Assembly: GCA_903933115.1 (NCBI GenBank) | Contig: CAIZIT010000078.1 | Coordinates: 1 to 64,000, forward strand | Source of the DNA: an uncultured Burkholderiales bacterium | GTDB taxonomy: Bacteria; Pseudomonadota; Gammaproteobacteria; Burkholderiales; Burkholderiaceae_C | Reading direction: 5' to 3' | DNA: 64,000 nt | Part shown: in pieces, positions 1 to 64,000 of the stretch | Numbering within the stretch: position 1 is the stretch's first letter | Layout of the letters: each line of letters opens with the position of its first letter | Translations under genes and position numbers: made by a program | Notes under the pieces: model-generated | What the model saw: only the letters and a program-made list of their open reading frames with translations | What the model was told of the DNA's origin: nothing | Databases searched by the model: none

Positions 1-480
1 ATCTTGCCCAGACATGGACTCGACGTTCAAGACCCGTACGCGGTCATTGGGGTGTTCATCCAAAGCCTTTGGGCGCCCAAAGCCCTCGACCCAAAGAATC
101 ACCAAGCCCCCAAGAATGAAGGTGCTCGCCACCACCCAAGGGGTGAACAAATGGTCCTTGATCCAGTGACCCAACAAGAGACCCAAGATCACGGCGGGCA
201 AAAATGCAATGGCAATGTTGAGGCTCAGATGTCTTGCTGCTCTTGAATGGGGCAAAGCCAAGAGTGTGTCTTGAATTTTTCTCCAAAAGACCAACACCAC
301 TGCAAAGATAGCACCCGATTGAATGGCGATATCAAACACCTTCGCACGCGCATCGTCGAACTCAATCAAAGACCCCACCAAGACCAAATGTCCCGTGGAG
401 GAGATGGGTAAGAATTCGGTCAACCCCTCCACCACGCCCATCAGCGCTGCTTTTAATAAAAGTATCACATCAAAGTCCAC
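1..480 (-). CDS. uppP: Undecaprenyl-diphosphatase UppP (BacA), 3' end cut by window edge
   Basis: This integral membrane phosphatase makes undecaprenyl phosphate, the lipid carrier for peptidoglycan, from the diphosphate; overproduction gives bacitracin resistance. The first 160 codons are visible and the frame is open to position 1. The family signature [14 protein letters not shown] lies at residues 18-31, followed by hydrophobic segments. Full-length members have about 270-280 residues, so roughly 40 percent is missing. I chose GTG at 480 because AAGGA sits about 6 nt upstream and the N-terminus then matches the usual short lead before the signature; an ATG lies 13 codons further in. The gene is divergent from glnS. 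Family assignment is secure, the start somewhat less so. Confidence 0.93.
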
Positions 481-632
481 GTACAGTCCTTGAAAAAAAG
501 TCTCTATGTCATAGGGAGCACGATAGGCTCCAAGCGTTGCAATTATCCTTTGCAAGTGTGGGCTTTGATGCATCCATGCAAAAAAATATGCTTTTAAGGC
601 GCTTGGAGTCACTTGTCGCACCAAGACACGCC

Positions 633-650
633 TAAAATCGACCCATGAGC
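633..650 (+). promoter_or_regulatory. Candidate -10 element for glnS, possibly leaderless
   Basis: TAAAAT at 633-638 matches five of six bases of the sigma-70 -10 consensus and ends 6 nt before the glnS ATG at 645, so transcription would start at or next to the start codon. There is no purine-rich ribosome binding site before the ATG. No convincing -35 is present (CACTTG at 17-bp spacing is poor). Inference only. Confidence 0.35.
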
Positions 651-2492
651 GCTAAAGACCCATCGACACCCACTGACATCAAGAGCCCTAAGCCCACCAC
701 GGCAACCACTCCTGGATTGGAAAAACCCAGTAATTTTTTGCGTCAAATCATTGAACAAGATTTGGCCAAAGGCGAATACAAGAACAGAAAGTGGGCTGGC
801 TCACCCGGGCCCAAAGCTCACCAAGACCAAGGGGCCCTGGATGTGGCCGCCATTCGCACGCGTTTTCCCCCAGAGCCCAACGGCTACTTGCATGTTGGAC
901 ACGCCAAGAGCATCTGTATCAATTTTGGTTTGGCGCAGGACTACAACGGCATTTGTCATATGCGCTTTGATGACACCAACCCTGAGAAAGAAGACACCGA
1001 ATACGTGAATTCGATCTTGGACGCGGTCAAGTGGTTGGGATTTGACTGGGATCAAGAGGTCAATGGCCAAAAGGTCTCGCACTTGTATGAGGCGAGCAAT
1101 TATTTTGACTTCATGTTTGAAGCGGCTCTGGCACTGATTCGCTCAGGACACGCGTATGTCGATGAGCAAAGCCCCGAGCAAATGAGGGCCACCAGGGGAG
1201 ACTTCTCCACCCCTGGGACCAACAGCCCCTTCAGAGACCGAACGCCAGAGGAAAATCTCTCTCGCTTCATGGCCATGAAAAACGGCGAACTTCCCGATGG
1301 CAGTGCGGTTTTGAGGGCCAAGATTGATATGGCCTCAGCCAATTTGAACATGCGCGACCCAGCGATCTACCGCATCCGCCGTGCACACCACCACCGAACA
1401 GGGGATCAATGGTGCATTTACCCCATGTACACCTTTGCGCACCCAATTGAAGATGCGCTCGAGCAAATCACCCACAGCTTTTGCACCTTGGAGTTTGAGG
1501 ATCAAAGACCTTTTTACGATTGGCTCTTGAACCAATTGATCGAAGCCGGTCTCCTGAGTGCCCCCCCTCCTAGGCAGTATGAATTTGCGCGATTGAATTT
1601 GACCTATGTGATCACCAGCAAAAGAAAATTGGCGCAATTGGTCCATGAAGGTCATGTGAGTGGGTGGGACGACCCGAGAATGCCCACCATTGTGGGCCTC
1701 AGAAGAAGGGGCTACACCCCACAAAGCATTCGCAATTTCGTTGAACGCATTGGCGTGACCAAAAGCGACAGCTGGATCGATTACAGCACCCTTGAGGGTT
1801 GTCTCAGAGAGGACTTGGAGGACAAGGCCCCCAGGGCGATGGCGGTTTTGGAGCCCTTGAGGCTCACGCTGACCAATTGGCATGACGTCATGCCTGACGA
1901 GGACAGCATCACTGTCCACGCCCCCATGCACCCCAGTCACCCTGAGCTTGGCCAAAGGGCGTTTTTATTCTCTCCCGATCTGTGGATCGAGAAGTCCGAT
2001 TTTGCTCAAACGCCGCCCAAGGGTTTCTTTAGGCTTTTTCCTGGCAACAAAGTTCGTTTGAAATACGGCTATGTGATCGAGTGTGAGGGATGCATCACCA
2101 ACGAAGAAGGTGACGTGACCGAGGTCTTGGCCAAGCTCATCGCTGACACCAAAAGTGGAACCCCTGGCGCCAACAGCGTCAAGGTCAAAGGTGTGATCAC
2201 TTGGGTGAGCCAAAGGGATGCGCTGGATGCACAGGTGCGGATCTATGATCGCCTCTTCAGTGACCCACAACCCGATGCAGGGGGCAAAGACTTCTTGGCA
2301 GCCATCAACCCAGAGAGCTTGAAGACGGTACAAGCCAAGCTGGAGCCCAGCTTGAAGAGCGCAGCGCCTGACATGGGGTTTCAGTTTGAGAGACATGGCT
2401 ACTTTGTGACCGACCGCGTGGACCACGCGGGCGAACATCCTGTTTTCAATCGCATCACGGGATTGAAGGACTCTTGGAGTCCGGGTCAGTAA
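645..2492 (+). CDS. glnS: Glutaminyl-tRNA synthetase
   Basis: Cytoplasmic class Ic synthetase that charges tRNA-Gln with glutamine. The HIGH-type signature [14 protein letters not shown] is at residues 75-88, and the KMSKS-type loop appears as ITSKRKL near residue 322. An anticodon-binding beta-barrel region follows, with a conserved tail. At 615 residues it is longer than the E. coli enzyme (about 554). The excess is an N-terminal Thr/Pro/Lys-rich lead of about 28 residues and an insert of about 20 residues just before the HIGH motif. The ATG at 645 has no visible Shine-Dalgarno sequence and follows a -10-like hexamer directly. The gene stands alone, divergent from uppP. Confidence 0.97.
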
Positions 2493-3267
2493 AGCCCCCC
2501 CATGGTGTGGGCCAGGACTTGATGGCACTTTAAAACGCTTTCAATCGATGAGATGGGACGCCTACAACGGCACGTATTGCGGCCTTGGCTAGGGTTGCTA
2601 CTTTTGATTCGGCAATTGCCTCAACAATTGCCTCAACGCTTAAACCAAGCTCTTTTCTTCTTCTCTTGACTTCTGTCAAGTCCCAAAGCACACCTAGAGG
2701 GTAAATTGAAAACCTCAGATCGCTTTGAAAGCAAAAGATGAAAAAAACGTCCGCTGCCCTTCGATATTGCCCCAGTGCCAAGGCCCATGTGCGAGCTCAA
2801 GATGGCTTTGAGACCTGCGCCTCAGAGCACGAATGCTACAGCGACGATCCTTGCCCATTGCTCCATGGGTTTTTGCAGCACGACTTGCAGGCCCCATCGC
2901 CCTCAAGGGCCACAAGCAAGCCCCACTCAAGACCCGACTCAAAGCCCCCATTGAATCCCCATTGAGCTTTGCATCATTCATTGTGATGAGCGGCACACCC
3001 CTAAGAGAGCTGCAGCTCCATCGTCACAAGCAAAAGGACTATGCTTTATTGCCAGATCCATGTCCTGAGTTTGCAGCGCTCTGCCCACTGAACCCTTTAA
3101 GAGGGGCATGTGAACTCGGACTTGATCTGAAGCTTTTCACGGCTTTAAGTCCACCGAGCACAAGACCACGTTAATTAAAATATACTGAGCGTTTACTTTT
3201 GACGCCTAGAGTTCTATGGGGACCTTGGTTTTTATTTGAGGCTCTGCACGCTTTGTCTATTTTGAAG
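2493..3267. other. Stretch without a recognisable gene
   Basis: About 0.8 kb between glnS and the next hydrolase. Short open frames exist on both strands (for example 2530-2781 minus, 2715-2996 minus, 2833-3174 plus), but none resembles a known family, they overlap one another, and none has a clear ribosome binding site. The only structure I see is a perfect 12-bp direct repeat, CAATTGCCTCAA, at 2613-2624 and 2625-2636. It could be decayed coding sequence. Confidence 0.6.
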
Positions 3268-3363
3268 TTGCATATGATGTTGCATATGATGTTGCATATG
3301 ATGTTGCATATGATGTTGCATATGATGTTGCGTATCAAGTTGCTTAGAAAGTTACTTAGTAAG
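3268..3363 (+). repeat. 12-bp tandem repeat, five perfect plus three decayed copies
   Basis: The unit TTGCATATGATG occurs five times without a mismatch at 3268-3327, followed by three diverging copies (TTGCGTATCAAG, TTGCTTAGAAAG, TTACTTAGTAAG) to 3363. The unit length is a multiple of three, so copy changes would not shift frame. In the frame of the downstream hydrolase it reads Leu-His-Met-Met, and every unit offers two in-frame ATG codons. Each unit also carries TATGAT, close to a -10 hexamer. Confidence 0.95.
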
Positions 3364-4425
3364 TTCCTGTGGGTCAGCACTTTGATCGTGTTGAACGTCT
3401 TGAGTGTTCAAAGCGCTTTGGCGCAAAACCAACCCATTGCCACAGAGCACACCTGGGTGGCCAAAGATTTCAAATTCCATACGGGTGAGGTGTTCAAAGA
3501 GCTCCGAATCGGCTACCAAACCCTTGGAGCCCCTGGTGGCGAGCCGGTGCTGATTTTGCATGGCACCGCAGGCAGCTCAAAGACCTTGATGAACCCCAAC
3601 TTTGCTGGCGAGTTGTTCGGCCCCGGACAAGTGCTCGATGCCAACAAGTACTTCATCGTGATCCCTGACAGCATTGGTACAGGACGCTCGAGCAAACCCT
3701 CTGATGGCCTCAAAAGGCAGTTTCCCCGCTACAACTACGATGACATGGTGAGCGCGCAATACCGCTTGGTGAGCGAAGGCCTGGGGCTGTCGCATTTGCG
3801 CATGGTACTGGGCAACTCCATGGGGGGCATGCAGACTTGGCTATGGGGGGAGCGATACCCTGACTTCATGGATCTATTGGTGCCCATGGCTTCGAGCCCG
3901 AGTGCCATGTCCGGAAGAAACTGGATGATGCGAAGGCTCATCATTGATGCCATTCAAAATGATCCCACTTGGAATCAAGGCAACTACACCGAGCAACCCA
4001 AGAGCTTGCAATTCGCCTCGGCCTTCTTCTCCATCGCCACGAGTGGGGGAAGCCAGGCGCTGCAAAGATTGGGGTCTAGCAAGGACAAGGCCGATGCCTT
4101 CGTCAACGCCAAACTCAAAGACAATGCACAGGCCGATGCCAATGACAATTTGTACCAATGGGAGTCCTCTGCAGACTTTGATCCCGAACCCCGTTTGAAA
4201 AATATCAAAGCCCGGATGCTGATCATCAATGCGGCCGATGACGAGAGAAATCCGCCTGAGCTTGGACACATGGAAAGAGCCCTCAAAATCCTTCCCCACG
4301 CACGCCTCTTTTTGATTCCCGCCTCCGATCAAACGGCAGGCCACAGCACCACGGGGTTGGCCAAGTGGTGGAGCGATGAGTTGAGAAAAGAGTTGAGCAC
4401 GACGGCTCAGGCAACACAGCGCTGA
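3322..4425 (+). CDS. Exported alpha/beta hydrolase, MetX-like fold family
   Basis: Predicted periplasmic hydrolase of the homoserine-acetyltransferase-like branch of the alpha/beta hydrolases; substrate unknown. A Lys/Arg-rich n-region, a hydrophobic stretch and an ALA-Q cleavage site form a signal peptide. The nucleophile elbow is GNSMGG, with a likely acid in AADDERNP and a likely histidine in AGHSTTG. The frame is open back to a TTG at 3199, but the signal peptide fits a start at the last repeat copy (ATG 3322 or 3325). No ribosome binding site is evident at any of these. It lacks the details of true MetX and has a signal peptide, so a role in methionine synthesis is unlikely. It lies ahead of a binding-protein gene on the same strand. 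Confidence 0.8.
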   Translation: MMLRIKLLRKLLSKFLWVSTLIVLNVLSVQSALAQNQPIATEHTWVAKDFKFHTGEVFKELRIGYQTLGAPGGEPVLILHGTAGSSKTLMNPNFAGELFGPGQVLDANKYFIVIPDSIGTGRSSKPSDGLKRQFPRYNYDDMVSAQYRLVSEGLGLSHLRMVLGNSMGGMQTWLWGERYPDFMDLLVPMASSPSAMSGRNWMMRRLIIDAIQNDPTWNQGNYTEQPKSLQFASAFFSIATSGGSQALQRLGSSKDKADAFVNAKLKDNAQADANDNLYQWESSADFDPEPRLKNIKARMLIINAADDERNPPELGHMERALKILPHARLFLIPASDQTAGHSTTGLAKWWSDELRKELSTTAQATQR

Positions 4426-4557
4426 ATCCAAAAAACAAACTTTCAGGCTTCCTCTAAGGTGAGCTTTAGGGCAGGTTTTGATGCAAGTTTTAAGGCAAAC
4501 TTTTCACGAGATTTTTTGTCCAGTTTTTAAATCCACTTTTTGATCAACACATTCAGC

Positions 4558-5640
4558 ATGACCCCACCACCTCTGTCTAGGACCTCTTCAGTGTTCAATC
4601 TTTGCCTCGATCTTTCTCTATATTTTTTTCGCAAACTGCAGCCATTGGGCACTTGGCGAGCTTGTTTAGGGTATGCACTGTCTGGGCTCATCGGGGTTCA
4701 ACTGAGCCTTCTTTCATCCGTGTCTTGGGCGCAAAGCGAAGCCAACTGGCCCAACAAACCCCTCAAGATGATTGTTCCCTTTCCTGCGGCAGGTGGAACC
4801 GATGCAGTGGCCAGGGCCTTGGCCAACAAACTGGGACAACAATTGGGTCAAGCCGTGATCGTAGAAAACAAAGCCGGAGCCAATGGTGTGATTGGGGCCG
4901 ATTATGTGGCCCATGCGCCTGCAGATGGTCTCACCATTTTGTTGACCATTGCCTCTCACGCCATTGCACCTGCTATTTATAAAACACTGCCCTACAACAC
5001 CGATCAAGACTTCACACCCGTGAGCTTGGTGGCACTCTACCCCTATCTCTTCACGGTCCCCAGCAGCCTGCCCATCCACACCTTCAAAGACTTCATTGAA
5101 TACGCCAAACACAATCCAGGCAAATTGAGCTACGCCTCCTCAGGCACGGGCAGTGGCCCGCACTTGGGCATGGAGTTGCTCCAACAAGTCACGGGCATCG
5201 AGCTCATCCACGTCCCCTACAAAGGCGCAGCACCTGCCAACAACGACTTGATCAGTGGACAAGTGGAGGCGATGCTCAACAACCTTTTGGCCGGGGGTGC
5301 TTTGATTCGAGCGCAAAAGTTAAAGGTCTTGGCCGTCACCAGCGAGCACCGCTCCAAGGTGCTCCCCGATGTGCCCACCGTCAAAGAGTTGGGCTACCCC
5401 AAATACCAAGTCGATGGTTGGTACGGCGTCTTTTTGCCCGCCAAAACACCTGCTGTGATCGTGAACAAGTTGTCACTCGAAGTGGCCAAGGCCTTAAAGG
5501 ACGCTGAAGTGCTCAACCGGCTCAGCAAAGACGGCGCCATTGCGGTGGGCAGCAGCCCCAAAGAGTTCTCAGATTTTTTCAATCGCGATAAAAAGCAGTG
5601 GTTGGAACTGACTCAAAAAGTAAAAATCACCCTGGATTAA
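4558..5640 (+). CDS. Bug/TctC-family periplasmic substrate-binding protein
   Basis: Periplasmic binding protein of the tripartite tricarboxylate transporter type, which captures carboxylates or similar small acids. After a long N-terminal lead with a signal sequence ending SWAQ, the mature part shows the family marks: IVPFPAAGGTD, VIVENKAGANG, PADGLT, a P-loop-like SYASSGTGSGPH, HVPYKGAAPA, and a late LPDVPTVKELG. Ligand class cannot be read from sequence. A TTG at 4540 would add six residues; I prefer the ATG at 4558. The next gene, a hydrolase, begins 4 nt after the stop, so the two are probably co-transcribed. No TctA/TctB genes are near. Confidence 0.9.
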   Translation: MTPPPLSRTSSVFNLCLDLSLYFFRKLQPLGTWRACLGYALSGLIGVQLSLLSSVSWAQSEANWPNKPLKMIVPFPAAGGTDAVARALANKLGQQLGQAVIVENKAGANGVIGADYVAHAPADGLTILLTIASHAIAPAIYKTLPYNTDQDFTPVSLVALYPYLFTVPSSLPIHTFKDFIEYAKHNPGKLSYASSGTGSGPHLGMELLQQVTGIELIHVPYKGAAPANNDLISGQVEAMLNNLLAGGALIRAQKLKVLAVTSEHRSKVLPDVPTVKELGYPKYQVDGWYGVFLPAKTPAVIVNKLSLEVAKALKDAEVLNRLSKDGAIAVGSSPKEFSDFFNRDKKQWLELTQKVKITLD

Positions 5641-5644
5641 GAAC

Positions 5645-6487
5645 ATGCCAAGATTACAAGTTGCACCCAATATCGATATTTTTTACCGTGAAGATGATTT
5701 CACAGATCCCTGGGTCAAGCGCCCAACTCTTTTGCTCCAACATGGCAATGGTCGCAGTGGAGAATTTTGGTACCGCTGGATCCCCTACCTCAGCAGACAC
5801 TTCAAAATCATTCGAGCCGATATGCGAGGCGTTGGTCAATCTTCCCCCGTGCATGACACCGAGCGAGACATCTCGATCGAGCACTGTGTGGCGGACTTGG
5901 TCCAACTCATTGAACACGTCTCGGACGGCCCGATTTATTATTGTGGCGAATCGATGGGGGGGATTTTGGGACTCGCCTTGGCAAGCGCTCACCCAGAGTG
6001 GGTCAAGGCATTGATTTTGGTGGCGACACCCGTCTACATCAGTGACACCATGAAGCAGCGCTACGCCATGGGTCACGGCTCAAGGCTAGACGCCATGAAA
6101 AAAATGGGCATCAAAAACTGGGTTCGAGAAACAAGCGTTCTCACTCGCTTTGCACCACACAGCGACCCGAAGTTGATTGACTGGTATGTCGATGAGTTTG
6201 CAAAAGGAAAACCCGAGGTCTTGGTGCGTTACTCGGAGCTGGTGAACGCTGCCAATGCCAGCGCTTTCTTGCCCCAAATTCAATGTCCAACTCTTGCGAT
6301 CATGCCAAGCAATGGTCAAATCACTGACGCCGATCAAGAGGCCTTGATTCAAACCCACATCCAAAACGTTCGCATCCAACACATTCCCTCGCCCTATCAC
6401 ATGATCCACTTGACCCATGTTCAAGCGTGTACTGACGAAGTGCTCCATTTTCTAGGCACGATGGAAAACACCTCATTCAAGGGATAG
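5645..6487 (+). CDS. Alpha/beta hydrolase
   Basis: Cytoplasmic alpha/beta hydrolase of 280 residues without a signal peptide. The oxyanion-hole motif QHGNG and the nucleophile elbow GESMGG (Ser near residue 103) are clear; the His is probably in PYHMIHLTH near the C-terminus. It starts 4 nt after the upstream binding-protein gene. Its N-terminal DDFTDPW segment recurs as HDFTDPW in the hydrolase at 12942-13751, which also adjoins a binding-protein gene, so the two are paralogues in parallel contexts. It may hydrolyse an ester, enol-lactone or C-C bond in the compound imported by the neighbour. That link is inference. Confidence 0.87.
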   Translation: MPRLQVAPNIDIFYREDDFTDPWVKRPTLLLQHGNGRSGEFWYRWIPYLSRHFKIIRADMRGVGQSSPVHDTERDISIEHCVADLVQLIEHVSDGPIYYCGESMGGILGLALASAHPEWVKALILVATPVYISDTMKQRYAMGHGSRLDAMKKMGIKNWVRETSVLTRFAPHSDPKLIDWYVDEFAKGKPEVLVRYSELVNAANASAFLPQIQCPTLAIMPSNGQITDADQEALIQTHIQNVRIQHIPSPYHMIHLTHVQACTDEVLHFLGTMENTSFKG

Positions 6488-6537
6488 GAAGAAGCAATGG
6501 GCTTTCAAAGCTTCGCACTCAATTTATGAGCCTTGAG

Positions 6538-6582
6538 TTTTGAATTTTGAATTTTGATTTTTGATTTTTAAGTTTAAAACTT
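6538..6582. repeat. AT-rich heptamer repeat between convergent genes
   Basis: Five consecutive 7-mers starting TTTT (TTTTGAA twice, TTTTGAT twice, TTTTAAG once) occupy 6538-6572. They run into a small inverted repeat, AAGTTT-A-AAACTT (6570-6582). This lies between the ends of a plus-strand and a minus-strand gene and may help termination, though no GC-rich stem is present. Confidence 0.8.
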
Positions 6583-6609
6583 TGAATCTCTCTCACCGCT
6601 GGCCCTTGA

Positions 6610-7635
6610 TCAAACGGTGGCCAATGGCGTGACCGGAGAACCCGCGGCCCCTGGGAGCCGCAAAGGTGGCGCGCTCAATAGGAATCGACTCCGATGGTGT
6701 TCATGCAGCCATGTTGCGAGTTCACTCAAATACCAAAGCTCCCCCAAGTGAACGCCAAGCTTGAACAAACAGTGCTCATGGAGCGGCAGCACCGCACCTT
6801 TGTCTCCGAGACCATGCCTTACACCTAAGGTGGAAGAGGCTTCAATGGCCAAATTGTCGGAAGCGATCGCACTCAAACCCGACTGGGTGATCCAGTTGAG
6901 AAGCCTCTCATCCTCACCATCTAAAACTGCACAAGCGGTTTTGATGGAGGCATCCGGACCCGTTGAAGGGCTCTTCAAAATCAAATCGTCCAGTCCCGTG
7001 TGAAAGCAAACCATATCGCCTTCTTCCACTTGCACACCGTCTTGGTCCATGACAGATAGGAGCATCTCCAAATTCACGTGCACACGCTGTTCACCAAAAT
7101 GGCGAAACAAATCGATCATGACCCCTCGTCCTTGAACACCTTTTTGAGCCATGTTGGCAATGGACAAGGTCCTCGCACCGAGTTCACCTTGTAAGCCCTG
7201 CCCTTGGCTGTCCACAATGTCCCAGCCGTTGTAAAACACTTTTTTGGGCTTGCCCGACCCATCCACATCGAACCAAGACCCCTTGTGAGAAAAGCTGTCC
7301 CACTGCGTGGAGTACTGGCTGTACAAGATCACCGCCTCATCGCTTGAAACATCGGTCAAGCGTTGATCGAGTTCGTTCAAGGCAAAATTGAAAATCTTGT
7401 GCCCTTGGGCATTGGTCACGGGCTTGAAGACCGGTGCACATCGGTGTCCATTCAAGACTTGTCCGCCGGGTTTATCCAGGGGCAAGCTCAAACAAAAAAT
7501 CTCACCCGTTTGCACCTCCTTCATGGCTTGCAGTCTTCTTTGGGGGGTGAGCAAATTCATGCGGCCGAATTGATCGTCTTCACCAAATTCACCCCAATTG
7601 GACCCCTCGGGTCTCACTGTCCATCGCTTTGTCAT
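6610..7635 (-). CDS. Cyclase-family (kynurenine-formamidase-like) hydrolase
   Basis: Member of the metal-dependent Cyclase family (PF04199), which includes arylformamidases and isatin hydrolases that open amide or lactam bonds. At 341 residues it belongs to the longer bacterial subgroup. The family metal-binding signature appears as STQWDSFSH, followed by a YNGW segment; EEGDMVCFHTG and IASDNLAIE are the usual later motifs. The start at 7635 is preceded by AGGAGG 10 nt upstream; the frame is open to 7692 but without support there. It stands alone, divergent from the binding-protein gene at 7963 and convergent with the hydrolase at 5645. The substrate is probably an N-acyl or cyclic amide, but this is not determinable. 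Confidence 0.85.
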   Translation of the reverse strand: MTKRWTVRPEGSNWGEFGEDDQFGRMNLLTPQRRLQAMKEVQTGEIFCLSLPLDKPGGQVLNGHRCAPVFKPVTNAQGHKIFNFALNELDQRLTDVSSDEAVILYSQYSTQWDSFSHKGSWFDVDGSGKPKKVFYNGWDIVDSQGQGLQGELGARTLSIANMAQKGVQGRGVMIDLFRHFGEQRVHVNLEMLLSVMDQDGVQVEEGDMVCFHTGLDDLILKSPSTGPDASIKTACAVLDGEDERLLNWITQSGLSAIASDNLAIEASSTLGVRHGLGDKGAVLPLHEHCLFKLGVHLGELWYLSELATWLHEHHRSRFLLSAPPLRLPGAAGSPVTPLATV

Positions 7636-7841
7636 GACGCTCTCGCCTCCTCTTGCTATGATTTTCCCTAAGCAAATTGACCTGCCATCCAAGCTGGGTG
7701 ACGGTATTTATTTCTACAATAGAAGAGCCAAGAATATATCCCCAAAATTGTCTGCACTGGAGCCCCACCGGAAATATTCCCTAATCGATTGCATTTCATC
7801 TGCCCTGGGTGTTTTTCTGAACGGTGGACCCTTTTAACCCA

Positions 7842-7874
7842 TTGATTTAATTTTGATTTAATTTTGATTCACTT
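7842..7874. repeat. 11-bp phased AT repeats in a divergent intergenic region
   Basis: TTGATTTAATT is repeated exactly at 7842-7852 and 7853-7863, followed by a partial third copy, TTGATTCACTT, at 7864-7874. The 11-bp period places the copies on nearly the same face of the helix. The site lies between the divergent cyclase (start 7635) and binding-protein (start 7963) genes, so it could be a curved-DNA element or a regulator site. The rest of 7636-7962 shows nothing I recognise. Confidence 0.7.
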
Positions 7875-7962
7875 TCGACCCTCCCTAACACTCTACAGTC
7901 CCCAAGTCTTTTCTTATTGCAGCTTGACTTGACCTCTGCTCTAAAAATGCACCTCCCCAAAT

Positions 7963-9066
7963 ATGACCTCTTTGCACTATTTTGCCCCGCATCTCAATAT
8001 CAGTGATCGAGACCACCCTCAGCGTCCACTGCAAATACGCCTTGGCGCCTTGCTCAAAGTCGCCCTGCTTTTCAACTCTCGGGGCAACGTGTTTATCCAT
8101 TCACTGGTCAGCTTCGTCTGCCTCCTATCTTTTGCGGCACTCATCCCTAGCACCTCCCAAGCCAACCCCTACCCCGATCACCCCGTGCACGTGATCACCC
8201 CCTTTCCCGCTGGAGGGGCTGCCGATGTGGTGCTGAGGTTGGTCACGCAAAAATTATCGGAAGGTCTGGGCGTGCCCTTTGTGGTGGAGAACAAGGCTGG
8301 TGCGGGGGGCGGTATTGGTAGCCTCTTTGTGGCAAAGGCAGAAGCGGATGGCTACACCCTCCTCTTGACCTCCAGCAGCGCCATGTCCATCAACCCCTTG
8401 CTCGCAGAAAAGTCTCTCTACAACCCCTTCACCGACTTCACACCCATTGTCTTGATCGGCTCCTCGCCCAATGTCTTGGTGGTCAACACCAAAGAGCCCA
8501 TCAATTCTTTGAGCGACTTGATCACGCAAGCCAAAGCCAAGCCCGCACAGTTCAGCTTTGCCTCGAACGGGGCAGGCACCTTAAGCCACTTGACCGGTGA
8601 GCTCTTTAACCAATACGCAGGCGTGAGCATGCTTCACGTGCCCTACAAGGGGGCAGCCCCTGCAGTAGCGGACACCATAGGAGGACAGGTGAACGCACTC
8701 TTTGCGGCCTATGCCAGCGTGAGCGGCATGGTCAAGGCCGGGAAACTCAAAATGATTGGCGTGACCAGCCTGAATCGTTTGGAAATCGCCCCCGAGACGC
8801 CAACCCTGTCGGAGAGCGGCCTCAAAGGCTTTGAGTCCAATCAGTGGTGGGGCCTTTATGGCCCCCCTCATTTGAGTGGCGCTGTGGTGAGTAAACTCAA
8901 CGCCGAGATGAACAAAATCTTGTCCAACAAAGAAAATAAAAAACGCTTTGCCGAAGAGTCCATCGAATTGATGGGCGGCACACCTGCCCAACTTACACAG
9001 TACCTCAGAGCCGATTACAGCAAATGGGAAAAAGTCATTAAAAATGCCAACATCAAAAACCAATAA
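7963..9066 (+). CDS. Bug/TctC-family periplasmic substrate-binding protein
   Basis: Second binding protein of the TctC family in the window. The signal region is long and ends STSQA before NPYPDHPV. Family motifs are ITPFPAGGAAD, VVENKAGAGGG, EADGYTLL, SFASNGAGTLSH and HVPYKGAAPA, then the ETPTLSESG segment. Start choice is uncertain: ATG 7963 gives a lead of about 45 residues before the hydrophobic core, whereas GTG 8089 gives a more normal signal peptide. The following MmgE/PrpD gene overlaps its end by 23 nt, so it heads an operon with two MmgE/PrpD genes. A multi-carbon carboxylate ligand is plausible. Confidence 0.88.
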   Translation: MTSLHYFAPHLNISDRDHPQRPLQIRLGALLKVALLFNSRGNVFIHSLVSFVCLLSFAALIPSTSQANPYPDHPVHVITPFPAGGAADVVLRLVTQKLSEGLGVPFVVENKAGAGGGIGSLFVAKAEADGYTLLLTSSSAMSINPLLAEKSLYNPFTDFTPIVLIGSSPNVLVVNTKEPINSLSDLITQAKAKPAQFSFASNGAGTLSHLTGELFNQYAGVSMLHVPYKGAAPAVADTIGGQVNALFAAYASVSGMVKAGKLKMIGVTSLNRLEIAPETPTLSESGLKGFESNQWWGLYGPPHLSGAVVSKLNAEMNKILSNKENKKRFAEESIELMGGTPAQLTQYLRADYSKWEKVIKNANIKNQ

Positions 9067-10462
9067 CTCCGCGCAGGCCTCCTTGGGCGCCACCCATGCC
9101 TTGGCCCAATTTGGGCATGATTTGCAGTGGCAAAACGTGCCCGAGCACGTCAAAAACATCTTGCACGTGTTGATGGTTGATATCTTTCGAGCCACGGTGG
9201 GTGGAATCGATCGTCCATGGACCCAAGACATATTGGCGCTCTACAAACACCACCGCTCTGAGCAGTGCGCCCAAGTCATGCTCCATGATCTCGAAGTGGA
9301 TGTGGCCAAAGCCGCCTTCATCAACGCCACGGCCTGTGGCAGCTTGGATTGGGATGACTCGCATGTGGCCGCCATCATTCACCCAGGGATTTGTGTCTGG
9401 CCTGCAGCCATTGCAATGGCTCAAGTCACCAAGGCCAGCGGCAAGGCCCTTCTTGAGGCTTGCTTGGTAGGCTATGAAACCGCCATTCGCATTGGCATGT
9501 CCATACAACCCGAACACTCCTTGAGGGGTTTTCAAGGCACGCCCACTTGTGGCGCCTTTGGTGCAGCCGCTGCCTGCGCCAAGCTTTTGGGCCTGAGCGT
9601 TGAGCAGCACCGCAACGCCTTGGGCATTGCCGCCACCTTTGCCTGTGGCATTTCTCAATTCTTCGTCTCAGGCTCTGACATCAAACGCTTTCATGCAGGC
9701 AAGGCCGCCATGAATGGCGTAGAGGCGGCCCTCTTGGCAGCTCAAGGTCTGTCGGGCCCCAAAGATGCCATCGAGGGGGTTCAGGGCTTTGCAAGAGCAT
9801 TCTCCAATCGCTTTGATGAAGCCACTGTGATCGATCGCTTGGGCAGTTACTATGAAATCGAGAAGATTTCCTTAAAGCCTCATGCTGGGAGTGTTCGCAT
9901 GCAAAGCGCCATTGAATGCGCGTTGCGCTTGGCCAAGGCGCACCATATCCACATGGACCAAATTGAATCGGTGAGCATTGGTGTTCATCCCGCGATGGTG
10001 GGCAAACTGACAGCCAATCAGCCCGTGGATCACCAACAAGCGCAACTCAGTACGCCCTTTGCCGTGGCATTGGCTTTTGATTTGAGCACCAAGCGCACAG
10101 GCCCCATCTCTTTGTCCATCGATGACTTTGCGAAAGCCTTTGGAGAACAAGAGGTGATGGCCCTAGCGGCCAAAATCCATTGCGTGGTTGACGAGGAGGT
10201 GGAACGCAAAACCACCCAGGAGTCGGTCGCCGCACGCGTTCGAGTTCACCTTAAAAATGCCGCTCCAGTGGAGACCTTCATCGAGCATCCCTTGGGCTGC
10301 CCGGCCAACCCCATGGGTCTGAGCGATGTCTCTGCTCGATTCGTCTCTTTGTCCCAAGACCGACTTGGACAAGAGGCCTGCTTGGACTGGCTCTCAACGA
10401 CGAAAGATGTCTCCCAAATGAGCACCATTGAACCCTTGATGAAGTTGAGACTCCTCTCATGA
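9044..10462 (+). CDS. MmgE/PrpD family protein, first of a tandem pair
   Basis: Cytoplasmic protein of the family that contains 2-methylcitrate dehydratase (PrpD) and cis-aconitate decarboxylase. The all-helical N-terminal domain carries SLDWDDSHVAAIIHPG and the GYETAIRIG, GTPTCGAFGAAAA and KRFHAGKAAMNG segments typical of the family; the C-terminal lid domain follows. At 472 residues it is of normal length. It overlaps the binding-protein gene upstream by 23 nt and the paralogue downstream by 4 nt, which suggests translational coupling. The substrate is unknown; a hydroxy-polycarboxylate dehydration is the family precedent. It is not in a prp context (no prpB or prpC), so methylcitrate is unlikely. 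Confidence 0.87.
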   Translation: MPTSKTNNSAQASLGATHALAQFGHDLQWQNVPEHVKNILHVLMVDIFRATVGGIDRPWTQDILALYKHHRSEQCAQVMLHDLEVDVAKAAFINATACGSLDWDDSHVAAIIHPGICVWPAAIAMAQVTKASGKALLEACLVGYETAIRIGMSIQPEHSLRGFQGTPTCGAFGAAAACAKLLGLSVEQHRNALGIAATFACGISQFFVSGSDIKRFHAGKAAMNGVEAALLAAQGLSGPKDAIEGVQGFARAFSNRFDEATVIDRLGSYYEIEKISLKPHAGSVRMQSAIECALRLAKAHHIHMDQIESVSIGVHPAMVGKLTANQPVDHQQAQLSTPFAVALAFDLSTKRTGPISLSIDDFAKAFGEQEVMALAAKIHCVVDEEVERKTTQESVAARVRVHLKNAAPVETFIEHPLGCPANPMGLSDVSARFVSLSQDRLGQEACLDWLSTTKDVSQMSTIEPLMKLRLLS

Positions 10463-11817
10463 TGAATGCCCCCACCCTTGAATTGTCTCAATTCGTTGCA
10501 AGGCTCAAGTACACCGATGCCCCTGCATCGATTCAGTCTCAATTGATCTCATGCCTTTTGGACTATTACCGAGTGGCCTCCATTGGCCAAAGAATGCCTT
10601 GGAGTCGCTGGAGTGAGGACTTCACGGCCAAGACCAGCCACAGTGGGCTCAGTCGTGTGCTCTTTAGCGACATTCAACTCGATGCGATCAGCAGCACTTT
10701 TTTAAACACCATTTACTCGGGCAGCGTTGACGCCGATGATGTGCATGTGGGCGCAATGCTCCATCCTGGCTGTGTGGTCATCTCCGCCGCGCTGGCCATC
10801 GCACAAGAGCGCCATAAAACAGGGCAAGAAACACTGGATGCCATTTTGGCGGGCTACGAATGCATGATCCGTCTAGGACTGGCCATCCAACCCGGTCACT
10901 TTCAACGCGGCTTTCAAAGCACAGCGACTTGCGGCGTCTTGGGCGCCGCGGTGACCGCTGCCAAGTTGATTTTTGAGGGACCTCAGTGCGCTCAAAAAGT
11001 CGCTCAAACCCTAGGCGTTGCCGCATCGTTTTGCGGCGGTCTGACACAATTTTTTCACGCTGGCTCCACAGTCAAAAGACTCCATGCGGCTCAAGCAGCC
11101 AGCTCCGGGGTCAAAGCCGCCTTGCTGGTCGAGGCAGGCTTTGATGGCCCCTTGGATATTTTGGAAGGGCAAGATGGGTTTTTTAAAGCCTATTCGGACA
11201 CGGTCCATGTGGAGCGCTTGCTCAGCGGCCTAGGAACGCATTTTGAGACATCGGGAGTCTCCATCAAGCCCCACGCAAGCTCTGCCCGGGTGCTATCGGC
11301 CATTGAAGCGGCGGGTCGCTTCGTTGAGCTTGAAGGTTTTGACGCCCTCAACATTGAGAGCATGGACCTGGGCGTACCCAAAGTGATTTTGGGTCGACTG
11401 ACCTCTACAAGCCCCAAGGACGTTCAAGCCGCACAAATGTCCGCACCCTTTTGCGTCGCGTTGGCACTTTACTTGAAAAAAACCACCCAACAATCGATCA
11501 ACATCGATGACTTTGAGGCACATATTGATCACCCCATGGTGAGAGCCCTTTGTGCAAAAGTTCATTGTCATTTGGACGATGAAGTGGAGGCAACGAGCAC
11601 ACAAGAGTCGGTGAGTGCGAAACTCTCCATCACGCTCAAGGACCACAGTGCACGAAGCGAATTCATCCCTGCACCCATGGGCAGTGCATCCAGGCCCTAT
11701 GGGCTTGAAGACCATGTGGACAAGTTGCGCCAAGAGCTCTCAACTCGCATGAGCCAAGACCAAGTTCAGCACTTCATCGACCGAGTGCTCCAATTGGGGC
11801 AAGCTCAAACACTTTAG
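10459..11817 (+). CDS. MmgE/PrpD family protein, second of a tandem pair
   Basis: A 452-residue paralogue of the preceding gene, colinear with it over its whole length: SVDADDVHVGAMLHPG, GYECMIRLGLAIQPGHF, STATCGVLGAAVTAA, KRLHAAQAASSGVKAALL and DDEVEATSTQESVSAK all have counterparts there. The start overlaps the previous stop in an ATGA arrangement, with a second ATG directly after (10462). Two coupled paralogues suggest either a heteromer or two successive steps. Some MmgE/PrpD clusters carry such pairs; the function here is unknown. Confidence 0.87.
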   Translation: MMNAPTLELSQFVARLKYTDAPASIQSQLISCLLDYYRVASIGQRMPWSRWSEDFTAKTSHSGLSRVLFSDIQLDAISSTFLNTIYSGSVDADDVHVGAMLHPGCVVISAALAIAQERHKTGQETLDAILAGYECMIRLGLAIQPGHFQRGFQSTATCGVLGAAVTAAKLIFEGPQCAQKVAQTLGVAASFCGGLTQFFHAGSTVKRLHAAQAASSGVKAALLVEAGFDGPLDILEGQDGFFKAYSDTVHVERLLSGLGTHFETSGVSIKPHASSARVLSAIEAAGRFVELEGFDALNIESMDLGVPKVILGRLTSTSPKDVQAAQMSAPFCVALALYLKKTTQQSINIDDFEAHIDHPMVRALCAKVHCHLDDEVEATSTQESVSAKLSITLKDHSARSEFIPAPMGSASRPYGLEDHVDKLRQELSTRMSQDQVQHFIDRVLQLGQAQTL

Positions 11818-11869
11818 GACAAGGTTCAATGGACGCATGCATCAAAGATGAGTTCTTGATGAATGGCCA

Positions 11870-11910
11870 CCGCAATGAAGAGCACGCCTGATCAGGCCAG
11901 TGCATTGCGG
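11870..11910. other. Imperfect long hairpin between convergent genes
   Basis: CCGCAATG (11870-11877) and CATTGCGG (11903-11910) are perfectly complementary, and the loop holds the palindrome CCTGATCAGG (11887-11896). It lies in the 155-bp gap between the convergent MmgE/PrpD and binding-protein genes. There is no T-run on either side, so a terminator role is only possible. Confidence 0.5.
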
Positions 11911-11972
11911 AGGATTGAGCGGTGAGTTGAGAAAGTGCGCTTCAATATGCGAGCGTTAGCCTGCAAGACATC

Positions 11973-12941
11973 TCAATCGGCCCGGATCTCGCTTTCACGA
12001 ACCACACGGCGCCACTTGATCAACTCGGCCTTGAAGAAGGTGTTGAACTCGGCTTGCGAGGTGACCACAGGCTCCAATCCATTGCTTTTGATCAACCGAT
12101 CCACATCCACCGATTGGCTCAATCGGTTGATCTCTTGATGCAGCATTTGAGAGGTGGATGCGGGCACGTCTTTGTGCACAAAAAAGCCATACCAACCACT
12201 GGCCTCGTAAGAGGGCAAAGACTCGGCAATGGCAGGCACATCGGGTAAAGCATTGATACGCTTGGATGCAGTCACCCCAAGTGCCACCAAGCGTTGCGCT
12301 TTGATATACGGCAAAGCGGAGACCACGCTGTCAAACATCAAATTGACTTGGCCCGACAACAAATCGGAGGTGGCGGGGGCTGCCCCCTTATAAGGAATGT
12401 GCGTCATCTTGGCCCCCGATAAGGCGTTGAAGAGCTCGCCAGCCAAATGAGGCACTCCACCCACGCTCGCGGAGGCAAAATTCACTTCACCAGGATGCCT
12501 CTTGGCGTAAGCGATCAAGTCGGATAAATTTTTTAAACCCAACTGAGGATGAGCCACCAAAACAAAGGGCGCTTGGGCAATCCACGCAAGAGGCAACAAA
12601 TCGAGCCCCGTGTCGTAGGGTAACTTTTGCAACAAACTCGGAATGATGGCAATGGTGACGGGTGCCAAAAGCAAATCATGTCCATCCCCCGGGGCTTTGA
12701 GCATCTGATCGGCCGCCATGGAGCCACTTGCGCCAGGTCTGTTTTCAACGATCACGGGTTGAGAAAGATTTTTGGACATTCTCAAACCATAAATTCTCGC
12801 CAACACATCCACAGGTCCGCCGGGCGGATAACCCACCCAAATTTTCAAAGGCTTATGGGGGAAACTGACTTGGGCATTCAAAGCGGTCAAGCCCAAGCAA
12901 GCCCAAAGCCATAAAAAAATCAAACGCAACAACAGCTTCAC
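11973..12941 (-). CDS. Bug/TctC-family periplasmic substrate-binding protein
   Basis: Third TctC-type binding protein, 322 residues, starting with a GTG at 12941 and a compact signal peptide (Lys-Leu-rich start, hydrophobic core, cleavage near LNAQVSF). Motifs: IWVGYPPGGPVD, VIVENRPGASG, APGDGHDLL, NFASASVGGVPH, HIPYKGAAPA and LPDVPAIAESL. Its GTG lies immediately after the TAA stop of the upstream hydrolase gene with no spacer, so translation is probably coupled. It is the last gene of a six-gene minus-strand operon that starts at 16082. The imported ligand is unknown. Confidence 0.9.
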   Translation of the reverse strand: MKLLLRLIFLWLWACLGLTALNAQVSFPHKPLKIWVGYPPGGPVDVLARIYGLRMSKNLSQPVIVENRPGASGSMAADQMLKAPGDGHDLLLAPVTIAIIPSLLQKLPYDTGLDLLPLAWIAQAPFVLVAHPQLGLKNLSDLIAYAKRHPGEVNFASASVGGVPHLAGELFNALSGAKMTHIPYKGAAPATSDLLSGQVNLMFDSVVSALPYIKAQRLVALGVTASKRINALPDVPAIAESLPSYEASGWYGFFVHKDVPASTSQMLHQEINRLSQSVDVDRLIKSNGLEPVVTSQAEFNTFFKAELIKWRRVVRESEIRAD

Positions 12942-13751
12942 TTAAACTTTCGAAGCATGTTTATCCATGAAGTCCAAACAAATGCTTGTGCACAGATCTG
13001 GATACGCCCCTGCAGCATGCCAAGCATCGCCTTCGATGATGGACAAGGTGGAGTTGTTCATGGTGGCATGCCATGCTTTGACACTCTCTACACTCCTCAA
13101 ACCACTGCCGGTGGTGGTGATGACCAAAGACGGAGGGGTGATGCGTTGAATACTTTCTTTGATGTCTAGACTGGGTATCCAAGACAAATACCCCAGCAGT
13201 GAGGCTTTTGATGTTTGCCCTTGAACACATTGGACCCACCAATCGATTTCTTGCTGACTCACTTTTGAACCCAGTCGACCGCGCATGGTCTTTGCCGCCC
13301 AAGCTTGAACGCCCAAAGCTTCAATCTCATCAATCCAAGTTTGTACCCCTTGAGCGGCAACAACGGGCGGGGTGACGGCCATCACCGTTTGGATTGCCTT
13401 TGGAAAACGACTTGCGTACTCCAAAGCAAACGTTCCACCGCTTTTTGCACCCAAAAGATGAATGGGCTCAGAAGTGAGGGATGAGATGAAGGCATTCAAA
13501 TCGTCCATCACGACTTGCATGGACCAGGGGAACGATTGGGCCATAGGTGTGGAGCGACCAAAGCCACGCAGATCCAAACTCACAACTTTAAAACGTTGGG
13601 CAAGCCTAGGAATCCATGCTCGCCAAGCCAGCCGACTCTCTGCAAACCCGTGAACCAATACCATCACAGGTGCATGGATCCAGGGGTCTGTGAAATCATG
13701 GGTCTCGTGGTGCAGCTCGCAACCATCAGCGAGTCGGAAAATGGCGTCCAA
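12942..13751 (-). CDS. Alpha/beta hydrolase
   Basis: Cytoplasmic 269-residue alpha/beta hydrolase. LVHGFAESRLAW carries the oxyanion motif, the nucleophile elbow is GAKSGG, and the likely histidine is in EGDAWHAAG. It shares the HDFTDPW N-terminal segment with the hydrolase at 5645-6487. The only start before the fold is TTG 13751, preceded by GAG at suitable distance; no in-frame ATG precedes the core. It is fifth in a six-gene operon, with a 14-nt gap to the DUF6152 gene and none to the binding-protein gene. The nucleophile elbow GxKSGG is slightly unusual. Substrate unknown. Confidence 0.83.
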   Translation of the reverse strand: MDAIFRLADGCELHHETHDFTDPWIHAPVMVLVHGFAESRLAWRAWIPRLAQRFKVVSLDLRGFGRSTPMAQSFPWSMQVVMDDLNAFISSLTSEPIHLLGAKSGGTFALEYASRFPKAIQTVMAVTPPVVAAQGVQTWIDEIEALGVQAWAAKTMRGRLGSKVSQQEIDWWVQCVQGQTSKASLLGYLSWIPSLDIKESIQRITPPSLVITTTGSGLRSVESVKAWHATMNNSTLSIIEGDAWHAAGAYPDLCTSICLDFMDKHASKV

Positions 13752-13765
13752 TGGTAGAACTCGAT

Positions 13766-14200
13766 TTATTTGGCGCCTTGGCCTTCTTCCAAATTGGCGG
13801 CCTCTTGTGCTCGAATGTCGGTGGTCAAAACTCTACCGCTCTCAAGTGTCATTTTTTTGAGTGCTCCACCCTTCTTGCCGTTGCGAAGAGGACTGAAAGC
13901 CACCACAACTTTGTCTCCCACTTTGGCTGAATTGCGCGTCCAATTGCTCACACGTGTTAAGTTCCCTGGGCTCGTCATCTCCATCAACCAAACGGTGGGC
14001 TCCTCATCCTTGATGGCACCAGAAATGAAAATCGCAACGTGTGGATTGGTCCACTGAACCTCTTTGATCACACCCGTGATGGTCACACTTTGAGCATGAT
14101 CGAACATGGTGGTGGAATGGTGCGCAAACGTGTTTTGCAAGGGCGCCATGCCACCAAGCAAAGCCAAAGAAAGGGATATGTTTTGGGTGATGTTTTTCAT
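13766..14200 (-). CDS. DUF6152 family exported protein
   Basis: Small periplasmic protein of 144 residues, function unknown. A signal peptide (MKNITQN, then a Leu-rich core) ends near NTFAHHST; the mature N-terminus begins with the paired histidines AHHS characteristic of this family. The VTITGVIKEVQWTNPH core and the WTRNSAKVGDKVVVAFSP segment also fit DUF6152, which is small, probably all-beta, and found in proteobacterial catabolic clusters. AAGGA precedes the ATG by about 8 nt. It follows the exported 278-residue protein by 17 nt, and the pair probably works together in the periplasm. The His pair might bind metal; that is conjecture. Confidence 0.8.
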   Translation of the reverse strand: MKNITQNISLSLALLGGMAPLQNTFAHHSTTMFDHAQSVTITGVIKEVQWTNPHVAIFISGAIKDEEPTVWLMEMTSPGNLTRVSNWTRNSAKVGDKVVVAFSPLRNGKKGGALKKMTLESGRVLTTDIRAQEAANLEEGQGAK

Positions 14201-14217
14201 CTGGGATCCTTTAAGGT

Positions 14218-15054
14218 TTACTGAGGAGGAATTCGGTTGCCACCAATATCCATGGGGATAGGTTCGTAGATGTCAAATCCTTTGGCGTCCTTGGCGGGCT
14301 TGAAACTGCCCTCTAAACAAACACCCTCAATGATGTCAAACTTTTGAGCACGCTGCCTGAAAGAAATGCGAGTGGTCTTCCAAGGTTTGGTCAAAAGGTG
14401 AGGCGCTGTGATCAACAACTCATCGTGCAACTCATCTTTGCCCACCAAACGAATTCTCTCTGTGATGTGAATATCTCCGTTATGGGGAACACCTGCGGCC
14501 TCGCTGATGGCAAAAATCGCTTGAGGCAAAATGCCCACTGTATCGACCACCAAGGTGTCACCTTCCCAGTGACCAATGGAGTGGCCGTGGAAGGTGGGAT
14601 CTGGATCCTCTGGGTGCTTGCGTCCATCGGTGTAGATGCGACGCAATCGATTTCCATCCGATTCACCCAGCATGGTCACTCGTCCTGGGGTGAACAACAC
14701 TTCCATAGAGTTGTGTGAAATCAACATCCATGCGGGCATGCCCTCGGGTAAACAATTGACAAAAAGTGGCGTGGGTCGGCCTGCTTTTTCCTCCGCCAAC
14801 TGAAATTTAATGATCTCAGCAACCTCTGGCTTCCAAGGGGGCATGTTGGTCTTGATTTGCTGATCTTGATCTGTGATTTTGGGGTTCCATGTTCCGCTCC
14901 AATCGGGCAACTTGGCCAAATCTTGCCAATCCTTGGCAGAGGGTGTCACGTTGTAGCCCGGTTTACTGCCGACTTGCGAGTGCGTGAGTGTAGAGACACC
15001 CAAGATCAGTATGCTCAAAAAAGTCACACCAAGCAAATGTTGAACATTCTTCAT
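14218..15054 (-). CDS. Exported protein of unknown function with GHWEGDTLVVDT motif
   Basis: I do not recognise a named family. The 278-residue protein has a signal peptide (MKNVQHLL start, cleavage near LTHSQV) and no membrane anchor. Visible landmarks are a Trp-rich LPDWSGTWNP start of the mature domain, a NCLPEGMPAWM segment, and the block DGRKHPEDPDPTFHGHSIG followed by HWEGDTLVVDT. This block recurs in many hypothetical proteins of Proteobacteria that sit near DUF6152 genes, by my recollection. It is probably beta-rich. AAAGGG lies upstream of the ATG. It is third in the six-gene operon, 17 nt after a DUF6644-like gene and 17 nt before the DUF6152 gene. Function unknown. Confidence 0.8.
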   Translation of the reverse strand: MKNVQHLLGVTFLSILILGVSTLTHSQVGSKPGYNVTPSAKDWQDLAKLPDWSGTWNPKITDQDQQIKTNMPPWKPEVAEIIKFQLAEEKAGRPTPLFVNCLPEGMPAWMLISHNSMEVLFTPGRVTMLGESDGNRLRRIYTDGRKHPEDPDPTFHGHSIGHWEGDTLVVDTVGILPQAIFAISEAAGVPHNGDIHITERIRLVGKDELHDELLITAPHLLTKPWKTTRISFRQRAQKFDIIEGVCLEGSFKPAKDAKGFDIYEPIPMDIGGNRIPPQ

Positions 15055-15071
15055 TCATGAACCCTTTATTT

Positions 15072-15593
15072 TCAATTGGCCAAAACAGGTTCAATGGTGA
15101 ACCCAATCCAGCGACCACACAACACCACACCGATCCATAAACTCAAAGAGATCAGCCCAGCCCATCTTGCAGAATTTGGAATTTGAGACTGCTGGGACCA
15201 ACGGTGATGGTCTTGACTGATGAGCCGCTGAAAAATCAACATGTTCAAACCGGCCAACAAAAGCAATGCGATTTTGAATTGAAAGAATGAGTTTGCTGCG
15301 TAATTGACCGCACTGGAGATGAACAACAAAGCACCACTGATCACTGCAAAGAAAAATGCAACCCAGGTGAAAGGGAGCAACTCTGAGGAAACCTTGGTGA
15401 ACTGGCTTCGCTTAAAGGTCACACCCAACAAATGCAAGTCCACCATCGCAATTGAGCCAAAAACCACTGCATCAGCCAAAACATGCAAGGACTCAATACT
15501 GGGAAATAAATAATCGTTTTCTCGAATGGTCACCCCGAGATGGGAGTCGTTGAGAAATTGAAACAAGCCACTCAATTCATTCATAGTTTTCAC
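15072..15593 (-). CDS. DUF6644-like integral membrane protein, copy 2
   Basis: A 173-residue inner-membrane protein with about four hydrophobic segments. It is homologous to the next gene upstream: IESLHVLADAVVFG matches LQSFHIVALSALFI there, FFQFKIALLLL matches AFQLKMILLVL, and the C-terminal WIGVVLCGRWIGF matches WISIIFAGRWIAY. I assign it tentatively to DUF6644. The conserved membrane histidine in the S-[LF]-H motif, with a second His in VDLHLLG, could ligate haem or metal; this is speculation. GTG 15593 directly follows the stop of copy 1; an ATG three codons later is an alternative. Second gene of the six-gene operon. Confidence 0.75.
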   Translation of the reverse strand: MKTMNELSGLFQFLNDSHLGVTIRENDYLFPSIESLHVLADAVVFGSIAMVDLHLLGVTFKRSQFTKVSSELLPFTWVAFFFAVISGALLFISSAVNYAANSFFQFKIALLLLAGLNMLIFQRLISQDHHRWSQQSQIPNSARWAGLISLSLWIGVVLCGRWIGFTIEPVLAN

Positions 15594-16082
15594 TCAAAGA
15601 TAAGCAATCCAACGACCCGCAAAAATAATCGAGATCCACATCAAGATGGAAAGGGCTGCAAGCAGCTTATTGGCTACACTCAAATGGTGGCTTGAAGCTG
15701 GAAAATCTGTTTGGGTCGAAACACAACTCAACAAGTGCCTGTACAAAAGCAAGACCAACACCAACAAAATCATCTTCAACTGAAAAGCATCATTGGCCAA
15801 AGATCTGGCGGGCTCTGCGATGATCAAAAAAATACCGGTGACCAACAACACGGGCAAACTGATCAGGGCGTTGTACTTAAAGCCACTCAAGTAAGCGCCA
15901 TCATGAAAGCGATTGCTCAGTACGCGAATGTTGAAAACAAGCATCGCAATAAAAAGTGCGGATAGCGCCACGATGTGAAAGCTTTGCAAGAGTGCGATCA
16001 AATCGGAGCTGTTTTGAATCGTTTGACTCAACTCTGTGTCTTGCAAGGATTCACAAAATGCGAGGAGGGCTGGAGGTCTCAC
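15594..16082 (-). CDS. DUF6644-like integral membrane protein, copy 1
   Basis: A 162-residue membrane protein with about four predicted membrane spans, paralogous to the adjacent downstream gene. Shared features are the SFHIVALSALFI span with its histidine, a central spanning pair (LISLPVLLVTGIFLII), the AFQLKMILLV span and the terminal GRWIAYL. It starts with a GTG at 16082 and is the first gene of the operon running to 11973; the next gene begins at the base after its stop. Two coupled paralogues suggest a heterodimer in the membrane. DUF6644 assignment is from memory of the motif pattern. Confidence 0.75.
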   Translation of the reverse strand: MRPPALLAFCESLQDTELSQTIQNSSDLIALLQSFHIVALSALFIAMLVFNIRVLSNRFHDGAYLSGFKYNALISLPVLLVTGIFLIIAEPARSLANDAFQLKMILLVLVLLLYRHLLSCVSTQTDFPASSHHLSVANKLLAALSILMWISIIFAGRWIAYL

Positions 16083-16210
16083 GTAGATGTTTCTTTGGGT
16101 GGAACAATTTTTTCATTGTAAGACTTCACCAAAACCTTGTTAGCCCAAGAGGCTCGGTGAATACCCTTAAATCCTTCGACCTGCTCGAGAGACGCTTACT
16201 CTCCAAAGAT

Positions 16211-16278
16211 TGAAGGCTCCCAGGACGCTGGGGATCACGATTAGAATCATTTCTTGAACGACAAGCATGGAGCCTTCA
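16211..16278. promoter_or_regulatory. 10-bp inverted repeat in a divergent promoter region
   Basis: TGAAGGCTCC (16211-16220) and GGAGCCTTCA (16269-16278) are perfect reverse complements, 48 bp apart. They lie in the 280-bp region between the divergent DUF6644 operon (start 16082) and the acyl-CoA ligase (start 16364). They could be paired operator half-sites that loop, or a structured leader of the ligase mRNA. No other motif in 16083-16363 is clear. Confidence 0.5.
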
Positions 16279-16363
16279 TGCTCCTTTCATCTCATGGCTA
16301 TGCCTTGACCCCTTTCTTTTTGCAAGACCTCTTGCATCTTCAGCATTTTTTGCGTATTCCATC

Positions 16364-18010
16364 ATGAACTCCTCCAGCGCCAACTCCACGCCACTCATCA
16401 AAGCCCTCGATGTATTGAAACTCTACAAGCCTCACGACTTCACCCTCTTTGGGGCTTTGTGCAGCCGACTGGAAAAGGATCCTCAAAAGGTTTTTTGCTT
16501 GCATGCAGGTCAAACCTACACCTGGCAGCAGTTTCATGACGACGTGAACAAGACGGCCATCTTGTTTCACGCCAAAGGCATCAAAAAGGGGGATCGCTTT
16601 GGGGTCATGGCAAGAAACCAGTATGCACACATTGTGATGCTTTTTGCTCTGTCCAAACTCTCGGCCATCATGGTGCCCATCAATCCGGATTTTTCAGTGG
16701 CTGAGGCCAGTTATGTGATTGGGCATGCTGACCTCTTTGGATTGGCAGTGGATGAGCATGGCGTAGATCATGCTTTACTCGCGCTTGAAGAAAAAAACCT
16801 AAAGCCCTGGTTGCTGTCTTTGATTCAAAACGACAAGGTGCCACTTGTAGAGATGGCGAAGTGGACCGATTTGTGCAAAGACCTCGACCCTCAATCGGCA
16901 CCCACAGGACAAGTCTCGGCACAAGACACTTGCATCATCATCTACACCTCTGGGACAACGGGTTTTCCCAAAGGGGTCATGCACAGTCAGCGCAGCTTCA
17001 TCCTGGCGGGCGAAGCCTTTGTAGAACGTGTCTATCTCCAACCCAACGACCGGGTCATGATTGTGTTGCCCATGTTCCACATGAACGCTTTGTTTTACTC
17101 TGCCTCAGGTGTGATGGCCAGTGGAAGCACCATGATCATTCAGTCGCGTTTTTCTGCATCCGAGTTTTGGAATCAAGCCGCAGATCTCAAAGCCACCGTT
17201 GTGAACTTGATTGAAGCGGCATCGAACATCTTGAAGGCGCGGTCCAGAAGTGAATTCAGACCCGACCATCAACTGCGCTGTGCTTATGGCGTTCGTCAAA
17301 GTGCACAAGCTGCATTTCGAGACGAATTCAAGGTACCCTACTTCGTGAGCGGTTACGGCATGACTGAAATCCCAGGCGTGACTTGCAGCCCCTACGGCGG
17401 GCTGCAAAAACCAGGCACGATGGGGCCCGAAGGCAAACACCCTGATCCCGCCCAAGCTTGGGCAAAATGCAAGGTGGTGGACGATCAGGGCCAAGCACTG
17501 GGACCAGGGGAGGTGGGGGAGTTGATCGTTCAAACCCCCATCGTGACACAAGGCTATTTCAGAGATGAAGTGCAAACCGCTCAAGCCTTCAGGGACGGTT
17601 GGTTCCTCACCGGCGACTTGGTCACCAAAGATACCGATGGCTACTACACCTTTGTCTCGAGAAAGAAGGACATCATCAGGAAACGAGGAGAGAACATTGC
17701 GGGTGCTGAGCTCGATCGGGTGGTCTCTGAGCACCCCAGTGTTGCTGAGGTGGCGACCATTGCTGTTGCAGCTGAGCTCGGGGAGGATGAAATTTTAGTG
17801 GCTGTGGTCCTCAAAAAGGACCACACAATGAGCCACCAAGAGGTCGCTGATTGGTGCGCCCAAAGACTCTCCGCCATCAAAGTGCCTCGCTTCGTGATTT
17901 TCTTGGAGGCTTTGCCCTACACCCCGACCAATAAAATTGCAAAAGCTCAACTGCGAGCAGATCCAACGATCCGAGAAAGAGCCGTTGACTTGCAGCCCTC
18001 TAAAAAATAA
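16364..18010 (+). CDS. Acyl-CoA ligase (class I adenylate-forming enzyme)
   Basis: Cytoplasmic enzyme that activates a carboxylic acid to its CoA thioester via an acyl-adenylate. The P-loop IIYTSGTTGFPKG is near residue 193, the acceptor motif YGMTEIPG near 332, the hinge region GWFLTGDL with SRKKDIIRKRGENI near 410-445, and the catalytic Lys is in TPTNKIAKAQLR near the C-terminus. At 548 residues it has normal length. It is monocistronic, divergent from the DUF6644 operon. No clear ribosome binding site is seen before the ATG. Related enzymes act on carnitine, fatty or aromatic acids (CaiC, FadD-like); the acid cannot be told. Confidence 0.9.
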   Translation: MNSSSANSTPLIKALDVLKLYKPHDFTLFGALCSRLEKDPQKVFCLHAGQTYTWQQFHDDVNKTAILFHAKGIKKGDRFGVMARNQYAHIVMLFALSKLSAIMVPINPDFSVAEASYVIGHADLFGLAVDEHGVDHALLALEEKNLKPWLLSLIQNDKVPLVEMAKWTDLCKDLDPQSAPTGQVSAQDTCIIIYTSGTTGFPKGVMHSQRSFILAGEAFVERVYLQPNDRVMIVLPMFHMNALFYSASGVMASGSTMIIQSRFSASEFWNQAADLKATVVNLIEAASNILKARSRSEFRPDHQLRCAYGVRQSAQAAFRDEFKVPYFVSGYGMTEIPGVTCSPYGGLQKPGTMGPEGKHPDPAQAWAKCKVVDDQGQALGPGEVGELIVQTPIVTQGYFRDEVQTAQAFRDGWFLTGDLVTKDTDGYYTFVSRKKDIIRKRGENIAGAELDRVVSEHPSVAEVATIAVAAELGEDEILVAVVLKKDHTMSHQEVADWCAQRLSAIKVPRFVIFLEALPYTPTNKIAKAQLRADPTIRERAVDLQPSKK

Positions 18011-18033
18011 TATTGACTTTTAGGCACCCGATG

Positions 18034-19185
18034 TCAAGAAGCTTGGGCGCCCAAGAGGATGGTTGCTTGGCTGGAGAGCACTCCCCCATTGCCGTGCGCT
18101 AGAGCCACCTCACAATGTTTGACTTGACGCTCTGCACACTCGCCACGAATTTGTCGGGTTGCCTCAATCAAGAGCATCAAGCCATACATACCTGGGTGAC
18201 AATAAGACAAGCCCCCGCCATTGGTATTCACCGGACAAGCGCCACCTGGAGAAATGCGCCCGCCTTCAACAAAACGCCCGCCCTCCCCTTTGGGACAAAA
18301 GCCTAAATCCTCAAGAAACAAAATGGTGTTGATGCTAAAGGCATCGTAGAGCATGGCCACATCCACATCCTTGACGCCTAAGCCGGCCATCTGAAAGGCC
18401 ATAGGGCCCGAACGGCTGGCAGCCGTGACGGTCAAGTCAGGCATGTTGGAGATGTTCAGGTGTGAGAGCGCCTCTCCAACTCCCAAGACATAAGCAGGCT
18501 TTTTTCTCAAGTCGCGCGCTCTCTCGCTCAAGGTCAAGATGATGGCCCCCCCCCCGTCCGAGACCAAACAGCAGTCTCGCACCGTCAATGGATAGCTCAC
18601 CATCTTGGAGCTGAGCACTTCGTCAATGCTCAAGGGCAACTTCTCCCAGGCGACTGGATTTTTAAGGGCCCACTCTCTTGCAGAGACGGCCACTTGCGCC
18701 AAATGCTCCCGCTTGGTGCCGTATTGATGCATGTGTCTGGCAGCAGCCATGGCATAAGCTGCAGAGGGCAAAAAAGGACTGTAGGGCGTTTCATAGGGGT
18801 TGTGTTCTCTTGGAGAGGCGGCGGCACGGCTCACCGACCTTTGCGTGCTGCCATAGGTCACCAGGGCCACTTTACACAAACCCAGCTCCAAGGCCATCAT
18901 GGCATGGGCCACATGCGTCATGAAGGAGGCCCCTCCAATATGGGAGTTGTCGTGGTACGTGGGCTCAATGCCCAAGTACTCTTTCAAGGCCAAGGTGGGG
19001 TAACGGGTTTGTGTAGATGCTGAAAAAATGGCATCGATGTCCGAGACCTTGAGTCCACAGTCCTCAAGCGCTCGCAAAGTGGCTTGAGCCATCAAATCAA
19101 TAGGACTTGTTCCAGGCGCACACAAGCCCAGATCGGACTCAGCAGCACCAACAATGGCCACACTGCCTCGCTTTAATCCGCTCAT
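18034..19185 (-). CDS. Thiolase-like protein lacking catalytic cysteines (Ltp2-type)
   Basis: A 383-residue thiolase-fold protein of the lipid-transfer/non-decarboxylating branch. In true thiolases a nucleophilic Cys sits where this protein reads NSHIGGASF, and a second Cys sits in a CxGGG motif where it reads HGNGG; both are absent. The active-site His survives in YCHPGMYG, and the MLYDAFSINTILFLEDLGF segment resembles the Tyr-containing region of steroid side-chain aldolases (Ltp2). The gene overlaps the DUF35 gene by 4 nt, as the partners ltp2 and chsH2 are linked in actinobacteria. A retro-aldol C-C cleavage of a beta-hydroxyacyl-CoA is the most likely role, by inference. Last gene of the nine-gene operon. 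Confidence 0.85.
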   Translation of the reverse strand: MSGLKRGSVAIVGAAESDLGLCAPGTSPIDLMAQATLRALEDCGLKVSDIDAIFSASTQTRYPTLALKEYLGIEPTYHDNSHIGGASFMTHVAHAMMALELGLCKVALVTYGSTQRSVSRAAASPREHNPYETPYSPFLPSAAYAMAAARHMHQYGTKREHLAQVAVSAREWALKNPVAWEKLPLSIDEVLSSKMVSYPLTVRDCCLVSDGGGAIILTLSERARDLRKKPAYVLGVGEALSHLNISNMPDLTVTAASRSGPMAFQMAGLGVKDVDVAMLYDAFSINTILFLEDLGFCPKGEGGRFVEGGRISPGGACPVNTNGGGLSYCHPGMYGLMLLIEATRQIRGECAERQVKHCEVALAHGNGGVLSSQATILLGAQAS

Positions 19186-19565
19186 TGAATGTCTCCCTTT
19201 ACAAAGACAGGCAAAGCTTTGCCGTCCTTGTCTTTGCTCATTTTTAACTTGACCCGCATGCCAATGCTCACCTCATAGGGAGCTATCTCCTCGACTCGGC
19301 TCATCATTCGAAAACCTTCATCCAAATCAATCAAAGCCACGTTGTAGGGATCTAGCCCTTTGGCATGGATCACCGTGCTTGAGTACACTTGGCCCTCCCC
19401 CTTCGAGATGCGCCAAGTCAGGGTCTCACCCGTTAGAGGCGCCACCACACGAGGAAAGAATACAGCTTGTCCAGAAGGGGTGACTTGATAGGCCAACTTC
19501 CCCTCTTCACAAAACTGTTGATAAACACCCCAAGGGGACTCGGTGTGTAAATTAAATGCGCTCAT
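19182..19565 (-). CDS. DUF35 OB-fold protein with degenerate zinc ribbon
   Basis: A 127-residue partner protein of the thiolase-like gene, which overlaps its end. DUF35 proteins normally have an N-terminal zinc ribbon (CxxCG...PR..CPxCG) followed by an OB fold that binds CoA thioesters and the thiolase. Here the ribbon region reads VTPSGQAVFFPRVVAPLTGE: all four cysteines are gone, though the PR and Gly positions remain. The OB fold (GQVYSSTVIH to EVSIGMRVKLKM) is intact. ATG 19565 with AGGAG about 10 nt upstream is the better start; TTG 19589 would add eight residues. It probably forms a complex with the thiolase-like protein. Confidence 0.85.
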   Translation of the reverse strand: MSAFNLHTESPWGVYQQFCEEGKLAYQVTPSGQAVFFPRVVAPLTGETLTWRISKGEGQVYSSTVIHAKGLDPYNVALIDLDEGFRMMSRVEEIAPYEVSIGMRVKLKMSKDKDGKALPVFVKGDIQ

Positions 19566-19641
19566 CTTAAAGGACTCCTGTAAAGACAATGAGGACGTGG
19601 AGTTGGGGGCCGATGAAAGGCTTTACTCGGTGGTATCGCAT

Positions 19642-20121
19642 TCAAATGACCGTTGAAGACTTGGTGGACTCGCGAATGTCATCGAGCTGATTTTTAGCAT
19701 GCGCTATGAGCTTGTCCAAGCATCGATCAAACACCACTCTTTCTGGGGTTGTCAAGACAGTCAACAACGCATCATTGCGCTCCACCGCACTTGGAAACGC
19801 GAGCTCAAAGGTGGCTTGTCCCTTGGGTGTGAGGGAGAGCAAAATACCTCTGGCATCCTTGGCATCGATCACCCGCTTCAAATAGCCGCGTTCAATCAAA
19901 GACGAGACCATTCTGCTGGCTTGACTTTTGTCCACATCCACTTCCAAGGCCAAACGCTGAAGGGACACTTGCTCCAATTGCCCCAGTAAGCCAATCAAAC
20001 GCCACTCTCTAGGCGCCAATTGGAACTCAACTTGATTGACAAGAGATGCGATTTTGCTGGACAAGTGTGCGAGCACATTGAGCCGATACGTCAACAAATC
20101 TTTAAATTTTTTTGCGGTCAT
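19642..20121 (-). CDS. MarR-family transcriptional regulator
   Basis: A 159-residue winged-helix regulator; MarR proteins are usually dimeric repressors released by an aromatic acid or its CoA thioester. The core LAPREWRLIGLLG, then the recognition region VDKSQASRMVSSLIERGYLKR and the wing DAKDARGILLSLTPKG, are typical. It lies within the catabolic operon, 37 nt after the acyl-CoA ligase gene and before the DUF35/thiolase pair, so it probably controls that operon. A palindrome overlapping the operon promoter (26590-26608) is a candidate binding site. The inducer is unknown but may be a CoA ester made by the ligase. Confidence 0.9.
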   Translation of the reverse strand: MTAKKFKDLLTYRLNVLAHLSSKIASLVNQVEFQLAPREWRLIGLLGQLEQVSLQRLALEVDVDKSQASRMVSSLIERGYLKRVIDAKDARGILLSLTPKGQATFELAFPSAVERNDALLTVLTTPERVVFDRCLDKLIAHAKNQLDDIRESTKSSTVI

Positions 20122-20158
20122 AGGTTATGAATGGTTGAACTCTTTTGAGGTGCGCTTT

Positions 20159-21820
20159 TTAAGCGCTCTTTTGCAAATCCCACAATTCAATGGCGTGATC
20201 TCGTAATTTATTCTTCTGGACCTTGGAGCTTCCTGTCATGCCAATGAGCTCAAATGAATCCACAAAGGCCAAGTATTTAGGAACCTTGAAATTCGCACAT
20301 CTGTCTTTGCACCATGCGATCAAATCTTCAGCGCTCACCGCATGCGCATCGTTGGGGATCACAAATGCAGCACACACCTCACCCAGGCGTTGATCGGGCA
20401 CACCCACCACCTGAGATTGTTGAACACCGGGATGTGCATGCAAGACCTCCTCCACATCGGATGGCGCCACATTCTCGCCCCCTACTCTGAAGATGTCTTT
20501 GAGGCGGCCCACCATTCGAACTCGACCCTCTGGGTCATATTCACCCAAGTCCCCCGACTTTAACCATCCATCTTGGGTGAATGCTTTGGCTGTTTCTTGG
20601 GGCATGTTGTAGTAGCCCTTCATGACGTTCCAGCCCTTGACCTGAATTTCACCCGTGTCTGGATACAAAACAGGTTGATCACTGAGCGCATTGGCCAAGC
20701 GAACGTCGACACCAGGCAAAGGACTGGCAAAGCCTGATTTTCTCAACTCAAAGGGCTCTTCACAATCGGAGAAGAGTACATTGGGAGAGGCCTCAGATTG
20801 ACCGTATGCGTTGCAAACGGTTGTGAGCCCCATCTCGTCGTGAATTTTTTGCATGACCCCCGGATCCACTGCGGCCCACCCCCCCGTCAAGTACAGGCGA
20901 CGGACATCGAAATCTTCATCGCCCAGCAAGGAGAGAAAGATGGTGTCGTTGCCCGAAATGAGTGTGCATTTTTCTTCGAAGAGCACCCTCAAATTTTCTT
21001 TGACATCAAATTTAGGCAAGGTCAGCAAGCAGCATCCCGAATTGAGACTCACCAAAATGGACAATGTACTGCCAGAGACGTGAAAGTAAGGACGGATGCT
21101 GAAATACCGATCTGCGCTGCTCACCCGCATTCGCTGGGCCACCTCGCGTGCATTCAAGAGCATGTTGGTGTGTGTCAGCATCACCCCTTTGGGAAATGAG
21201 GTGGTCCCAGACGTGAATTGAATCAAGAGCACATCACTGGGCAAGACGCTTTCAGTTTGAAGCCTCAACAAAGACTCGTCCACCGAATCGCCCATGGATA
21301 AAAAATCTTCCCACCCCAATGAGCCCTTCAGTGTGCTTTTTTCTGAAGTCGAAATACAATGCCTCAAGTGGGGCAATTTCAAACCCGGCAGGCAAGTCGC
21401 TACAGCAGGCTCGATGTCTTGAATCATGCCGGCGAAATCGATGTTCAAAAATTGTTCGCTCATGAAGAGCACTTTGACATCGGACTGCTTCAAACAATAC
21501 TCAAGCTCCCCTTTTTTGAATCGGGTATTGATGGGGACTGTCACCGCACCAATGAGCGCACAAGCGTAAAAAATCTCAATCCACTGCGCACAATTGCCCA
21601 GTAAAACACCGACATGGTCTGCCTTTTGCACATCCAGAGCCAACAACGATTTGGCAATGGCGTGACTGCGCGCTGAGGTCTCTCGCCACGTTCTTCTGGC
21701 ATCGGGCCCAACGTAGGACTCGTGGTCGGGGTATTGACTTACTGCTTGAGCAAGGACTTGAGAGAGCACGAGACGGGTCTTGGGCTCCTCATCCAAAGGT
21801 TGAAAGACGGACTGGTTCAT
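20159..21820 (-). CDS. Acyl-CoA ligase (class I adenylate-forming enzyme)
   Basis: Forms an acyl-CoA from an organic acid with ATP. The P-loop reads FTSGTTSFPKGVMLTH, the adenylate motif NAYGQSEASPN, the hinge GWLKSGDLGEYDPEGR with RLKDIFRVGGENVAP, and the C-terminal catalytic Lys is in TGSSKVQKNKL. At 553 residues it is full length. It overlaps the upstream crotonase gene by 4 nt, so the two are translationally coupled. With two crotonases, a CoA transferase and a thiolase-like lyase in the same operon it most likely catalyses the entry step of a CoA-dependent degradation pathway. Substrate not determinable. Confidence 0.92.
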   Translation of the reverse strand: MNQSVFQPLDEEPKTRLVLSQVLAQAVSQYPDHESYVGPDARRTWRETSARSHAIAKSLLALDVQKADHVGVLLGNCAQWIEIFYACALIGAVTVPINTRFKKGELEYCLKQSDVKVLFMSEQFLNIDFAGMIQDIEPAVATCLPGLKLPHLRHCISTSEKSTLKGSLGWEDFLSMGDSVDESLLRLQTESVLPSDVLLIQFTSGTTSFPKGVMLTHTNMLLNAREVAQRMRVSSADRYFSIRPYFHVSGSTLSILVSLNSGCCLLTLPKFDVKENLRVLFEEKCTLISGNDTIFLSLLGDEDFDVRRLYLTGGWAAVDPGVMQKIHDEMGLTTVCNAYGQSEASPNVLFSDCEEPFELRKSGFASPLPGVDVRLANALSDQPVLYPDTGEIQVKGWNVMKGYYNMPQETAKAFTQDGWLKSGDLGEYDPEGRVRMVGRLKDIFRVGGENVAPSDVEEVLHAHPGVQQSQVVGVPDQRLGEVCAAFVIPNDAHAVSAEDLIAWCKDRCANFKVPKYLAFVDSFELIGMTGSSKVQKNKLRDHAIELWDLQKSA

Positions 21821-22575
21821 GGCTTTTTTTGGTTACCACTGAACTGAGAAATAGCGGCCTTCCAGTCGGTCTTTTGTAAATTTTCTTGAATGGCCAAAAG
21901 CTCAACAGCCATGGCGCCCTCCCTAGTGGTCTCGAGCCCTTGATCAATGCATTTTTTGGTCAATCGCACTGTCAATGGATTGCATTGACTGATGTGTTGA
22001 GCGAGTTGATGGGCTTGATTTGAGAGTTCCTCCTCACCGTATACATGGTTCACCAAACCAAGGCTCAACGCTTCTTGAGCGTCAAAGGTTCTAGAAGTGA
22101 ACAACAGCTCTTTGGCCATGCGACGACCCACAATTCGTGGCAACCTTTGTGTGGCACCCACGGTGCCCCAGCCCACCTCGGGGTATTTGAACTTTGCAGC
22201 GTGAGAGGCGATGATCCAATCGCTTGCAGCGGCGATTTCACAACCTGAACCAAACGCAGCCCCTTGAACGACACAAATGACAGGCATTTGCAAGGCCTCG
22301 ATACTGGCATAGGCGGTAAAACCTGCAACCCTTCGAGCAACAATCTCTTGCTCGTTCATCTGCGGACGCTCCTTGAGATCTGCGCCAGCACAAAACACAT
22401 TGCCCCGTGCATTGATGATGACCACATGCACGCCCGGGTCATCGTTAAGCAAGTGGCAAGCCTGGGTGAGCTCCAAACACATTTTTAGATTCAATGCATT
22501 TTTGCTCTCTGGTCGATTGAGTGTGAGAGTGGCAATGTGCTGCTCGATGATGAGCTCGATGGTTTCAAAATTCAT
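21817..22575 (-). CDS. Enoyl-CoA hydratase/isomerase (crotonase) family protein
   Basis: A 252-residue crotonase. Oxyanion-hole segments are VFCAGADLKERPQM and GAAFGSGCEIAAASD, and the acidic residue positions of hydratases are kept in FKYPEVGWGTVGATQRLPR and AKELLFTS. Members hydrate enoyl-CoAs, or act as hydratase-lyases, isomerases or hydrolases. It follows the binding-protein gene by 19 nt and overlaps the ligase gene by 4 nt. Together with the ligase it could perform activation and hydration, as in ferulate-type side-chain shortening; that comparison is only contextual. Confidence 0.9.
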   Translation of the reverse strand: MNFETIELIIEQHIATLTLNRPESKNALNLKMCLELTQACHLLNDDPGVHVVIINARGNVFCAGADLKERPQMNEQEIVARRVAGFTAYASIEALQMPVICVVQGAAFGSGCEIAAASDWIIASHAAKFKYPEVGWGTVGATQRLPRIVGRRMAKELLFTSRTFDAQEALSLGLVNHVYGEEELSNQAHQLAQHISQCNPLTVRLTKKCIDQGLETTREGAMAVELLAIQENLQKTDWKAAISQFSGNQKKP

Positions 22576-22594
22576 TCAAAAGTCTCCAATGAGC

Positions 22595-23569
22595 TCAATC
22601 GAGCAACTTCATACCCGTGGACTTGATCAAGTCTTGCATTGCTTTGGCGTCGTCTTGAAGAAACTTAGATGTCTCTGCTCGGTTCAAGTAAATGATCTCG
22701 CCATTTTGTAGGGTCATCGCAGCTTGAAATTCAGCGCTGTTTTGCACAGCTGCAAAGGCTTTGGCCAATTTATCAATCACGGCTGAGGGCGTGTTCGCAG
22801 GTGCAGCGAGGCTGTACCAACTGCCAGAGACAAAACCGGGGAGACCTGCCTCTGTGAAGGTGGGCACATCTGGAAGTGTCGGCGACCTCTTGGAACTGGC
22901 GTAAGCCAAAGCTTTTAATTGTCCATTTTTAACGTACTGTTGAACAACAGAAATGTTGAGCATGCCAACCGGCACGGATCCAGCAATCATGTCGGTAATG
23001 GCAGGACCAGCACCGCGGTATGGAATGTGGGTCATCTCAATACCCGCCTTGTACTTGAACATCTCGGCACCAATGTGAGGTGAGCTGCCCATACCGGCAG
23101 AGCCATAGCTCAAGAGCCCGGGCTTGGACTTGGCCAAGGCCACGAAGTCTTTGAGGTTGTCGACTTTGACACTGGGGTGCACGGTCAAGATATTGGGCAC
23201 ATTGCAAATGATGCCAATGAATTCAAAACTCTTCAAGCCGTCATAGGGCACGGAAGTGGCCATGGGAGTCACCACATGTGCGGCGGATGTCCCCATCAAC
23301 AAGGTATAGCCATCGGGGGGGGCTTTTGCCACAAAACTCGCTCCAATGGAGGCGCCTCCCCCCGCTTTATTTTCAACGATGACACTTTGACCGAGTTGAT
23401 CGCTCAATCCCCTGGCCATGACCCGGCTGATCAAATCGGTGGGCCCACCTGGTGCGTAAGGGTTGATCAAGACCAAGGGCTTGATCGGGTAATTGGACTG
23501 TGCCCAAGACAGTGAACAGGTGCTCAGGACAAGACTGACAACGCTGGCCAGTTGGATGATTTTTTTCAT
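22595..23569 (-). CDS. Bug/TctC-family periplasmic substrate-binding protein
   Basis: Fourth TctC-type binding protein, 324 residues, with an ordinary signal peptide (MKKIIQLA, cleavage SWAQ-S). Family motifs: INPYAPGGPTD, VIVENKAGGGASIG, PPDGYTLL, SYGSAGMGSSPH, HIPYRGAGPA and LPDVPTFTEAG. AAGGAG lies 8 nt before the ATG. It is embedded between a CoA transferase gene (34 nt upstream) and a crotonase gene (19 nt downstream), so it very likely delivers the acid that the operon degrades. No membrane permease is encoded alongside, so it must use a permease encoded elsewhere or act as a sensor, as BugE/BctC-type proteins do. Confidence 0.92.
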   Translation of the reverse strand: MKKIIQLASVVSLVLSTCSLSWAQSNYPIKPLVLINPYAPGGPTDLISRVMARGLSDQLGQSVIVENKAGGGASIGASFVAKAPPDGYTLLMGTSAAHVVTPMATSVPYDGLKSFEFIGIICNVPNILTVHPSVKVDNLKDFVALAKSKPGLLSYGSAGMGSSPHIGAEMFKYKAGIEMTHIPYRGAGPAITDMIAGSVPVGMLNISVVQQYVKNGQLKALAYASSKRSPTLPDVPTFTEAGLPGFVSGSWYSLAAPANTPSAVIDKLAKAFAAVQNSAEFQAAMTLQNGEIIYLNRAETSKFLQDDAKAMQDLIKSTGMKLLD

Positions 23570-23603
23570 GATGTTCTCCTTGATGGTAATAGATGCTTAA
23601 TGT

Positions 23604-24800
23604 TTATATGGCGTTGGCACTTCTCAATGCCTCAATTTGCTGCTCACTGAGCCCCAAGTACTCTTTGAGCACTTGATGGGTGTGCTCACCGAGTAAAGGG
23701 GGCGAGGAGGCTTCAACCGCATCAAAGCCTTCGAATTGAAAGGGCACCTTCAGGTAGGGAAAGCGTCCAATGAGCGGATGTTCAAATTCACCCACCATCT
23801 GCCTTGCTGCCACGTGTTCGTTGGCCAAAATTTCATCAACTTGCAAAATGGGGCCAGCGGGTACACCCACGGCATCACAGCGGCGACACATTTCATCGCG
23901 ATCGAGCAAGGAGATCGCTTTGGCCAATCCACTCAATACCTCAGCTCGCCTTTGTATACGATCAGAGTTTTTAGCAAGTGTTGGATCCTTGGCCCAAGCC
24001 TCCAACCCTAATAAATTGCAAAGAGGCTCCCAGTGTTGATCAGCACCCGTGATTTGTACCCACTTGCCATCAGCACAAACGAAGGCTGAGGAGGGGATAC
24101 GGCCTGGGTGCTCAGTGCCCATTCTCTCGGGCACTTCCGCCAAGGTGAAATAACGCGCTGCAGCCAACGAGAGGAGTCCGACTTGACCATCCAGCATAGA
24201 GAAGTCAACATGAGCGCCCCGATGCGTTCCAAGGCGCCCAATGATGGTGCTGAGCACCGCAATACAAAGCCAAAGACCTGAGGTGAGATCCGCCACAGGC
24301 AAGCCAGGTTTCACAGGCCCGCCACCCCTCTCACCCGTCAAACTCATGATCCCGCCCATGGCCTGAAAGACGGTGTCGTAGCCTTTTCTGGACGCATAGG
24401 GGCCCGTTTCACCAAAGCCTGTGCAAGAGATGTAGAGCAGCTGTGGGTTGATGTCTTTCAGCCGGGCATAATCCAAGCCATATTTGGCCAGCGTTCCTAC
24501 AGGAAAATTCTCAAGCACCACATCCACTTTTGAGGACAGGTCCTTGATCAGAGCCTGTCCTTCGGGATGTCTTAAATTCACGGTGATCGATCTTTTGGAG
24601 CGGTTGAACGCCATGAAGTAGGCAGAGACTTTCTCCTTGGGTCCTCGAACAAAGGGCTCATAGCCTCTCGTTTCATCGCCTTGCTGAGGCTGCTCGACTT
24701 TGATGACCTCAGCCCCCAACTCCGCCAAAATCATGCTGGCGAAGGGCCCGGCCAAGACTCTGGAGAGGTCCAATATTTTGATGCCTTGGAGAGGTTTCAT
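23604..24800 (-). CDS. CaiB/BaiF-family CoA transferase
   Basis: Class III CoA transferase of 398 residues, which moves CoA from one acyl thioester to another acid. The N-terminus KILDLSRVLAGPFASMILAE with GAEVIKVEQP is canonical. The catalytic aspartate that forms the acyl anhydride is expected in PGLPVADLTSG. GLGxGYDTVFQA-like and LDGQVGLLS segments follow. It lies 49 nt after a crotonase gene and 34 nt before a binding-protein gene. In this operon it offers a second, ATP-free way to charge the substrate, or recycles CoA from the end product. Donor and acceptor are not predictable. Confidence 0.93.
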   Translation of the reverse strand: MKPLQGIKILDLSRVLAGPFASMILAELGAEVIKVEQPQQGDETRGYEPFVRGPKEKVSAYFMAFNRSKRSITVNLRHPEGQALIKDLSSKVDVVLENFPVGTLAKYGLDYARLKDINPQLLYISCTGFGETGPYASRKGYDTVFQAMGGIMSLTGERGGGPVKPGLPVADLTSGLWLCIAVLSTIIGRLGTHRGAHVDFSMLDGQVGLLSLAAARYFTLAEVPERMGTEHPGRIPSSAFVCADGKWVQITGADQHWEPLCNLLGLEAWAKDPTLAKNSDRIQRRAEVLSGLAKAISLLDRDEMCRRCDAVGVPAGPILQVDEILANEHVAARQMVGEFEHPLIGRFPYLKVPFQFEGFDAVEASSPPLLGEHTHQVLKEYLGLSEQQIEALRSANAI

Positions 24801-24849
24801 GATGAAGTGGTCTTTGGTTGAAGAGGAGGAAAGCGTGAAAGCGGGCTGC

Positions 24850-25587
24850 TCAGGAGTGGTTTTTGGCCAACTGAAAACCCCGCATCATGATGTTGGCGTC
24901 TCGTCCCACCTCAAGGGCTTGGGACAAACTCAAATCCATCGCACGGTAAAACGTTCTTTTGGTGGTGGCCATCGCCATCGGACTCCATGCAGCCAAACTC
25001 TTCGCAAGAGCCATGGCAGTGGGCAACACCTCAGGTGTGGGGACCACTTGATTGACCAAACCCAACTCCTGGGCTTTGAAACCATTGATCGGGCTGGCAC
25101 TGGAGACCAACTCAAAAGCTTTCTTGGGCCCCATTTGTCGAACCAAATTGGCCAATACAACGGCCGCCACAATACCGTGCTTGAGTTCGGGATAACCGAA
25201 TTTCGCATCTTCAGCCATCACCACCATATCGCAAGCTAGCGCCAATCCTGCCCCCCCTCCCAGAGCGTTGCCGGTGACGGCAGCAATCACGGGTTTTGAA
25301 ATTTTAGAAAACGACAAATGCAGCGCCATGGTCAAGTCTGCCCTGGCTTGAACGGCCTGGGGATCTTGAGGGGTGAGGGAAGAAAATTCTGTGGTGTCGG
25401 CCCCTGCGCAAAAGGAGGGTGACTGGCCCACCAACACCAAAGCACGCACTTCGGGATCCAACTCTGAGGAGGTGATGGCATCCAAGAGCTGCTGAGTGAG
25501 ATCGGTGTTCAAAGCATTGTGCTTTTGCGGGCGATTCATGGTCAAGACCAAAACACCATCTTTTTTTTCACTGAGGAGTACCGTCAT
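24850..25587 (-). CDS. Enoyl-CoA hydratase/isomerase (crotonase) family protein
   Basis: Second crotonase in the operon, 245 residues. Oxyanion-hole segments are SFCAGADTTEFSS and GNALGGGAGLALACD. The region KFGYPELKHGIVAAVVLANL retains the first acidic residue but has AAVV where hydratases have a Gly-rich PGxGG turn, so its chemistry may differ from simple hydration (isomerase or hydrolase). It starts 3 nt after the end of the flavoprotein gene and is followed by the CoA transferase gene. Members of this shape are also found in leucine and aromatic side-chain catabolism. Confidence 0.9.
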   Translation of the reverse strand: MTVLLSEKKDGVLVLTMNRPQKHNALNTDLTQQLLDAITSSELDPEVRALVLVGQSPSFCAGADTTEFSSLTPQDPQAVQARADLTMALHLSFSKISKPVIAAVTGNALGGGAGLALACDMVVMAEDAKFGYPELKHGIVAAVVLANLVRQMGPKKAFELVSSASPINGFKAQELGLVNQVVPTPEVLPTAMALAKSLAAWSPMAMATTKRTFYRAMDLSLSQALEVGRDANIMMRGFQLAKNHS

Positions 25588-25590
25588 TGT

Positions 25591-26571
25591 CTATTTTCCC
25601 TTTGTCATATGATTTTCATCTGAAGCACGCATGTTGCACATTCTCTGTACCGCCTCATCGAGCTCAGACACCAATTGGGCCATCAAGGCCTCAACACTCA
25701 ACACTTCATCAATCAATCCCGCACTTTGACCCATCTCCACTTTGCCCCACTGCATGTCGCCTAGCAATGCCGCTTTCTTTAAGGTCCCTTCTTTAAAGAG
25801 CTCCAACTTTTGATCATCCGCCAGACCACACTTTTCTGCCTCGAGCACGGCTTTGGCAAAATCGTTATGGATCATGCGAACAGGTTGCATGCTGCGTCCC
25901 ACCATCAAAGTCTCATCCACCTGGGTCTTCAAAACTTGTTGCTTGTAGTTCTCGTGAACCCAAGCCTCTTGGGTCATTAAAAAGCGAGTTCCCAGTTGTA
26001 CAGCCTGTGCGCCCAAAGCCAAGAGCGCAGCAATCCCCCAGCCATCCGCAACACCACCACCAGCAATGACGGGGATGCTCAGATGCTTTAAGACATGGCG
26101 CACATTGATCAAAGTGCTGACATCGTTGCCGGGTGGGTGACCCCCAGCCTCAGCACCGACCACCACCACAGCATCCACGCCTGCATCCTGAGCCTTCAAT
26201 GCGTGCTCCAAGGAAGCCACCACATGGAACCATAAAATGCCTTGGTCTTTGAACGCTTGAAGGTGCGCTTTGGGTCCACCTTGGGAGGCGATCACCACCG
26301 GAACACGATGCTTGAGAGCCAAAGACAAGAACTCTTTGGACTTGGGGCTGTAGAGGGGAATGTTCAGACCAAAGGGGTTTGGGGTTGCTTGCTTCATGGC
26401 GAGCAACTCTCGCTCCAGATCCTCCACATACAAAGGGCCTGCAGCCAAAACACCCAATCCCCCGGCGTTGGAGACTGCGCCCGGAAGGGCTGCACTGGAG
26501 GAAGCCCAACTCATTCCGGCTTGAATGATGGGGTGCTTGATGCCGATCAATTGTGTGAGGAGCGTTTGCAT
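25591..26571 (-). CDS. Nitronate monooxygenase / FabK-like flavoprotein
   Basis: FMN-dependent TIM-barrel protein of the nitronate monooxygenase/enoyl-ACP reductase II family, 326 residues. Motifs: KHPIIQAGM at the N-terminus, NAGGLGVLAAG, the histidine-containing AEAGGHPPG loop, and phosphate-binding IAGGGVADG with LGTRFLMTQE. In a CoA-ester operon the family may act as an enoyl thioester or dienoyl reductase rather than on nitronates. I chose ATG 26571 because it yields the standard family start and lies just downstream of a promoter-like sequence; ATG 26586 adds five residues but has no ribosome binding site. First gene of the nine-gene operon. Confidence 0.88.
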   Translation of the reverse strand: MQTLLTQLIGIKHPIIQAGMSWASSSAALPGAVSNAGGLGVLAAGPLYVEDLERELLAMKQATPNPFGLNIPLYSPKSKEFLSLALKHRVPVVIASQGGPKAHLQAFKDQGILWFHVVASLEHALKAQDAGVDAVVVVGAEAGGHPPGNDVSTLINVRHVLKHLSIPVIAGGGVADGWGIAALLALGAQAVQLGTRFLMTQEAWVHENYKQQVLKTQVDETLMVGRSMQPVRMIHNDFAKAVLEAEKCGLADDQKLELFKEGTLKKAALLGDMQWGKVEMGQSAGLIDEVLSVEALMAQLVSELDEAVQRMCNMRASDENHMTKGK

Positions 26572-26573
26572 CA

Positions 26574-26612
26574 AGACATTATGCATAGATAGTTGACTTT
26601 CGCAACTAATTC
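26574..26612 (-). promoter_or_regulatory. Candidate promoter with overlapping palindromic operator
   Basis: On the minus strand, TTGCGA and CATAAT are separated by 16 bp and sit directly before the flavoprotein start at 26571. The interval contains the perfect palindrome TAGTTG-N7-CAACTA (26590-26608), of a size typical for MarR dimers. A MarR gene lies in the operon this promoter would drive. The position implies a leader of almost zero length. Site and regulator match is inference. Confidence 0.55.
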
Positions 26613-26923
26613 TTACCCTAAGAGGCCTCCCCTGGCCCAGATCATGAAGAGACGAATCCAGTCGACACCAGGCGAATGCTCTCGGTGCTGGACCTAGGTA
26701 AGATCCCTGAAGGAAAAGTGCTCAGGCTCGGGCATGATCCCAACTGGGTGTTTTTTTTATGAGCCCCGACCAGCCAGAGCGCGTGAGAGAAAAACGGAGA
26801 ACTTTCGCCTTTTGAGAGACGACCACCCTCCTTTTCAAAATTGACTTGTCTTTGGTGCGGGCGTTCAACTTTTGGGGTGCAGTTCACAAGTGCCTTCCCT
26901 TTTTATTCAGCGACTCCTTCCTT

Positions 26924-27895
26924 ATGAAAAAATTGATCCTTCAAATTCTTGGCCTTTTGAGCGCCTCAATGCTCCTCACGAGCACCCTCTTTGCCCAAGA
27001 CAATTGGCCCGATCGACCCGTCAAATTGATTGTCTCCTCTTCAGCAGGAGGAGGCACAGACATGTATGCCCGCATGCTGGCACAGTCTTTAAGCGAAGCC
27101 TTCAAGCAGCAATTCATTGTGGACAATCGCCCAGGTGCCAGTGGCAACATCGGAGCGAGTGCTGTGGCCAAGTCGCCTGCAGATGGTTACACCTTCTTGG
27201 TCTCTGCCAACACATCCTTGACGATCAATGGCGCGCTTTATAAAAACTTGAACTACGATGCGGAAAAAGACTTCACACCCATTGTGAGAGCCCTAGGACC
27301 CTTGGTGATCGTTGTACACCCGAGCTCAAAAATTAGAACCTTGCAAGAGCTGATCGAAATGGGAAAGAAAGAGCCCAACAAACTTTCTTTTGGCTCCGCT
27401 GGAACGGGCAGCACCACGTACCTGGGCGTTCGAATGCTGGAGGAGAAAACAGGCGCCAAATTCCTCCATGTGCCCTACAAAGGGGTTGCCCCTGCCTACC
27501 AAGACTTGCTGGCAGGACAGATTCAATTCATGATGCCCGATTTGGCCTCGTCCCTTCAACTGATCAAGTCCGGTAAAGTCATCCCCATCGTGAGTGAATA
27601 CAAAACAGCCCTGATCCCAGGCCTTGCGAGCATGAGCGATGCAGGATACAGCGATGTGAATACGAACAGCTCCTTTAGTCTTGTTGCGCCCAGTGGCACG
27701 CCAAACACCATTGTTGAAAAGCTTCACAAGGAATTGATGATGATCACGAAATCTGCAAGCTTTACCAATAAGCTTGAAGCACAAGGACTCATTGCTGAGA
27801 CCGACTCCCTCAATGCCTTGTACTTGTCCATGAAAAAAGAGCGTGACAACTATGCGGCCTTCATCAAACGCAATTCAATTGTCCCGTCCGATTGA
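26924..27895 (+). CDS. Bug/TctC-family periplasmic substrate-binding protein
   Basis: Fifth TctC-type binding protein, 323 residues from ATG 26924, which gives a textbook signal peptide (MKKLILQI, cleavage LFAQ-D); the frame is open upstream to 26846 without merit. Motifs: IVSSSAGGGTDMYAR, IVDNRPGASGN, PADGYTFL, SFGSAGTGSTTY and HVPYKGVAPA. IVSSSAGGGTD departs slightly from the common PFPAGG motif. It is divergent from the nine-gene catabolic operon and so may share control with it. The next gene, 136 bp on, is another binding protein. Confidence 0.9.
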   Translation: MKKLILQILGLLSASMLLTSTLFAQDNWPDRPVKLIVSSSAGGGTDMYARMLAQSLSEAFKQQFIVDNRPGASGNIGASAVAKSPADGYTFLVSANTSLTINGALYKNLNYDAEKDFTPIVRALGPLVIVVHPSSKIRTLQELIEMGKKEPNKLSFGSAGTGSTTYLGVRMLEEKTGAKFLHVPYKGVAPAYQDLLAGQIQFMMPDLASSLQLIKSGKVIPIVSEYKTALIPGLASMSDAGYSDVNTNSSFSLVAPSGTPNTIVEKLHKELMMITKSASFTNKLEAQGLIAETDSLNALYLSMKKERDNYAAFIKRNSIVPSD

Positions 27896-28031
27896 AAAAT
27901 GAGGGCTCACGCCCTGTCTGCTCACCCAACGAATCTGTCGTGTTCAAGGACCGGTGCCTTTCAAGTGTTCTCCAACACCAAGCGCTGCTCTTGACCCGAA
28001 TTGAACACCAAAGAAAAAGAAAAGGTCAACC

Positions 28032-29042
28032 ATGCCATACCGAACCAACGTGTTGAACTTCAAAAAATGGTGCGCCCTCACCGCCCTCTTGATCGCAAGC
28101 ACCATGAGTTGGGCCGCCAACAATTCGGCAGGCGCCTTCAACGACTACCCTAAGAAGCCAATCAAATGGATCGTTCCCACAGCGCCAGGCGCTGGAACAG
28201 ATTTCACAGCTAGAAAATTTGCTCAAATGGCGAGCGACATCTGGCAACAAGGGGTTGTGGTAGACAATCGGCCTGGTGCATCGGGCATGATTGGACTGGA
28301 CTTGATCGCTCAAGCCAGCAATGATGGCTACACCCTTGGCTTTATCAGCGTGTCTCAGTTCATTGACGCACTGCTGCTACAAAGATTCAGCTTTGATGCA
28401 AGCAAAGACTTCACCCCCATCAGCCTGCTCGCCTCCACCCCATTGGTTCTGGTGGTGAACAGCAACTCTGGCTTCAACTCTTTGGCGTCTTTGCTCTCTT
28501 ATGCCAAGTCGCACCCCGGCCAACTCAGCTATTCCTCAGGAGGAAGTGGTGGTCTGACCCACTTGGCCATGGAGCTTTTTTTGAGCAAGGCAGGCATCCA
28601 AGCTGTTCACATCCCTTACAAAGGCTCCGGTCCTGCTTTGGTTGACCTCTTGGCCTCACGCGTTCAAATGACCTTCTCCACCCCGCCCGCGGTCATGCAG
28701 CACATCAAAACGAATCGACTCAAGGCTTTGGCCATGGCCACCAACACCCGATCGGCGTTGATCCATGATGTTCCCACCTTCGCCGAGCAAGGCGTTTCAG
28801 GTGTGGTGATCGGGACATGGTACGGTTTAATTGGGCCCGCCAATATGCCCGCAGAGTTGGTACAACATATCTCGAAATCACTTGCACAAGCAAGTCGCGA
28901 CAGTACCTCAAAAGACCAACTTCAATCTCAAGGTATCGAACCCCAAATCAGCACGCCCGATGAGTTCTCGAAACTCTTGAATTTAGAGAAAAATCAATGG
29001 TCTGAGATTGTGAAGAATGTTGGATTTAAAAGAGAACCATAA
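28032..29042 (+). CDS. Bug/TctC-family periplasmic substrate-binding protein
   Basis: Sixth TctC-type binding protein, 336 residues, directly after another of the same strand. Signal peptide ends STMSWAAN. Motifs: IVPTAPGAGTDFTAR, VVDNRPGASGM, SNDGYTLG, SYSSGGSGGLTH, HIPYKGSGPA and IHDVPTFAEQG. A purine stretch with AAAAGG precedes the ATG. The preceding intergenic region contains a short GGGC/GCCC hairpin near 27903-27914 but no T-run. Two tandem binding proteins without permease genes suggest broad substrate range rather than a complete transporter here. Confidence 0.9.
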   Translation: MPYRTNVLNFKKWCALTALLIASTMSWAANNSAGAFNDYPKKPIKWIVPTAPGAGTDFTARKFAQMASDIWQQGVVVDNRPGASGMIGLDLIAQASNDGYTLGFISVSQFIDALLLQRFSFDASKDFTPISLLASTPLVLVVNSNSGFNSLASLLSYAKSHPGQLSYSSGGSGGLTHLAMELFLSKAGIQAVHIPYKGSGPALVDLLASRVQMTFSTPPAVMQHIKTNRLKALAMATNTRSALIHDVPTFAEQGVSGVVIGTWYGLIGPANMPAELVQHISKSLAQASRDSTSKDQLQSQGIEPQISTPDEFSKLLNLEKNQWSEIVKNVGFKREP

Positions 29043-29171
29043 ATCCTGAACAAACTTTGAGTCATGGTCTAGGCCTGGCCAATTCACCTGCATGAGTGAG
29101 GATGAAGACCCAAGTTCAAGAAAATGCGTGATCTCTTTGATCCGTAAATCTTTTAAGAACAAACGCCCCAC

Positions 29172-29255
29172 GCCCCATTGAACCGCGCAGTGAGCGCTCA
29201 GAAAAAGCTTGAAGATTTTTGAGGATGCCTGAGCACCAAGCTCACTGAATGGGGC
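29172..29255. repeat. Interrupted inverted repeat at the end of a convergent gene pair
   Basis: The right arm, GCTCACTG joined to AATGGGGC (29240-29255), is matched on the left by GCCCCATT (29172-29179) and CAGTGAGC (29188-29195), which are split by an extra 8 bp. Right-arm sequence overlaps the last codons of the DUF1178 gene. It may act as a bidirectional terminator with a bulged stem, or be the scar of an inverted duplication. The rest of the 199-bp gap holds nothing recognisable. Confidence 0.6.
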
Positions 29256-29802
29256 CTTTTAAAGCCGAGGGGATGATCAATGGCATCACAGGAATACCTT
29301 CCTCCAATAGCTCCATGGACTCTTCGGCGCTGACTTGGCCCCGAATGTTCCTCTCTTGCGTTTCACCGTAATGCATTTTGCGCGCCTCATCCGCAAATTG
29401 AGTACCCACATCATCGGTGTTGGCAATGACTTCTTTGACCATTTTGAGCCAATTGGCCTGAAGTTGCAGCTGCATGTTTTGAGCGTTGGCGTCATGAGCC
29501 AACGCCAGCTCACCAGAAGCAGACTCTTGTGAGGAGACCGATGGAACTTCAGTGGGGCTCAGATCGCGATCAACCTCGTGGGGCTGCAATTTGGGCTGAG
29601 CCATTGACAAGCCCTCGGTGCGCGAAGTCTTTGAAGACAAGAGGTTGAGTCTTGGCGCACTCAGGCGTTTAGAAACATCGACTTGCCCACACATGGGACA
29701 CTCCACCAAACCCTTCGACAATTGACTTTGAAAATCATCCTCAGACGCAAACCAACCTTCAAATTGGTGCGCTTGAGAGCATTGGAGATCTAGGACTTTC
29801 AT
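29242..29802 (-). CDS. DUF1178 family protein
   Basis: Small cytoplasmic protein of 186 residues, function unknown. The N-terminus MKVLDLQCSQAHQFEGWF and the ECPMCG pair (a likely zinc knuckle with the first Cys) define DUF1178. A Ser/Gln-rich middle and a conserved helical C-terminus with ANTDDVGTQFADEARKMHYG and the DEARKMH core follow. ATG 29802 gives the standard start; TTG/ATG-like codons further up only add a non-conserved lead. It lies downstream of nuoN on the same strand, a known Burkholderiales linkage, separated by 130 bp. Confidence 0.88.
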   Translation of the reverse strand: MKVLDLQCSQAHQFEGWFASEDDFQSQLSKGLVECPMCGQVDVSKRLSAPRLNLLSSKTSRTEGLSMAQPKLQPHEVDRDLSPTEVPSVSSQESASGELALAHDANAQNMQLQLQANWLKMVKEVIANTDDVGTQFADEARKMHYGETQERNIRGQVSAEESMELLEEGIPVMPLIIPSALKGPIQ

Positions 29803-29934
29803 GCGCAAATTATGACTGAAAAATGACACCCACGCCAGTGGCAGGACTTTATTGGCAGCAAGGGCAAGGAACGACGCTAGAGGAATTGAACCCTCAGTGA
29901 TCCACTCGAAGACATGTGCTTAGCGCAGCTCGAC

Positions 29935-31419
29935 TTAGCCCAATGATTGCAAGATGGCTTGAGCGCACAAGTTCATCAGTCCACCAGGAAAAAGACCTGT
30001 CGCCAAGACCAAGAGTCCATTGAGCGTCAACAACCAACGCACTTCCCAAGATGCTGATACCGTTGTGGCTGTCAGGGGTTGATCAAAATACATGACCTTG
30101 ATCACGCGCAAATAATAAAAAGCGGCCAACAAAGACATGACCAAAGCAAAGATCACCAAATAGATAGAACCCGCCAATTGAGAGGCCAACAAGGCTTGTA
30201 GAACCGATAATTTGGCATAAAAACCAACCAAGGGTGGAATGCCAGCCAGAGAGAACAGACAAATGGCCATCACACCGGCATACAAGGGGCTGCGTTGGTT
30301 CAAACCCGCGAGATCTGAGATCTCTTCGCTTTCAAAGCCTTCTCTTGCAAGCAACAAAATCACACCAAAAGCAGCCAGAGTCGTCAACACATACGTGATC
30401 ACATAAAACATGGCAGAGCTGTAAGCGTTCGCGGCATCGGCACTGTTGCCCTGAAAGACCCCACAATACAAGCCAATCAAAACAAAACCCATCTGGGAGA
30501 TGGTTGAAAAGGCGAACATGCGTTTGAGGTTGGTCTGTGCAATAGCGGCCAAATTACCAACGGCCAAAGAGCACACACTCAAGATGATCAGCATTTGTTG
30601 CCAGTCTTGAGCCATCGGCAAGAGACCACTCACCAAGAGGCGAATGGTGATGGCGAATGCAGCCAACTTTGGAGCACCCGCAATCATCAACGTCACTGTC
30701 GTGGGCGCGCCTTGATAAACATCAGGGACCCACATGTGAAAAGGCACCACACTCAACTTGAAGGCCAAAGCACAAACCACAAACACCAGGCCCAGCACCA
30801 AAACTTGGGGCTGAATTTGTCCTGTAGAGATGCTCTCAAAAACGCGACTGATGTCCAAAGAGCCTGTCGCACCGTACAACATGGATAGACCATAGAGCAA
30901 GAAACCACTGGCCAAGGCGCCCAAAACAAAGTACTTCATTGCAGCTTCCGTAGATGCTGCATGGTCTCTTCTCAAAGCCACCAGGGCATAGCTGCAAAGG
31001 GTGAGCATTTCAAGGCCGAGGTAGATCACCAAGAAATGGTTGCCTGAAATCATCACCATCATGCCCAGTAGAGCAAAAAGGCCCAGGGTGAACAACTCAC
31101 CACCTTTGAGCATTCCCCGGTCTGCGGCGTAGGGGCGTCCATAGACGAAAGTTGTCAATACGGCCAAGCCCGAAAAGGCCTTCAACCAGTGACCCATGGG
31201 GTCAAAGACGACCATGTGAGAAAAACCAAAGCTCACACTGCCCTCATTGGCCAGCATGATCTCCATGATGCTCACCACCAGCAGTGTCAAAAGTGTCAAC
31301 ACAAAAGTCAAGGTTCTCTTGGGCGTTTGAACGCCAAGGTCGATCAAAGAGATGATGCAGGTCATCACCAACAAAACAACCTCAGGACTGATGCTGATCC
31401 AACTTGAAACGTCGATCAT
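29935..31419 (-). CDS. nuoN: NADH-quinone oxidoreductase subunit N
   Basis: Antiporter-like membrane subunit of respiratory complex I, one of three that pump protons. 494 residues, about 14 hydrophobic segments. Typical landmarks are the glutamate-bearing span in VIYLGLEMLTLCSYALVAL, the lysine in LAFKLSVVPFHMWVPDVYQG and AGAPKLAAFA. Last nuo gene, 43 nt after nuoM. Length and order match other Burkholderiales. Confidence 0.97.
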   Translation of the reverse strand: MIDVSSWISISPEVVLLVMTCIISLIDLGVQTPKRTLTFVLTLLTLLVVSIMEIMLANEGSVSFGFSHMVVFDPMGHWLKAFSGLAVLTTFVYGRPYAADRGMLKGGELFTLGLFALLGMMVMISGNHFLVIYLGLEMLTLCSYALVALRRDHAASTEAAMKYFVLGALASGFLLYGLSMLYGATGSLDISRVFESISTGQIQPQVLVLGLVFVVCALAFKLSVVPFHMWVPDVYQGAPTTVTLMIAGAPKLAAFAITIRLLVSGLLPMAQDWQQMLIILSVCSLAVGNLAAIAQTNLKRMFAFSTISQMGFVLIGLYCGVFQGNSADAANAYSSAMFYVITYVLTTLAAFGVILLLAREGFESEEISDLAGLNQRSPLYAGVMAICLFSLAGIPPLVGFYAKLSVLQALLASQLAGSIYLVIFALVMSLLAAFYYLRVIKVMYFDQPLTATTVSASWEVRWLLTLNGLLVLATGLFPGGLMNLCAQAILQSLG

Positions 31420-31462
31420 GTTAGTTTTCCACTCTTAGAATAATTGATGTTTGAAAGAAATT

Positions 31463-32941
31463 TCATGACGCAATCTTGCTCGTTGCAGCCAACTTGAGCA
31501 ACTCAGTGACCGAGTTGCCCATGACATCCGTAAAGGGCTTAGGGTCCACCCCCATGGCAATGACGGCCAATGCGAGCAAGAGCAGCATGACAAATTCTCT
31601 GGAGTTGATGTCCTCCAACTCAGCCACCTCAGGCTTGGTGACTGGACCAAGATAGACGCGTTTGACCATCCACAGCGTATAGGCCGCGCCAAAAATCAGG
31701 GCCGTAGCCGCACCAAGACCTAACCATAAATTCTCTTTGACACTGGCCAAAATGACCATCCACTCACCCACAAAACCTGCAGTACCTGGCAGTCCACAGT
31801 TGGCCATGGCAAACAAAAGAGCAAATGCGGCAAACTTGGGCATGGTGTTGATCACACCGCCGTATGAGGAAATTTCTCTTGAATGAACTCGGTCATACAA
31901 GACGCCAATGCACAAGAACATGGCACCGGAGACAAAACCGTGGGCAATCATCTGTACCAATGCCCCTTCAAGCCCCAAGGGGGTGAAGAGAAAAATACCC
32001 AGACTCACAAAACCCATGTGGGCCACTGACGAATAGGCCACCAATTTCTTCATGTCCTCTTGCACCAAGGCCACCAACCCTACATAGATCACAGCCACCA
32101 AGGACAAGCCCAGCAACAAGGGAGCCCACATGTGAGAGGCATCGGGCAAGATGGGCAATGAAAAACGGATGAAACCGTAGGCACCCAATTTCAGCATGAT
32201 GGCCGCCAAAATGGCTGAGCCACCTGTTGGCGCCTCAACGTGCACGTCGGGGAGCCAAGTGTGCACGGGCCACATTGGAACCTTGACCGCAAATGCGGCA
32301 AAGAAAGCAAAGAAAAGCAAGGTCTGCGCTTGTGAAGACAGTGGCAACTGGTACCAACGGGTGAGCTCAAAGCTCCCCCCCGATTGGACATACAAATAGA
32401 TCAAACCCACCAACATCAACACAGAACCCAAAAGGGTATACAAAAAGAATTTGAAGGCGGCATAAATTTTTCGAGGCCCCCCCCAAACACCAATGATCAA
32501 ATACATGGGGATCAAAGTGGCTTCAAAAAACACATAAAAAAGCAAGGCATCCAATGCTGCAAACACGCCCATCATGAGTCCACTCAAGACGAGAAATGCA
32601 CCCATGTACTGATGGACTCGCTCAGTGATCACTTCCCAAGCAGCAATGACGACAATCAAGGTGATGAAGGCCGTGAGCAAAATAAACCAAATGGAAATGC
32701 CATCAATGCCCAAGTGATAAAACACATTGAATCGCTCGATCCATGAGACATTTTCCACAAACTGCATTTGTCCCTGTGTGGCATCAAAATGGGTGTAGAG
32801 CGGAATCGTTGCCAAAAGGCTGAACAAAGCCCCAATCAGTGCCACCCAACGAACAACCTTGGCATGCTGATCGCGTCCAAAAAGAAGCAAGACCAAACCG
32901 AAGATGATCGGTGTCCAGATCGCTATGCTTAACAGTCCCAT
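31463..32941 (-). CDS. nuoM: NADH-quinone oxidoreductase subunit M
   Basis: Second antiporter-like proton-pumping subunit of complex I, 492 residues, all membrane spans. The family core LFYVFFEATLIPMYLIIG carries the key glutamate, and KVPMWPVHTWLPDVHVEAP with GSAILAAIMLKLGAYGF carries the key lysine region. It follows nuoL by 42 nt and precedes nuoN. Nothing unusual is seen. Confidence 0.97.
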   Translation of the reverse strand: MGLLSIAIWTPIIFGLVLLLFGRDQHAKVVRWVALIGALFSLLATIPLYTHFDATQGQMQFVENVSWIERFNVFYHLGIDGISIWFILLTAFITLIVVIAAWEVITERVHQYMGAFLVLSGLMMGVFAALDALLFYVFFEATLIPMYLIIGVWGGPRKIYAAFKFFLYTLLGSVLMLVGLIYLYVQSGGSFELTRWYQLPLSSQAQTLLFFAFFAAFAVKVPMWPVHTWLPDVHVEAPTGGSAILAAIMLKLGAYGFIRFSLPILPDASHMWAPLLLGLSLVAVIYVGLVALVQEDMKKLVAYSSVAHMGFVSLGIFLFTPLGLEGALVQMIAHGFVSGAMFLCIGVLYDRVHSREISSYGGVINTMPKFAAFALLFAMANCGLPGTAGFVGEWMVILASVKENLWLGLGAATALIFGAAYTLWMVKRVYLGPVTKPEVAELEDINSREFVMLLLLALAVIAMGVDPKPFTDVMGNSVTELLKLAATSKIAS

Positions 32942-32983
32942 GTTGTTTCGATTCTCTCTATTTTTACAATTTCAATGACGAGT

Positions 32984-35008
32984 TCAGAATGACGGCTTGA
33001 GCCATACAAACCAAGACATCAACAAAAACACGCCCAGTATCATGACCAAAGCATAATGGTATAAAAATCCACTTTGCAAGGGACGTATCCACACGGCCAA
33101 CTTGCCCATCAAGCGCCATGTACCGTTGACCAACCAGCCGTCAATGATGCGTTGGTCAGCGGTTTTCCAAAGTACTCCGCCCAATAAACGCCCACCTCGA
33201 GCAAGCACGTTTTCATTGAACCAGTCGAGGTAATATTTATTCTCAAGGATATTTTGTAGCCACGACAATCGGGCCTTGAACCAAGCCGGAATGGCTGGAT
33301 TAACCATGTAGAAGTAAAATGCACTGAAGACTCCGCCAAGAGCCAACCAAAACGGCACCGTGCTCCAAGCCAGAGCACCCATTGCAAAGGGACCTTCAAA
33401 ATGCTCTGCCAACTCGTGCATCACAGGGTGATGCTCGTTTTGGATGCGAATGGCGTCACTCAAAAAGTCTGAGTACAAAACACCTTCAACCGTGAAGTAG
33501 CCAATGAGGACCGAAGGAATGGCCAGCAAAATCAATGGCAAGGTCACCACCCAGGGGGACTCATGGGGATGATCATCATGGCCGTGGCCATGACCGTGAT
33601 CATCGTGATGCGCATCTGGGTTCAAGTGATAGCGCTCCTCTCCATGAAAGACCAAGAAGTACATTCTGAAAGAGTAAAAGGCTGTGACGAACACACCCGC
33701 TAAAACGGCAAAGTAAGCAAAGCTCGATCCTGGGAGGTGACTTTCGGCCACAGCCTCAATGATGCTGTCTTTGGAGTAAAAACCTGAAAAGAACGGCGTG
33801 CCGATCAAGGCCAAAGAACCGAGTAAAGAAGTGATCCAAGTGATGGGCATGTACTTTCTGAGCCCCCCCATCCAACGGATGTCTTGATTGTGATGCACGC
33901 CCATGATGACAGAGCCAGCTGCCAAGAACAACAAGGCTTTGAAAAACGCATGGGTCATCAAATGGAAGATGGACACAGGGTATGCTGAAACACCCAAAGC
34001 CACCGTCATATAGCCCAATTGCGAGAGCGTTGAATAGGCAACCACTCTTTTGATGTCGTTTTGAATGATGCCCAAAAAGCCCATGAACAAAGCGGTGATG
34101 GAGCCAATCACCAACACAAAATTCAAAGCGACATCGCTCATCTCAAAAATCATAGACATGCGAGAGACCATGAAGATACCAGCCGTCACCATCGTGGCCG
34201 CATGAATCAACGCAGAGATGGGTGTAGGACCTTCCATGGAGTCTGGCAACCAAACATGCAAAGGAAACTGTGCACTTTTACCCATGGCGCCGATGAAGAG
34301 ACAAATGGAGATGACCGTGACCAGCAGCCAATCGGTTCCGGGCAGTAGGGTCTGAGATTGAGAGGCGATTTTGTCAAAGACTTCCACGTAGTTCAAACTA
34401 CCCGTGTAGGCCGCAATGAGGCCAATGCCCAAGATGAATCCAAAGTCACCCACACGGTTGACCAAGAAGGCTTTCATGTTTGCAAAAATAGCACTGGGCT
34501 TGTTGAACCAAAAACCGATCAACAAATACGACACCAAACCCACACCCTCCCAACCAAAGAAGAGTTGCAACAAATTGTTGCTCATCACCAGCATCAACAT
34601 GGCGAAGGTAAAGAGCGAGATGTAGGAGAAGAATCGGTTGTACCCCTCATCTTCGTGCATGTAGCCAATGGTGTAGATGTGAACCATCAAGGAAACAAAG
34701 GTCACGACACACATCATGAGTGCAGTGAGTCCATCGATCAAAAAGCCCACTTCCATCTTCAAGTCGCCCACTTGCATCCAGTTGTAGAGCGTTCCCTCAA
34801 AGCGAGCCCCATCCATCGCCACACTTTGAAGTGTTAAGGCGGACAAGACAAAGGCAATGAAAACACCCAGTATCGTCACCCCATGACTGGCGCGACGCCC
34901 AATGACGTTTCCACCCATGTGAGTTCCCAACACACCTGAGAGAATGGAGCCTAGCAAAGGCGCCAAAGGAATCATTGTGAGGGTTGTGAGATTAAGCGTT
35001 TGACTCAT
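32984..35008 (-). CDS. nuoL: NADH-quinone oxidoreductase subunit L
   Basis: Largest antiporter-like subunit of complex I, 674 residues, with the long lateral helix expected near the C-terminus. Core motifs are FFGWEGVGLVSYLLIGFW and GKSAQFPLHVWLPDSMEGPT with SALIHAATMVTAG. Between membrane spans near residues 465-485 is a loop of about 20 residues consisting almost only of His, Asp and Gly (DAHHDDHGHGHGHDDHPH). Such a loop is seen in other betaproteobacterial NuoL proteins by my recollection. It starts 32 nt after nuoK. Confidence 0.97.
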   Translation of the reverse strand: MSQTLNLTTLTMIPLAPLLGSILSGVLGTHMGGNVIGRRASHGVTILGVFIAFVLSALTLQSVAMDGARFEGTLYNWMQVGDLKMEVGFLIDGLTALMMCVVTFVSLMVHIYTIGYMHEDEGYNRFFSYISLFTFAMLMLVMSNNLLQLFFGWEGVGLVSYLLIGFWFNKPSAIFANMKAFLVNRVGDFGFILGIGLIAAYTGSLNYVEVFDKIASQSQTLLPGTDWLLVTVISICLFIGAMGKSAQFPLHVWLPDSMEGPTPISALIHAATMVTAGIFMVSRMSMIFEMSDVALNFVLVIGSITALFMGFLGIIQNDIKRVVAYSTLSQLGYMTVALGVSAYPVSIFHLMTHAFFKALLFLAAGSVIMGVHHNQDIRWMGGLRKYMPITWITSLLGSLALIGTPFFSGFYSKDSIIEAVAESHLPGSSFAYFAVLAGVFVTAFYSFRMYFLVFHGEERYHLNPDAHHDDHGHGHGHDDHPHESPWVVTLPLILLAIPSVLIGYFTVEGVLYSDFLSDAIRIQNEHHPVMHELAEHFEGPFAMGALAWSTVPFWLALGGVFSAFYFYMVNPAIPAWFKARLSWLQNILENKYYLDWFNENVLARGGRLLGGVLWKTADQRIIDGWLVNGTWRLMGKLAVWIRPLQSGFLYHYALVMILGVFLLMSWFVWLKPSF

Positions 35009-35040
35009 GAATTCAATGTATGTTTAGTGAAATGACTCAA

Positions 35041-35349
35041 TCAACCTTTAAGCGTATTGAGTTCATCAACGTTGATGCTGGATCGGTTTCTGAATAAAAG
35101 TACCAAAATGGCCAATCCAATCGCCGACTCTGCGGCAGCGACTGTCAAAATAAAGAAGACAAACACTTGTCCTTGGATGTCGTTGAGATAGTGCGAAAAG
35201 GCAATGAAATTCATATTCACTGCCAAGAGCATCAACTCAATGGCCATCAATAGCACAATGATATTTTTACGGTTTAAAAAGATGCCTGTGACCGAGAGCG
35301 CAAATAAAATGGCGCCCAGGGTCAAGTAGTGTCCAAGAGTTACGGTCAT
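35041..35349 (-). CDS. nuoK: NADH-quinone oxidoreductase subunit K
   Basis: Small complex I membrane subunit of 102 residues with three spans, part of the proton channel region. The functional glutamates lie in [17 protein letters not shown] and in [19 protein letters not shown]. Its start overlaps the end of nuoJ by 4 nt (ATGA type), which indicates translational coupling. Length is standard. Confidence 0.97.
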
Positions 35350-36035
35350 TTCTTTGGCTCCGAATCTTTGTTTTGCCCGAGTGCAGCATTGTCTTGCGCC
35401 TCAGGCACCACCACCTCATCAGCAACGGCTTTGACAGCCTGCATCTTCACAATACTCAGGCGGTCTGATGCTCGCACACGGACTTGCTCGGATGGGTTTT
35501 GGTACTTGCTGTCCTTTCTGCCCCTGAGCGTCAATGCAATGGCTGCAATGATCGCCACCAATAAAATAACCGCAGCAAGCTCCAAGGGGTACAAGTACTC
35601 AGTGTACAAAGACACGCCCAGCAATTGTGTGTTGGAGTACTGTGAGCCACTGAGCACATCCGCACCCAATTGCTTGGCGGGCTGACTCAATCTGAATCCC
35701 CCCATCAAGACCGCAGCCAATTCCAGGGCAATGACCGAACCGATTGTGGCAGCGAGTGGGAAATTGTTCCAAAACCCTCTTCTCAACGCTTCGACATCAA
35801 TATCGAGCATCATCACCACGAAAAGAAACAGCACCATCACTGCGCCCACATAAACCAACACCAGAGTGATGGATAGAAACTCCGCCTCTAAGAGCATCCA
35901 AATTCCAGATGCTTGAAAGAAACTGAGCACCAAAAAAAGTGCTGCATGAACGGGGTTGCTCACCGTGATCACGCGAAACGCAGCCACCAAAAGAATGGCT
36001 GAAAAGACATAAAAAAGAGCTGACTGAGGATCCAT
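35346..36035 (-). CDS. nuoJ: NADH-quinone oxidoreductase subunit J
   Basis: Membrane subunit of complex I, 229 residues, about five spans, with the flexible third span in [21 protein letters not shown] characteristic of NuoJ. The hydrophilic C-terminal tail of about 60 residues is Glu/Asp/Lys rich and not conserved. ATG 36035 ([12 protein letters not shown]) gives the standard start; the frame is open to 36083, which would overlap nuoI and add an unconserved charged lead. It overlaps nuoK by 4 nt. Confidence 0.95.
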
Positions 36036-36079
36036 ATGTTTTGATGAGGTTTGTCGTGTTTTTTTATGAAAACGTAAGA

Positions 36080-36601
36080 TCAACGGTAAATGGCATCAGC
36101 CGCCTTGTTTTTGGCGATTTCGGGTTCGTAACGATCCCCGACGGCCAAAAGCATTTCTTTGGTGAAGTACAAGTCACCTCTTTTTTCACCGTGGTACTCA
36201 AAGATGTGGGTCTCTACGATTGAGTCAACGGGGCAACTCTCTTCACAAAATCCACAAAAAATGCATTTGGTCAAATCAATGTCGTAACGACTCGTTCTTC
36301 TTGAGCCATCTTCTCTCACATCGGACTCAATGGTGATGGCCATGGCAGGACAGACCGCCTCACACAATTTACAAGCAATGCAACGCTCCTCGCCGTTTTC
36401 ATACCTTCTCAAAGCGTGCAGGCCTCTGAAGCGAGGGCTGGCTGGTGTTTTTTCTTCTGGAAACTGAATGGTGATCTTTCGGGCGAAAAGATATCTGCCA
36501 GTCAATGCCATGCCCTTGAACAACTCGAGCAGCAAAAAGCTGGACAAGAAATCCTTCCAAGAAAAAGCGGATCGATCGGTACTGATAGAAAGCGTGGTCA
36601 T
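36080..36601 (-). CDS. nuoI: NADH-quinone oxidoreductase subunit I
   Basis: Iron-sulfur subunit of the peripheral arm of complex I that carries clusters N6a and N6b. Two complete 4Fe-4S motifs are visible: [12 protein letters not shown] (Cys 74, 77, 80, 84) and [12 protein letters not shown] (Cys 113, 116, 119, 123). The amphipathic N-terminal helix that rests on the membrane is present. 173 residues, 20 nt after nuoH. Confidence 0.98.
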
Positions 36602-36621
36602 CTCAATTTACTCCAGACTTA

Positions 36622-37704
36622 TTAGTTCCAGATGTTCCATGGTGTTTGCATCCAAAGGCCAACCACCACCAACCACACCAAAGTGATCGGTATAAAGATT
36701 TTCCAGCCCAAGCGCATGATTTGATCGTATCTAAAGCGTGGGAAAGTCGCCCTCACCCACAAAAACATGGTGACCACGACAAAGGTCTTCGCAGCCATCC
36801 AGATCCAACCGGGGATCCAAGCCAACAGTTCCGACTCAACGGGCGGAAGCCATCCACCAAGGAACATGATGACCGACATGGTCGAGACCAATATCATGTT
36901 GGCATACTCTGCCAAAAAGAACATGGCGAAAGACATACCTGAGTATTCGATCATGTGGCCAGCCACAATTTCAGACTCGCCCTCAACCACGTCAAAGGGG
37001 TGTCTATTGGTCTCTGCCAAACCAGCGATGAAGTAAACAACAAAGATGGGCAGCAGTGGTAGCCAATTCCAAGACAAGAACCCCAAGCCCATGGAGGCGA
37101 ACGTTCCTTTGTTTTGTCCCATCACGATTTCAGACATGTTCAATGAACCCGTGACCATCAACACCACCACCAAACAAAAGCCCATCGCAATTTCATAGCT
37201 CACCATCTGAGCCGACGCCCGCATGGCACCTAAAAATGCGTACTTGGAGTTGGAGGCCCAACCCGCGATGATCACGCCATAAACCTCAAGCGATGTGATG
37301 GCCATCAAGAAAAGCAATCCTGCATTGACATTGGCCAAGGCCACCTCAGGACCAAAGGGCACCACTGCCCAAGCTGCCAAAGCAGGCATGATGGTCATGA
37401 TCGGACCCAACAAAAACAAGCCAGAGTGGGCCTGTGTAGGCATGATGATCTCTTTGGTCAAAAGTTTGAGCGCATCGGCAATGGGCTGCAAAAGACCAAA
37501 AGGACCCGTTCGGTTGGGGCCCACACGAATTTGCGTAAAACCAATCGCTTTTCTCTCCCAAAGGGTGAGGTAAGCAACGCAAAGCATCAAAGGGAGCAAA
37601 AGCGCAACGATTTTTAACAAAGTCCACACAACGGGCCAAGCCATTTGCGCCCACCAAGACTCGGAGATCAAACCCAGGCCCCAATTGAAAATCAAATCCA
37701 CCAT
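36622..37704 (-). CDS. nuoH: NADH-quinone oxidoreductase subunit H
   Basis: Membrane subunit of complex I that forms the quinone-binding chamber with NuoB and NuoD. 360 residues, eight spans. Motifs: [32 protein letters not shown]-like Glu-bearing spans, and [20 protein letters not shown]. The start ATG 37704 lies 4 nt beyond the nuoG stop; an upstream TTG/ATG-like start at 37728 would overlap nuoG. Ordinary. Confidence 0.97.
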
Positions 37705-37708
37705 GGCC

Positions 37709-39838
37709 TTATCTCCCCATCCTGGCATCTGCAGTCAATTGCAATGAAGATGAACGGCGCACCAACGCGTCGAGCTGATAGCTGGCACTCACGCAAGGGC
37801 TCTCCTCGCTCGCCACCAACTTGATCGCACCGTGTGTCTTGTTGGACAGAACACTCTCGATAGCGGGCAAACTGGCCTTCATCTTCAGCCTCACATCCTC
37901 AACGCTCTCGTATTCAAAACCAGGTAAATCAAGCACATTGGCCAAAACACGCAAAACCTTCCAAGCCGGCCGGGTCTCGGCCAAGGGCCTCACCACGGCA
38001 TGGAACGTTTGAGCACGTCCCTCTGTATTCACAAAGGTACCTGGCGTTTCGCTGAACGGCGCAATGGGCAAAAGCACATCGCTGAATTCCAAGTTCGTCT
38101 TAAAGGGTGAGAGGCTCACAACCAAATCCATTTGCTTTAAGGCCTCAATGGCTTGATCTGAATGAGCACAATCAAATTGGGGCTCCACATTCAAAAGTAC
38201 CGCCGCCTTCAAGGCCCCGGGCTTGAACATCTCTTGAACATTCAGGCCCCTTGAGTTTAAAGCGGGTCTAGCGCCAACATACTGTGCACCCACCGTGTTC
38301 GCGCTCTCGCCTAAGAAGCCAAATGTTGAAGAAACCGCTTGAGCGATCCAGTCCACCAGCGCCAACAAAGCACTTGAATTGGGGTGATGCGCAAAGGCGT
38401 TACCCAACAAAATGCACTTATGGCCTTGGATCTCTGTCAATGATTTTGCAATTCTTGAGATCGTGGCTTGATCGCCTGAACCCGTCATGCCTTGAATCTC
38501 AGCGGGAAGCGTGCTGGAAGTGATTTTGGCAACCTCGTGGCAAAGCATGACGAGCGCATCACCCCAGTCTTGACTGGGTACGTTCAAAGACTCTTGGACG
38601 GACATGGCCCAATCGGGATTGAAAGCGTTGAGACTCATGACCTTGCCACCGAGTTTGCTGGCTTGGCGTACACGCTGGGCAAGCAAGGGGTGGTCTTTGC
38701 GAATATTCGATCCAATGACCAATACGCGTTGCATCTGATTCAAAGAGGCTATGGATGTGCCCAGCCAATGAACCTGTCCATCGTGATGGAAATCTGCCGC
38801 TCGCAACCTGGAGTCCACATTTTCACTGCCCAATGCGCGAGTCAACTCACTGCCCAAGTACAACTCTTCCAGGGTGCTAGAAGGCCCCATCAACGTGCCA
38901 ATGCTCTGTGCACCATGACGAGCTTTCACATCCTTTAAGCCGTGAGCGATGAAGTTCAAAGCCGTTTGCCAATCCACCTCGCTCCAAACACCTGCTTGTT
39001 TGATCATGGGCGTCTTCAATCGATCAGCCGAACTCAAAGCCTCGTAGGAGAAACGATCCCGATCAGCAATCCAGCACTCATTGACCGCTTCATTTTCAAG
39101 GGGTACGACCCGTAAGACTTGATGGTTCTTAACTTGTACGACCAAGTTCGCACCGGTGGCATCATGGGGGCTGATGGACTTGCGACGGCTCAGCTCCCAA
39201 GTTCTTGCTTGATAGCGAAACGGCTTACTGGTCAATGCACCCACAGGGCAGATGTCAATCATGTTGCCAGAGAGCTCAGAGTCAACGCTCGAGCCGACAA
39301 AACTCTCAATCTCAGAATGCTCACCTCGGTGAGTCATCCCCAACTCCATCACGCCCGCAATTTCTTGACCAAAGCGCACACATCTTGTGCAATGAATGCA
39401 GCGGCTCATCTCCTGCATGCTGATCAAAGGACCTACATCCTTATGAAAAACAACTCGTTTTTCTTCTTCATATCTTGAGGAGGATCCTCCATACCCAACG
39501 GCCAAATCTTGAAGCTGACACTCACCGCCTTGATCGCAAATAGGGCAATCCAAAGGGTGATTGATCAGCAAAAACTCCATGACCGACTTTTGTGCCTTGG
39601 TGGCTTTGTCAGACTGGGTTCTCACGATCATGCCTTGGGTGACCGGTGTGGCACATGCGGGCATGGGTTTAGGAGCCTTCTCGACATCGACCAAACACAT
39701 CCTGCAATTCGCTGCAATGCTTAACTTTTTATGGTAACAAAAGTGCGGAATGTAGTTGCCAGCTTTTTCAGCGGCGTGCATCACCATGCTGCCTTCCAGC
39801 ACTTCAATTTTCTTACCGTCAAGTTCAATTTCAACCAT
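37709..39838 (-). CDS. nuoG: NADH-quinone oxidoreductase subunit G
   Basis: Large iron-sulfur subunit of complex I, 709 residues. N-terminal ferredoxin domain with the 2Fe-2S ligands Cys 34, 45, 48 and 62; a His-Cys3 4Fe-4S site with His 94 and Cys 98, 101, 107; a second 4Fe-4S motif from Cys 147 (CIHCTRC) completed by the later CPVGAL. The C-terminal molybdopterin-oxidoreductase-like domain has no cofactor role in complex I. It lies 15 nt after nuoF. Confidence 0.97.
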
Positions 39839-39853
39839 GATTTACTTGTTACC

Positions 39854-41206
39854 TTATACGGTGGACTGAACGGCACAACATTTGTGCTCGATGTGGTGCT
39901 CAAATTCTGAACGGAAATGTTTGAGCATTCCTCTGACAGGCATTGCCGCAGCATCTCCTAAAGCACAAATGGTGCGGCCCATGATGTTCTCTGCCACGTT
40001 ATCCAACATGTCTAAATCGCTTTGACGACCTTGGCCATTTTCAATTCGATCGACCATCCTCCAAAGCCAGCCCGTACCCTCACGACAGGGTGTGCATTGG
40101 CCACAGGATTCGTGCATGTAGAAGTAACTCAAGCGCTGCAGACTCTCAACCATACAACGGGTCTCGTCCATGACGATCACCGCACCAGAGCCCAACATCG
40201 ACCCTGCTTTGGCAATCGAATCGTAGTCCATGGTGATCTCCATTGCCACTGAGGCAGGAAGCACCGGGGCCGAAGAGCCTCCAGGAATCACAGCCTTCAG
40301 AGCACGACCACCTCGAACACCACCAGCGAGTTCAAGCAACTTCGAAAAGGGTGTGCCCATTGGAATTTCATAGTTCCCGGGACGCTCCACATCTCCACTC
40401 ACCGAGAAAATCTTTGTGCCACCATTGTTGGGCTTGCCACAGGCCAGATAGGCAGCACCACCATTGCGAATGATCCAAGGCACTGCAGCAAAGGTCTCCG
40501 TGTTGTTGATGGTGGTGGGTTTTCCGTACAAGCCAAAACTGGCTGGAAAGGGAGGCTTAAAGCGAGGCTGTCCCTTTTTGCCCTCCAAGGACTCCAAGAG
40601 CGCTGTTTCCTCTCCGCAAATGTATGCACCAAAACCATGGGCCGCATGCAACTGGAAAGAAAAACTGCTGCCCAGAATGTTTTGACCCAAATAGCCATGT
40701 GCCCTCGCCTCTTCAAGCGCCGCTTCAAAGCGCTCATAGGACTGGAAAATCTCTCCATGGATGTAGTTGTATCCGACCGTGATCCCCATAGCGTAAGCTG
40801 CAATGGCCATCCCCTCAATCACGATATGGGGGTTGAACTCAAGAATGTCACGATCTTTGCATGTACCAGGCTCACCCTCATCGGAGTTACACACCAAGTA
40901 CTTTTGACCTGGAAACTGACGAGGCATGAAGCTCCACTTCAGTCCCGTTGGAAAGCCAGCGCCTCCGCGACCACGAAGACCCGACTCTTTGACCGTGGCA
41001 ATGACTTGGTCTTGCGTCATGGGCTCAGAACCATCCAGACCCAAAATCTTTTTCAAGGCTTGATAACCACCACGGGCTTCATAATCCTTGATGGACCAAT
41101 TTTTACCATTCAAGCCCGCATAGATTTGCGGATTGATGTGTCTATCGTGAAAGCAAGTCTCCAAGCCCGTGGCTTGAAACTCTTTGAGCAACGACTCCAA
41201 ACTCAT
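39854..41206 (-). CDS. nuoF: NADH-quinone oxidoreductase subunit F
   Basis: NADH-binding subunit of complex I, with FMN and the N3 4Fe-4S cluster, 450 residues. The glycine-rich nucleotide site is [16 protein letters not shown] near residues 73-88; the cluster motif [15 protein letters not shown] lies about 365 residues in, with the last ligand in [12 protein letters not shown]. Its start overlaps the nuoE end by 4 nt. Ordinary member. Confidence 0.98.
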
Positions 41207-41715
41207 GATTGAGCCTCTTGTTTTAAACCTTCAATAAGCCGATCAATTTTGTCGTGCTCCATGAAACTGCACATGTTCACGTCATTGACCAGCAATACGG
41301 GTGCATCTGCACAAGCGCCCATGCACTCTGCCGGCTGCAAAGTGATCAACCCATCTTGGGTCGTCTGGCCCGGCTCAATGGACAGCTTGTCGCACAAATG
41401 CTTCAAGGCCTCATTGCCGCCTCTCAACTGGCAAGGCAAGTTGGTGCACACATTGATCTTGAAGCGACCAACAGGCTCTTGGTTGTACATGTTGTAAAAA
41501 GTCGTGACCTCATGCACAGCAATTGCAGGTATGCCCAAATACTCAGCCAAAGCCCTCTCACTGGGAGGACTCACATGGCCGTAAGCTTTTTGAATCAAGG
41601 TGAGGCAAGCCATCACGGCAGACTGCCTTTGCTCTTGAGGGTATTTGGCCGTTTCGCGATCAAAGGCGCTGACCAACTCCAAGCTGAACACGGTTTTGTC
41701 TGGTGATGCGCTCAT
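41203..41715 (-). CDS. nuoE: NADH-quinone oxidoreductase subunit E
   Basis: Thioredoxin-like 2Fe-2S subunit (cluster N1a) of complex I, 170 residues. The four ligands are Cys 90 and 95 in [11 protein letters not shown] and Cys 131 and 135 in [10 protein letters not shown]. Overlaps of 4 nt with nuoD upstream and nuoF downstream show tight coupling. Nothing unusual. Confidence 0.98.
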
Positions 41716-42965
41716 CGATCAATCTCTCCAAAAACAATGTCCATGGTTCCAATGATGGCCACCGCATCAGCGATCATGTGTCCACGTGCCATCTCATCCA
41801 TAGCAGCCAAATGCGCAAAACCAGGTGCACGAATCTTCATGCGATAAGGCTTGTTGGCCCCGTCACTGATCAAGTAAATACCGAACTCGCCCTTGGGGTG
41901 CTCGACCGCTGCGTAAGCCTCGCCCTCAGGCACGTGAAAACCTTCCGTGAAGAGCTTGAAGTGATGAATCAACTCTTCCATGCTGGACTTCATGGCCACA
42001 CGACTAGGAGGGGCAACCTTGTGGTTGCTGGTGATCACAGGACCAGGATTGTTCTTCAGCCAAGCAATACACTGCTGAATGATTTTGTTGGACTGGCGCA
42101 TTTCTTCAACGCGAACCAAGTAGCGGTCATAGCAATCGCCAGTTTTGCCAACAGGAATGTCAAAATCCAATTGCCCATAAACATCGTAAGGCTGGTGCTT
42201 TCTCAAATCCCAAGCAATGCCTGAACCGCGAAGCATGGCCCCTGTAAAGCCCATGTTCTTGGCTCTCTCAGGAGTGACCACACCCACACCAACTGTTCTT
42301 TGCTTCCAAATTCTGTTGTCAGTCAACAGCGTCTCATACTCATCCACCAACTTGGGAAAACGATTGGTGAAATCTTCAATAAAGTCAAGCAATGAGCCCT
42401 GTCTATTTTCATTGAGTCTGGCGATGGTTTTGGCATTCTTGATCTTACTGACCTTGTACTGCGGCATTTCTGCAGGCAAGTCTCTGTAGACACCACCAGG
42501 CCTGAAATAGGCGGCATGCATACGTGCACCAGAGACCGCCTCATACATGTCAAAGAGATCTTCACGCTCTCTGAAACAGTAAATCAAAATGTTCATCGCG
42601 CCACAGTCAAAGCCATGACAGCCCAACCAGAGCAAATGATTCAAAAGCCTTGTGATTTCAGCAAACATCACACGGATGTATTGCGCACGAACAGGAACCT
42701 CTAGACCCAACATGCGCTCAATGGCCAAACAATAAGCATGCTCATTGCTCATCATGGACACATAGTCCAATCGATCCATATAAGGCAAGGATTGAATATA
42801 GGTCTTGCTTTCCGCCAACTTCTCTGTCGCACGATGGAGCAATCCGATGTGCGGATCTGCACGCTGAACCACCTCTCCATCAAGCTCCAGCACCAAACGC
42901 AAAACCCCGTGAGCAGCTGGGTGCTGAGGTCCTAGGTTGAGGGTGTAATTTTTAATTTCGGCCAT
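41712..42965 (-). CDS. nuoD: NADH-quinone oxidoreductase subunit D
   Basis: Quinone-site subunit of complex I, 417 residues, related to the large subunit of NiFe hydrogenases but without metal ligands. The start motif [19 protein letters not shown] and [14 protein letters not shown] are diagnostic; [17 protein letters not shown]-type and the C-terminal DIVFGEIDR end are present. Separate nuoC and nuoD genes, not fused as in E. coli. It lies 12 nt after nuoC. Confidence 0.98.
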
Positions 42966-42977
42966 TTTGTTCTCTTA

Positions 42978-43586
42978 TCACAAGCCACCGTAATGCTCTT
43001 CACGAATGATGCGTGGCGTATTTTCGCGAGGCTCAATCGTGACAGCTTGGTAAACCACTCTTGACTGCTCAGCGTCGTATCGCATCTCGACATGACCTGA
43101 CAGGGGAAAGTCTTTTCTGAAGGGATGACCGATAAAGCCATAATCAGTCAAAATTCGACGCAAGTCTTCATGACCCTCAAAAATCACTCCATAGAGATCG
43201 AACGCCTCTCTCTCAAACCAATTGACCGACGACCAAATGGAACAAACTGAAGGCAAAATGGGCATCTCATCATCGGGCGCAAAAACCCTTAAACGGATGC
43301 GCCAATTGTGAACAATCGACAACAAGTGAGAGACCGCTGCAAAGCGAGGCGCTGAAGAGAAAGCGCTCTCTTGACCTTGTTTGTAATCTGAGTAATCCAC
43401 CCCACACAAATCAAGCAATTGCTCAAAAGCCAACTCAGGGTGAGTTTTTAAAGTTTGCGCAACTTCCAAATAGTCTTGGGCCTTGACCGTCAAGGTCACC
43501 TCATTCAATGCGTAACGGAGGTCTTGCACTTTGTCACCAAAGATTTGGGTGACCAATGTGCAAAGTTGTTGGTTGGGTGAGCTCAT
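42978..43586 (-). CDS. nuoC: NADH-quinone oxidoreductase subunit C
   Basis: Peripheral-arm subunit of complex I (30 kDa type), 202 residues. The signature around [15 protein letters not shown] appears here as [20 protein letters not shown], followed by [18 protein letters not shown]. It lies 18 nt after nuoB. Full length, with the usual C-terminal tail ending in a Gly-Leu. Confidence 0.97.
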
Positions 43587-43604
43587 GGATGTTTTACCTT
43601 TGAC

Positions 43605-44081
43605 TCATCTGGCGATCGTATTTTCGCGACGAATTTTTGTTTGCAACTGAAGGACCCCATACAAAAGAGCCTCTGCTGTCGGAGGGCATCCAGGGACATA
43701 GACATCCACAGGAACGATCCTGTCGCAGCCACGAACCACGGAATAACTGTAGTGGTAGTAACCACCGCCATTGGCGCATGAGCCCATCGAAAGCACCCAA
43801 CGGGGCTCCGACATTTGGTCATAAACTTTTCGCAGAGCAGGGGCCATTTTGTTGCACAAGGTGCCAGCCACAATCATCAAATCCGATTGCCTAGGACTCG
43901 GACGAAAAAGCATACCGAAGCGATCAATGTCGTACCTGGCAGCGCCAGCATGCATCATCTCCACAGCACAACAAGCCAGACCAAAGGTCATGGGCCACAA
44001 CGAACCCGTTTTGGCCCAATTGACCACAGAGTCAACCGACGTTGTGATGAAGCCCTCTTTGATTACACCATCCATAGACAT
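43605..44081 (-). CDS. nuoB: NADH-quinone oxidoreductase subunit B
   Basis: Carries the N2 4Fe-4S cluster that hands electrons to quinone. Ligands are the adjacent Cys 37 and 38 ([10 protein letters not shown]), Cys 102 (MGSCANGGG) and Cys 132 (VPGCPPT). From ATG 44081 it has 158 residues, the normal length; ATG 44075 is an alternative. The frame is open into nuoA to 44132 but that would overlap nuoA. It starts 4 nt after nuoA. Confidence 0.97.
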
Positions 44082-44085
44082 GTTT

Positions 44086-44445
44086 TTATTCCCAGTCGAG
44101 TGCGCCTTTTTTCCACTCATAGGCAAAACCAACCACCAAAATACCCAAAAACACCATCATGGCCCAAAAGCCGACAGCGCCAATTTGTTTCAGTGAAACC
44201 GCCCAGGGGAAAAGAAAAGCAATTTCCAAATCAAAAAGAATGAACAAGATCGCAACCAAATAGTAGCGAACATCAAACTTCATGCGGGCATCTTCGAAAG
44301 CCTCAAAGCCGCATTCATAAGGGGAGTTTTTGGAAGCATAGGGCCGCTTGGGACCCAGGAGATAACCGAGAACTTGGGGCACTACACCAACAGCGAGGCC
44401 CACAATGATGAAAAGTAAAACCGGCAAGTAAGAATTTAGGCTCAT
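44086..44445 (-). CDS. nuoA: NADH-quinone oxidoreductase subunit A
   Basis: Small membrane subunit of complex I, 119 residues with three spans. Diagnostic segments: [20 protein letters not shown] in the first loop with its conserved Cys, and [14 protein letters not shown] in the second span. First gene of the fourteen-gene nuo operon (44445 to 29935); the tRNA-Leu gene lies 80 bp upstream on the same strand. The promoter is not obvious. Confidence 0.97.
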
Positions 44446-44524
44446 CTCAATCTCGAGTTATGACTGCTTGATCAACCTGGAGTGTGCACCAACTGGTTGA
44501 CACCAGGGTTACAAATACTTCATT

Positions 44525-44609
44525 TGGTGCCGTCGGCGAGACTCGAACTCGCACAGCTTTCGCCACTACCCCCTCAAGATAGCGTGTCTACCAATTTCAC
44601 CACGACGGC
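44525..44609 (-). tRNA. tRNA-Leu, anticodon GAG
   Basis: An 85-nt tRNA including an encoded CCA end. The acceptor GCCGTCG (from 44609) pairs with CGACGGC before ACCA. The D-arm holds AATTGGTAGACAC, the anticodon stem CTATC pairs with GGTAG (one G-U), and the 7-nt loop TTGAGGG puts GAG at 34-36. A long variable arm and a TTCGAGTCT T-loop identify a class II leucine tRNA. It lies between secG and nuoA, the usual place in Burkholderiales. Confidence 0.97.
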
Positions 44610-44728
44610 CAAATATTCATGAAAACTCAATCAATCAAGAGGTTAAGACAGATCAAGTTAGCCAGCAATTTTAACTCTAAAACACAATATTAACTGCTCA
44701 AACATTGGTTTTTTTTATTTTTTTCCGA

Positions 44729-45169
44729 TCACTTGGATGATGGTGAGCCACCAGAACCTGCAGACTTGCTGACAGGCATGGTGGGCACTGACGCGTCTGA
44801 TTGCGAACCGACGTTGGACTTGACTGCGTCGTTTGCACCAGGGATTTGTGAAGCCGCAGAAGCGGGCTTGTCACTGGGCGCACTTTGGAGTTGAACGCTC
44901 TCTAAAACGCTGCCTGAGGGCACGTCCTTTTTAGCTCCACCCAAATAAGCCAAAGCCAGTGTCGAGACGAAGAAAATTCCCGCTAAAACAGCAGTGCTTC
45001 TTGAGAGAAAATTCGCACCTCCCGTTGCCCCAAACAAGCTCCCAGAGCTGCCTGAACCAAAGGCTGCCCCCATATCAGCGCCCTTACCGTGTTGGATCAG
45101 TATCAAGCCAATCATGGCCAAAGCAGAGAGAACTTGAACCAATAAAATGATGTTGGTGATCATTGCCAT
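44729..45169 (-). CDS. secG: Protein translocase subunit SecG
   Basis: Inner-membrane SecYEG accessory subunit that helps protein export. Two spans flank a cytoplasmic loop with the family motif ILIQHGKGADMGAAFGSGSSG and the FGATGGANFLSRST continuation. The 146-residue protein has a C-terminal tail of about 60 residues, very rich in Ser, Ala and Pro, beyond the second span, longer than in E. coli (110 residues) but common in this order. It lies 43 nt after tpiA. Confidence 0.95.
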   Translation of the reverse strand: MAMITNIILLVQVLSALAMIGLILIQHGKGADMGAAFGSGSSGSLFGATGGANFLSRSTAVLAGIFFVSTLALAYLGGAKKDVPSGSVLESVQLQSAPSDKPASAASQIPGANDAVKSNVGSQSDASVPTMPVSKSAGSGGSPSSK

Positions 45170-45212
45170 AGTGACTTTACTCCGTAATTTCTTTGTTAAT
45201 TTCTAAAATAGT

Positions 45213-45980
45213 TCAATTGCACTCAGCGTTTGCACTGGTGATGATTTTTGCAAAATCTTCTGCCAACAACGATGCCCCACCGATCAGGCCCCCATCAACA
45301 TCGGGAAGACTCAAAAGTGAAGATGCATTTTGCGCATTCATGCTGCCACCGTAGAGAATTTTTAAATCCTGAGCGTGACGTGTTTTGGTGGCCAAAAGTC
45401 CTCGAATGAATGCATGAACCTCTTGCGCTTGCTCAGGTGTTGCAGTGAGCCCCGTCCCAATGGCCCAGACAGGCTCATAAGCCACCACCAGACGCTCAAA
45501 GTCTTGCTCCAAGGCGTCCATGACCGCGCTCAACTGAGATTGAATCACGTCGTTCGTTTGGCCCGACTGTCTTTGCTCTTGTGTCTCGCCCAAGCACACG
45601 ATGGGTGTGATGGATGAAGACATGCAAGCCTTGACCTTTTGTGCAACCACACTGTCGCTCTCACCATGGTAAGCACGACGCTCAGAATGCCCAATGATGA
45701 CCCCTTGAACGCCCACATCCAAAAGCATCCCCAGTGAGACCTCTCCTGTGTAAGCACCCTTGGCGTGCGCGCTGACGTCTTGAGCACCCAAAGCAACGGG
45801 AGTGTTCTCCAGCAAGCCCGCCATTTGCGATAGGTAAGGAGTTGGCACACAAACCATGATCTCCGCATTTTGGCTCGGACCCATGGCAGCCAAAGCCGCA
45901 TGAATCGATTTCACCCAGCCCTCGTTAAAGGACTTAGAGCCATTCATTTTCCAGTTGCCTGCAATTAATTTTTTTCGCAT
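45213..45980 (-). CDS. tpiA: Triosephosphate isomerase
   Basis: Interconverts glyceraldehyde 3-phosphate and dihydroxyacetone phosphate in glycolysis and gluconeogenesis. TIM barrel of 255 residues with the substrate residues Asn 9 and Lys 11 (AGNWKMNGS), the catalytic His in IIGHSERR and the catalytic Glu in AYEPVWAIGTG. The phosphate loop LYGGSMNAQN and GLIGGASL complete the set. It starts 10 nt after the upstream oxidoreductase gene. Confidence 0.98.
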   Translation of the reverse strand: MRKKLIAGNWKMNGSKSFNEGWVKSIHAALAAMGPSQNAEIMVCVPTPYLSQMAGLLENTPVALGAQDVSAHAKGAYTGEVSLGMLLDVGVQGVIIGHSERRAYHGESDSVVAQKVKACMSSSITPIVCLGETQEQRQSGQTNDVIQSQLSAVMDALEQDFERLVVAYEPVWAIGTGLTATPEQAQEVHAFIRGLLATKTRHAQDLKILYGGSMNAQNASSLLSLPDVDGGLIGGASLLAEDFAKIITSANAECN

Positions 45981-45990
45981 TTCTTTTGCC

Positions 45991-46989
45991 TCATGCCCAC
46001 AAAAGCACCAGTTTACCCATGTGTTGATTGGACTCCATCAAAGTGTGGGCCAACGCACCAGACTCTGGCAAGTGAGCATCAAACGTTTTATAAATAACAG
46101 GCTTGATCTGACCACTCTCCAAGAGGGGCCAAATGTGAGCCCTCAGGGCTTGAGCGATTTGCGACTTGAAGGCGACCGAACGAGGTCTGAGGGTTGAACC
46201 TGTGATATTCAAGCGCTTTCTCAAAACCAAACCGGCGTTGAATTTGGACTCAATACCACCTTGAACCGCAATGATCACCAAACGACCATCTTCCGCCAGC
46301 AATTCAACCTCTTTGGCCACATAGTCACCCGCCACCATGTCCAAAATAACATGAACACCTTTCGCTGGGCCCAGTCGTTTGACCTCGGCTGCAAAATCGT
46401 GTGTTTTGTAATTGATGGCAATATCAGCGCCCAGCTCCAAACAAGCCTTGCACTTTTCTTCAGATCCCGCGGTCGCGATCACTTGCGCACCAAAAGCCTT
46501 TGCCATTTGGATGGCTGTGACACCAATTCCACTGGTGCCGCCTTGAATCAAAATTGTCTCACCCGCTTTAAGCTGTCCACGATCGAAGACGTTGCTCCAA
46601 ACGGTGAAAAAGGTCTCAGGCAAGCTCGCAGCCTCTACATCCGACAGGGACTGAGGAATGGGCAAACACTGCTCAACAGGAGCCACGCACCACTGCGCAT
46701 AACCCCCTCCAGCGATCAAAGCGCAGACTCGATCTCCCAACTTCAAGCCCGCAGCGGCCAAAGCCCGCTCATCTCCCGCCTCAATCACACCTGCCACCTC
46801 AAGGCCTGGCAGCTCGGAGGCGCCTGGCGGGACGGGGTAATGCCCCTTCCTTTGAATGACATCGGGTCGGTTCACGCCACTTGCGCTCACACGAATCAAA
46901 GCCTCACCCGTAGAAGGGAGAGGCTTGTCTTTATCGACCAAATGAAGGACCTCAGGCCCTCCATAAGATGAAATTTCAATGGCTTTCAT
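45991..46989 (-). CDS. NAD(P)H-quinone oxidoreductase, MDR family (PIG3-like)
   Basis: Zinc-free medium-chain dehydrogenase/reductase of 332 residues. N-terminal GroES-like domain (MKAIEISSYGGPEVL, SGVNRPDVIQRKGHYP), then a Rossmann NADPH site LIQGGTSGIGVTAIQMAKAF. The zinc ligands of alcohol dehydrogenases are absent. The closest characterised type is PIG3/TP53I3 quinone oxidoreductase. ATG 46989 gives the standard start; 47022 adds an unconserved lead. It lies between pnp and tpiA, a fixed position in Burkholderiales. Confidence 0.92.
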   Translation of the reverse strand: MKAIEISSYGGPEVLHLVDKDKPLPSTGEALIRVSASGVNRPDVIQRKGHYPVPPGASELPGLEVAGVIEAGDERALAAAGLKLGDRVCALIAGGGYAQWCVAPVEQCLPIPQSLSDVEAASLPETFFTVWSNVFDRGQLKAGETILIQGGTSGIGVTAIQMAKAFGAQVIATAGSEEKCKACLELGADIAINYKTHDFAAEVKRLGPAKGVHVILDMVAGDYVAKEVELLAEDGRLVIIAVQGGIESKFNAGLVLRKRLNITGSTLRPRSVAFKSQIAQALRAHIWPLLESGQIKPVIYKTFDAHLPESGALAHTLMESNQHMGKLVLLWA

Positions 46990-47078
46990 GACTTCAATTT
47001 TGTTGGCGGTTTTAGACCACAAAGCGGTGCCGTTTCATCCAACAGCTGCCAACCGCTTTGTGTGTCTGATCAACCGAT

Positions 47079-49208
47079 TCAGTGCTGGTGCTCTGAACCT
47101 TCTTCAGGAGCTTGGGGGCGATCGAGCAAGGCCTTCATGGACAACTTGACACGTCCCTTCTCATCGGTCTCCAGCACTTTGACTCTGACGATTTGACCTT
47201 CGGCCAAAACGTCAGTGACTTTCGCAATACGCTCGTGGCTGATTTGACTGATGTGCAACAAACCATCCTTGCCTGGCAACAAATTAACCAAAGCACCAAA
47301 ATCCAAAATTTTGGTGATGGGGCCTTCGTAGATTTTGCCAATCTCGACTTCTGCCGTGATTTGCTCAATGCGACGCTTGGCTTCCTCAGCCTTGGCGCCA
47401 TCGGTCGAGGCGATGGTGATTGTTCCGTCTTCAGAAATGTCGATTTGTGTACCGGTTTCTTCGGTCAACGCACGAATGGTTGCGCCGCCCTTACCGATCA
47501 CATCACGAATTTTCTCAGGATTGATCTTCATGGTGTAAAGACGTGGAGCAAAGTTACTGACATCCGTTTTCGCCTCACCCATCACCTCTTGCATTTTGCC
47601 CAAAATGTGCATGCGTGCTTCCTTGGCTTGAGCCAATGCGACTTGCATGATCTCTTTGGTGATACCTTGGATTTTGATATCCATTTGTAAAGCAGTGATC
47701 CCGTTGGTGGTACCTGCCACCTTGAAGTCCATGTCGCCCAAATGATCCTCATCACCCAAGATGTCGGTCAGAACGGCAAAACGGTTGTCTTCTTTGATCA
47801 AGCCCATGGCAATACCCGCCACATGAGCTTTCATGGGAACACCCGCATCCATCAAAGACAAACAGCCTCCGCATACGGAAGCCATGGAAGAGGAACCATT
47901 GGATTCAGTGATCTCAGAGACCACACGCATGGTGTAGGGGAAATCCGCTTTATCAGGCAAACAAGCCGCCAAAGCACGTTTGGCCAAACGTCCGTGACCA
48001 ATTTCTCTTCTCTTGGTGCTGCCCATACGACCCACCTCACCTGTCGCAAAGGGAGGCATGTTGTAGTGGAACATGAAGCGGTCTTCAAATTCACCCGCCA
48101 AGGCGTCAATCCTTTGAGCATCCCGATCTGTGCCCAAGGTGGTCACGACCAAAGCTTGCGTTTCACCACGGGTGAACAGGGCTGAACCATGGGTTCTTGG
48201 CAAAACACCGTTTCTGATCTCAATGGGACGCACGGTTCGTGTGTCGCGTCCATCGATGCGGGGCTCACCAGCCAAAATTTGTGAACGAACAATTTTGGCT
48301 TCAATATCAAACAGTAAACCTTCGACTTTAACGGCATCGAACTCAACACCCTGCGCGGTAAGACCCGCCAAAGTTGCTGCATAGGTCTCACGGCATGCTT
48401 GTGTTCTTTGTTGCTTGTTGCGAATTTGATAAGCCGCTCTTAAAGGACCTTCAGCCAATTCACCCACCTTGGCAATCAAGGGTTCGTTCTTTGCTTCTGC
48501 CTTCCAGTCCCAAACGGGGTGACCCGCCTCTTTGACCAACTCATGAATAGCGTCGATGGCCACTTTGCCTTGGTCGTGACCGAAAACCACCGCGCCAAGC
48601 ATGATTTCTTCGCTCAACTGCAAAGCCTCTGACTCCACCATCAAAACGGCCGCTTCAGTTCCTGCAACCACCAAATCCATGATGCTGTCTTTTCTCTGTG
48701 TTTGTCCAGGATTTAAGACATACTCACCATTGATATAACCCACTCTAGCCGCACCAATGGGGCCGTTAAAGGGGATTCCTGAAATGCTGAGTGCAGCACT
48801 AGAAGCAATCATTGCAGCAATATCAGCATCCACCTCTGGATTCAACGACAAGGTGTGAATGACCAAGTGCACTTCATTGAAAAACCCTTCAGGAAACAAA
48901 GGACGAATGGGGCGATCGATCAATCTGCTGGTAAGGGTCTCCAACTCAGAGGGCTTGGCTTCACGCTTGAAAAAACTTCCAGGAATTTTTCCTGCAGCAT
49001 AGGTTTTCTCAATGTAGTCCACCGTCAAGGGGAAGAAGTCTTGACCAGGCTTTGCCGACTTCGAAGCAACCACAGTTGCAAGAACAACTGTGTCATCGAT
49101 GTTGACCAAAACTGCACCAGTGGCTTGACGAGCAATCTCGCCTGTCTCCATGGTAACCGTGTGTTGACCCCATTGAAAGGTCTTCGTGACTTTCTTAAAA
49201 AGTGACAT
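47079..49208 (-). CDS. pnp: Polyribonucleotide nucleotidyltransferase (PNPase)
   Basis: Phosphorolytic 3'-5' exoribonuclease and degradosome component. Two RNase PH domains span the first 550 residues ([33 protein letters not shown], the catalytic-core [19 protein letters not shown]), followed by a KH domain ([19 protein letters not shown]) and an S1 domain ([19 protein letters not shown]). 709 residues, full length. It is downstream of rpsO, as in most bacteria. An extended stem-loop in its leader (49284-49334) may be an RNase III site for autoregulation, as is known in E. coli. Confidence 0.98.
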
Positions 49209-49283
49209 GTTTTAACTCCATTTTGTTTTGGGGCATGAGGGCCATGCCACCTGAGCCTGGAGGGTTGTCATAGAACAGAATGC

Positions 49284-49334
49284 CATTCCATCAAAGTCGT
49301 ATCGCCTGGGCTTGGACACGCATTTGGTGGAATG
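49284..49334 (-). promoter_or_regulatory. Stem-loop in the pnp leader, candidate RNase III site
   Basis: CATTCCATCAAA (49284-49295) and TTTGGTGGAATG (49323-49334) pair at 11 of 12 positions with one mismatch around a 27-nt loop. The structure lies about 75 nt upstream of the pnp start. In E. coli the pnp leader folds into a double-stranded element cut by RNase III and then degraded by PNPase itself. Equivalence here is inference. Confidence 0.5.
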
Positions 49335-49407
49335 ACACAGCTTCGATCCACAATCAAACTCTCCGTTGTTGAGGGCCTGAGAAAAATCTCTGATCCTCAA
49401 GATGCAT

Positions 49408-49445
49408 AAAGGCGTCTGAGCTAAGGGTATAACTCAGACGCCTTT
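49408..49445 (-). terminator. rpsO-pnp intergenic hairpin, likely rpsO terminator
   Basis: AAAGGCGTCTGAG (49408-49420) and CTCAGACGCCTTT (49433-49445) form a perfect 13-bp stem with a 12-nt loop, 16 nt after the rpsO stop. Only three T residues end the stem in the direction of transcription, so it may be partly read through into pnp, as in E. coli, or protect the rpsO mRNA end. Confidence 0.85.
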
Positions 49446-49461
49446 GGCAAAAGAATACCAA

Positions 49462-49725
49462 TTACTTGCGTAAACCGAGCTTGGCAATCAAAGCTGAATA
49501 ACGGTTCAAGTCCTTAGATTTCAAGTAATCCAACAATTTACGACGACGGCTGACCATGCGCAAAAGTCCACGACGACCGTGGTGATCTTTGGCATGCGTC
49601 TTGAAATGGGGGGTCAACTCGTTGATACGAGCTGTCAAAAGTGCCACTTGGACTTCAGGACTACCTGTGTCGTTTGCAGCGCGAGCATTTTGCGCAATAA
49701 CTTGCGCGATCGTTGTAGATAACAT
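49462..49725 (-). CDS. rpsO: 30S ribosomal protein S15
   Basis: Binds 16S rRNA early in small-subunit assembly. The conserved block [15 protein letters not shown], with [20 protein letters not shown] and the LGLRK end, is unmistakable. ATG 49725 gives 87 residues, near the usual 89, with AAGGA 8 nt upstream; a start at 49797 would add an unconserved lead. A promoter lies about 90 bp upstream. Confidence 0.97.
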
Positions 49726-49816
49726 TTTAAATTCCTTGATGATTGATTTTTCAACTTGCGCGATCTCTTGGAAGTAAAGAGATGCGTGTGCATGCACTCC
49801 TTTGGAAGCGCAAAGC

Positions 49817-49844
49817 CTTATAAGTATAACCGATTGAATCCCAA
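49817..49844 (-). promoter_or_regulatory. Candidate sigma-70 promoter for rpsO-pnp
   Basis: On the minus strand TTGGGA (49839-49844) and TATAAG (49817-49822) are spaced by 16 bp, matching four and five of six consensus bases. Transcription would start about 85 nt before the rpsO ATG at 49725. No competing match is nearer. The rest of 49845-50121 shows nothing I recognise. Confidence 0.5.
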
Positions 49845-50121
49845 ACCTGGGCCCTATTCAAAGCCCCCTTGCAGGAGTCAGCCCTCGGGTGCATGGAAAT
49901 ACCAACAATGGCTCAAAATAGAATACTAATGTACTCAAAAAAACATTTAATTTGACCGCTATGGACTTCAAATGACGCTTTCATCCTGGACATCAGAGAA
50001 GCCTCTTGACGTATCTTCTGGGATGCCCAAATGACTTTGGCCAAAAAAATCCGCTGATATTGGGTCAAATTGAAGCATTTCAATACGTCTAGAAAATAAA
50101 GCAGGATCTTTCATTTTGAGC

Positions 50122-50150
50122 CTTGAAATCGCAGTTCTAGACCTCCATGT
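50122..50150 (+). promoter_or_regulatory. Sigma-32 heat-shock promoter of the hsp20 gene
   Basis: CTTGAAA (50122-50128) is the exact RpoH -35 consensus and CTCCATGT (50143-50150) matches the CCCCATNT -10 with one difference; the 14-bp spacer is in the accepted range. It lies about 60 bp upstream of a small heat shock protein gene, which makes the assignment convincing. Confidence 0.85.
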
Positions 50151-50174
50151 CTGATCCATCGGTGAGCATTTTCG

Positions 50175-50202
50175 CTCCTGTGATTCAACAGCAACTTTGG
50201 AG
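50175..50202 (+). promoter_or_regulatory. Possible anti-Shine-Dalgarno pairing in the hsp20 leader
   Basis: CTCC (50175-50178) can pair with the ribosome binding site GGAG (50199-50202), and TGT/ACA (50179-50181 with 50188-50190) closes an inner 6-nt loop. This short, bulged helix could melt with heat, as RNA thermometers of small heat-shock genes do. Stability was not computed. Confidence 0.3.
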
Positions 50203-50208
50203 AAACCC

Positions 50209-50583
50209 ATGCTATTTGCCCCTTTATCTGTTTCCATCAATCCCGCTCAAAAGCGCCCTTCCATCCAAGCCTTCGAGAGGTTTCTTGGGGATGTGGTGAA
50301 AACACCTTCTAAGATCAGCAACTTCGCCGAGACTGTTAGCGCCTACACCTTGGAAATTGATGTACCAGGCGTGAGCAAAAGCGATTTGATGATCAAAATC
50401 GAAGACCAAATCGTGCGTATTGAGACCCAAGAACAAGCGGCCAGAAAATACAATTTGAGCTTTGAGTTGCCCTTGGCCATTGATCCTTCTTTGAGTCAAG
50501 CCAAGCTAGAAAATGGTGTATTGAGTCTCAGCTTGTCCAAAAAACAAATCGCAAGCAATGTCTCTACGCTAGAAGTTCAGTAA
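50209..50583 (+). CDS. Small heat shock protein, Hsp20/alpha-crystallin family
   Basis: Cytoplasmic ATP-independent chaperone that holds unfolding proteins. 124 residues: a short N-terminal arm, then the alpha-crystallin beta-sandwich (AYTLEIDVPGVSKSDLMIKI, FELPLAIDPSLSQAKLENGVL) ending in SLSLSKK. The family mark A-x-x-x-n-G-v-L is seen as AKLENGVLSLSL. ATG 50209 has GGAG 6 nt upstream; TTG 50197 would add four residues. Preceded by a sigma-32 promoter. Divergent from rpsO. Confidence 0.92.
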   Translation: MLFAPLSVSINPAQKRPSIQAFERFLGDVVKTPSKISNFAETVSAYTLEIDVPGVSKSDLMIKIEDQIVRIETQEQAARKYNLSFELPLAIDPSLSQAKLENGVLSLSLSKKQIASNVSTLEVQ

Positions 50584-50668
50584 TAGGCTTGAGAACAATC
50601 AAATGGGTTTGAAGTCAAACCACTCCGTCCAAATCCACCCCTTGCTGGGAGGGGCTTGGACTGGGCCT

Positions 50669-51748
50669 TCAGCGAGGCAAGTCTCCTAAGGCCCACCGGG
50701 GTTTGACGTCAAAAGCGTAGGATTTAGACCCCTGCTCAATGCCGTACTGAACCCTCATGGCCGCCGCCAAAGCAATCATGGCCCCGTTGTCTGTACACAA
50801 ATGCATCTCGGGAAAATGGACCTTTGCGCCCAAACGCGCGCACTCCTCCTTCAAGTTCTTTCTGAGGGATTGATTCGCGCCAACTCCCCCTGCGACAACC
50901 AGCGTTTTGAGACCGGTCAACTTCAAAGCAGCTACGGATTTTTTGACCAAAACCTCCACAATGGCCGCTTGGACGGAGGCAGCCAAGTCATGCTTAGAGG
51001 CTTCAATCTCTGAATCGGACATTTTCTTGACCTGTGTGAGCACCGAGGTCTTTAAACCAGCAAAGGAAAAATCAAGCTTGCCGCTATGTAACAGGGGTCG
51101 AGGAAATTGATAGGCTTTGTCGTTACCCGTTTGGGCCAATTTTGACAACTCGGCTCCACCAGGGTAATCCAAACCCATGAGCTTTGCGGATTTATCAAAA
51201 GCCTCTCCCGCCGCATCGTCCACACTCTCACCCAAGAGCTCATATTGACCCATGCTTTGCACACGCATCAGTTGAGTATGCCCACCTGAGACCAGCAAAC
51301 ACACAAAAGGAAAGCTCGGAGGATCTTCACTGAGAAACGGCGACAACAAGTGCCCCTCCAAATGGTGTATCCCCATGAGAGGCAGATCCATGGACGAAGC
51401 CAGGCAAGCCGCCACACCTGCACCCACCAGCAATGCACCAGCTAAACCAGGTCCCTTGGTATAAGCCACCAAATCGACTTGGTGGATATCCACTCCAGAG
51501 GTTTGCAAAACTTGCTTCAACAAAGGAATGATTCTTTGAATGTGGTCTCGACTGGCCAGCTCTGGAACCACGCCTCCGTAGGGCTGGTGCATCTCGATTT
51601 GAGTGTGCAAAGCATGGGCGAGCAGTTGAGGCAACTCGATCTTCTCAACCTTGGTAGCCGATTGAACTTGAGACGAAAGCGGTGGGTCAATTTTGACCAA
51701 CGCCACGCCGCTTTCATCACAAGAGGACTCTATTCCTAAAATAAACAC
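50669..51748 (-). CDS. tsaD: tRNA N6-adenosine threonylcarbamoyltransferase
   Basis: Transfers threonylcarbamoyl to A37 of ANN-decoding tRNAs with TsaB and TsaE. The ASKHA fold start [15 protein letters not shown], the metal-site [16 protein letters not shown], the conserved [12 protein letters not shown], and [13 protein letters not shown] are all present. I prefer GTG 51748 (359 residues), which gives the standard N-terminus with GGAAAAG upstream; ATG 51787 would add 13 residues. It is single, convergent with hsp20 and divergent from the ybiB-like gene. Confidence 0.95.
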
Positions 51749-51857
51749 AACTTTTCCATATCGATATGAGGGAGTCGGATGACCCATCCATGTGTCCCCC
51801 TATTATCTTCCATCATCACCAAATAATGCCTGAGGCTCTCGCAAATTCAGCGAGAAT

Positions 51858-52847
51858 ATGGCCATGAGCATCAGTCATTACATCAAAGAGATCGGTCGCG
51901 GCAAGCAAGGGGCCAGGCATTTAAGCACCGAGCAAGCCCGTAACCTGATGGAAAACATCTTGAGCGACCAAGTGAGCGAGCTGGAGTTGGGCGCTTTTTG
52001 CATTGCCATGAGAATCAAGGGCGAAACGCCCGAGGAGATGGTTGGTTTTTTGCAAGCCATGGAGTCACATATGGAAAAGTTGACGCCCAGCCTCCAACCC
52101 AAGGTCAACACAATGAGCGGTCAACTGGCCAAGCCCGTGATCGTGATTCCGAGTTACAACGGCGCAAGAAAACTACCCAATTTGACCCCTCTTTTGGCGG
52201 GTGCTTTGGCACTCCAACACTACCCAGTCCTTGTGCATGGATATACCACCGAAGACAAAAGGGTCAGCACCGAGGAGATTTTCAAACATTTAAATTGGAG
52301 GGTTGCTGGTGACAACACCTCTGTAGAAGGCGTGAAACTTCAAGAGGGTGAGGCCTTGTACATCTCGATGAAACACTTGTCACCAAAAATCACGGATTTA
52401 TTGGATATTCGAAAAGTCATTGGCCTCAGAAATTCAAGCCACAGTTTGGTCAAAATTCTCAACCCCATTCAAGAGGGCTGGCCCGTCTTGCAACTGTCCA
52501 GTTACACCCACCCCGAGTACTTGGAGTCGATGTCCAAAACATTTGAGCTTTTGGGTAAAAACGTGCTGTTTTTGAGAGGTACCGAGGGTGAAGCGGTGGC
52601 CGACCCCAGAAGAACGCCCAAAATGACAGGCTTTGTGAATGGCCAGGCCAAAACTTTGGTCGAGCAACGCCAAGGGACTGTCGAATCCCTCAACGAACTT
52701 CCCCCAACCAATGACCCCAAAGAAACCTCTCAATACATTCAAGACGTTTTACAAGGTGCAGTGGAGATGCCCTCCTCAATCAGCGCGCAAATCAGCGCCA
52801 TTGAGGAATTGAGCCGCCAAATTTGTACACCGATCACCCAAGATTGA
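51858..52847 (+). CDS. ybiB: YbiB-like DNA-binding protein (TrpD2 family)
   Basis: A 329-residue paralogue of anthranilate phosphoribosyltransferase that, in E. coli YbiB, binds nucleic acid and has lost catalysis. The helical N-terminal domain ISHYIKEIGRGKQGARHLS with LELGAFCIAMRIKGETPEEM is typical, as is IVIPSYNGARKLPNLTPLLA where the true enzyme has a phosphoribosyl-binding Gly-rich loop. The gene ends 3 nt before cobA, so they form an operon. ATG 51858 or 51864 may be used. Confidence 0.88.
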   Translation: MAMSISHYIKEIGRGKQGARHLSTEQARNLMENILSDQVSELELGAFCIAMRIKGETPEEMVGFLQAMESHMEKLTPSLQPKVNTMSGQLAKPVIVIPSYNGARKLPNLTPLLAGALALQHYPVLVHGYTTEDKRVSTEEIFKHLNWRVAGDNTSVEGVKLQEGEALYISMKHLSPKITDLLDIRKVIGLRNSSHSLVKILNPIQEGWPVLQLSSYTHPEYLESMSKTFELLGKNVLFLRGTEGEAVADPRRTPKMTGFVNGQAKTLVEQRQGTVESLNELPPTNDPKETSQYIQDVLQGAVEMPSSISAQISAIEELSRQICTPITQD

Positions 52848-52850
52848 ATC

Positions 52851-53660
52851 ATGTCTAGATTGAATGCCCCTGATGACAAAAATTCTAGCGATTGGCCCGT
52901 GGTGAAATTGGTGGGTGCGGGTCCTGGTGACCCTGAGCTTTTGACCCTGAAGGCCCTCAAAGCCATTCAAGCAGCCAGTGTGGTTTTGGTAGACGACTTG
53001 GTTTCCCCTGAAATTTGTGCGCTCATCCCCATTGAGTGCAGGCAAATCTTTGTCGGCAAAAGGGGGGGGTGCAAATCCACGCCCCAAGCTTACATTGAAG
53101 AGTTGATGATTCAATGTGCCAAGGAAGGGGAAAGGGTTGTTCGGCTCAAGGGAGGCGACCCCTGCATTTTTGGGCGTGGAGGAGAGGAAATTGAAGCCCT
53201 TCGTGCACACCATGTCAATGCCGAAGTGATCAATGGCATCACATCAGGCCTCGCAGCGATGAGCTCGCTTGGGCTTTCCTTGACGCACCGTCACCATGCC
53301 CATGGCGTTGTTTTCGTCACGGGACATGCCAAGGAAGGACAAGAAGGGGTCAATTGGACCGAACTCGGTCGTGTGTCACACAGCTCAAAATTGACACTGA
53401 TTGTCTACATGGGCATGAGCTTAACGAGAGAAATACAGCAAGGTTTGCTTGAAGGACTACCGGGCCACACACCCGTTGCAGTGATCGAGCGAGCAAGCTC
53501 AAAAGACCAACGCCATCTCATCACCAGCTTAGAGCAATTGATCCAAGACATCAAAACCCAAGGCTTCAAAAGCCCCTCAGTGATTGTGATTGGTGACGTT
53601 ATTCGGGGCCTCGAAGCCCTGGAGTCTCAGGCCCCTATGTCGCTACCCAAGGCACCCTAG
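52851..53660 (+). CDS. cobA: Uroporphyrinogen-III C-methyltransferase
   Basis: SAM-dependent bis-methylation of uroporphyrinogen III to precorrin-2, the branch point to sirohaem and cobalamin. 269 residues with VGAGPGDPELLTLKA at the SAM site, DDLVSPEI, the VGKRGG segment, and VRLKGGDPCIFGRGGEE. No CysG-type dehydrogenase/ferrochelatase domain is attached, so it is the stand-alone form. It follows the ybiB-like gene by 3 nt. Confidence 0.95.
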   Translation: MSRLNAPDDKNSSDWPVVKLVGAGPGDPELLTLKALKAIQAASVVLVDDLVSPEICALIPIECRQIFVGKRGGCKSTPQAYIEELMIQCAKEGERVVRLKGGDPCIFGRGGEEIEALRAHHVNAEVINGITSGLAAMSSLGLSLTHRHHAHGVVFVTGHAKEGQEGVNWTELGRVSHSSKLTLIVYMGMSLTREIQQGLLEGLPGHTPVAVIERASSKDQRHLITSLEQLIQDIKTQGFKSPSVIVIGDVIRGLEALESQAPMSLPKAP

Positions 53661-53734
53661 GATTCGCCGATTTTGCCCAACACCTTTGCTGCTAGGCACC
53701 AGAACCCTTGAGTTTCTATCTACAGGCGGTCTCT

Positions 53735-53759
53735 AAGCCGGGGAAAGGCTTCCTTTTTT
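53735..53759 (+). terminator. Candidate terminator after cobA
   Basis: AAGCC (53735-53739) and GGCTT (53747-53751) form a 5-bp stem with a 7-nt loop, followed by CC and six T residues (53754-53759). An alternative longer pairing of GGGGAAA with TTTCCCC downstream is also possible. The remaining leader to prfB (53760-53897) shows nothing recognisable. Confidence 0.5.
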
Positions 53760-53897
53760 GATCTAATTTCCCCTTTAACTAGGGCAATACCGCATGGAGA
53801 GCACCTCTATCGTGCGAAAATAGCCGCTTCGGGTCAATGGGCCACCCCATGCCTGCCCTTCCCAATCACTTTAGAGCTCAGCTATAGGAATTTTCAC

Positions 53898-55002
53898 ATG
53901 GACGCAGAACGTGCCAACTTGATCGGTTCAACCTTATCGAACCTTCAGACCAGAACCCTTGATCTTCGGGGGTATCTTTGACTACGATGCCAAATCGGAA
54001 CGTCTAAGAACAGTCAATGCGTCCCTTGAGGACCCCAGCGTTTGGAATGAACCCAAAAAAGCTCAAGAGTTGAGCAAAGAAAAGAAATCCCTCGAAGATG
54101 TGGTCGTTGTCTTGTCAAAACTTGAGCAAGAGATCGCTGACAATTTAGAACTCTTTGAGATGGTCAAGTCAGAAGACGATGACAATGCTTTGGTGGACAT
54201 TGAGCTTGAAACGGCCAATTTGAACCAAAGCATTGAAAAGTTGGAATTCAGAAGAATGTTCAACAACCCTGCTGATCCTTGCAATGCTTTTTTGGACATC
54301 CAAGCAGGTGCAGGCGGCACGGAAGCTTGCGACTGGGCCAGTATGCTGCTCAGGCAGTACTTGAGATACGCTGAGCGAAAAAACTTCAAAGCCACACTGG
54401 AAGATGAGTCGGCGGGAGATGTGGCAGGCATCAAGAGCGCAACCATTAAAATTGAAGGCGAATATGCCTTTGGTCTTTTGAGAACAGAGACCGGTGTACA
54501 CCGCTTGGTGAGGAAATCACCCTTTGACTCATCCGGTGGCAGACACACCAGCTTCGCCAGTGTGTTTGTCTACCCTGAAGTCGATGATTCCATCGAAATT
54601 GACATCAACCCCGCTGACGTTCGGGTCGACACCTTCAGAGCCAGCGGAGCAGGTGGACAGCACATCAACAAAACCGATTCAGCCGTTCGCTTGACCCACA
54701 TGCCGACAGGCATTGTGGTGCAGTGCCAAGACGGCAGGAGCCAACACAGCAACAGAGATGTGGCTTGGAAGCGTCTTCGCAGCAGGCTCTATGACTTCGA
54801 GATGAGAAAACGCATGGAAGAGCAACAAAAGCTTGAAGACACCAAAACCGATGTGGGCTGGGGTCATCAAATTCGATCCTATGTTTTAGACCAAAGTCGA
54901 ATCAAAGACCTCAGGACCTCGGTCGAAATCTCCAACACTCAAAAAGTGTTGGATGGAGACTTGGACGCTTTCATTGAGGCATCCCTCAAGCAAGGCGTTT
55001 GA
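53898..55002 (+). CDS. prfB: Peptide chain release factor 2, with programmed +1 frameshift
   Basis: RF2 terminates at UGA and UAA. Translation starts at ATG 53898 (AGGA upstream) and meets an in-frame TGA at 53979-53981. The site reads CGGGGGTATCTTTGAC, almost identical to the E. coli prfB element: an internal Shine-Dalgarno, the CTT slippery codon, UGA, then C. Slipping +1 on CTT continues the frame as RGYLDYDAK, giving 367 residues. The codon-recognition tripeptide SPF is in [11 protein letters not shown] and the catalytic GGQ is in [11 protein letters not shown]. Frameshifting falls when RF2 is abundant, so it autoregulates. The upstream 27 codons are real coding sequence, not leader. Confidence 0.97.
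53969..53982 (+). promoter_or_regulatory. prfB +1 recoding site
   Basis: GGGGGT acts as an internal Shine-Dalgarno ending 3 nt before the CTT codon (53976-53978), followed by TGA (53979-53981) and C. These four parts are those known to promote +1 frameshifting in prfB. Confidence 0.95.
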
Positions 55003-55104
55003 GATCTCGCTGTTCGACTCAAGTCACCCCAAAAGTTCCACCACTTTAACCGTCTTCATGCGGGTCAATAGACCGTAAAACAAAAGAAAATTCGAGGAGC
55101 CAAC

Positions 55105-57771
55105 GTGCAAGTAGATCATTCCAGTCCCCTTGTTCTCAGACAAGACTACCAAGCCAGCGCTTTTTTCATTGACCGAGTTGACCTGACCTTTGACTTGGAT
55201 GCGGTGAAAACTCGTGTGCTGAACAAAATGCAAGTGCGTCGCAACCCTGAGGTCGACCCCAGTGCCTTGAGGCTTCACGGTGAAGAGTTGAACTTGGCCC
55301 GAGTGCTTGTGAATGGGCAAGGCACGTCTTTCAAAATGGAAGGTTCTGTCTTGGTGCTGGAGAATTTGCCAGAGGGACATGAGCCCTTTGAGTTGGAGAT
55401 TTTCACCACCTGCAACCCCAGCAAAAACACCAAACTGATGGGCTTGTACGTGAGCCAAGGCTCTTTCTTCACGCAGTGTGAGGCTGAAGGATTCAGGAGA
55501 ATTACTTATTTCCTCGATCGCCCAGATGTAATGTCTTCTTATACAGTTCTGTTAAAAGCTGACAAATCACTCTACCCCGTTTTACTCTCCAACGGCAATT
55601 TGGTGGAGAGCGGTGTTTTAGAGGATGGGCGTCATTTTGCCAAGTGGTCTGACCCCCATAAAAAACCGTGTTACCTTTTTGCATTGGTGGCAGGACAATT
55701 GGTGTGTAGAGAGCAACGCATCACATCGCAAAAGGGCACAGAGCACTTGTTGCAAATTTATGTACGCCCGGGCGACTTGGATAAGACAGAACACGCCATG
55801 AATTCGCTAATGGCCAGCATCGCTTGGGATGAGGCACGCTTTAATTTAAGCTTGGATCTTGAGCGCTTCATGATTGTTGCCACCTCCGACTTCAACATGG
55901 GTGCCATGGAGAACAAGGGCCTTAACATCTTCAACACCAAATTTGTATTGGCCAACTCACAAACGGCAACCGACTCGGACTTTGCCAACATCGAAAGTGT
56001 GGTGGCCCATGAGTATTTTCACAACTGGACAGGTAACCGTGTCACTTGCAGGGACTGGTTCCAACTGTCATTGAAGGAAGGCTTGACTGTTTTTAGAGAT
56101 CAAGAGTTTTCTCAAGACATTGCTCATAAACCCTCTGCTCGGGCGGTCAAAAGAATTGAAGATGTGAGGCTTTTGAGGACCGTGCAATTTGCTGAAGACG
56201 CAGGCCCCATGTCTCACCCCGTGAGGCCTGATCAGTATCTCGAGATCAACAATTTCTACACCGTCACCATCTATGAAAAGGGTGCTGAAGTCGTTCGCAT
56301 GATGCAGACCCTGGTGGGCAAAGAAGGCTTTAAAGCCGGAATGGCACTTTACTTTGAGCGCCATGATGGACAAGCGGTCACTTGTGATGACTTTGCACAA
56401 GCCATTGCAGATGCCAATCCACAATCTGCGCTGAAGGAGCACTTGGACATCTTTAAGCGTTGGTACTCCCAAGCGGGCACGCCTATTTTGAGAGCACATG
56501 GAGAATACGATGAGGCTCTAAAGCGCTATACGCTGCATTTGAACCAAATGCCCCCAAGCAATCATGCCAGCAATGAGCCTTATTTGATTCCCGTGGAGGT
56601 GGGGCTGTTGAATGCCTCAGGTCAAGAGACGCACGCCACCCAACTCTTGGTGTTGCACGAGTCGAGTGCTTCCTTTGTTTTTGAAAACGTGTCCAGCAAG
56701 CCCATCGCTTCCGTCTTGCGTCAATTCAGTGCGCCCGTTGTGTTGGAGCAACCCCTATCACAAAGTGAACTGTTGAATTTGATGGCGTTTGATACGGATC
56801 CTTTCAACCAATGGGATGCAGCTCAAAAGATTTGTCTCCAAGCTGCACTTGAAGCTTATGAGAAAAAAATCAAGGGAGATCTTGAATTCAACGACCCCCT
56901 CTCTGCGGAACTCATGAATGCCTTGCGACAAATTCTTCGCAACCCCAATCTGGACAATGCATTCAAAGAATTGGTCCTCACTTTACCCAGTGAGTCCTAT
57001 ATTGCTGAGCAATTGACAGAGGTGGACCCAGCCTTGATCCATCAAATCAGAGAGCAAATGAAATCTCAATTGGCCAAGGACTTGTTTGAAGACTGGGAGT
57101 GGATTTATCAAAATAACCAACTTCTTGGTGCCTACAAAGCTGAGCCCTTTGACATGGGACAAAGGGCCATCACATCCATGGCTTTGCAGTATCTGTGCTT
57201 GCAAGCCACCCAAACTGGCGACAAGGTTTGGCCAGGCATCACTTACCAAAAGTTCAAAGATGCGCACAACATGACCGAGCGTTTTGCGGCCATGAGTGCC
57301 TTGGTCAATGCGGGACATGAACTCGGCGACAAAGCCTTGGCTCATTTTCACACCCTGTTTGCCAATGAGGCTTTGGTTTTGGACAAATGGTTTGCTCTGC
57401 AAGCCAGCGCCTGTGAGAGGCAAACACCGATATTGACCAAGGTCAAACAACTCACGCAGCACCCTGACTTTCACATTAAAAATCCCAACCGAGCAAGAAG
57501 CTTGATCTTCAGCTACTGCATGTCCAATCCCGGAGCCTTCCACAAAGCGGATGCATCCGGATATGTGTTTTGGGCTGAGAAAGTTCTTGAAATTGATGCC
57601 ATCAACCCTCAAGTGGCTGCAAGACTGGCCAGAGCTTTGGACCGATACAGAAAATTGGCTCAACCCTACCAAAATGCTGCGCACGAGGCGATCAAACGCG
57701 TTGCAGCCAAGGCCGACTTGAGCAACGATGTAAGAGAAGTCATCTCTAGAGCCCTAGGAGAGTCAAAATGA
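55105..57771 (+). CDS. pepN: Aminopeptidase N
   Basis: M1-family zinc metallopeptidase of 888 residues that removes N-terminal residues from peptides in the cytoplasm. The substrate-binding GAMEN motif is at residues 266-270 and the zinc motif HEYFHNW begins at 302, with the distal Glu in [14 protein letters not shown] near 325. GTG start at 55105 with GAGGAG 6 nt upstream. Its stop overlaps the fbp ATG by 4 nt, so the two are coupled. Close in length to E. coli PepN (870). Confidence 0.96.
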
Positions 57772-58769
57772 GTATTTCATTGAGCAGGTATTTGGTCGAA
57801 GAACAAAGAGCCAAGGGCCACATTCCACCTGAACTTCGTCTTTTGCTAGAGGTCGTGGCACGCGCTTGTAAAGGCATCAGTCACGCGGTCAACAAAGGTG
57901 CTTTAGGCGGCGTTTTGGGATCGGCTCACACAGAAAACATCCAAGGAGAAGTCCAAAAGAAATTGGACATCATTGCCAACGATGTTTTGATCGAGGCCAA
58001 CGAGTGGGGAGGCCACCTGGCAGCAATGGCCTCTGAGGAAATGGATGACATTTACTGCGTGCCCAACCGCTATCCACAGGGGGAGTACTTGCTGCTCTTT
58101 GATCCACTGGATGGGTCAAGCAATATTGATGTCAATGTGAGCATTGGTACTATTTTTAGTGTTTTGAAAAAGAACACCTCTGCAACCAATGTGAACAAAG
58201 AGGATTTCCTCCAAAAGGGAAGCCAACAAGTGGCCGCTGGCTACTGCGTTTACGGACCGCAAACCACACTGGTGCTGACGGTGGGTGACGGAGTTGCCAT
58301 GTTCACACTCGACCGAGAACAAGGCTCTTTTGTGTTGACGCAAGATCATGTTCAAATTCCTGTGGATACCAAAGAATTCGCCATCAACATGAGCAACATG
58401 CGCCACTGGGATGCGCCTGTCAAAAAATACATTGATGAGTGTTTGCTCGGCAAAGAGGGCCCCAGAGGCAAAGACTTCAACATGCGATGGATTGCATCCA
58501 TGGTGGCTGACGTTCACAGAATTTTGACACGGGGTGGCGTTTTTATGTACCCATGGGACAAACGTGAGCCCCATAAGCCCGGGAAATTGCGTCTGATGTA
58601 CGAGGCCAACCCCATGAGTTGGATCGTGGAGCAAGCCGGCGGAGCCTCCACCAATGGCAAAATGCGCATCATGGACATTGAGCCCCATGACCTGCATGAA
58701 CGTGTGAGCGTGATTTTGGGCTCTAAAAATGAGGTCGATCGCGTGACCCAGTACCATTTGAGCGCATAA
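57768..58769 (+). CDS. fbp: Fructose-1,6-bisphosphatase class 1
   Basis: Gluconeogenic enzyme, 333 residues. The metal site appears as [18 protein letters not shown], and a conserved [21 protein letters not shown] is seen near the C-terminus. It overlaps pepN by 4 nt, with AGGAG in the end of that gene. A terminator follows. Pairing of pepN and fbp is seen in Burkholderiales genomes. Confidence 0.96.
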
Positions 58770-58796
58770 AGATTTAAAAATCACTTCACTTGAAGT

Positions 58797-58837
58797 AAGC
58801 CCTCCACGCTTGAAAAAGGCCTGGGGGGCTTAATTTT
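58797..58837 (+). terminator. Rho-independent terminator after fbp
   Basis: AAGCCCTCC (58797-58805) pairs with GGGGGGCTT (58823-58831), nine pairs with one G-U, followed by AATTTT. It lies 28 nt after the fbp stop. The remaining gap to 59048 holds only a perfect palindrome, TTGCATGCAA, at 58877-58886. Confidence 0.8.
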
Positions 58838-59048
58838 GAGTGATCGATGGCCATGGGCAGGGCCATTCAAGCTCATTTGCATGCAATCAAAGACGACGCG
58901 TGTAGGGTCTACCCCTTTGATCATGGTAAGTTCTATATTGGATGCTGACAAAAAGAACTACTATTGTTTTTTTTCGGACATGGCTTGATTTGAAAGCCCT
59001 CCATGGACTTTGGCACTTCAAACGAAAAACACCAAAGCCCACACACCG

Positions 59049-60044
59049 ATGTTACGCATGACCCACACTCTTTTTTTATCCCCTTGGCACCGAGCCCTTT
59101 TGCTGTGGATCTTGTTGGCTGCACTCATGGGCAAAGGCCTAGCTCAATCAGACTACCCCAACCGTCCGATCAAACTCATCTGTGTTCATGCAGCAGGAGG
59201 CAGTGCTGACGCCTTGTCCAGAGTTCTTGCAGATCGCTTGTCCAAACAACTCTCACAATCGGTGATTGTGGAGAACAAGCCCGGAGCGGGCACCATGCTT
59301 GGTGCCACCCAAGTGGCCAATTCGCCAGCCGATGGCTATACCCTTTTGATGGCCAGTGTCACCACCCTCTCCATCAATCCGAGTCTATATGCCCAGATGA
59401 GCTACCAGCCTTTGAAGGATTTCGCCCCGGTCGCACTGGTGGCCCAAACGCCTTCTGTCTTGGCCGTCTCGCCCTCGGTGAACGCTAAAAACCTTAAAGA
59501 ATTGCTCGATCTCTTGAAGGCCAATCCTGGTAAATTCAATTACAGCTCTCCTGGGCAAGGGACCTCTGCGCATTTGGCTGGAGCACTCTTTACTTCGATG
59601 GCCAAAGTGGACGTCGTTCATATTCCCTACAAAGCCAGCGCATCGGCCGTACTGAGTTTGATGTCAGGTGAAGTGCAAATGACTTTTGAGAACAGTTTGG
59701 TCCCCTTTAGCAAAAGTGGAAAACTCAGACCCATTGGCATTGCCAGTCTTAAGCGCTCCATCTCTTGGCCAGAGTTGCCAACCCTTGCTGAGCAAGGCCT
59801 AAGCGGCTACGAATCCACGGTTTGGTACGGGGTTGTTGCCCCAAGCGCAACGCCCGTTGAAATCGTCAAAAAGCTCAATGAAAACATCAATGTGGTCCTA
59901 ACACAAAAGGAAATGCTCGACAAAATCAAGTCGCTCTCAGGTGACCCCGTTGGAGGGACGCCGGAAGCGTTCACCGAACGCATCAAATCTGACACCCACA
60001 AATGGGCTCAAGTGATCAAAACAGCTGGTGTCACGAGCGAATAA
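59049..60044 (+). CDS. Bug/TctC-family periplasmic substrate-binding protein
   Basis: Seventh TctC-type binding protein, 331 residues from ATG 59049. Signal peptide with core ALLLWILLAALMG ends GLAQS. Motifs: ICVHAAGGSADALSR, VIVENKPGAGTM, PADGYTLL, NYSSPGQGTSAH, HIPYKASASA and WPELPTLAEQG. Note KASASA where others read KGAAPA. ATG 59058 is an alternative start, TTG 59010 a poor one. The next gene is a NicC-like hydroxylase 36 nt on, so the ligand may be an aromatic or pyridine carboxylate. Confidence 0.9.
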   Translation: MLRMTHTLFLSPWHRALLLWILLAALMGKGLAQSDYPNRPIKLICVHAAGGSADALSRVLADRLSKQLSQSVIVENKPGAGTMLGATQVANSPADGYTLLMASVTTLSINPSLYAQMSYQPLKDFAPVALVAQTPSVLAVSPSVNAKNLKELLDLLKANPGKFNYSSPGQGTSAHLAGALFTSMAKVDVVHIPYKASASAVLSLMSGEVQMTFENSLVPFSKSGKLRPIGIASLKRSISWPELPTLAEQGLSGYESTVWYGVVAPSATPVEIVKKLNENINVVLTQKEMLDKIKSLSGDPVGGTPEAFTERIKSDTHKWAQVIKTAGVTSE

Positions 60045-60080
60045 CTTATACCCATCTTTTATCAAATACTCTGCAATGCC

Positions 60081-61229
60081 ATGACTTCGAATTCAAATCA
60101 ACCCCACATCGCCATCATTGGAGCAGGCATTGGAGGCGTGGCTTGCGCCAGTGCTTTGGCCAAGTTTGGCATCAAAGCTCACATTTACGAACAAACCCAC
60201 CAATTTTCAAGAGTAGGTGCAGGCATTCAAATGGGCCCCAATGCGACTCAAGTTTTACATGGACTTGGACTCAAGGAGCATTTGGCACAAAGTGCATTTC
60301 AACCCAAGACCAATCTCAACAGGGTTTGGGACTCCGGAGAGGTCAGCAACGACTACCCTTTGTCAGAACACGTGATCGCCAAGTACGGATCCCCCTTTTA
60401 TGCCTTGCACCGAGGCGACTTGCATGAAGCCTTGACCCGCTTGGTGCCAAGTGAACAAATTCATTTGGGCAAGAAATTGACGGCCTTACACCAAGATGAA
60501 AACGGCGTGCAACTCGATTTTGCAGACGGTACCAAGGTGCAGGCCGATGCCGTCATTGGTGCAGATGGAGTCCATTCTCTGACTCGAGAAATTCTCCTTG
60601 GCCCTGAGGCCCCAAGATTCACAGGTCGCATTGCCTACAGAACCACATACCCCGCATCACGCCTGAAAGGGGTTGACATTGGTGAATCAAGAACCAAATG
60701 GTGGGGACCCGATCGTCACATTGTGATTTATTACGTCACCAAGAAAAGAGATGAAATCTACTTTGTGACGAGCCAACCAGAGGACGCCTCATGGACCACC
60801 AAAGAGTCATGGTCCTCAAAGGGCGATCTCAAAACTCTTCAAGAGGCTTATTCTGGCTTTCACCCCGACGTGCAAGCGGTCATTGCAGCGTGCCCCGAGG
60901 TGCATAAATGGGCGCTATTTGAACGCGATCCTTTGAGCACATGGGTTCAGGGTCGAGTCCTCTTGCTGGGAGACTCTTGTCACCCCATGACGCCCTATAT
61001 GGCTCAAGGTGCGGCAATGGCACTGGAGGACTCTGTGGTGTTGGCGAGATGCTTGGATGCCCATCAAGGCGAGGATCTGAACACCACCTTTAACCTCTTT
61101 GAGGCCTTGCGTAAGCCCCGTACATCAGAGATTCAAAAAGCTTCAGGCGCCAATCAATGGATGCAAAATAAAACCAACCCTGACTGGGTTTATGGCTACA
61201 ACGCATGGACCACGCCCTTGGAGCTTTAG
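60081..61229 (+). CDS. FAD-dependent aromatic hydroxylase, NicC-like
   Basis: Single-component flavoprotein monooxygenase of 382 residues, the same length as Pseudomonas putida 6-hydroxynicotinate 3-monooxygenase (NicC). FAD site IAIIGAGIGGVACASAL, the DG motif VIGADGVHS, and the GD motif LLGDSCHPMTPYMAQGAAM. NicC-like stretches are VGAGIQMGPN, TKWWGPDRHIVIYY, RDEIYFVTSQPE and the end WVYGYNAW. Salicylate hydroxylases are the other close group. Probable reaction: hydroxylation, perhaps with decarboxylation, of a hydroxylated ring acid. No other nic genes are present here. Follows a binding-protein gene. Confidence 0.88.
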   Translation: MTSNSNQPHIAIIGAGIGGVACASALAKFGIKAHIYEQTHQFSRVGAGIQMGPNATQVLHGLGLKEHLAQSAFQPKTNLNRVWDSGEVSNDYPLSEHVIAKYGSPFYALHRGDLHEALTRLVPSEQIHLGKKLTALHQDENGVQLDFADGTKVQADAVIGADGVHSLTREILLGPEAPRFTGRIAYRTTYPASRLKGVDIGESRTKWWGPDRHIVIYYVTKKRDEIYFVTSQPEDASWTTKESWSSKGDLKTLQEAYSGFHPDVQAVIAACPEVHKWALFERDPLSTWVQGRVLLLGDSCHPMTPYMAQGAAMALEDSVVLARCLDAHQGEDLNTTFNLFEALRKPRTSEIQKASGANQWMQNKTNPDWVYGYNAWTTPLEL

Positions 61230-61259
61230 TCCTGACTCAAAACCGTCAGCCAAGCCCCA

Positions 61260-62252
61260 TCAAGAGACCTCAATTGCGATCTTGCCTGTTTGACCATTGC
61301 TCATCAAATAGGCTTGAGCCGCATCGAGCTCACTCAGTTGAAAGCTCCGGTCCAAGATCACTTTGATGGACCCATTGGCAACGCCTAGGGCACAGTCCTC
61401 ATCAAAACGCCTGGTGCACTCTTGAGTCTGTGACACGGTCCGCGTTCTAAAGGTTCGGCCAATGACACTTGCGTTTTTTCTGGCCAATTCATCCAAGTTG
61501 AGATGGGCCATGCTTCCTGCGTTTCGCCCCACAGTGATCAAACGTCCGCCCAACGCCAAGGCTTTCATATTGGCATCAAAGAGGCTCGATCCGACTTGAT
61601 CCATGATCAAGTCCACCCCTTGGCCTTCGGTCATGGCAAGGAGTTGATCCACCCATTGAGTGTCTTCGGTGTTGAAAACGGCGCTTGCACCCAAAGTTTT
61701 CAGAGAAGCCACTTTGTGATCAGAACGCGTCGTTGCAAAAACCTGCTCAACCCCCAAATACCGGGCCATTTGAATACCTGTGACGCCCACACCGGAAGAA
61801 CCCGCGGTGACCAACACACGCTTGGCTGACTTGATGTCTCCAGCCGTCACCAAAGCATCGTGAGCAGTGATGAACACATTGGGGATGCAGCCCGCCTCGA
61901 GCCAAGAGACACTGCTCGGTTTTTTCATGAGAGACTTCTCTGGAGCGATGGCAAACTGGGCAAAACCAGCTGGTGATCTGGTCATCACCTCATCGCCCAC
62001 CTTCCAGCCTTGAACCCCTTCACCCACTGCACAAATGACACCAGCAAACTCAATGCCCGTGACCAAGGGTTTTGCTGAAGGATCTTTGTGCTTTAAAACC
62101 GACTGCGTTTCTCCTCGGTTGACCGATGAGGACTTGACTTGGACCAGCACTTCGTGAGGACCAGGTGTGGGGATCTTGACCTCTGTGGCTTGGTACCGTC
62201 CTCCCTCAGGGGTAGGCAAAACCAACATTTGTACCATGGTGGTTGGAGTCAT
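61260..62252 (-). CDS. Zinc-free MDR-family oxidoreductase (quinone-reductase-like)
   Basis: Medium-chain dehydrogenase/reductase of 330 residues. GroES-like N-terminal domain (GPHEVLVQVKSSSVNRGET) and a Rossmann nucleotide site VLVTAGSSGVGVTGIQMARY. The catalytic and structural zinc ligands are absent, so quinone or enone reduction is likely. I chose ATG 62252; TTG-like starts up to 62306 add an unconserved lead. Convergent with the NicC-like gene, so not obviously part of it. Confidence 0.85.
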   Translation of the reverse strand: MTPTTMVQMLVLPTPEGGRYQATEVKIPTPGPHEVLVQVKSSSVNRGETQSVLKHKDPSAKPLVTGIEFAGVICAVGEGVQGWKVGDEVMTRSPAGFAQFAIAPEKSLMKKPSSVSWLEAGCIPNVFITAHDALVTAGDIKSAKRVLVTAGSSGVGVTGIQMARYLGVEQVFATTRSDHKVASLKTLGASAVFNTEDTQWVDQLLAMTEGQGVDLIMDQVGSSLFDANMKALALGGRLITVGRNAGSMAHLNLDELARKNASVIGRTFRTRTVSQTQECTRRFDEDCALGVANGSIKVILDRSFQLSELDAAQAYLMSNGQTGKIAIEVS

Positions 62253-62411
62253 AAAATCCCGCACTTTCTTTAGAGAGTCCCTTTCAATGGGACGGTATTG
62301 GAGCAATGGAAGACCTTGAATCGATTATTATAGAAAGACTTGAGATGAACTCTGAATCTTTCTGATCTATTGTCCCGAGCGAATTCTCTCATGCTACTTA
62401 GAAAGCCCATC

Positions 62412-62681
62412 ATGTCAGACAATGAACAAGGCATCATGCGCCAGGCCATCGAAGAGGAGCTGGCTTCGAATCAAATCAACGCTGTCCTTTGGAACAAAGC
62501 CAAGATGATGTCAAAAGGGCAAGAGGAAAAAAGGCGTGAGTTCTACATTGAACTTCGTTTGCAAGCCATGCAAGAGAACGTCAAAAGTCATGTCCTCAAG
62601 GAAATCAAGGCGGAGTTTGCACGTCAACATGCAAAACCCGCAGATTTTTTAAGTGCGAAGGATTTGTTCAAAACAAAATGA
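62412..62681 (+). CDS. Small conserved-looking helical protein of unknown function
   Basis: Predicted 89-residue cytoplasmic protein from ATG 62412; ATG 62391 and an earlier start at 62370 are possible. No cysteine-rich, membrane or signal segment. The C-terminal half, WNKAKMMSKGQEEKRREFYI and ELRLQAMQ, resembles the end block LWAKAx...YIxLR found in many small bacterial proteins of unknown role. Charged and probably all helical. Divergent from the MDR gene and convergent with the membrane protein. Function unknown. Confidence 0.65.
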   Translation: MSDNEQGIMRQAIEEELASNQINAVLWNKAKMMSKGQEEKRREFYIELRLQAMQENVKSHVLKEIKAEFARQHAKPADFLSAKDLFKTK

Positions 62682-62712
62682 CTATTCTGGGCAAACAAGG
62701 ACCCATCTCGTC

Positions 62713-63474
62713 TTAAGAATGACGCTTATTGTTTGTCCAAAACAAGGCCAGCACAGTGAACACAAAGCCACTGATGACCGTGGCCGTTGGGAGATCCAGA
62801 CCCGACCCCCCTTTTTCTGCACTCTTGGCCAGCCAATCTCCAACATCTGTGCCAGCAACCCTAGCCCATGCGACACCGAGCCAATACAGAGGCGTCAAAA
62901 TCAAAAAATTCTTGTAGCCCAACAAGACCAAGACCATCATACCGAGAGTCAACACTTGTGCGCTCGCGCTCAGTCCGTACTCATCAGCAACATGGTCACC
63001 CAAGACAGTACCCAAAACACCCGCCACCATCATCATGAGCCAATACATGGCATGGGTTTGTGGCACAAATTGAGGATCAATGGGTTGGGCTCTCGATTGC
63101 TGCCATCTCCAAGCCAAGACGCCCAGTAAGGCGACCAAAACCCAAGAGCATCGCAAAGGGTCAAAATGCAAATCTCCAGCGAGCATGTCTGCAATGTTGG
63201 TCGCAGCTGTTCGGATGACCAAGATGACCGACCAGAAATAGAGCTCCGTTTTGTCTCCATCTCTTTTCTCGAGAACGTAGAGGAGGCCTAAAAGGCAAAG
63301 CAGTATGGGCAAGGGGCCGGCATGCCTCAACCCCCAAAGCCCCTCAACAGGAAAAATACCCGATATTTTGCACAGCCGGACCGCCAAGTCCCCTGTATTC
63401 GTGCCAAAGACACTGGCCAAAAAAATCAAGATCCAATACCTAAAATTGATGATGGGGTTATGGATTTGCTGCAT
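62713..63474 (-). CDS. Integral membrane protein, COG4705-like, with repeated Gly-Asp motif
   Basis: A 253-residue inner-membrane protein, about eight hydrophobic segments. A short motif recurs four times: GTNTGDLAVR near the N-terminus, TNIADMLAG, GTVLGDHVAD and GTDVGDWLAK, each after a hydrophobic span. This suggests internal repeats derived from a two-helix unit. I think it fits COG4705 (uncharacterised membrane-anchored proteins), from memory. Acidic residues in the motif could line a metal or proton path. Function unknown. It stands alone on the minus strand, convergent with the small protein gene. Confidence 0.75.
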   Translation of the reverse strand: MQQIHNPIINFRYWILIFLASVFGTNTGDLAVRLCKISGIFPVEGLWGLRHAGPLPILLCLLGLLYVLEKRDGDKTELYFWSVILVIRTAATNIADMLAGDLHFDPLRCSWVLVALLGVLAWRWQQSRAQPIDPQFVPQTHAMYWLMMMVAGVLGTVLGDHVADEYGLSASAQVLTLGMMVLVLLGYKNFLILTPLYWLGVAWARVAGTDVGDWLAKSAEKGGSGLDLPTATVISGFVFTVLALFWTNNKRHS

Positions 63475-63617
63475 GTGATCGCATTCAAGAGTTCAATTCA
63501 CCATGGTATGGCAATATTGTGAAGCTATCATGACGAATGAGAGAAACGTTCACTTCGTCTCCAAGAACCTCCACCTCATGCCCAGGCGCCTTTGATCTCC
63601 ATCCGATCAAGGTCCAC

Positions 63618-64000
63618 TTAAGGGGTTCGTGGATCAGGGGTTCGTGGATCAGGTGTTTTTCGCTCCGGTGTAGCACGAACTTGATCGATTCGTCGACCCT
63701 CCAAAGACTCCACTTTGAAGACCCAGCCCGCACATGTGAATTGATCCCCAACCAAAGCCAATTGACCTTTCAAAAACAAAATCAATCCTGCCAATGTGTT
63801 GTAGTGCCCCAGGTCTTCTTGGGGCAAATCAGCCTGAATGTTCAAGCGGTCTTTCAATTCGTTCACAGAAATGAGCCCACTCAACATCACAGATCCGTCG
63901 GGCATGGTCTTCACGCCTTCTTGAGACTGCTCGAGGGCGATCATCCATGCGCCTGTAATGGCCTCTAAAAGATCTCTAGGCGTGAGTAAACCTTGAACGT
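63618..64000 (-). CDS. CorC/HlyC-type CBS-domain protein, 3' part
   Basis: C-terminal part of a CNNM/CorC-type protein, cut by the right edge; the frame is open to 64000. The visible start VQGLLTPRDLLEAITG is the end of a CBS pair, followed by the CorC_HlyC (transporter-associated) domain: DGSVMLSGLISVNELKDRL, then DLGHYNTLAGLILFLKG and GDQFTCAGWVFKVESLEGR. Such proteins are involved in magnesium/cobalt or other divalent ion efflux, either with an N-terminal DUF21 membrane domain or, as in TerC fusions, another one. The missing N-terminus decides which. The tail ends in two copies of a Pro-Asp-Pro-Arg-Thr repeat. Confidence 0.88.
   Translation of the reverse strand, partial: VQGLLTPRDLLEAITGAWMIALEQSQEGVKTMPDGSVMLSGLISVNELKDRLNIQADLPQEDLGHYNTLAGLILFLKGQLALVGDQFTCAGWVFKVESLEGRRIDQVRATPERKTPDPRTPDPRTP
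63621..63650. repeat. 15-bp tandem duplication in the 3' end of the CBS-protein gene
   Basis: AGGGGTTCGTGGATC occurs twice in a row (63621-63635, 63636-63650). On the minus strand each copy encodes Pro-Asp-Pro-Arg-Thr at the extreme C-terminus. A length of 15 keeps the frame, so copy number could vary between strains. Confidence 0.9.

Follow-up and report, generated by a model that had tools for sequence, protein, structure and literature searches.

A conserved four-gene envelope module of DUF6644, DUF6152, and GHW proteins with a possible role in copper handling

Results

The locus lies in a window of 64,000 nucleotides (the whole stretch of DNA that was analyzed) at the start of contig CAIZIT010000078.1 from an uncultured Burkholderiales bacterium, and it consists of six open frames on the minus strand (16082..11973) that are packed as closely as originally predicted. 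The gaps of 0, 17, 17, 14, and 0 nt were reproduced from the ORF coordinates; because the starts were assigned mechanically (in operon order, GTG, GTG, ATG, ATG, TTG, and GTG), the true gaps could shift by a few codons. The proposed family names (two DUF6644, DUF6152, alpha/beta hydrolase, and TctC) were confirmed by Pfam. The first two genes encode small membrane proteins, DUF6644a (15594..16082; 32.8 bits), which a tree places in the type IIa clade, and DUF6644b (15072..15593; 39.8 bits), which belongs to type IIb; both score above the curated cut-off of 27 bits, a value that also applies to DUF6152. They are followed by GHW (14218..15054), an exported protein that carries GHWEGDTLVVDT and is modeled as a calycin/FABP-like barrel, and by the exported DUF6152 protein (13766..14200; 93.4 bits), in which a signal peptide precedes two histidines and the mature chain is predicted to form an OB fold. 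The operon ends with an alpha/beta hydrolase (12942..13751; Abhydrolase_1, 77.9 bits), which by eye has no obvious signal peptide, and a TctC-type periplasmic binding protein (11973..12941; 199.4 bits). A single transcript is plausible, and sequence scans found promoter-like sites (3 versus 3.2 expected) and terminator-like sites (5 versus 6.0 expected) at the level of shuffled sequence. The surroundings, as judged from 30 scanned ORFs, form a CoA-linked catabolic island, and no metal gene was found among these ORFs.

We compared related loci. The original prediction treated all six genes as a unit, but the complete arrangement was found at none of the 126 loci compared, and conservation is confined to a unit of four: DUF6644a, DUF6644b, GHW, and DUF6152. 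At one locus (L092), these four occur in the same order, and neither a hydrolase nor a TctC gene adjoins its DUF6152. Among 96 class II loci, which have two DUF6644 paralogues plus GHW, a relative of the hydrolase was detected at one, 5.6 kb away, and relatives of TctC at three, none within 1 kb (phmmer, E ≤ 1e-8). The window itself holds six TctC genes, including that of the operon, and no TctA or TctB membrane gene was found among the 30 scanned ORFs, which include the neighbors on both sides. The hydrolase and TctC genes thus look like local additions that are part of the catabolic island. Because the hydrolase looks local, the module as such does not include the suggested step of cytoplasmic hydrolysis. 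A different hydrolase, Abhydrolase_10, lies inside the module at 11 loci, and the three of its starts that were examined by eye (L061, L083, and L117) have a signal-like stretch.

The original prediction also called for a survey of whether the uncharacterized families recur together, and in other genomes they do, more often than expected by chance. In a sample of 398 genomes, DUF6152 was present in all 29 genomes that carry DUF6644, and both families were present in all 11 that carry GHW. The minimal unit has two genes, DUF6152 and DUF6644, and lacks GHW; of 24 class I-type loci retrieved, 23 hold both, and in these the two domains share a strand and are separated by no more than 156 nt. In one relative, DUF6152, GHW, and DUF6644 are fused in a single open frame, and a DUF6152-GHW fusion was also found (E values for the fusions came from profiles built without the fused proteins). 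At three loci (L058, L074, and L075), DUF6152 occurs with no DUF6644 nearby. The module is present in alpha-, beta-, and gammaproteobacterial records; Sphingobium SYK-6 (L112) is among the carriers of the class II form. A literature search found no paper that names DUF6644 or DUF6152, none on the GHW motif, and nothing about these families in work on gene neighborhoods; together with the co-occurrence, this supports the description of the locus as an undescribed envelope module.

What lies beside the module varies by lineage: in some it is a metal importer, in others a PQQ dehydrogenase or an esterase. At 11 of the 96 class II loci, the module adjoins DUF4198 and an ABC metal importer of the ZnuA type; nine of these loci are from Pseudomonas and one is from Variovorax, and since they come mostly from one lineage, they represent few independent events. 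These neighbors hint at zinc, manganese, or nickel no less than copper. Within 1 kb of class II loci we also found PQQ dehydrogenases (13/96), carboxylesterases (14/96), a cytochrome c relative (6/96), and TonB receptors (20/96). We considered the TonB receptor as a defining partner and rejected it: one query placed it at or near only 26 of the 96 loci and a second query at 8. TonB receptors are common in Sphingomonadales, and with so few loci, they are weak evidence of partnership.

We next turned to the N terminus of DUF6152. The prediction had pointed to an HH start, and this proved more telling than claimed, because the pair (codons 14117..14122) is the first after the likely signal peptidase site, as judged by eye. 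In an alignment of 52 DUF6152 proteins, whose profile spans the HH region and so favors matches that bear it, HH and PH occur in all 52 and an alanine precedes HH in 51. HH was likewise present in 63 of 63 proteins of a second set, drawn from loci picked by DUF6644, and all 63 have a third histidine at mature position 28 or 29. Together, the sets comprise 115 proteins, 111 of them distinct across the first 60 mature residues, and the third histidine falls at mature position 27 to 29, i.e., 26 to 28 residues past His1; in the protein of the window, His27 of the precursor would be mature residue 1, and the third histidine is residue 28 of the mature chain, within NPH. As a control, HH comes directly after 3 of 3,173 signal-like sites in the remaining ORFs of these loci. 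A histidine would occupy mature residue 1 given the predicted cleavage site, and a second, internal histidine, with a putative role as ligand, is present in the sequence. On sequence grounds, this arrangement is the pattern of a copper histidine brace, in which NH2, His1, and the second histidine coordinate the metal in a T shape; according to published abstracts, His1 plus a second histidine forms this brace in CopC and LPMOs.

The mature chain of DUF6152 was modeled with a pLDDT of 88.0, and residues 1 to 10 are less certain than the core of the fold (block mean pLDDT, 79). Its profile matched no PDB sequence below an E value of 0.9, and Pfam detected no CopC domain (E ≤ 1). The predicted OB fold and the size of the protein recall the periplasmic copper/silver chaperones CusF and SilF, and alignment of the model with CusF (PDB code 2vb2) gave a Z score of 7.3 over 70 residues (2.5 Å; 23% identity), a match tied with those to unrelated OB folds. 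The stretch W-x-x-M-x-M, which we take to be the ligand site of CusF, is present in the E. coli CusF sequence and in only 1 of 58 DUF6152 proteins; despite the similar predicted fold, we rejected membership in the CusF family.

Both DUF6644 paralogues were predicted to have conserved membrane histidines; one invariant membrane histidine was borne out in each, and several were not. In an alignment of 214 DUF6644 sequences, H37 and K107 (numbered in DUF6644b) are invariant in all 214, which makes them candidate ligands. Profile-profile comparison relates DUF6644 remotely to HemJ and CopD, whose invariant histidine and lysine it has as far as the alignments indicate. The comparison gave 87.6% for HemJ (reversed control, 0.2%), a family chosen along the way, after CopD and DUF2214, and 82.3% for a mixed CopD/HemJ set (reversed control, 1.8%); seven other membrane families gave at most 0.8%. 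DUF6644 members from two-gene units gave just 12.2% against HemJ. The Pfam models of CopD and HemJ hit each other's members, so that the initial CopD set contained some HemJ and was split. Strict CopD gave 21.3% (0.2% for type IIb), versus 87.6% for HemJ, and we rejected membership of DUF6644 in CopD. DUF2214 gave 66.7% with five sequences, below HemJ, and was rejected as the nearest relative. The pair that aligns with the histidine and lysine of DUF6644 is present in 12 of 12 CopD proteins, including E. coli YebZ. Pfam detected neither a CopD nor a UPF0093 (HemJ) domain in DUF6644 (E ≤ 1).

GHW matched no Pfam family (E ≤ 1). Its motif, GHWEGDTLVVDT, spans residues 161 to 172, and C101 and C246 are invariant in 42 of 42 sequences. 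The model (pLDDT, 84.8) resembles FABP-like folds with a Foldseek probability of 1.00, though with an E value of about 4e-3, and its best fold match had a VIA Z score of 8.5 (116 residues; 3.0 Å). We predict that GHW is a calycin-like barrel resembling the fatty acid- and retinol-binding proteins; unlike these, it has extra helices, further strands at the C terminus, and the two invariant cysteines. A single-sequence search yielded no solved relative, and its best match, nitrite reductase (E = 0.68), is at chance level.

Discussion

Of the families compared, the one that the membrane component of the module matched best is HemJ (UPF0093), a protoporphyrinogen oxidase of the b-heme type in which a histidine and a lysine are probable heme ligands; both residues align with those of DUF6644. 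HemJ is reportedly a b-type heme protein, to go by the title of a study by Skotnicova from 2018. Unlike HemJ, DUF6644 has exported partners and lacks a Pfam UPF0093 match, and the source genome carries its own HemJ elsewhere. A 2020 review stated that it was not then known whether HemJ has specific cofactors.

The layout of the module recalls the copper uptake systems CopC-CopD, YobA-YebZ, and YcnI-YcnJ, in which an exported protein with an N-terminal histidine is likewise encoded beside a His/Lys membrane protein; in E. coli, yobA lies next to yebZ. Genes for DUF1775 and CopC, whose products have N-terminal histidine sites, are described as often adjoining CopD genes (PMC12154828), and a CopD histidine is described as required under copper limitation (PMC13344008). 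Unlike CopC, DUF6152 is predicted to adopt an OB fold, and Pfam does not match it to CopC; unlike CopC-CopD, class II loci have two DUF6644 paralogues plus GHW, and DUF6644 lacks a Pfam CopD match. The signal-strapping metalloproteins (DUF4198, DUF6702, Ang-1, and Ang-2), described in PMC12537917, also have a histidine at the N terminus after the signal peptide and partners encoded by membrane or metal genes. DUF6152, which does not appear in the main text of that paper, differs from them in its predicted OB fold and its second, internal invariant histidine.

The original suggestion of a heme- or metal-linked role has gained evidence from the invariant histidine and lysine of DUF6644 and its apparent remote relationship to both HemJ and CopD, and from the predicted N-terminal histidine pair of DUF6152. 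With a probability of roughly 0.48, we propose that the core works as a metal module between periplasm and membrane, with copper as the likeliest metal, in the manner of CopC-CopD and YcnI-YcnJ but built from other families. The proposal draws on the export signal of DUF6152, its predicted mature HH and third fixed histidine, and the alignment of the DUF6644 histidine and lysine with the pair in HemJ and CopD. It also draws on the co-occurrence of the families, which are encoded side by side and in one case in a single fused protein, and on the 11 loci with a metal importer and DUF4198 beside the module. Outside the membrane, DUF6152 would hold Cu(II) in a histidine brace formed by the amine and imidazole of His1 together with the histidine of NPH. 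It would then dock onto the DUF6644 pair, whose histidine and lysine would sit near the periplasmic face, and would pass copper to the pair or exchange electrons with it; the pair might hold a b heme. GHW may hold a hydrophobic ligand in its barrel and so connect the module to the pathway that it serves. Counting against the proposal are the better match of DUF6644 to HemJ than to strict CopD, the low HemJ score of members from two-gene units, the PQQ dehydrogenases and esterases at other loci, the catabolic surroundings here with no metal gene among the 30 scanned ORFs, and the three loci where DUF6152 has no DUF6644 nearby.

Because the operon lies inside a CoA-linked catabolic island, we retained a redox enzyme as a rival reading, one that we consider rather unlikely. 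Here, the module would be a periplasmic copper/heme oxidoreductase that oxidizes one of the compounds handled by the local catabolic pathway: the copper of DUF6152 would be catalytic or carry electrons, GHW would bind the hydrophobic substrate, and the DUF6644 pair would contain a b heme, ligated by histidine and lysine as in HemJ and linked to quinone or cytochrome c. This reading accords with the closer match of DUF6644 to HemJ than to strict CopD, with the PQQ dehydrogenases, carboxylesterases, and cytochrome c relative near some class II loci, and with the predicted similarity of GHW to retinol- and fatty acid-binding barrels. However, the heme in DUF6644 is putative, the 2020 review leaves the HemJ cofactors open, and the minimal two-gene unit lacks GHW. 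Moreover, Ang-1 and Ang-2, which have N-terminal histidines, are described in PMC12537917 as having no substantial activity and only weak oxidase activity with copper. A more ambitious version, in which a brace-bearing OB fold, a calycin barrel, and a His/Lys b-heme pair form a new class of copper-heme redox machine in the periplasm, sometimes in one chain, strikes us as improbable; if true, it would oxidize hydrophobic compounds or couple copper to the quinone pool.

It is also unlikely that the same architecture carries nickel, zinc, manganese, or cobalt instead of copper. The importer and DUF4198 beside the module at 11 class II loci speak for such a cargo, as does the report that DUF4198 is a nickel-binding protein with an N-terminal histidine that nickel stabilized most (PMC12537917); on the other side stand the origin of these loci mostly in one lineage and the likeness of His1 plus a second histidine to the copper brace described in the abstracts on CopC and LPMOs. 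Unlikely as well, in our judgment, is a metal-free operon for substrate-specific uptake and hydrolysis, in which an ester or amide would be bound by TctC and the calycin-like protein, handed on by the membrane proteins, and cleaved by the hydrolase, with the HH of DUF6152 being structural. The tight packing of the hydrolase and TctC genes with the others, the catabolic surroundings, and the TonB receptors near some class II loci would fit, but neither gene is a conserved partner, and a structural role would leave unexplained both the three fixed histidines, two of which directly follow the predicted cleavage site, and the histidine and lysine common to DUF6644, HemJ, and CopD.

If the module handles copper as we propose, two domains of unknown function and a nameless family, GHW, would come together in a single system open to testing. 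The histidine-brace proteins would gain in DUF6152 a family with an N-terminal His-His, an internal histidine, and a predicted OB fold, a combination of brace and fold for which a literature search found no paper. HemJ and CopD share the histidine and lysine of DUF6644, and the papers cited here leave their mechanisms unsettled; thus, a soluble partner would provide a handle on both.

A four-gene core within a six-gene operon

The six packed genes of the original prediction were borne out by the ORF coordinates: six head-to-tail ORFs occupy positions 16082 to 11973 of the minus strand, separated by gaps of 0, 17, 17, 14, and 0 nt. Pfam assigns two DUF6644 proteins (the small membrane paralogues DUF6644a and DUF6644b), an exported DUF6152 protein, an alpha/beta hydrolase, and a TctC protein, and finds no family for GHW, an exported protein of 278 residues named for its motif, GHWEGDTLVVDT. 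At an E value of ≤0.001, the window's genome (2.82 Mb, 119 contigs) has GHW and DUF6152 only once each and DUF6644 only twice. The operon sits amid CoA-linked catabolic genes (window positions 3199 to 29042, about 3.2 to 29 kb) bounded by NADH dehydrogenase genes on one side and a Glu/Gln-tRNA synthetase gene on the other. This island includes six TctC proteins, two adjacent MmgE/PrpD paralogues, a nitronate monooxygenase, a CoA transferase, two enoyl-CoA hydratases, a thiolase with a ChsH2-type OB protein, an acyl-CoA ligase (16364 to 18010), and, by sequence reading alone, a putative second acyl-CoA ligase (20159 to 21820).

A search of 398 sampled genomes of the phylum, the window's own among them (E ≤ 0.001), confirmed that the families without known function co-occur. 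GHW was found in 11 genomes, DUF6644 in 29 (21 above the Pfam cutoff), and DUF6152 in 42; DUF6152 was present in 29/29 genomes with DUF6644, and both were present in 11/11 genomes with GHW. A hypergeometric test, which takes no account of kinship, puts this far from chance. DUF6644 lies less than 4 kb from DUF6152 in 27 of the 29 genomes; in G385 the distance is about 31 kb, and in G402 the two are on different contigs. Thirteen DUF6152 genomes gave no DUF6644 match, and when five of them were examined with our own profile, DUF6644 was found beside DUF6152 in four (loci L076 to L079) and was absent there in one (L075).

Two layouts recur. Class I loci are built as a two-gene unit of DUF6152 and DUF6644. 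Of the 24 loci of this type fetched, 23 have both families (L058 is without DUF6644), on one strand and with a spacing of 7 to 156 nt between the domains; DUF6152 leads in 22 and DUF6644 in one (L079). Class II loci hold a DUF6644 pair, mostly from two clades (types IIa and IIb), plus GHW and DUF6152. A type b DUF6644 scan of named genomes returned 210 relatives; among the best 80, at least two DUF6644 genes occur in 77, GHW in 55, DUF6152 in 52, and all three in 49, counts that are minima, as some loci stop at contig edges. Among 150 genomes of the organism's own family, GHW was found in one, the window itself.

The six-gene unit did not hold up. Relatives of the window's hydrolase occur in 1/96 class II loci and those of its TctC protein in 3/96, none of them within 1 kb (phmmer, E ≤ 1e-8). 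Locus L092, from an uncultured beta-proteobacterial MAG, has the window's order of DUF6644a, DUF6644b, GHW (65% identity), and DUF6152 (63% identity); an AAA ATPase gene follows this run, neither the hydrolase nor TctC adjoins DUF6152, and the nearest TctC gene is 1.9 kb upstream on the opposite strand. The hydrolase and TctC genes look like local additions, and the unit is the four-gene core.

Natural fusions of the core proteins

The strongest sign that DUF6152, GHW, and DUF6644 act as one complex is a single 570-residue open frame in genome G516 (L063, 7466 to 9178), which opens with a signal-like stretch and AHH and comprises DUF6152 (about residues 1 to 123), GHW (134 to 300), and DUF6644 (about 416 to 570). 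Full-sequence E values were 1e-14, 3e-14, and 2e-20, respectively, with profiles made before the fused proteins were known; Pfam gave 62.9 bits for DUF6152 (above the cutoff) and 19.1 bits for DUF6644 (below it). Genome G431 encodes a 382-residue DUF6152-GHW fusion (L062, 8172 to 9320) followed by two DUF6644 genes, and since the two genomes share one genus label, both fusions count as one lineage. A GHW match also falls within a very long open frame at L130 (4198 to 7452), perhaps a further fusion. Because the exported domains precede the first helix in the fusion, the DUF6644 N terminus would face the periplasm, and with it H37 and K107, since helices 1 and 3, as we delimited them from the sequence, carry these residues at their outer ends.

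Conserved residues and remote kinship

H37, G87, and K107 are invariant in 214 distinct DUF6644 sequences, and R161 is found in 212/214; the window's DUF6644b (15072 to 15593) has His54 where 207/214 have Arg. In profile comparisons, DUF6644 gave 87.6% against HemJ (25 sequences; 0.2% with the profile reversed), 21.3% against strict CopD (11 sequences; type IIa by itself, 46.3%), and at most 0.8% against seven unrelated membrane families, three of them single sequences. Counting against kinship are class I DUF6644 alone against HemJ (12.2%) and type IIb against strict CopD (0.2%). The fixed His and Lys of HemJ and of CopD align with H37 and K107, and the pair is present in 12/12 CopD proteins, including Escherichia coli YebZ. 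HemJ is reportedly, going by the title of a paper on it, a b-type heme protein. The window's genome has its own HemJ (G000:C5:112077-112499), which the Pfam CopD model also matches; thus, Pfam-based CopD counts can include HemJ. Bacillus subtilis YcnJ requires a CopD-domain His, not necessarily the aligned one, to support growth when copper is limiting, and E. coli YebZ requires one for copper uptake (PMC13344008).

In a first set of 52 DUF6152 proteins, the sole invariant columns were H, H, P, and H. The HH directly follows a signal-peptidase-like site (preceded by Ala in 51 and Ser in 1; NTFA, then HHSTTMFD, in the window), and the PH His is at mature position 27, 28, or 29 (15, 26, and 11 proteins). 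In a second set, picked via DUF6644, HH was found in 63/63, a preceding Ala in 62/63, and the third His at position 28 or 29 in 63/63, once as NH instead of PH; the sets overlap slightly (L139 matches L064), with 111/115 proteins distinct over 60 residues. HH followed 3/3173 signal-like sites in other ORFs of the same loci, a crude control using six-frame ORFs. A predicted N-terminal His plus a fixed later His is the sequence pattern of the copper histidine brace, defined as an N-terminal His and a further His (PMC10952591). Four N-terminal-His classes were found by the same logic (PMC12537917); DUF6152 is absent from the available portions of that article's main text.

The mature DUF6152 chain was modeled as an OB fold (mean pLDDT, 88.0). 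Its top VIA match was PriB (Z = 8.5, 80 residues, 2.3 Å); CusF (Z = 7.3, 70 residues, 2.5 Å, 23% identity) tied with many OB folds, and Foldseek returned nothing below an E value of 0.001. Profile comparison with E. coli CusF gave 23.6%, and the CusF-like W-x-x-M-x-M stretch occurs in only 1/58 DUF6152 proteins.

In GHW, C101, C246, G54, W56, and G157 are conserved in 42/42 sequences, and no His reaches 70%. Residues 46 to 236 of its model (pLDDT, 84.8) match fatty-acid- and retinol-binding barrels (Foldseek probability 1.00 but E of about 4e-3; VIA Z = 8.5, 116 residues, 3.0 Å). A ligand barrel is a lead from this model; a Z near 8 may reflect merely a common arrangement.

Proposed function and genomic neighbors

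We take the module to be a CopC-CopD-like metal system, with copper the most likely metal. DUF6152 would bind metal outside, DUF6644 would take up metal or electrons at H37/K107, and GHW would contribute ligand binding. The heme- or metal-linked envelope role first proposed is partly supported: export signals, fixed residues, remote HemJ and CopD kinship, co-occurrence, and fusion are all read from sequence; copper, heme, docking, and direction we infer. The chief rival is a copper-heme oxidoreductase acting on a hydrophobic substrate, which the window's catabolic setting favors. That the module is instead a categorically new redox machine seems unlikely.

Neighbors of the module were surveyed with phmmer in 96 class II and 30 other loci. 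A ZnuA-type ABC importer occurs in 11 class II loci (nine Pseudomonas and one Variovorax among them), always within 1 kb and with similar spacings, and DUF4198 occurs in 11, at 4.4 to 4.7 kb. Also found were Abhydrolase_10 (12 loci, inside the module in 11), PQQ dehydrogenase (16 loci, within 1 kb in 13), TonB receptor (26, within 1 kb in 20), cytochrome c (8, within 1 kb in 6), and carboxylesterase (14). Among these families, the 30 other loci yielded only one match for PQQ dehydrogenase and one for the second TonB query (none for the first), with nothing for the remaining five; aldehyde dehydrogenase occurs in 18 class II loci versus 4/30. In L083, L117, and L061, the module adjoins both importer and DUF4198 protein, and the two DUF4198 starts read (L061 and L117) have His after a signal-like site; L117 additionally has a PepSY-TM protein. 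PQQ dehydrogenases and a carboxylesterase surround the module in L066, L064, and L068, and L066 has three successive GHW genes. Thus, one branch pairs the module with metal uptake and another with periplasmic alcohol oxidation.
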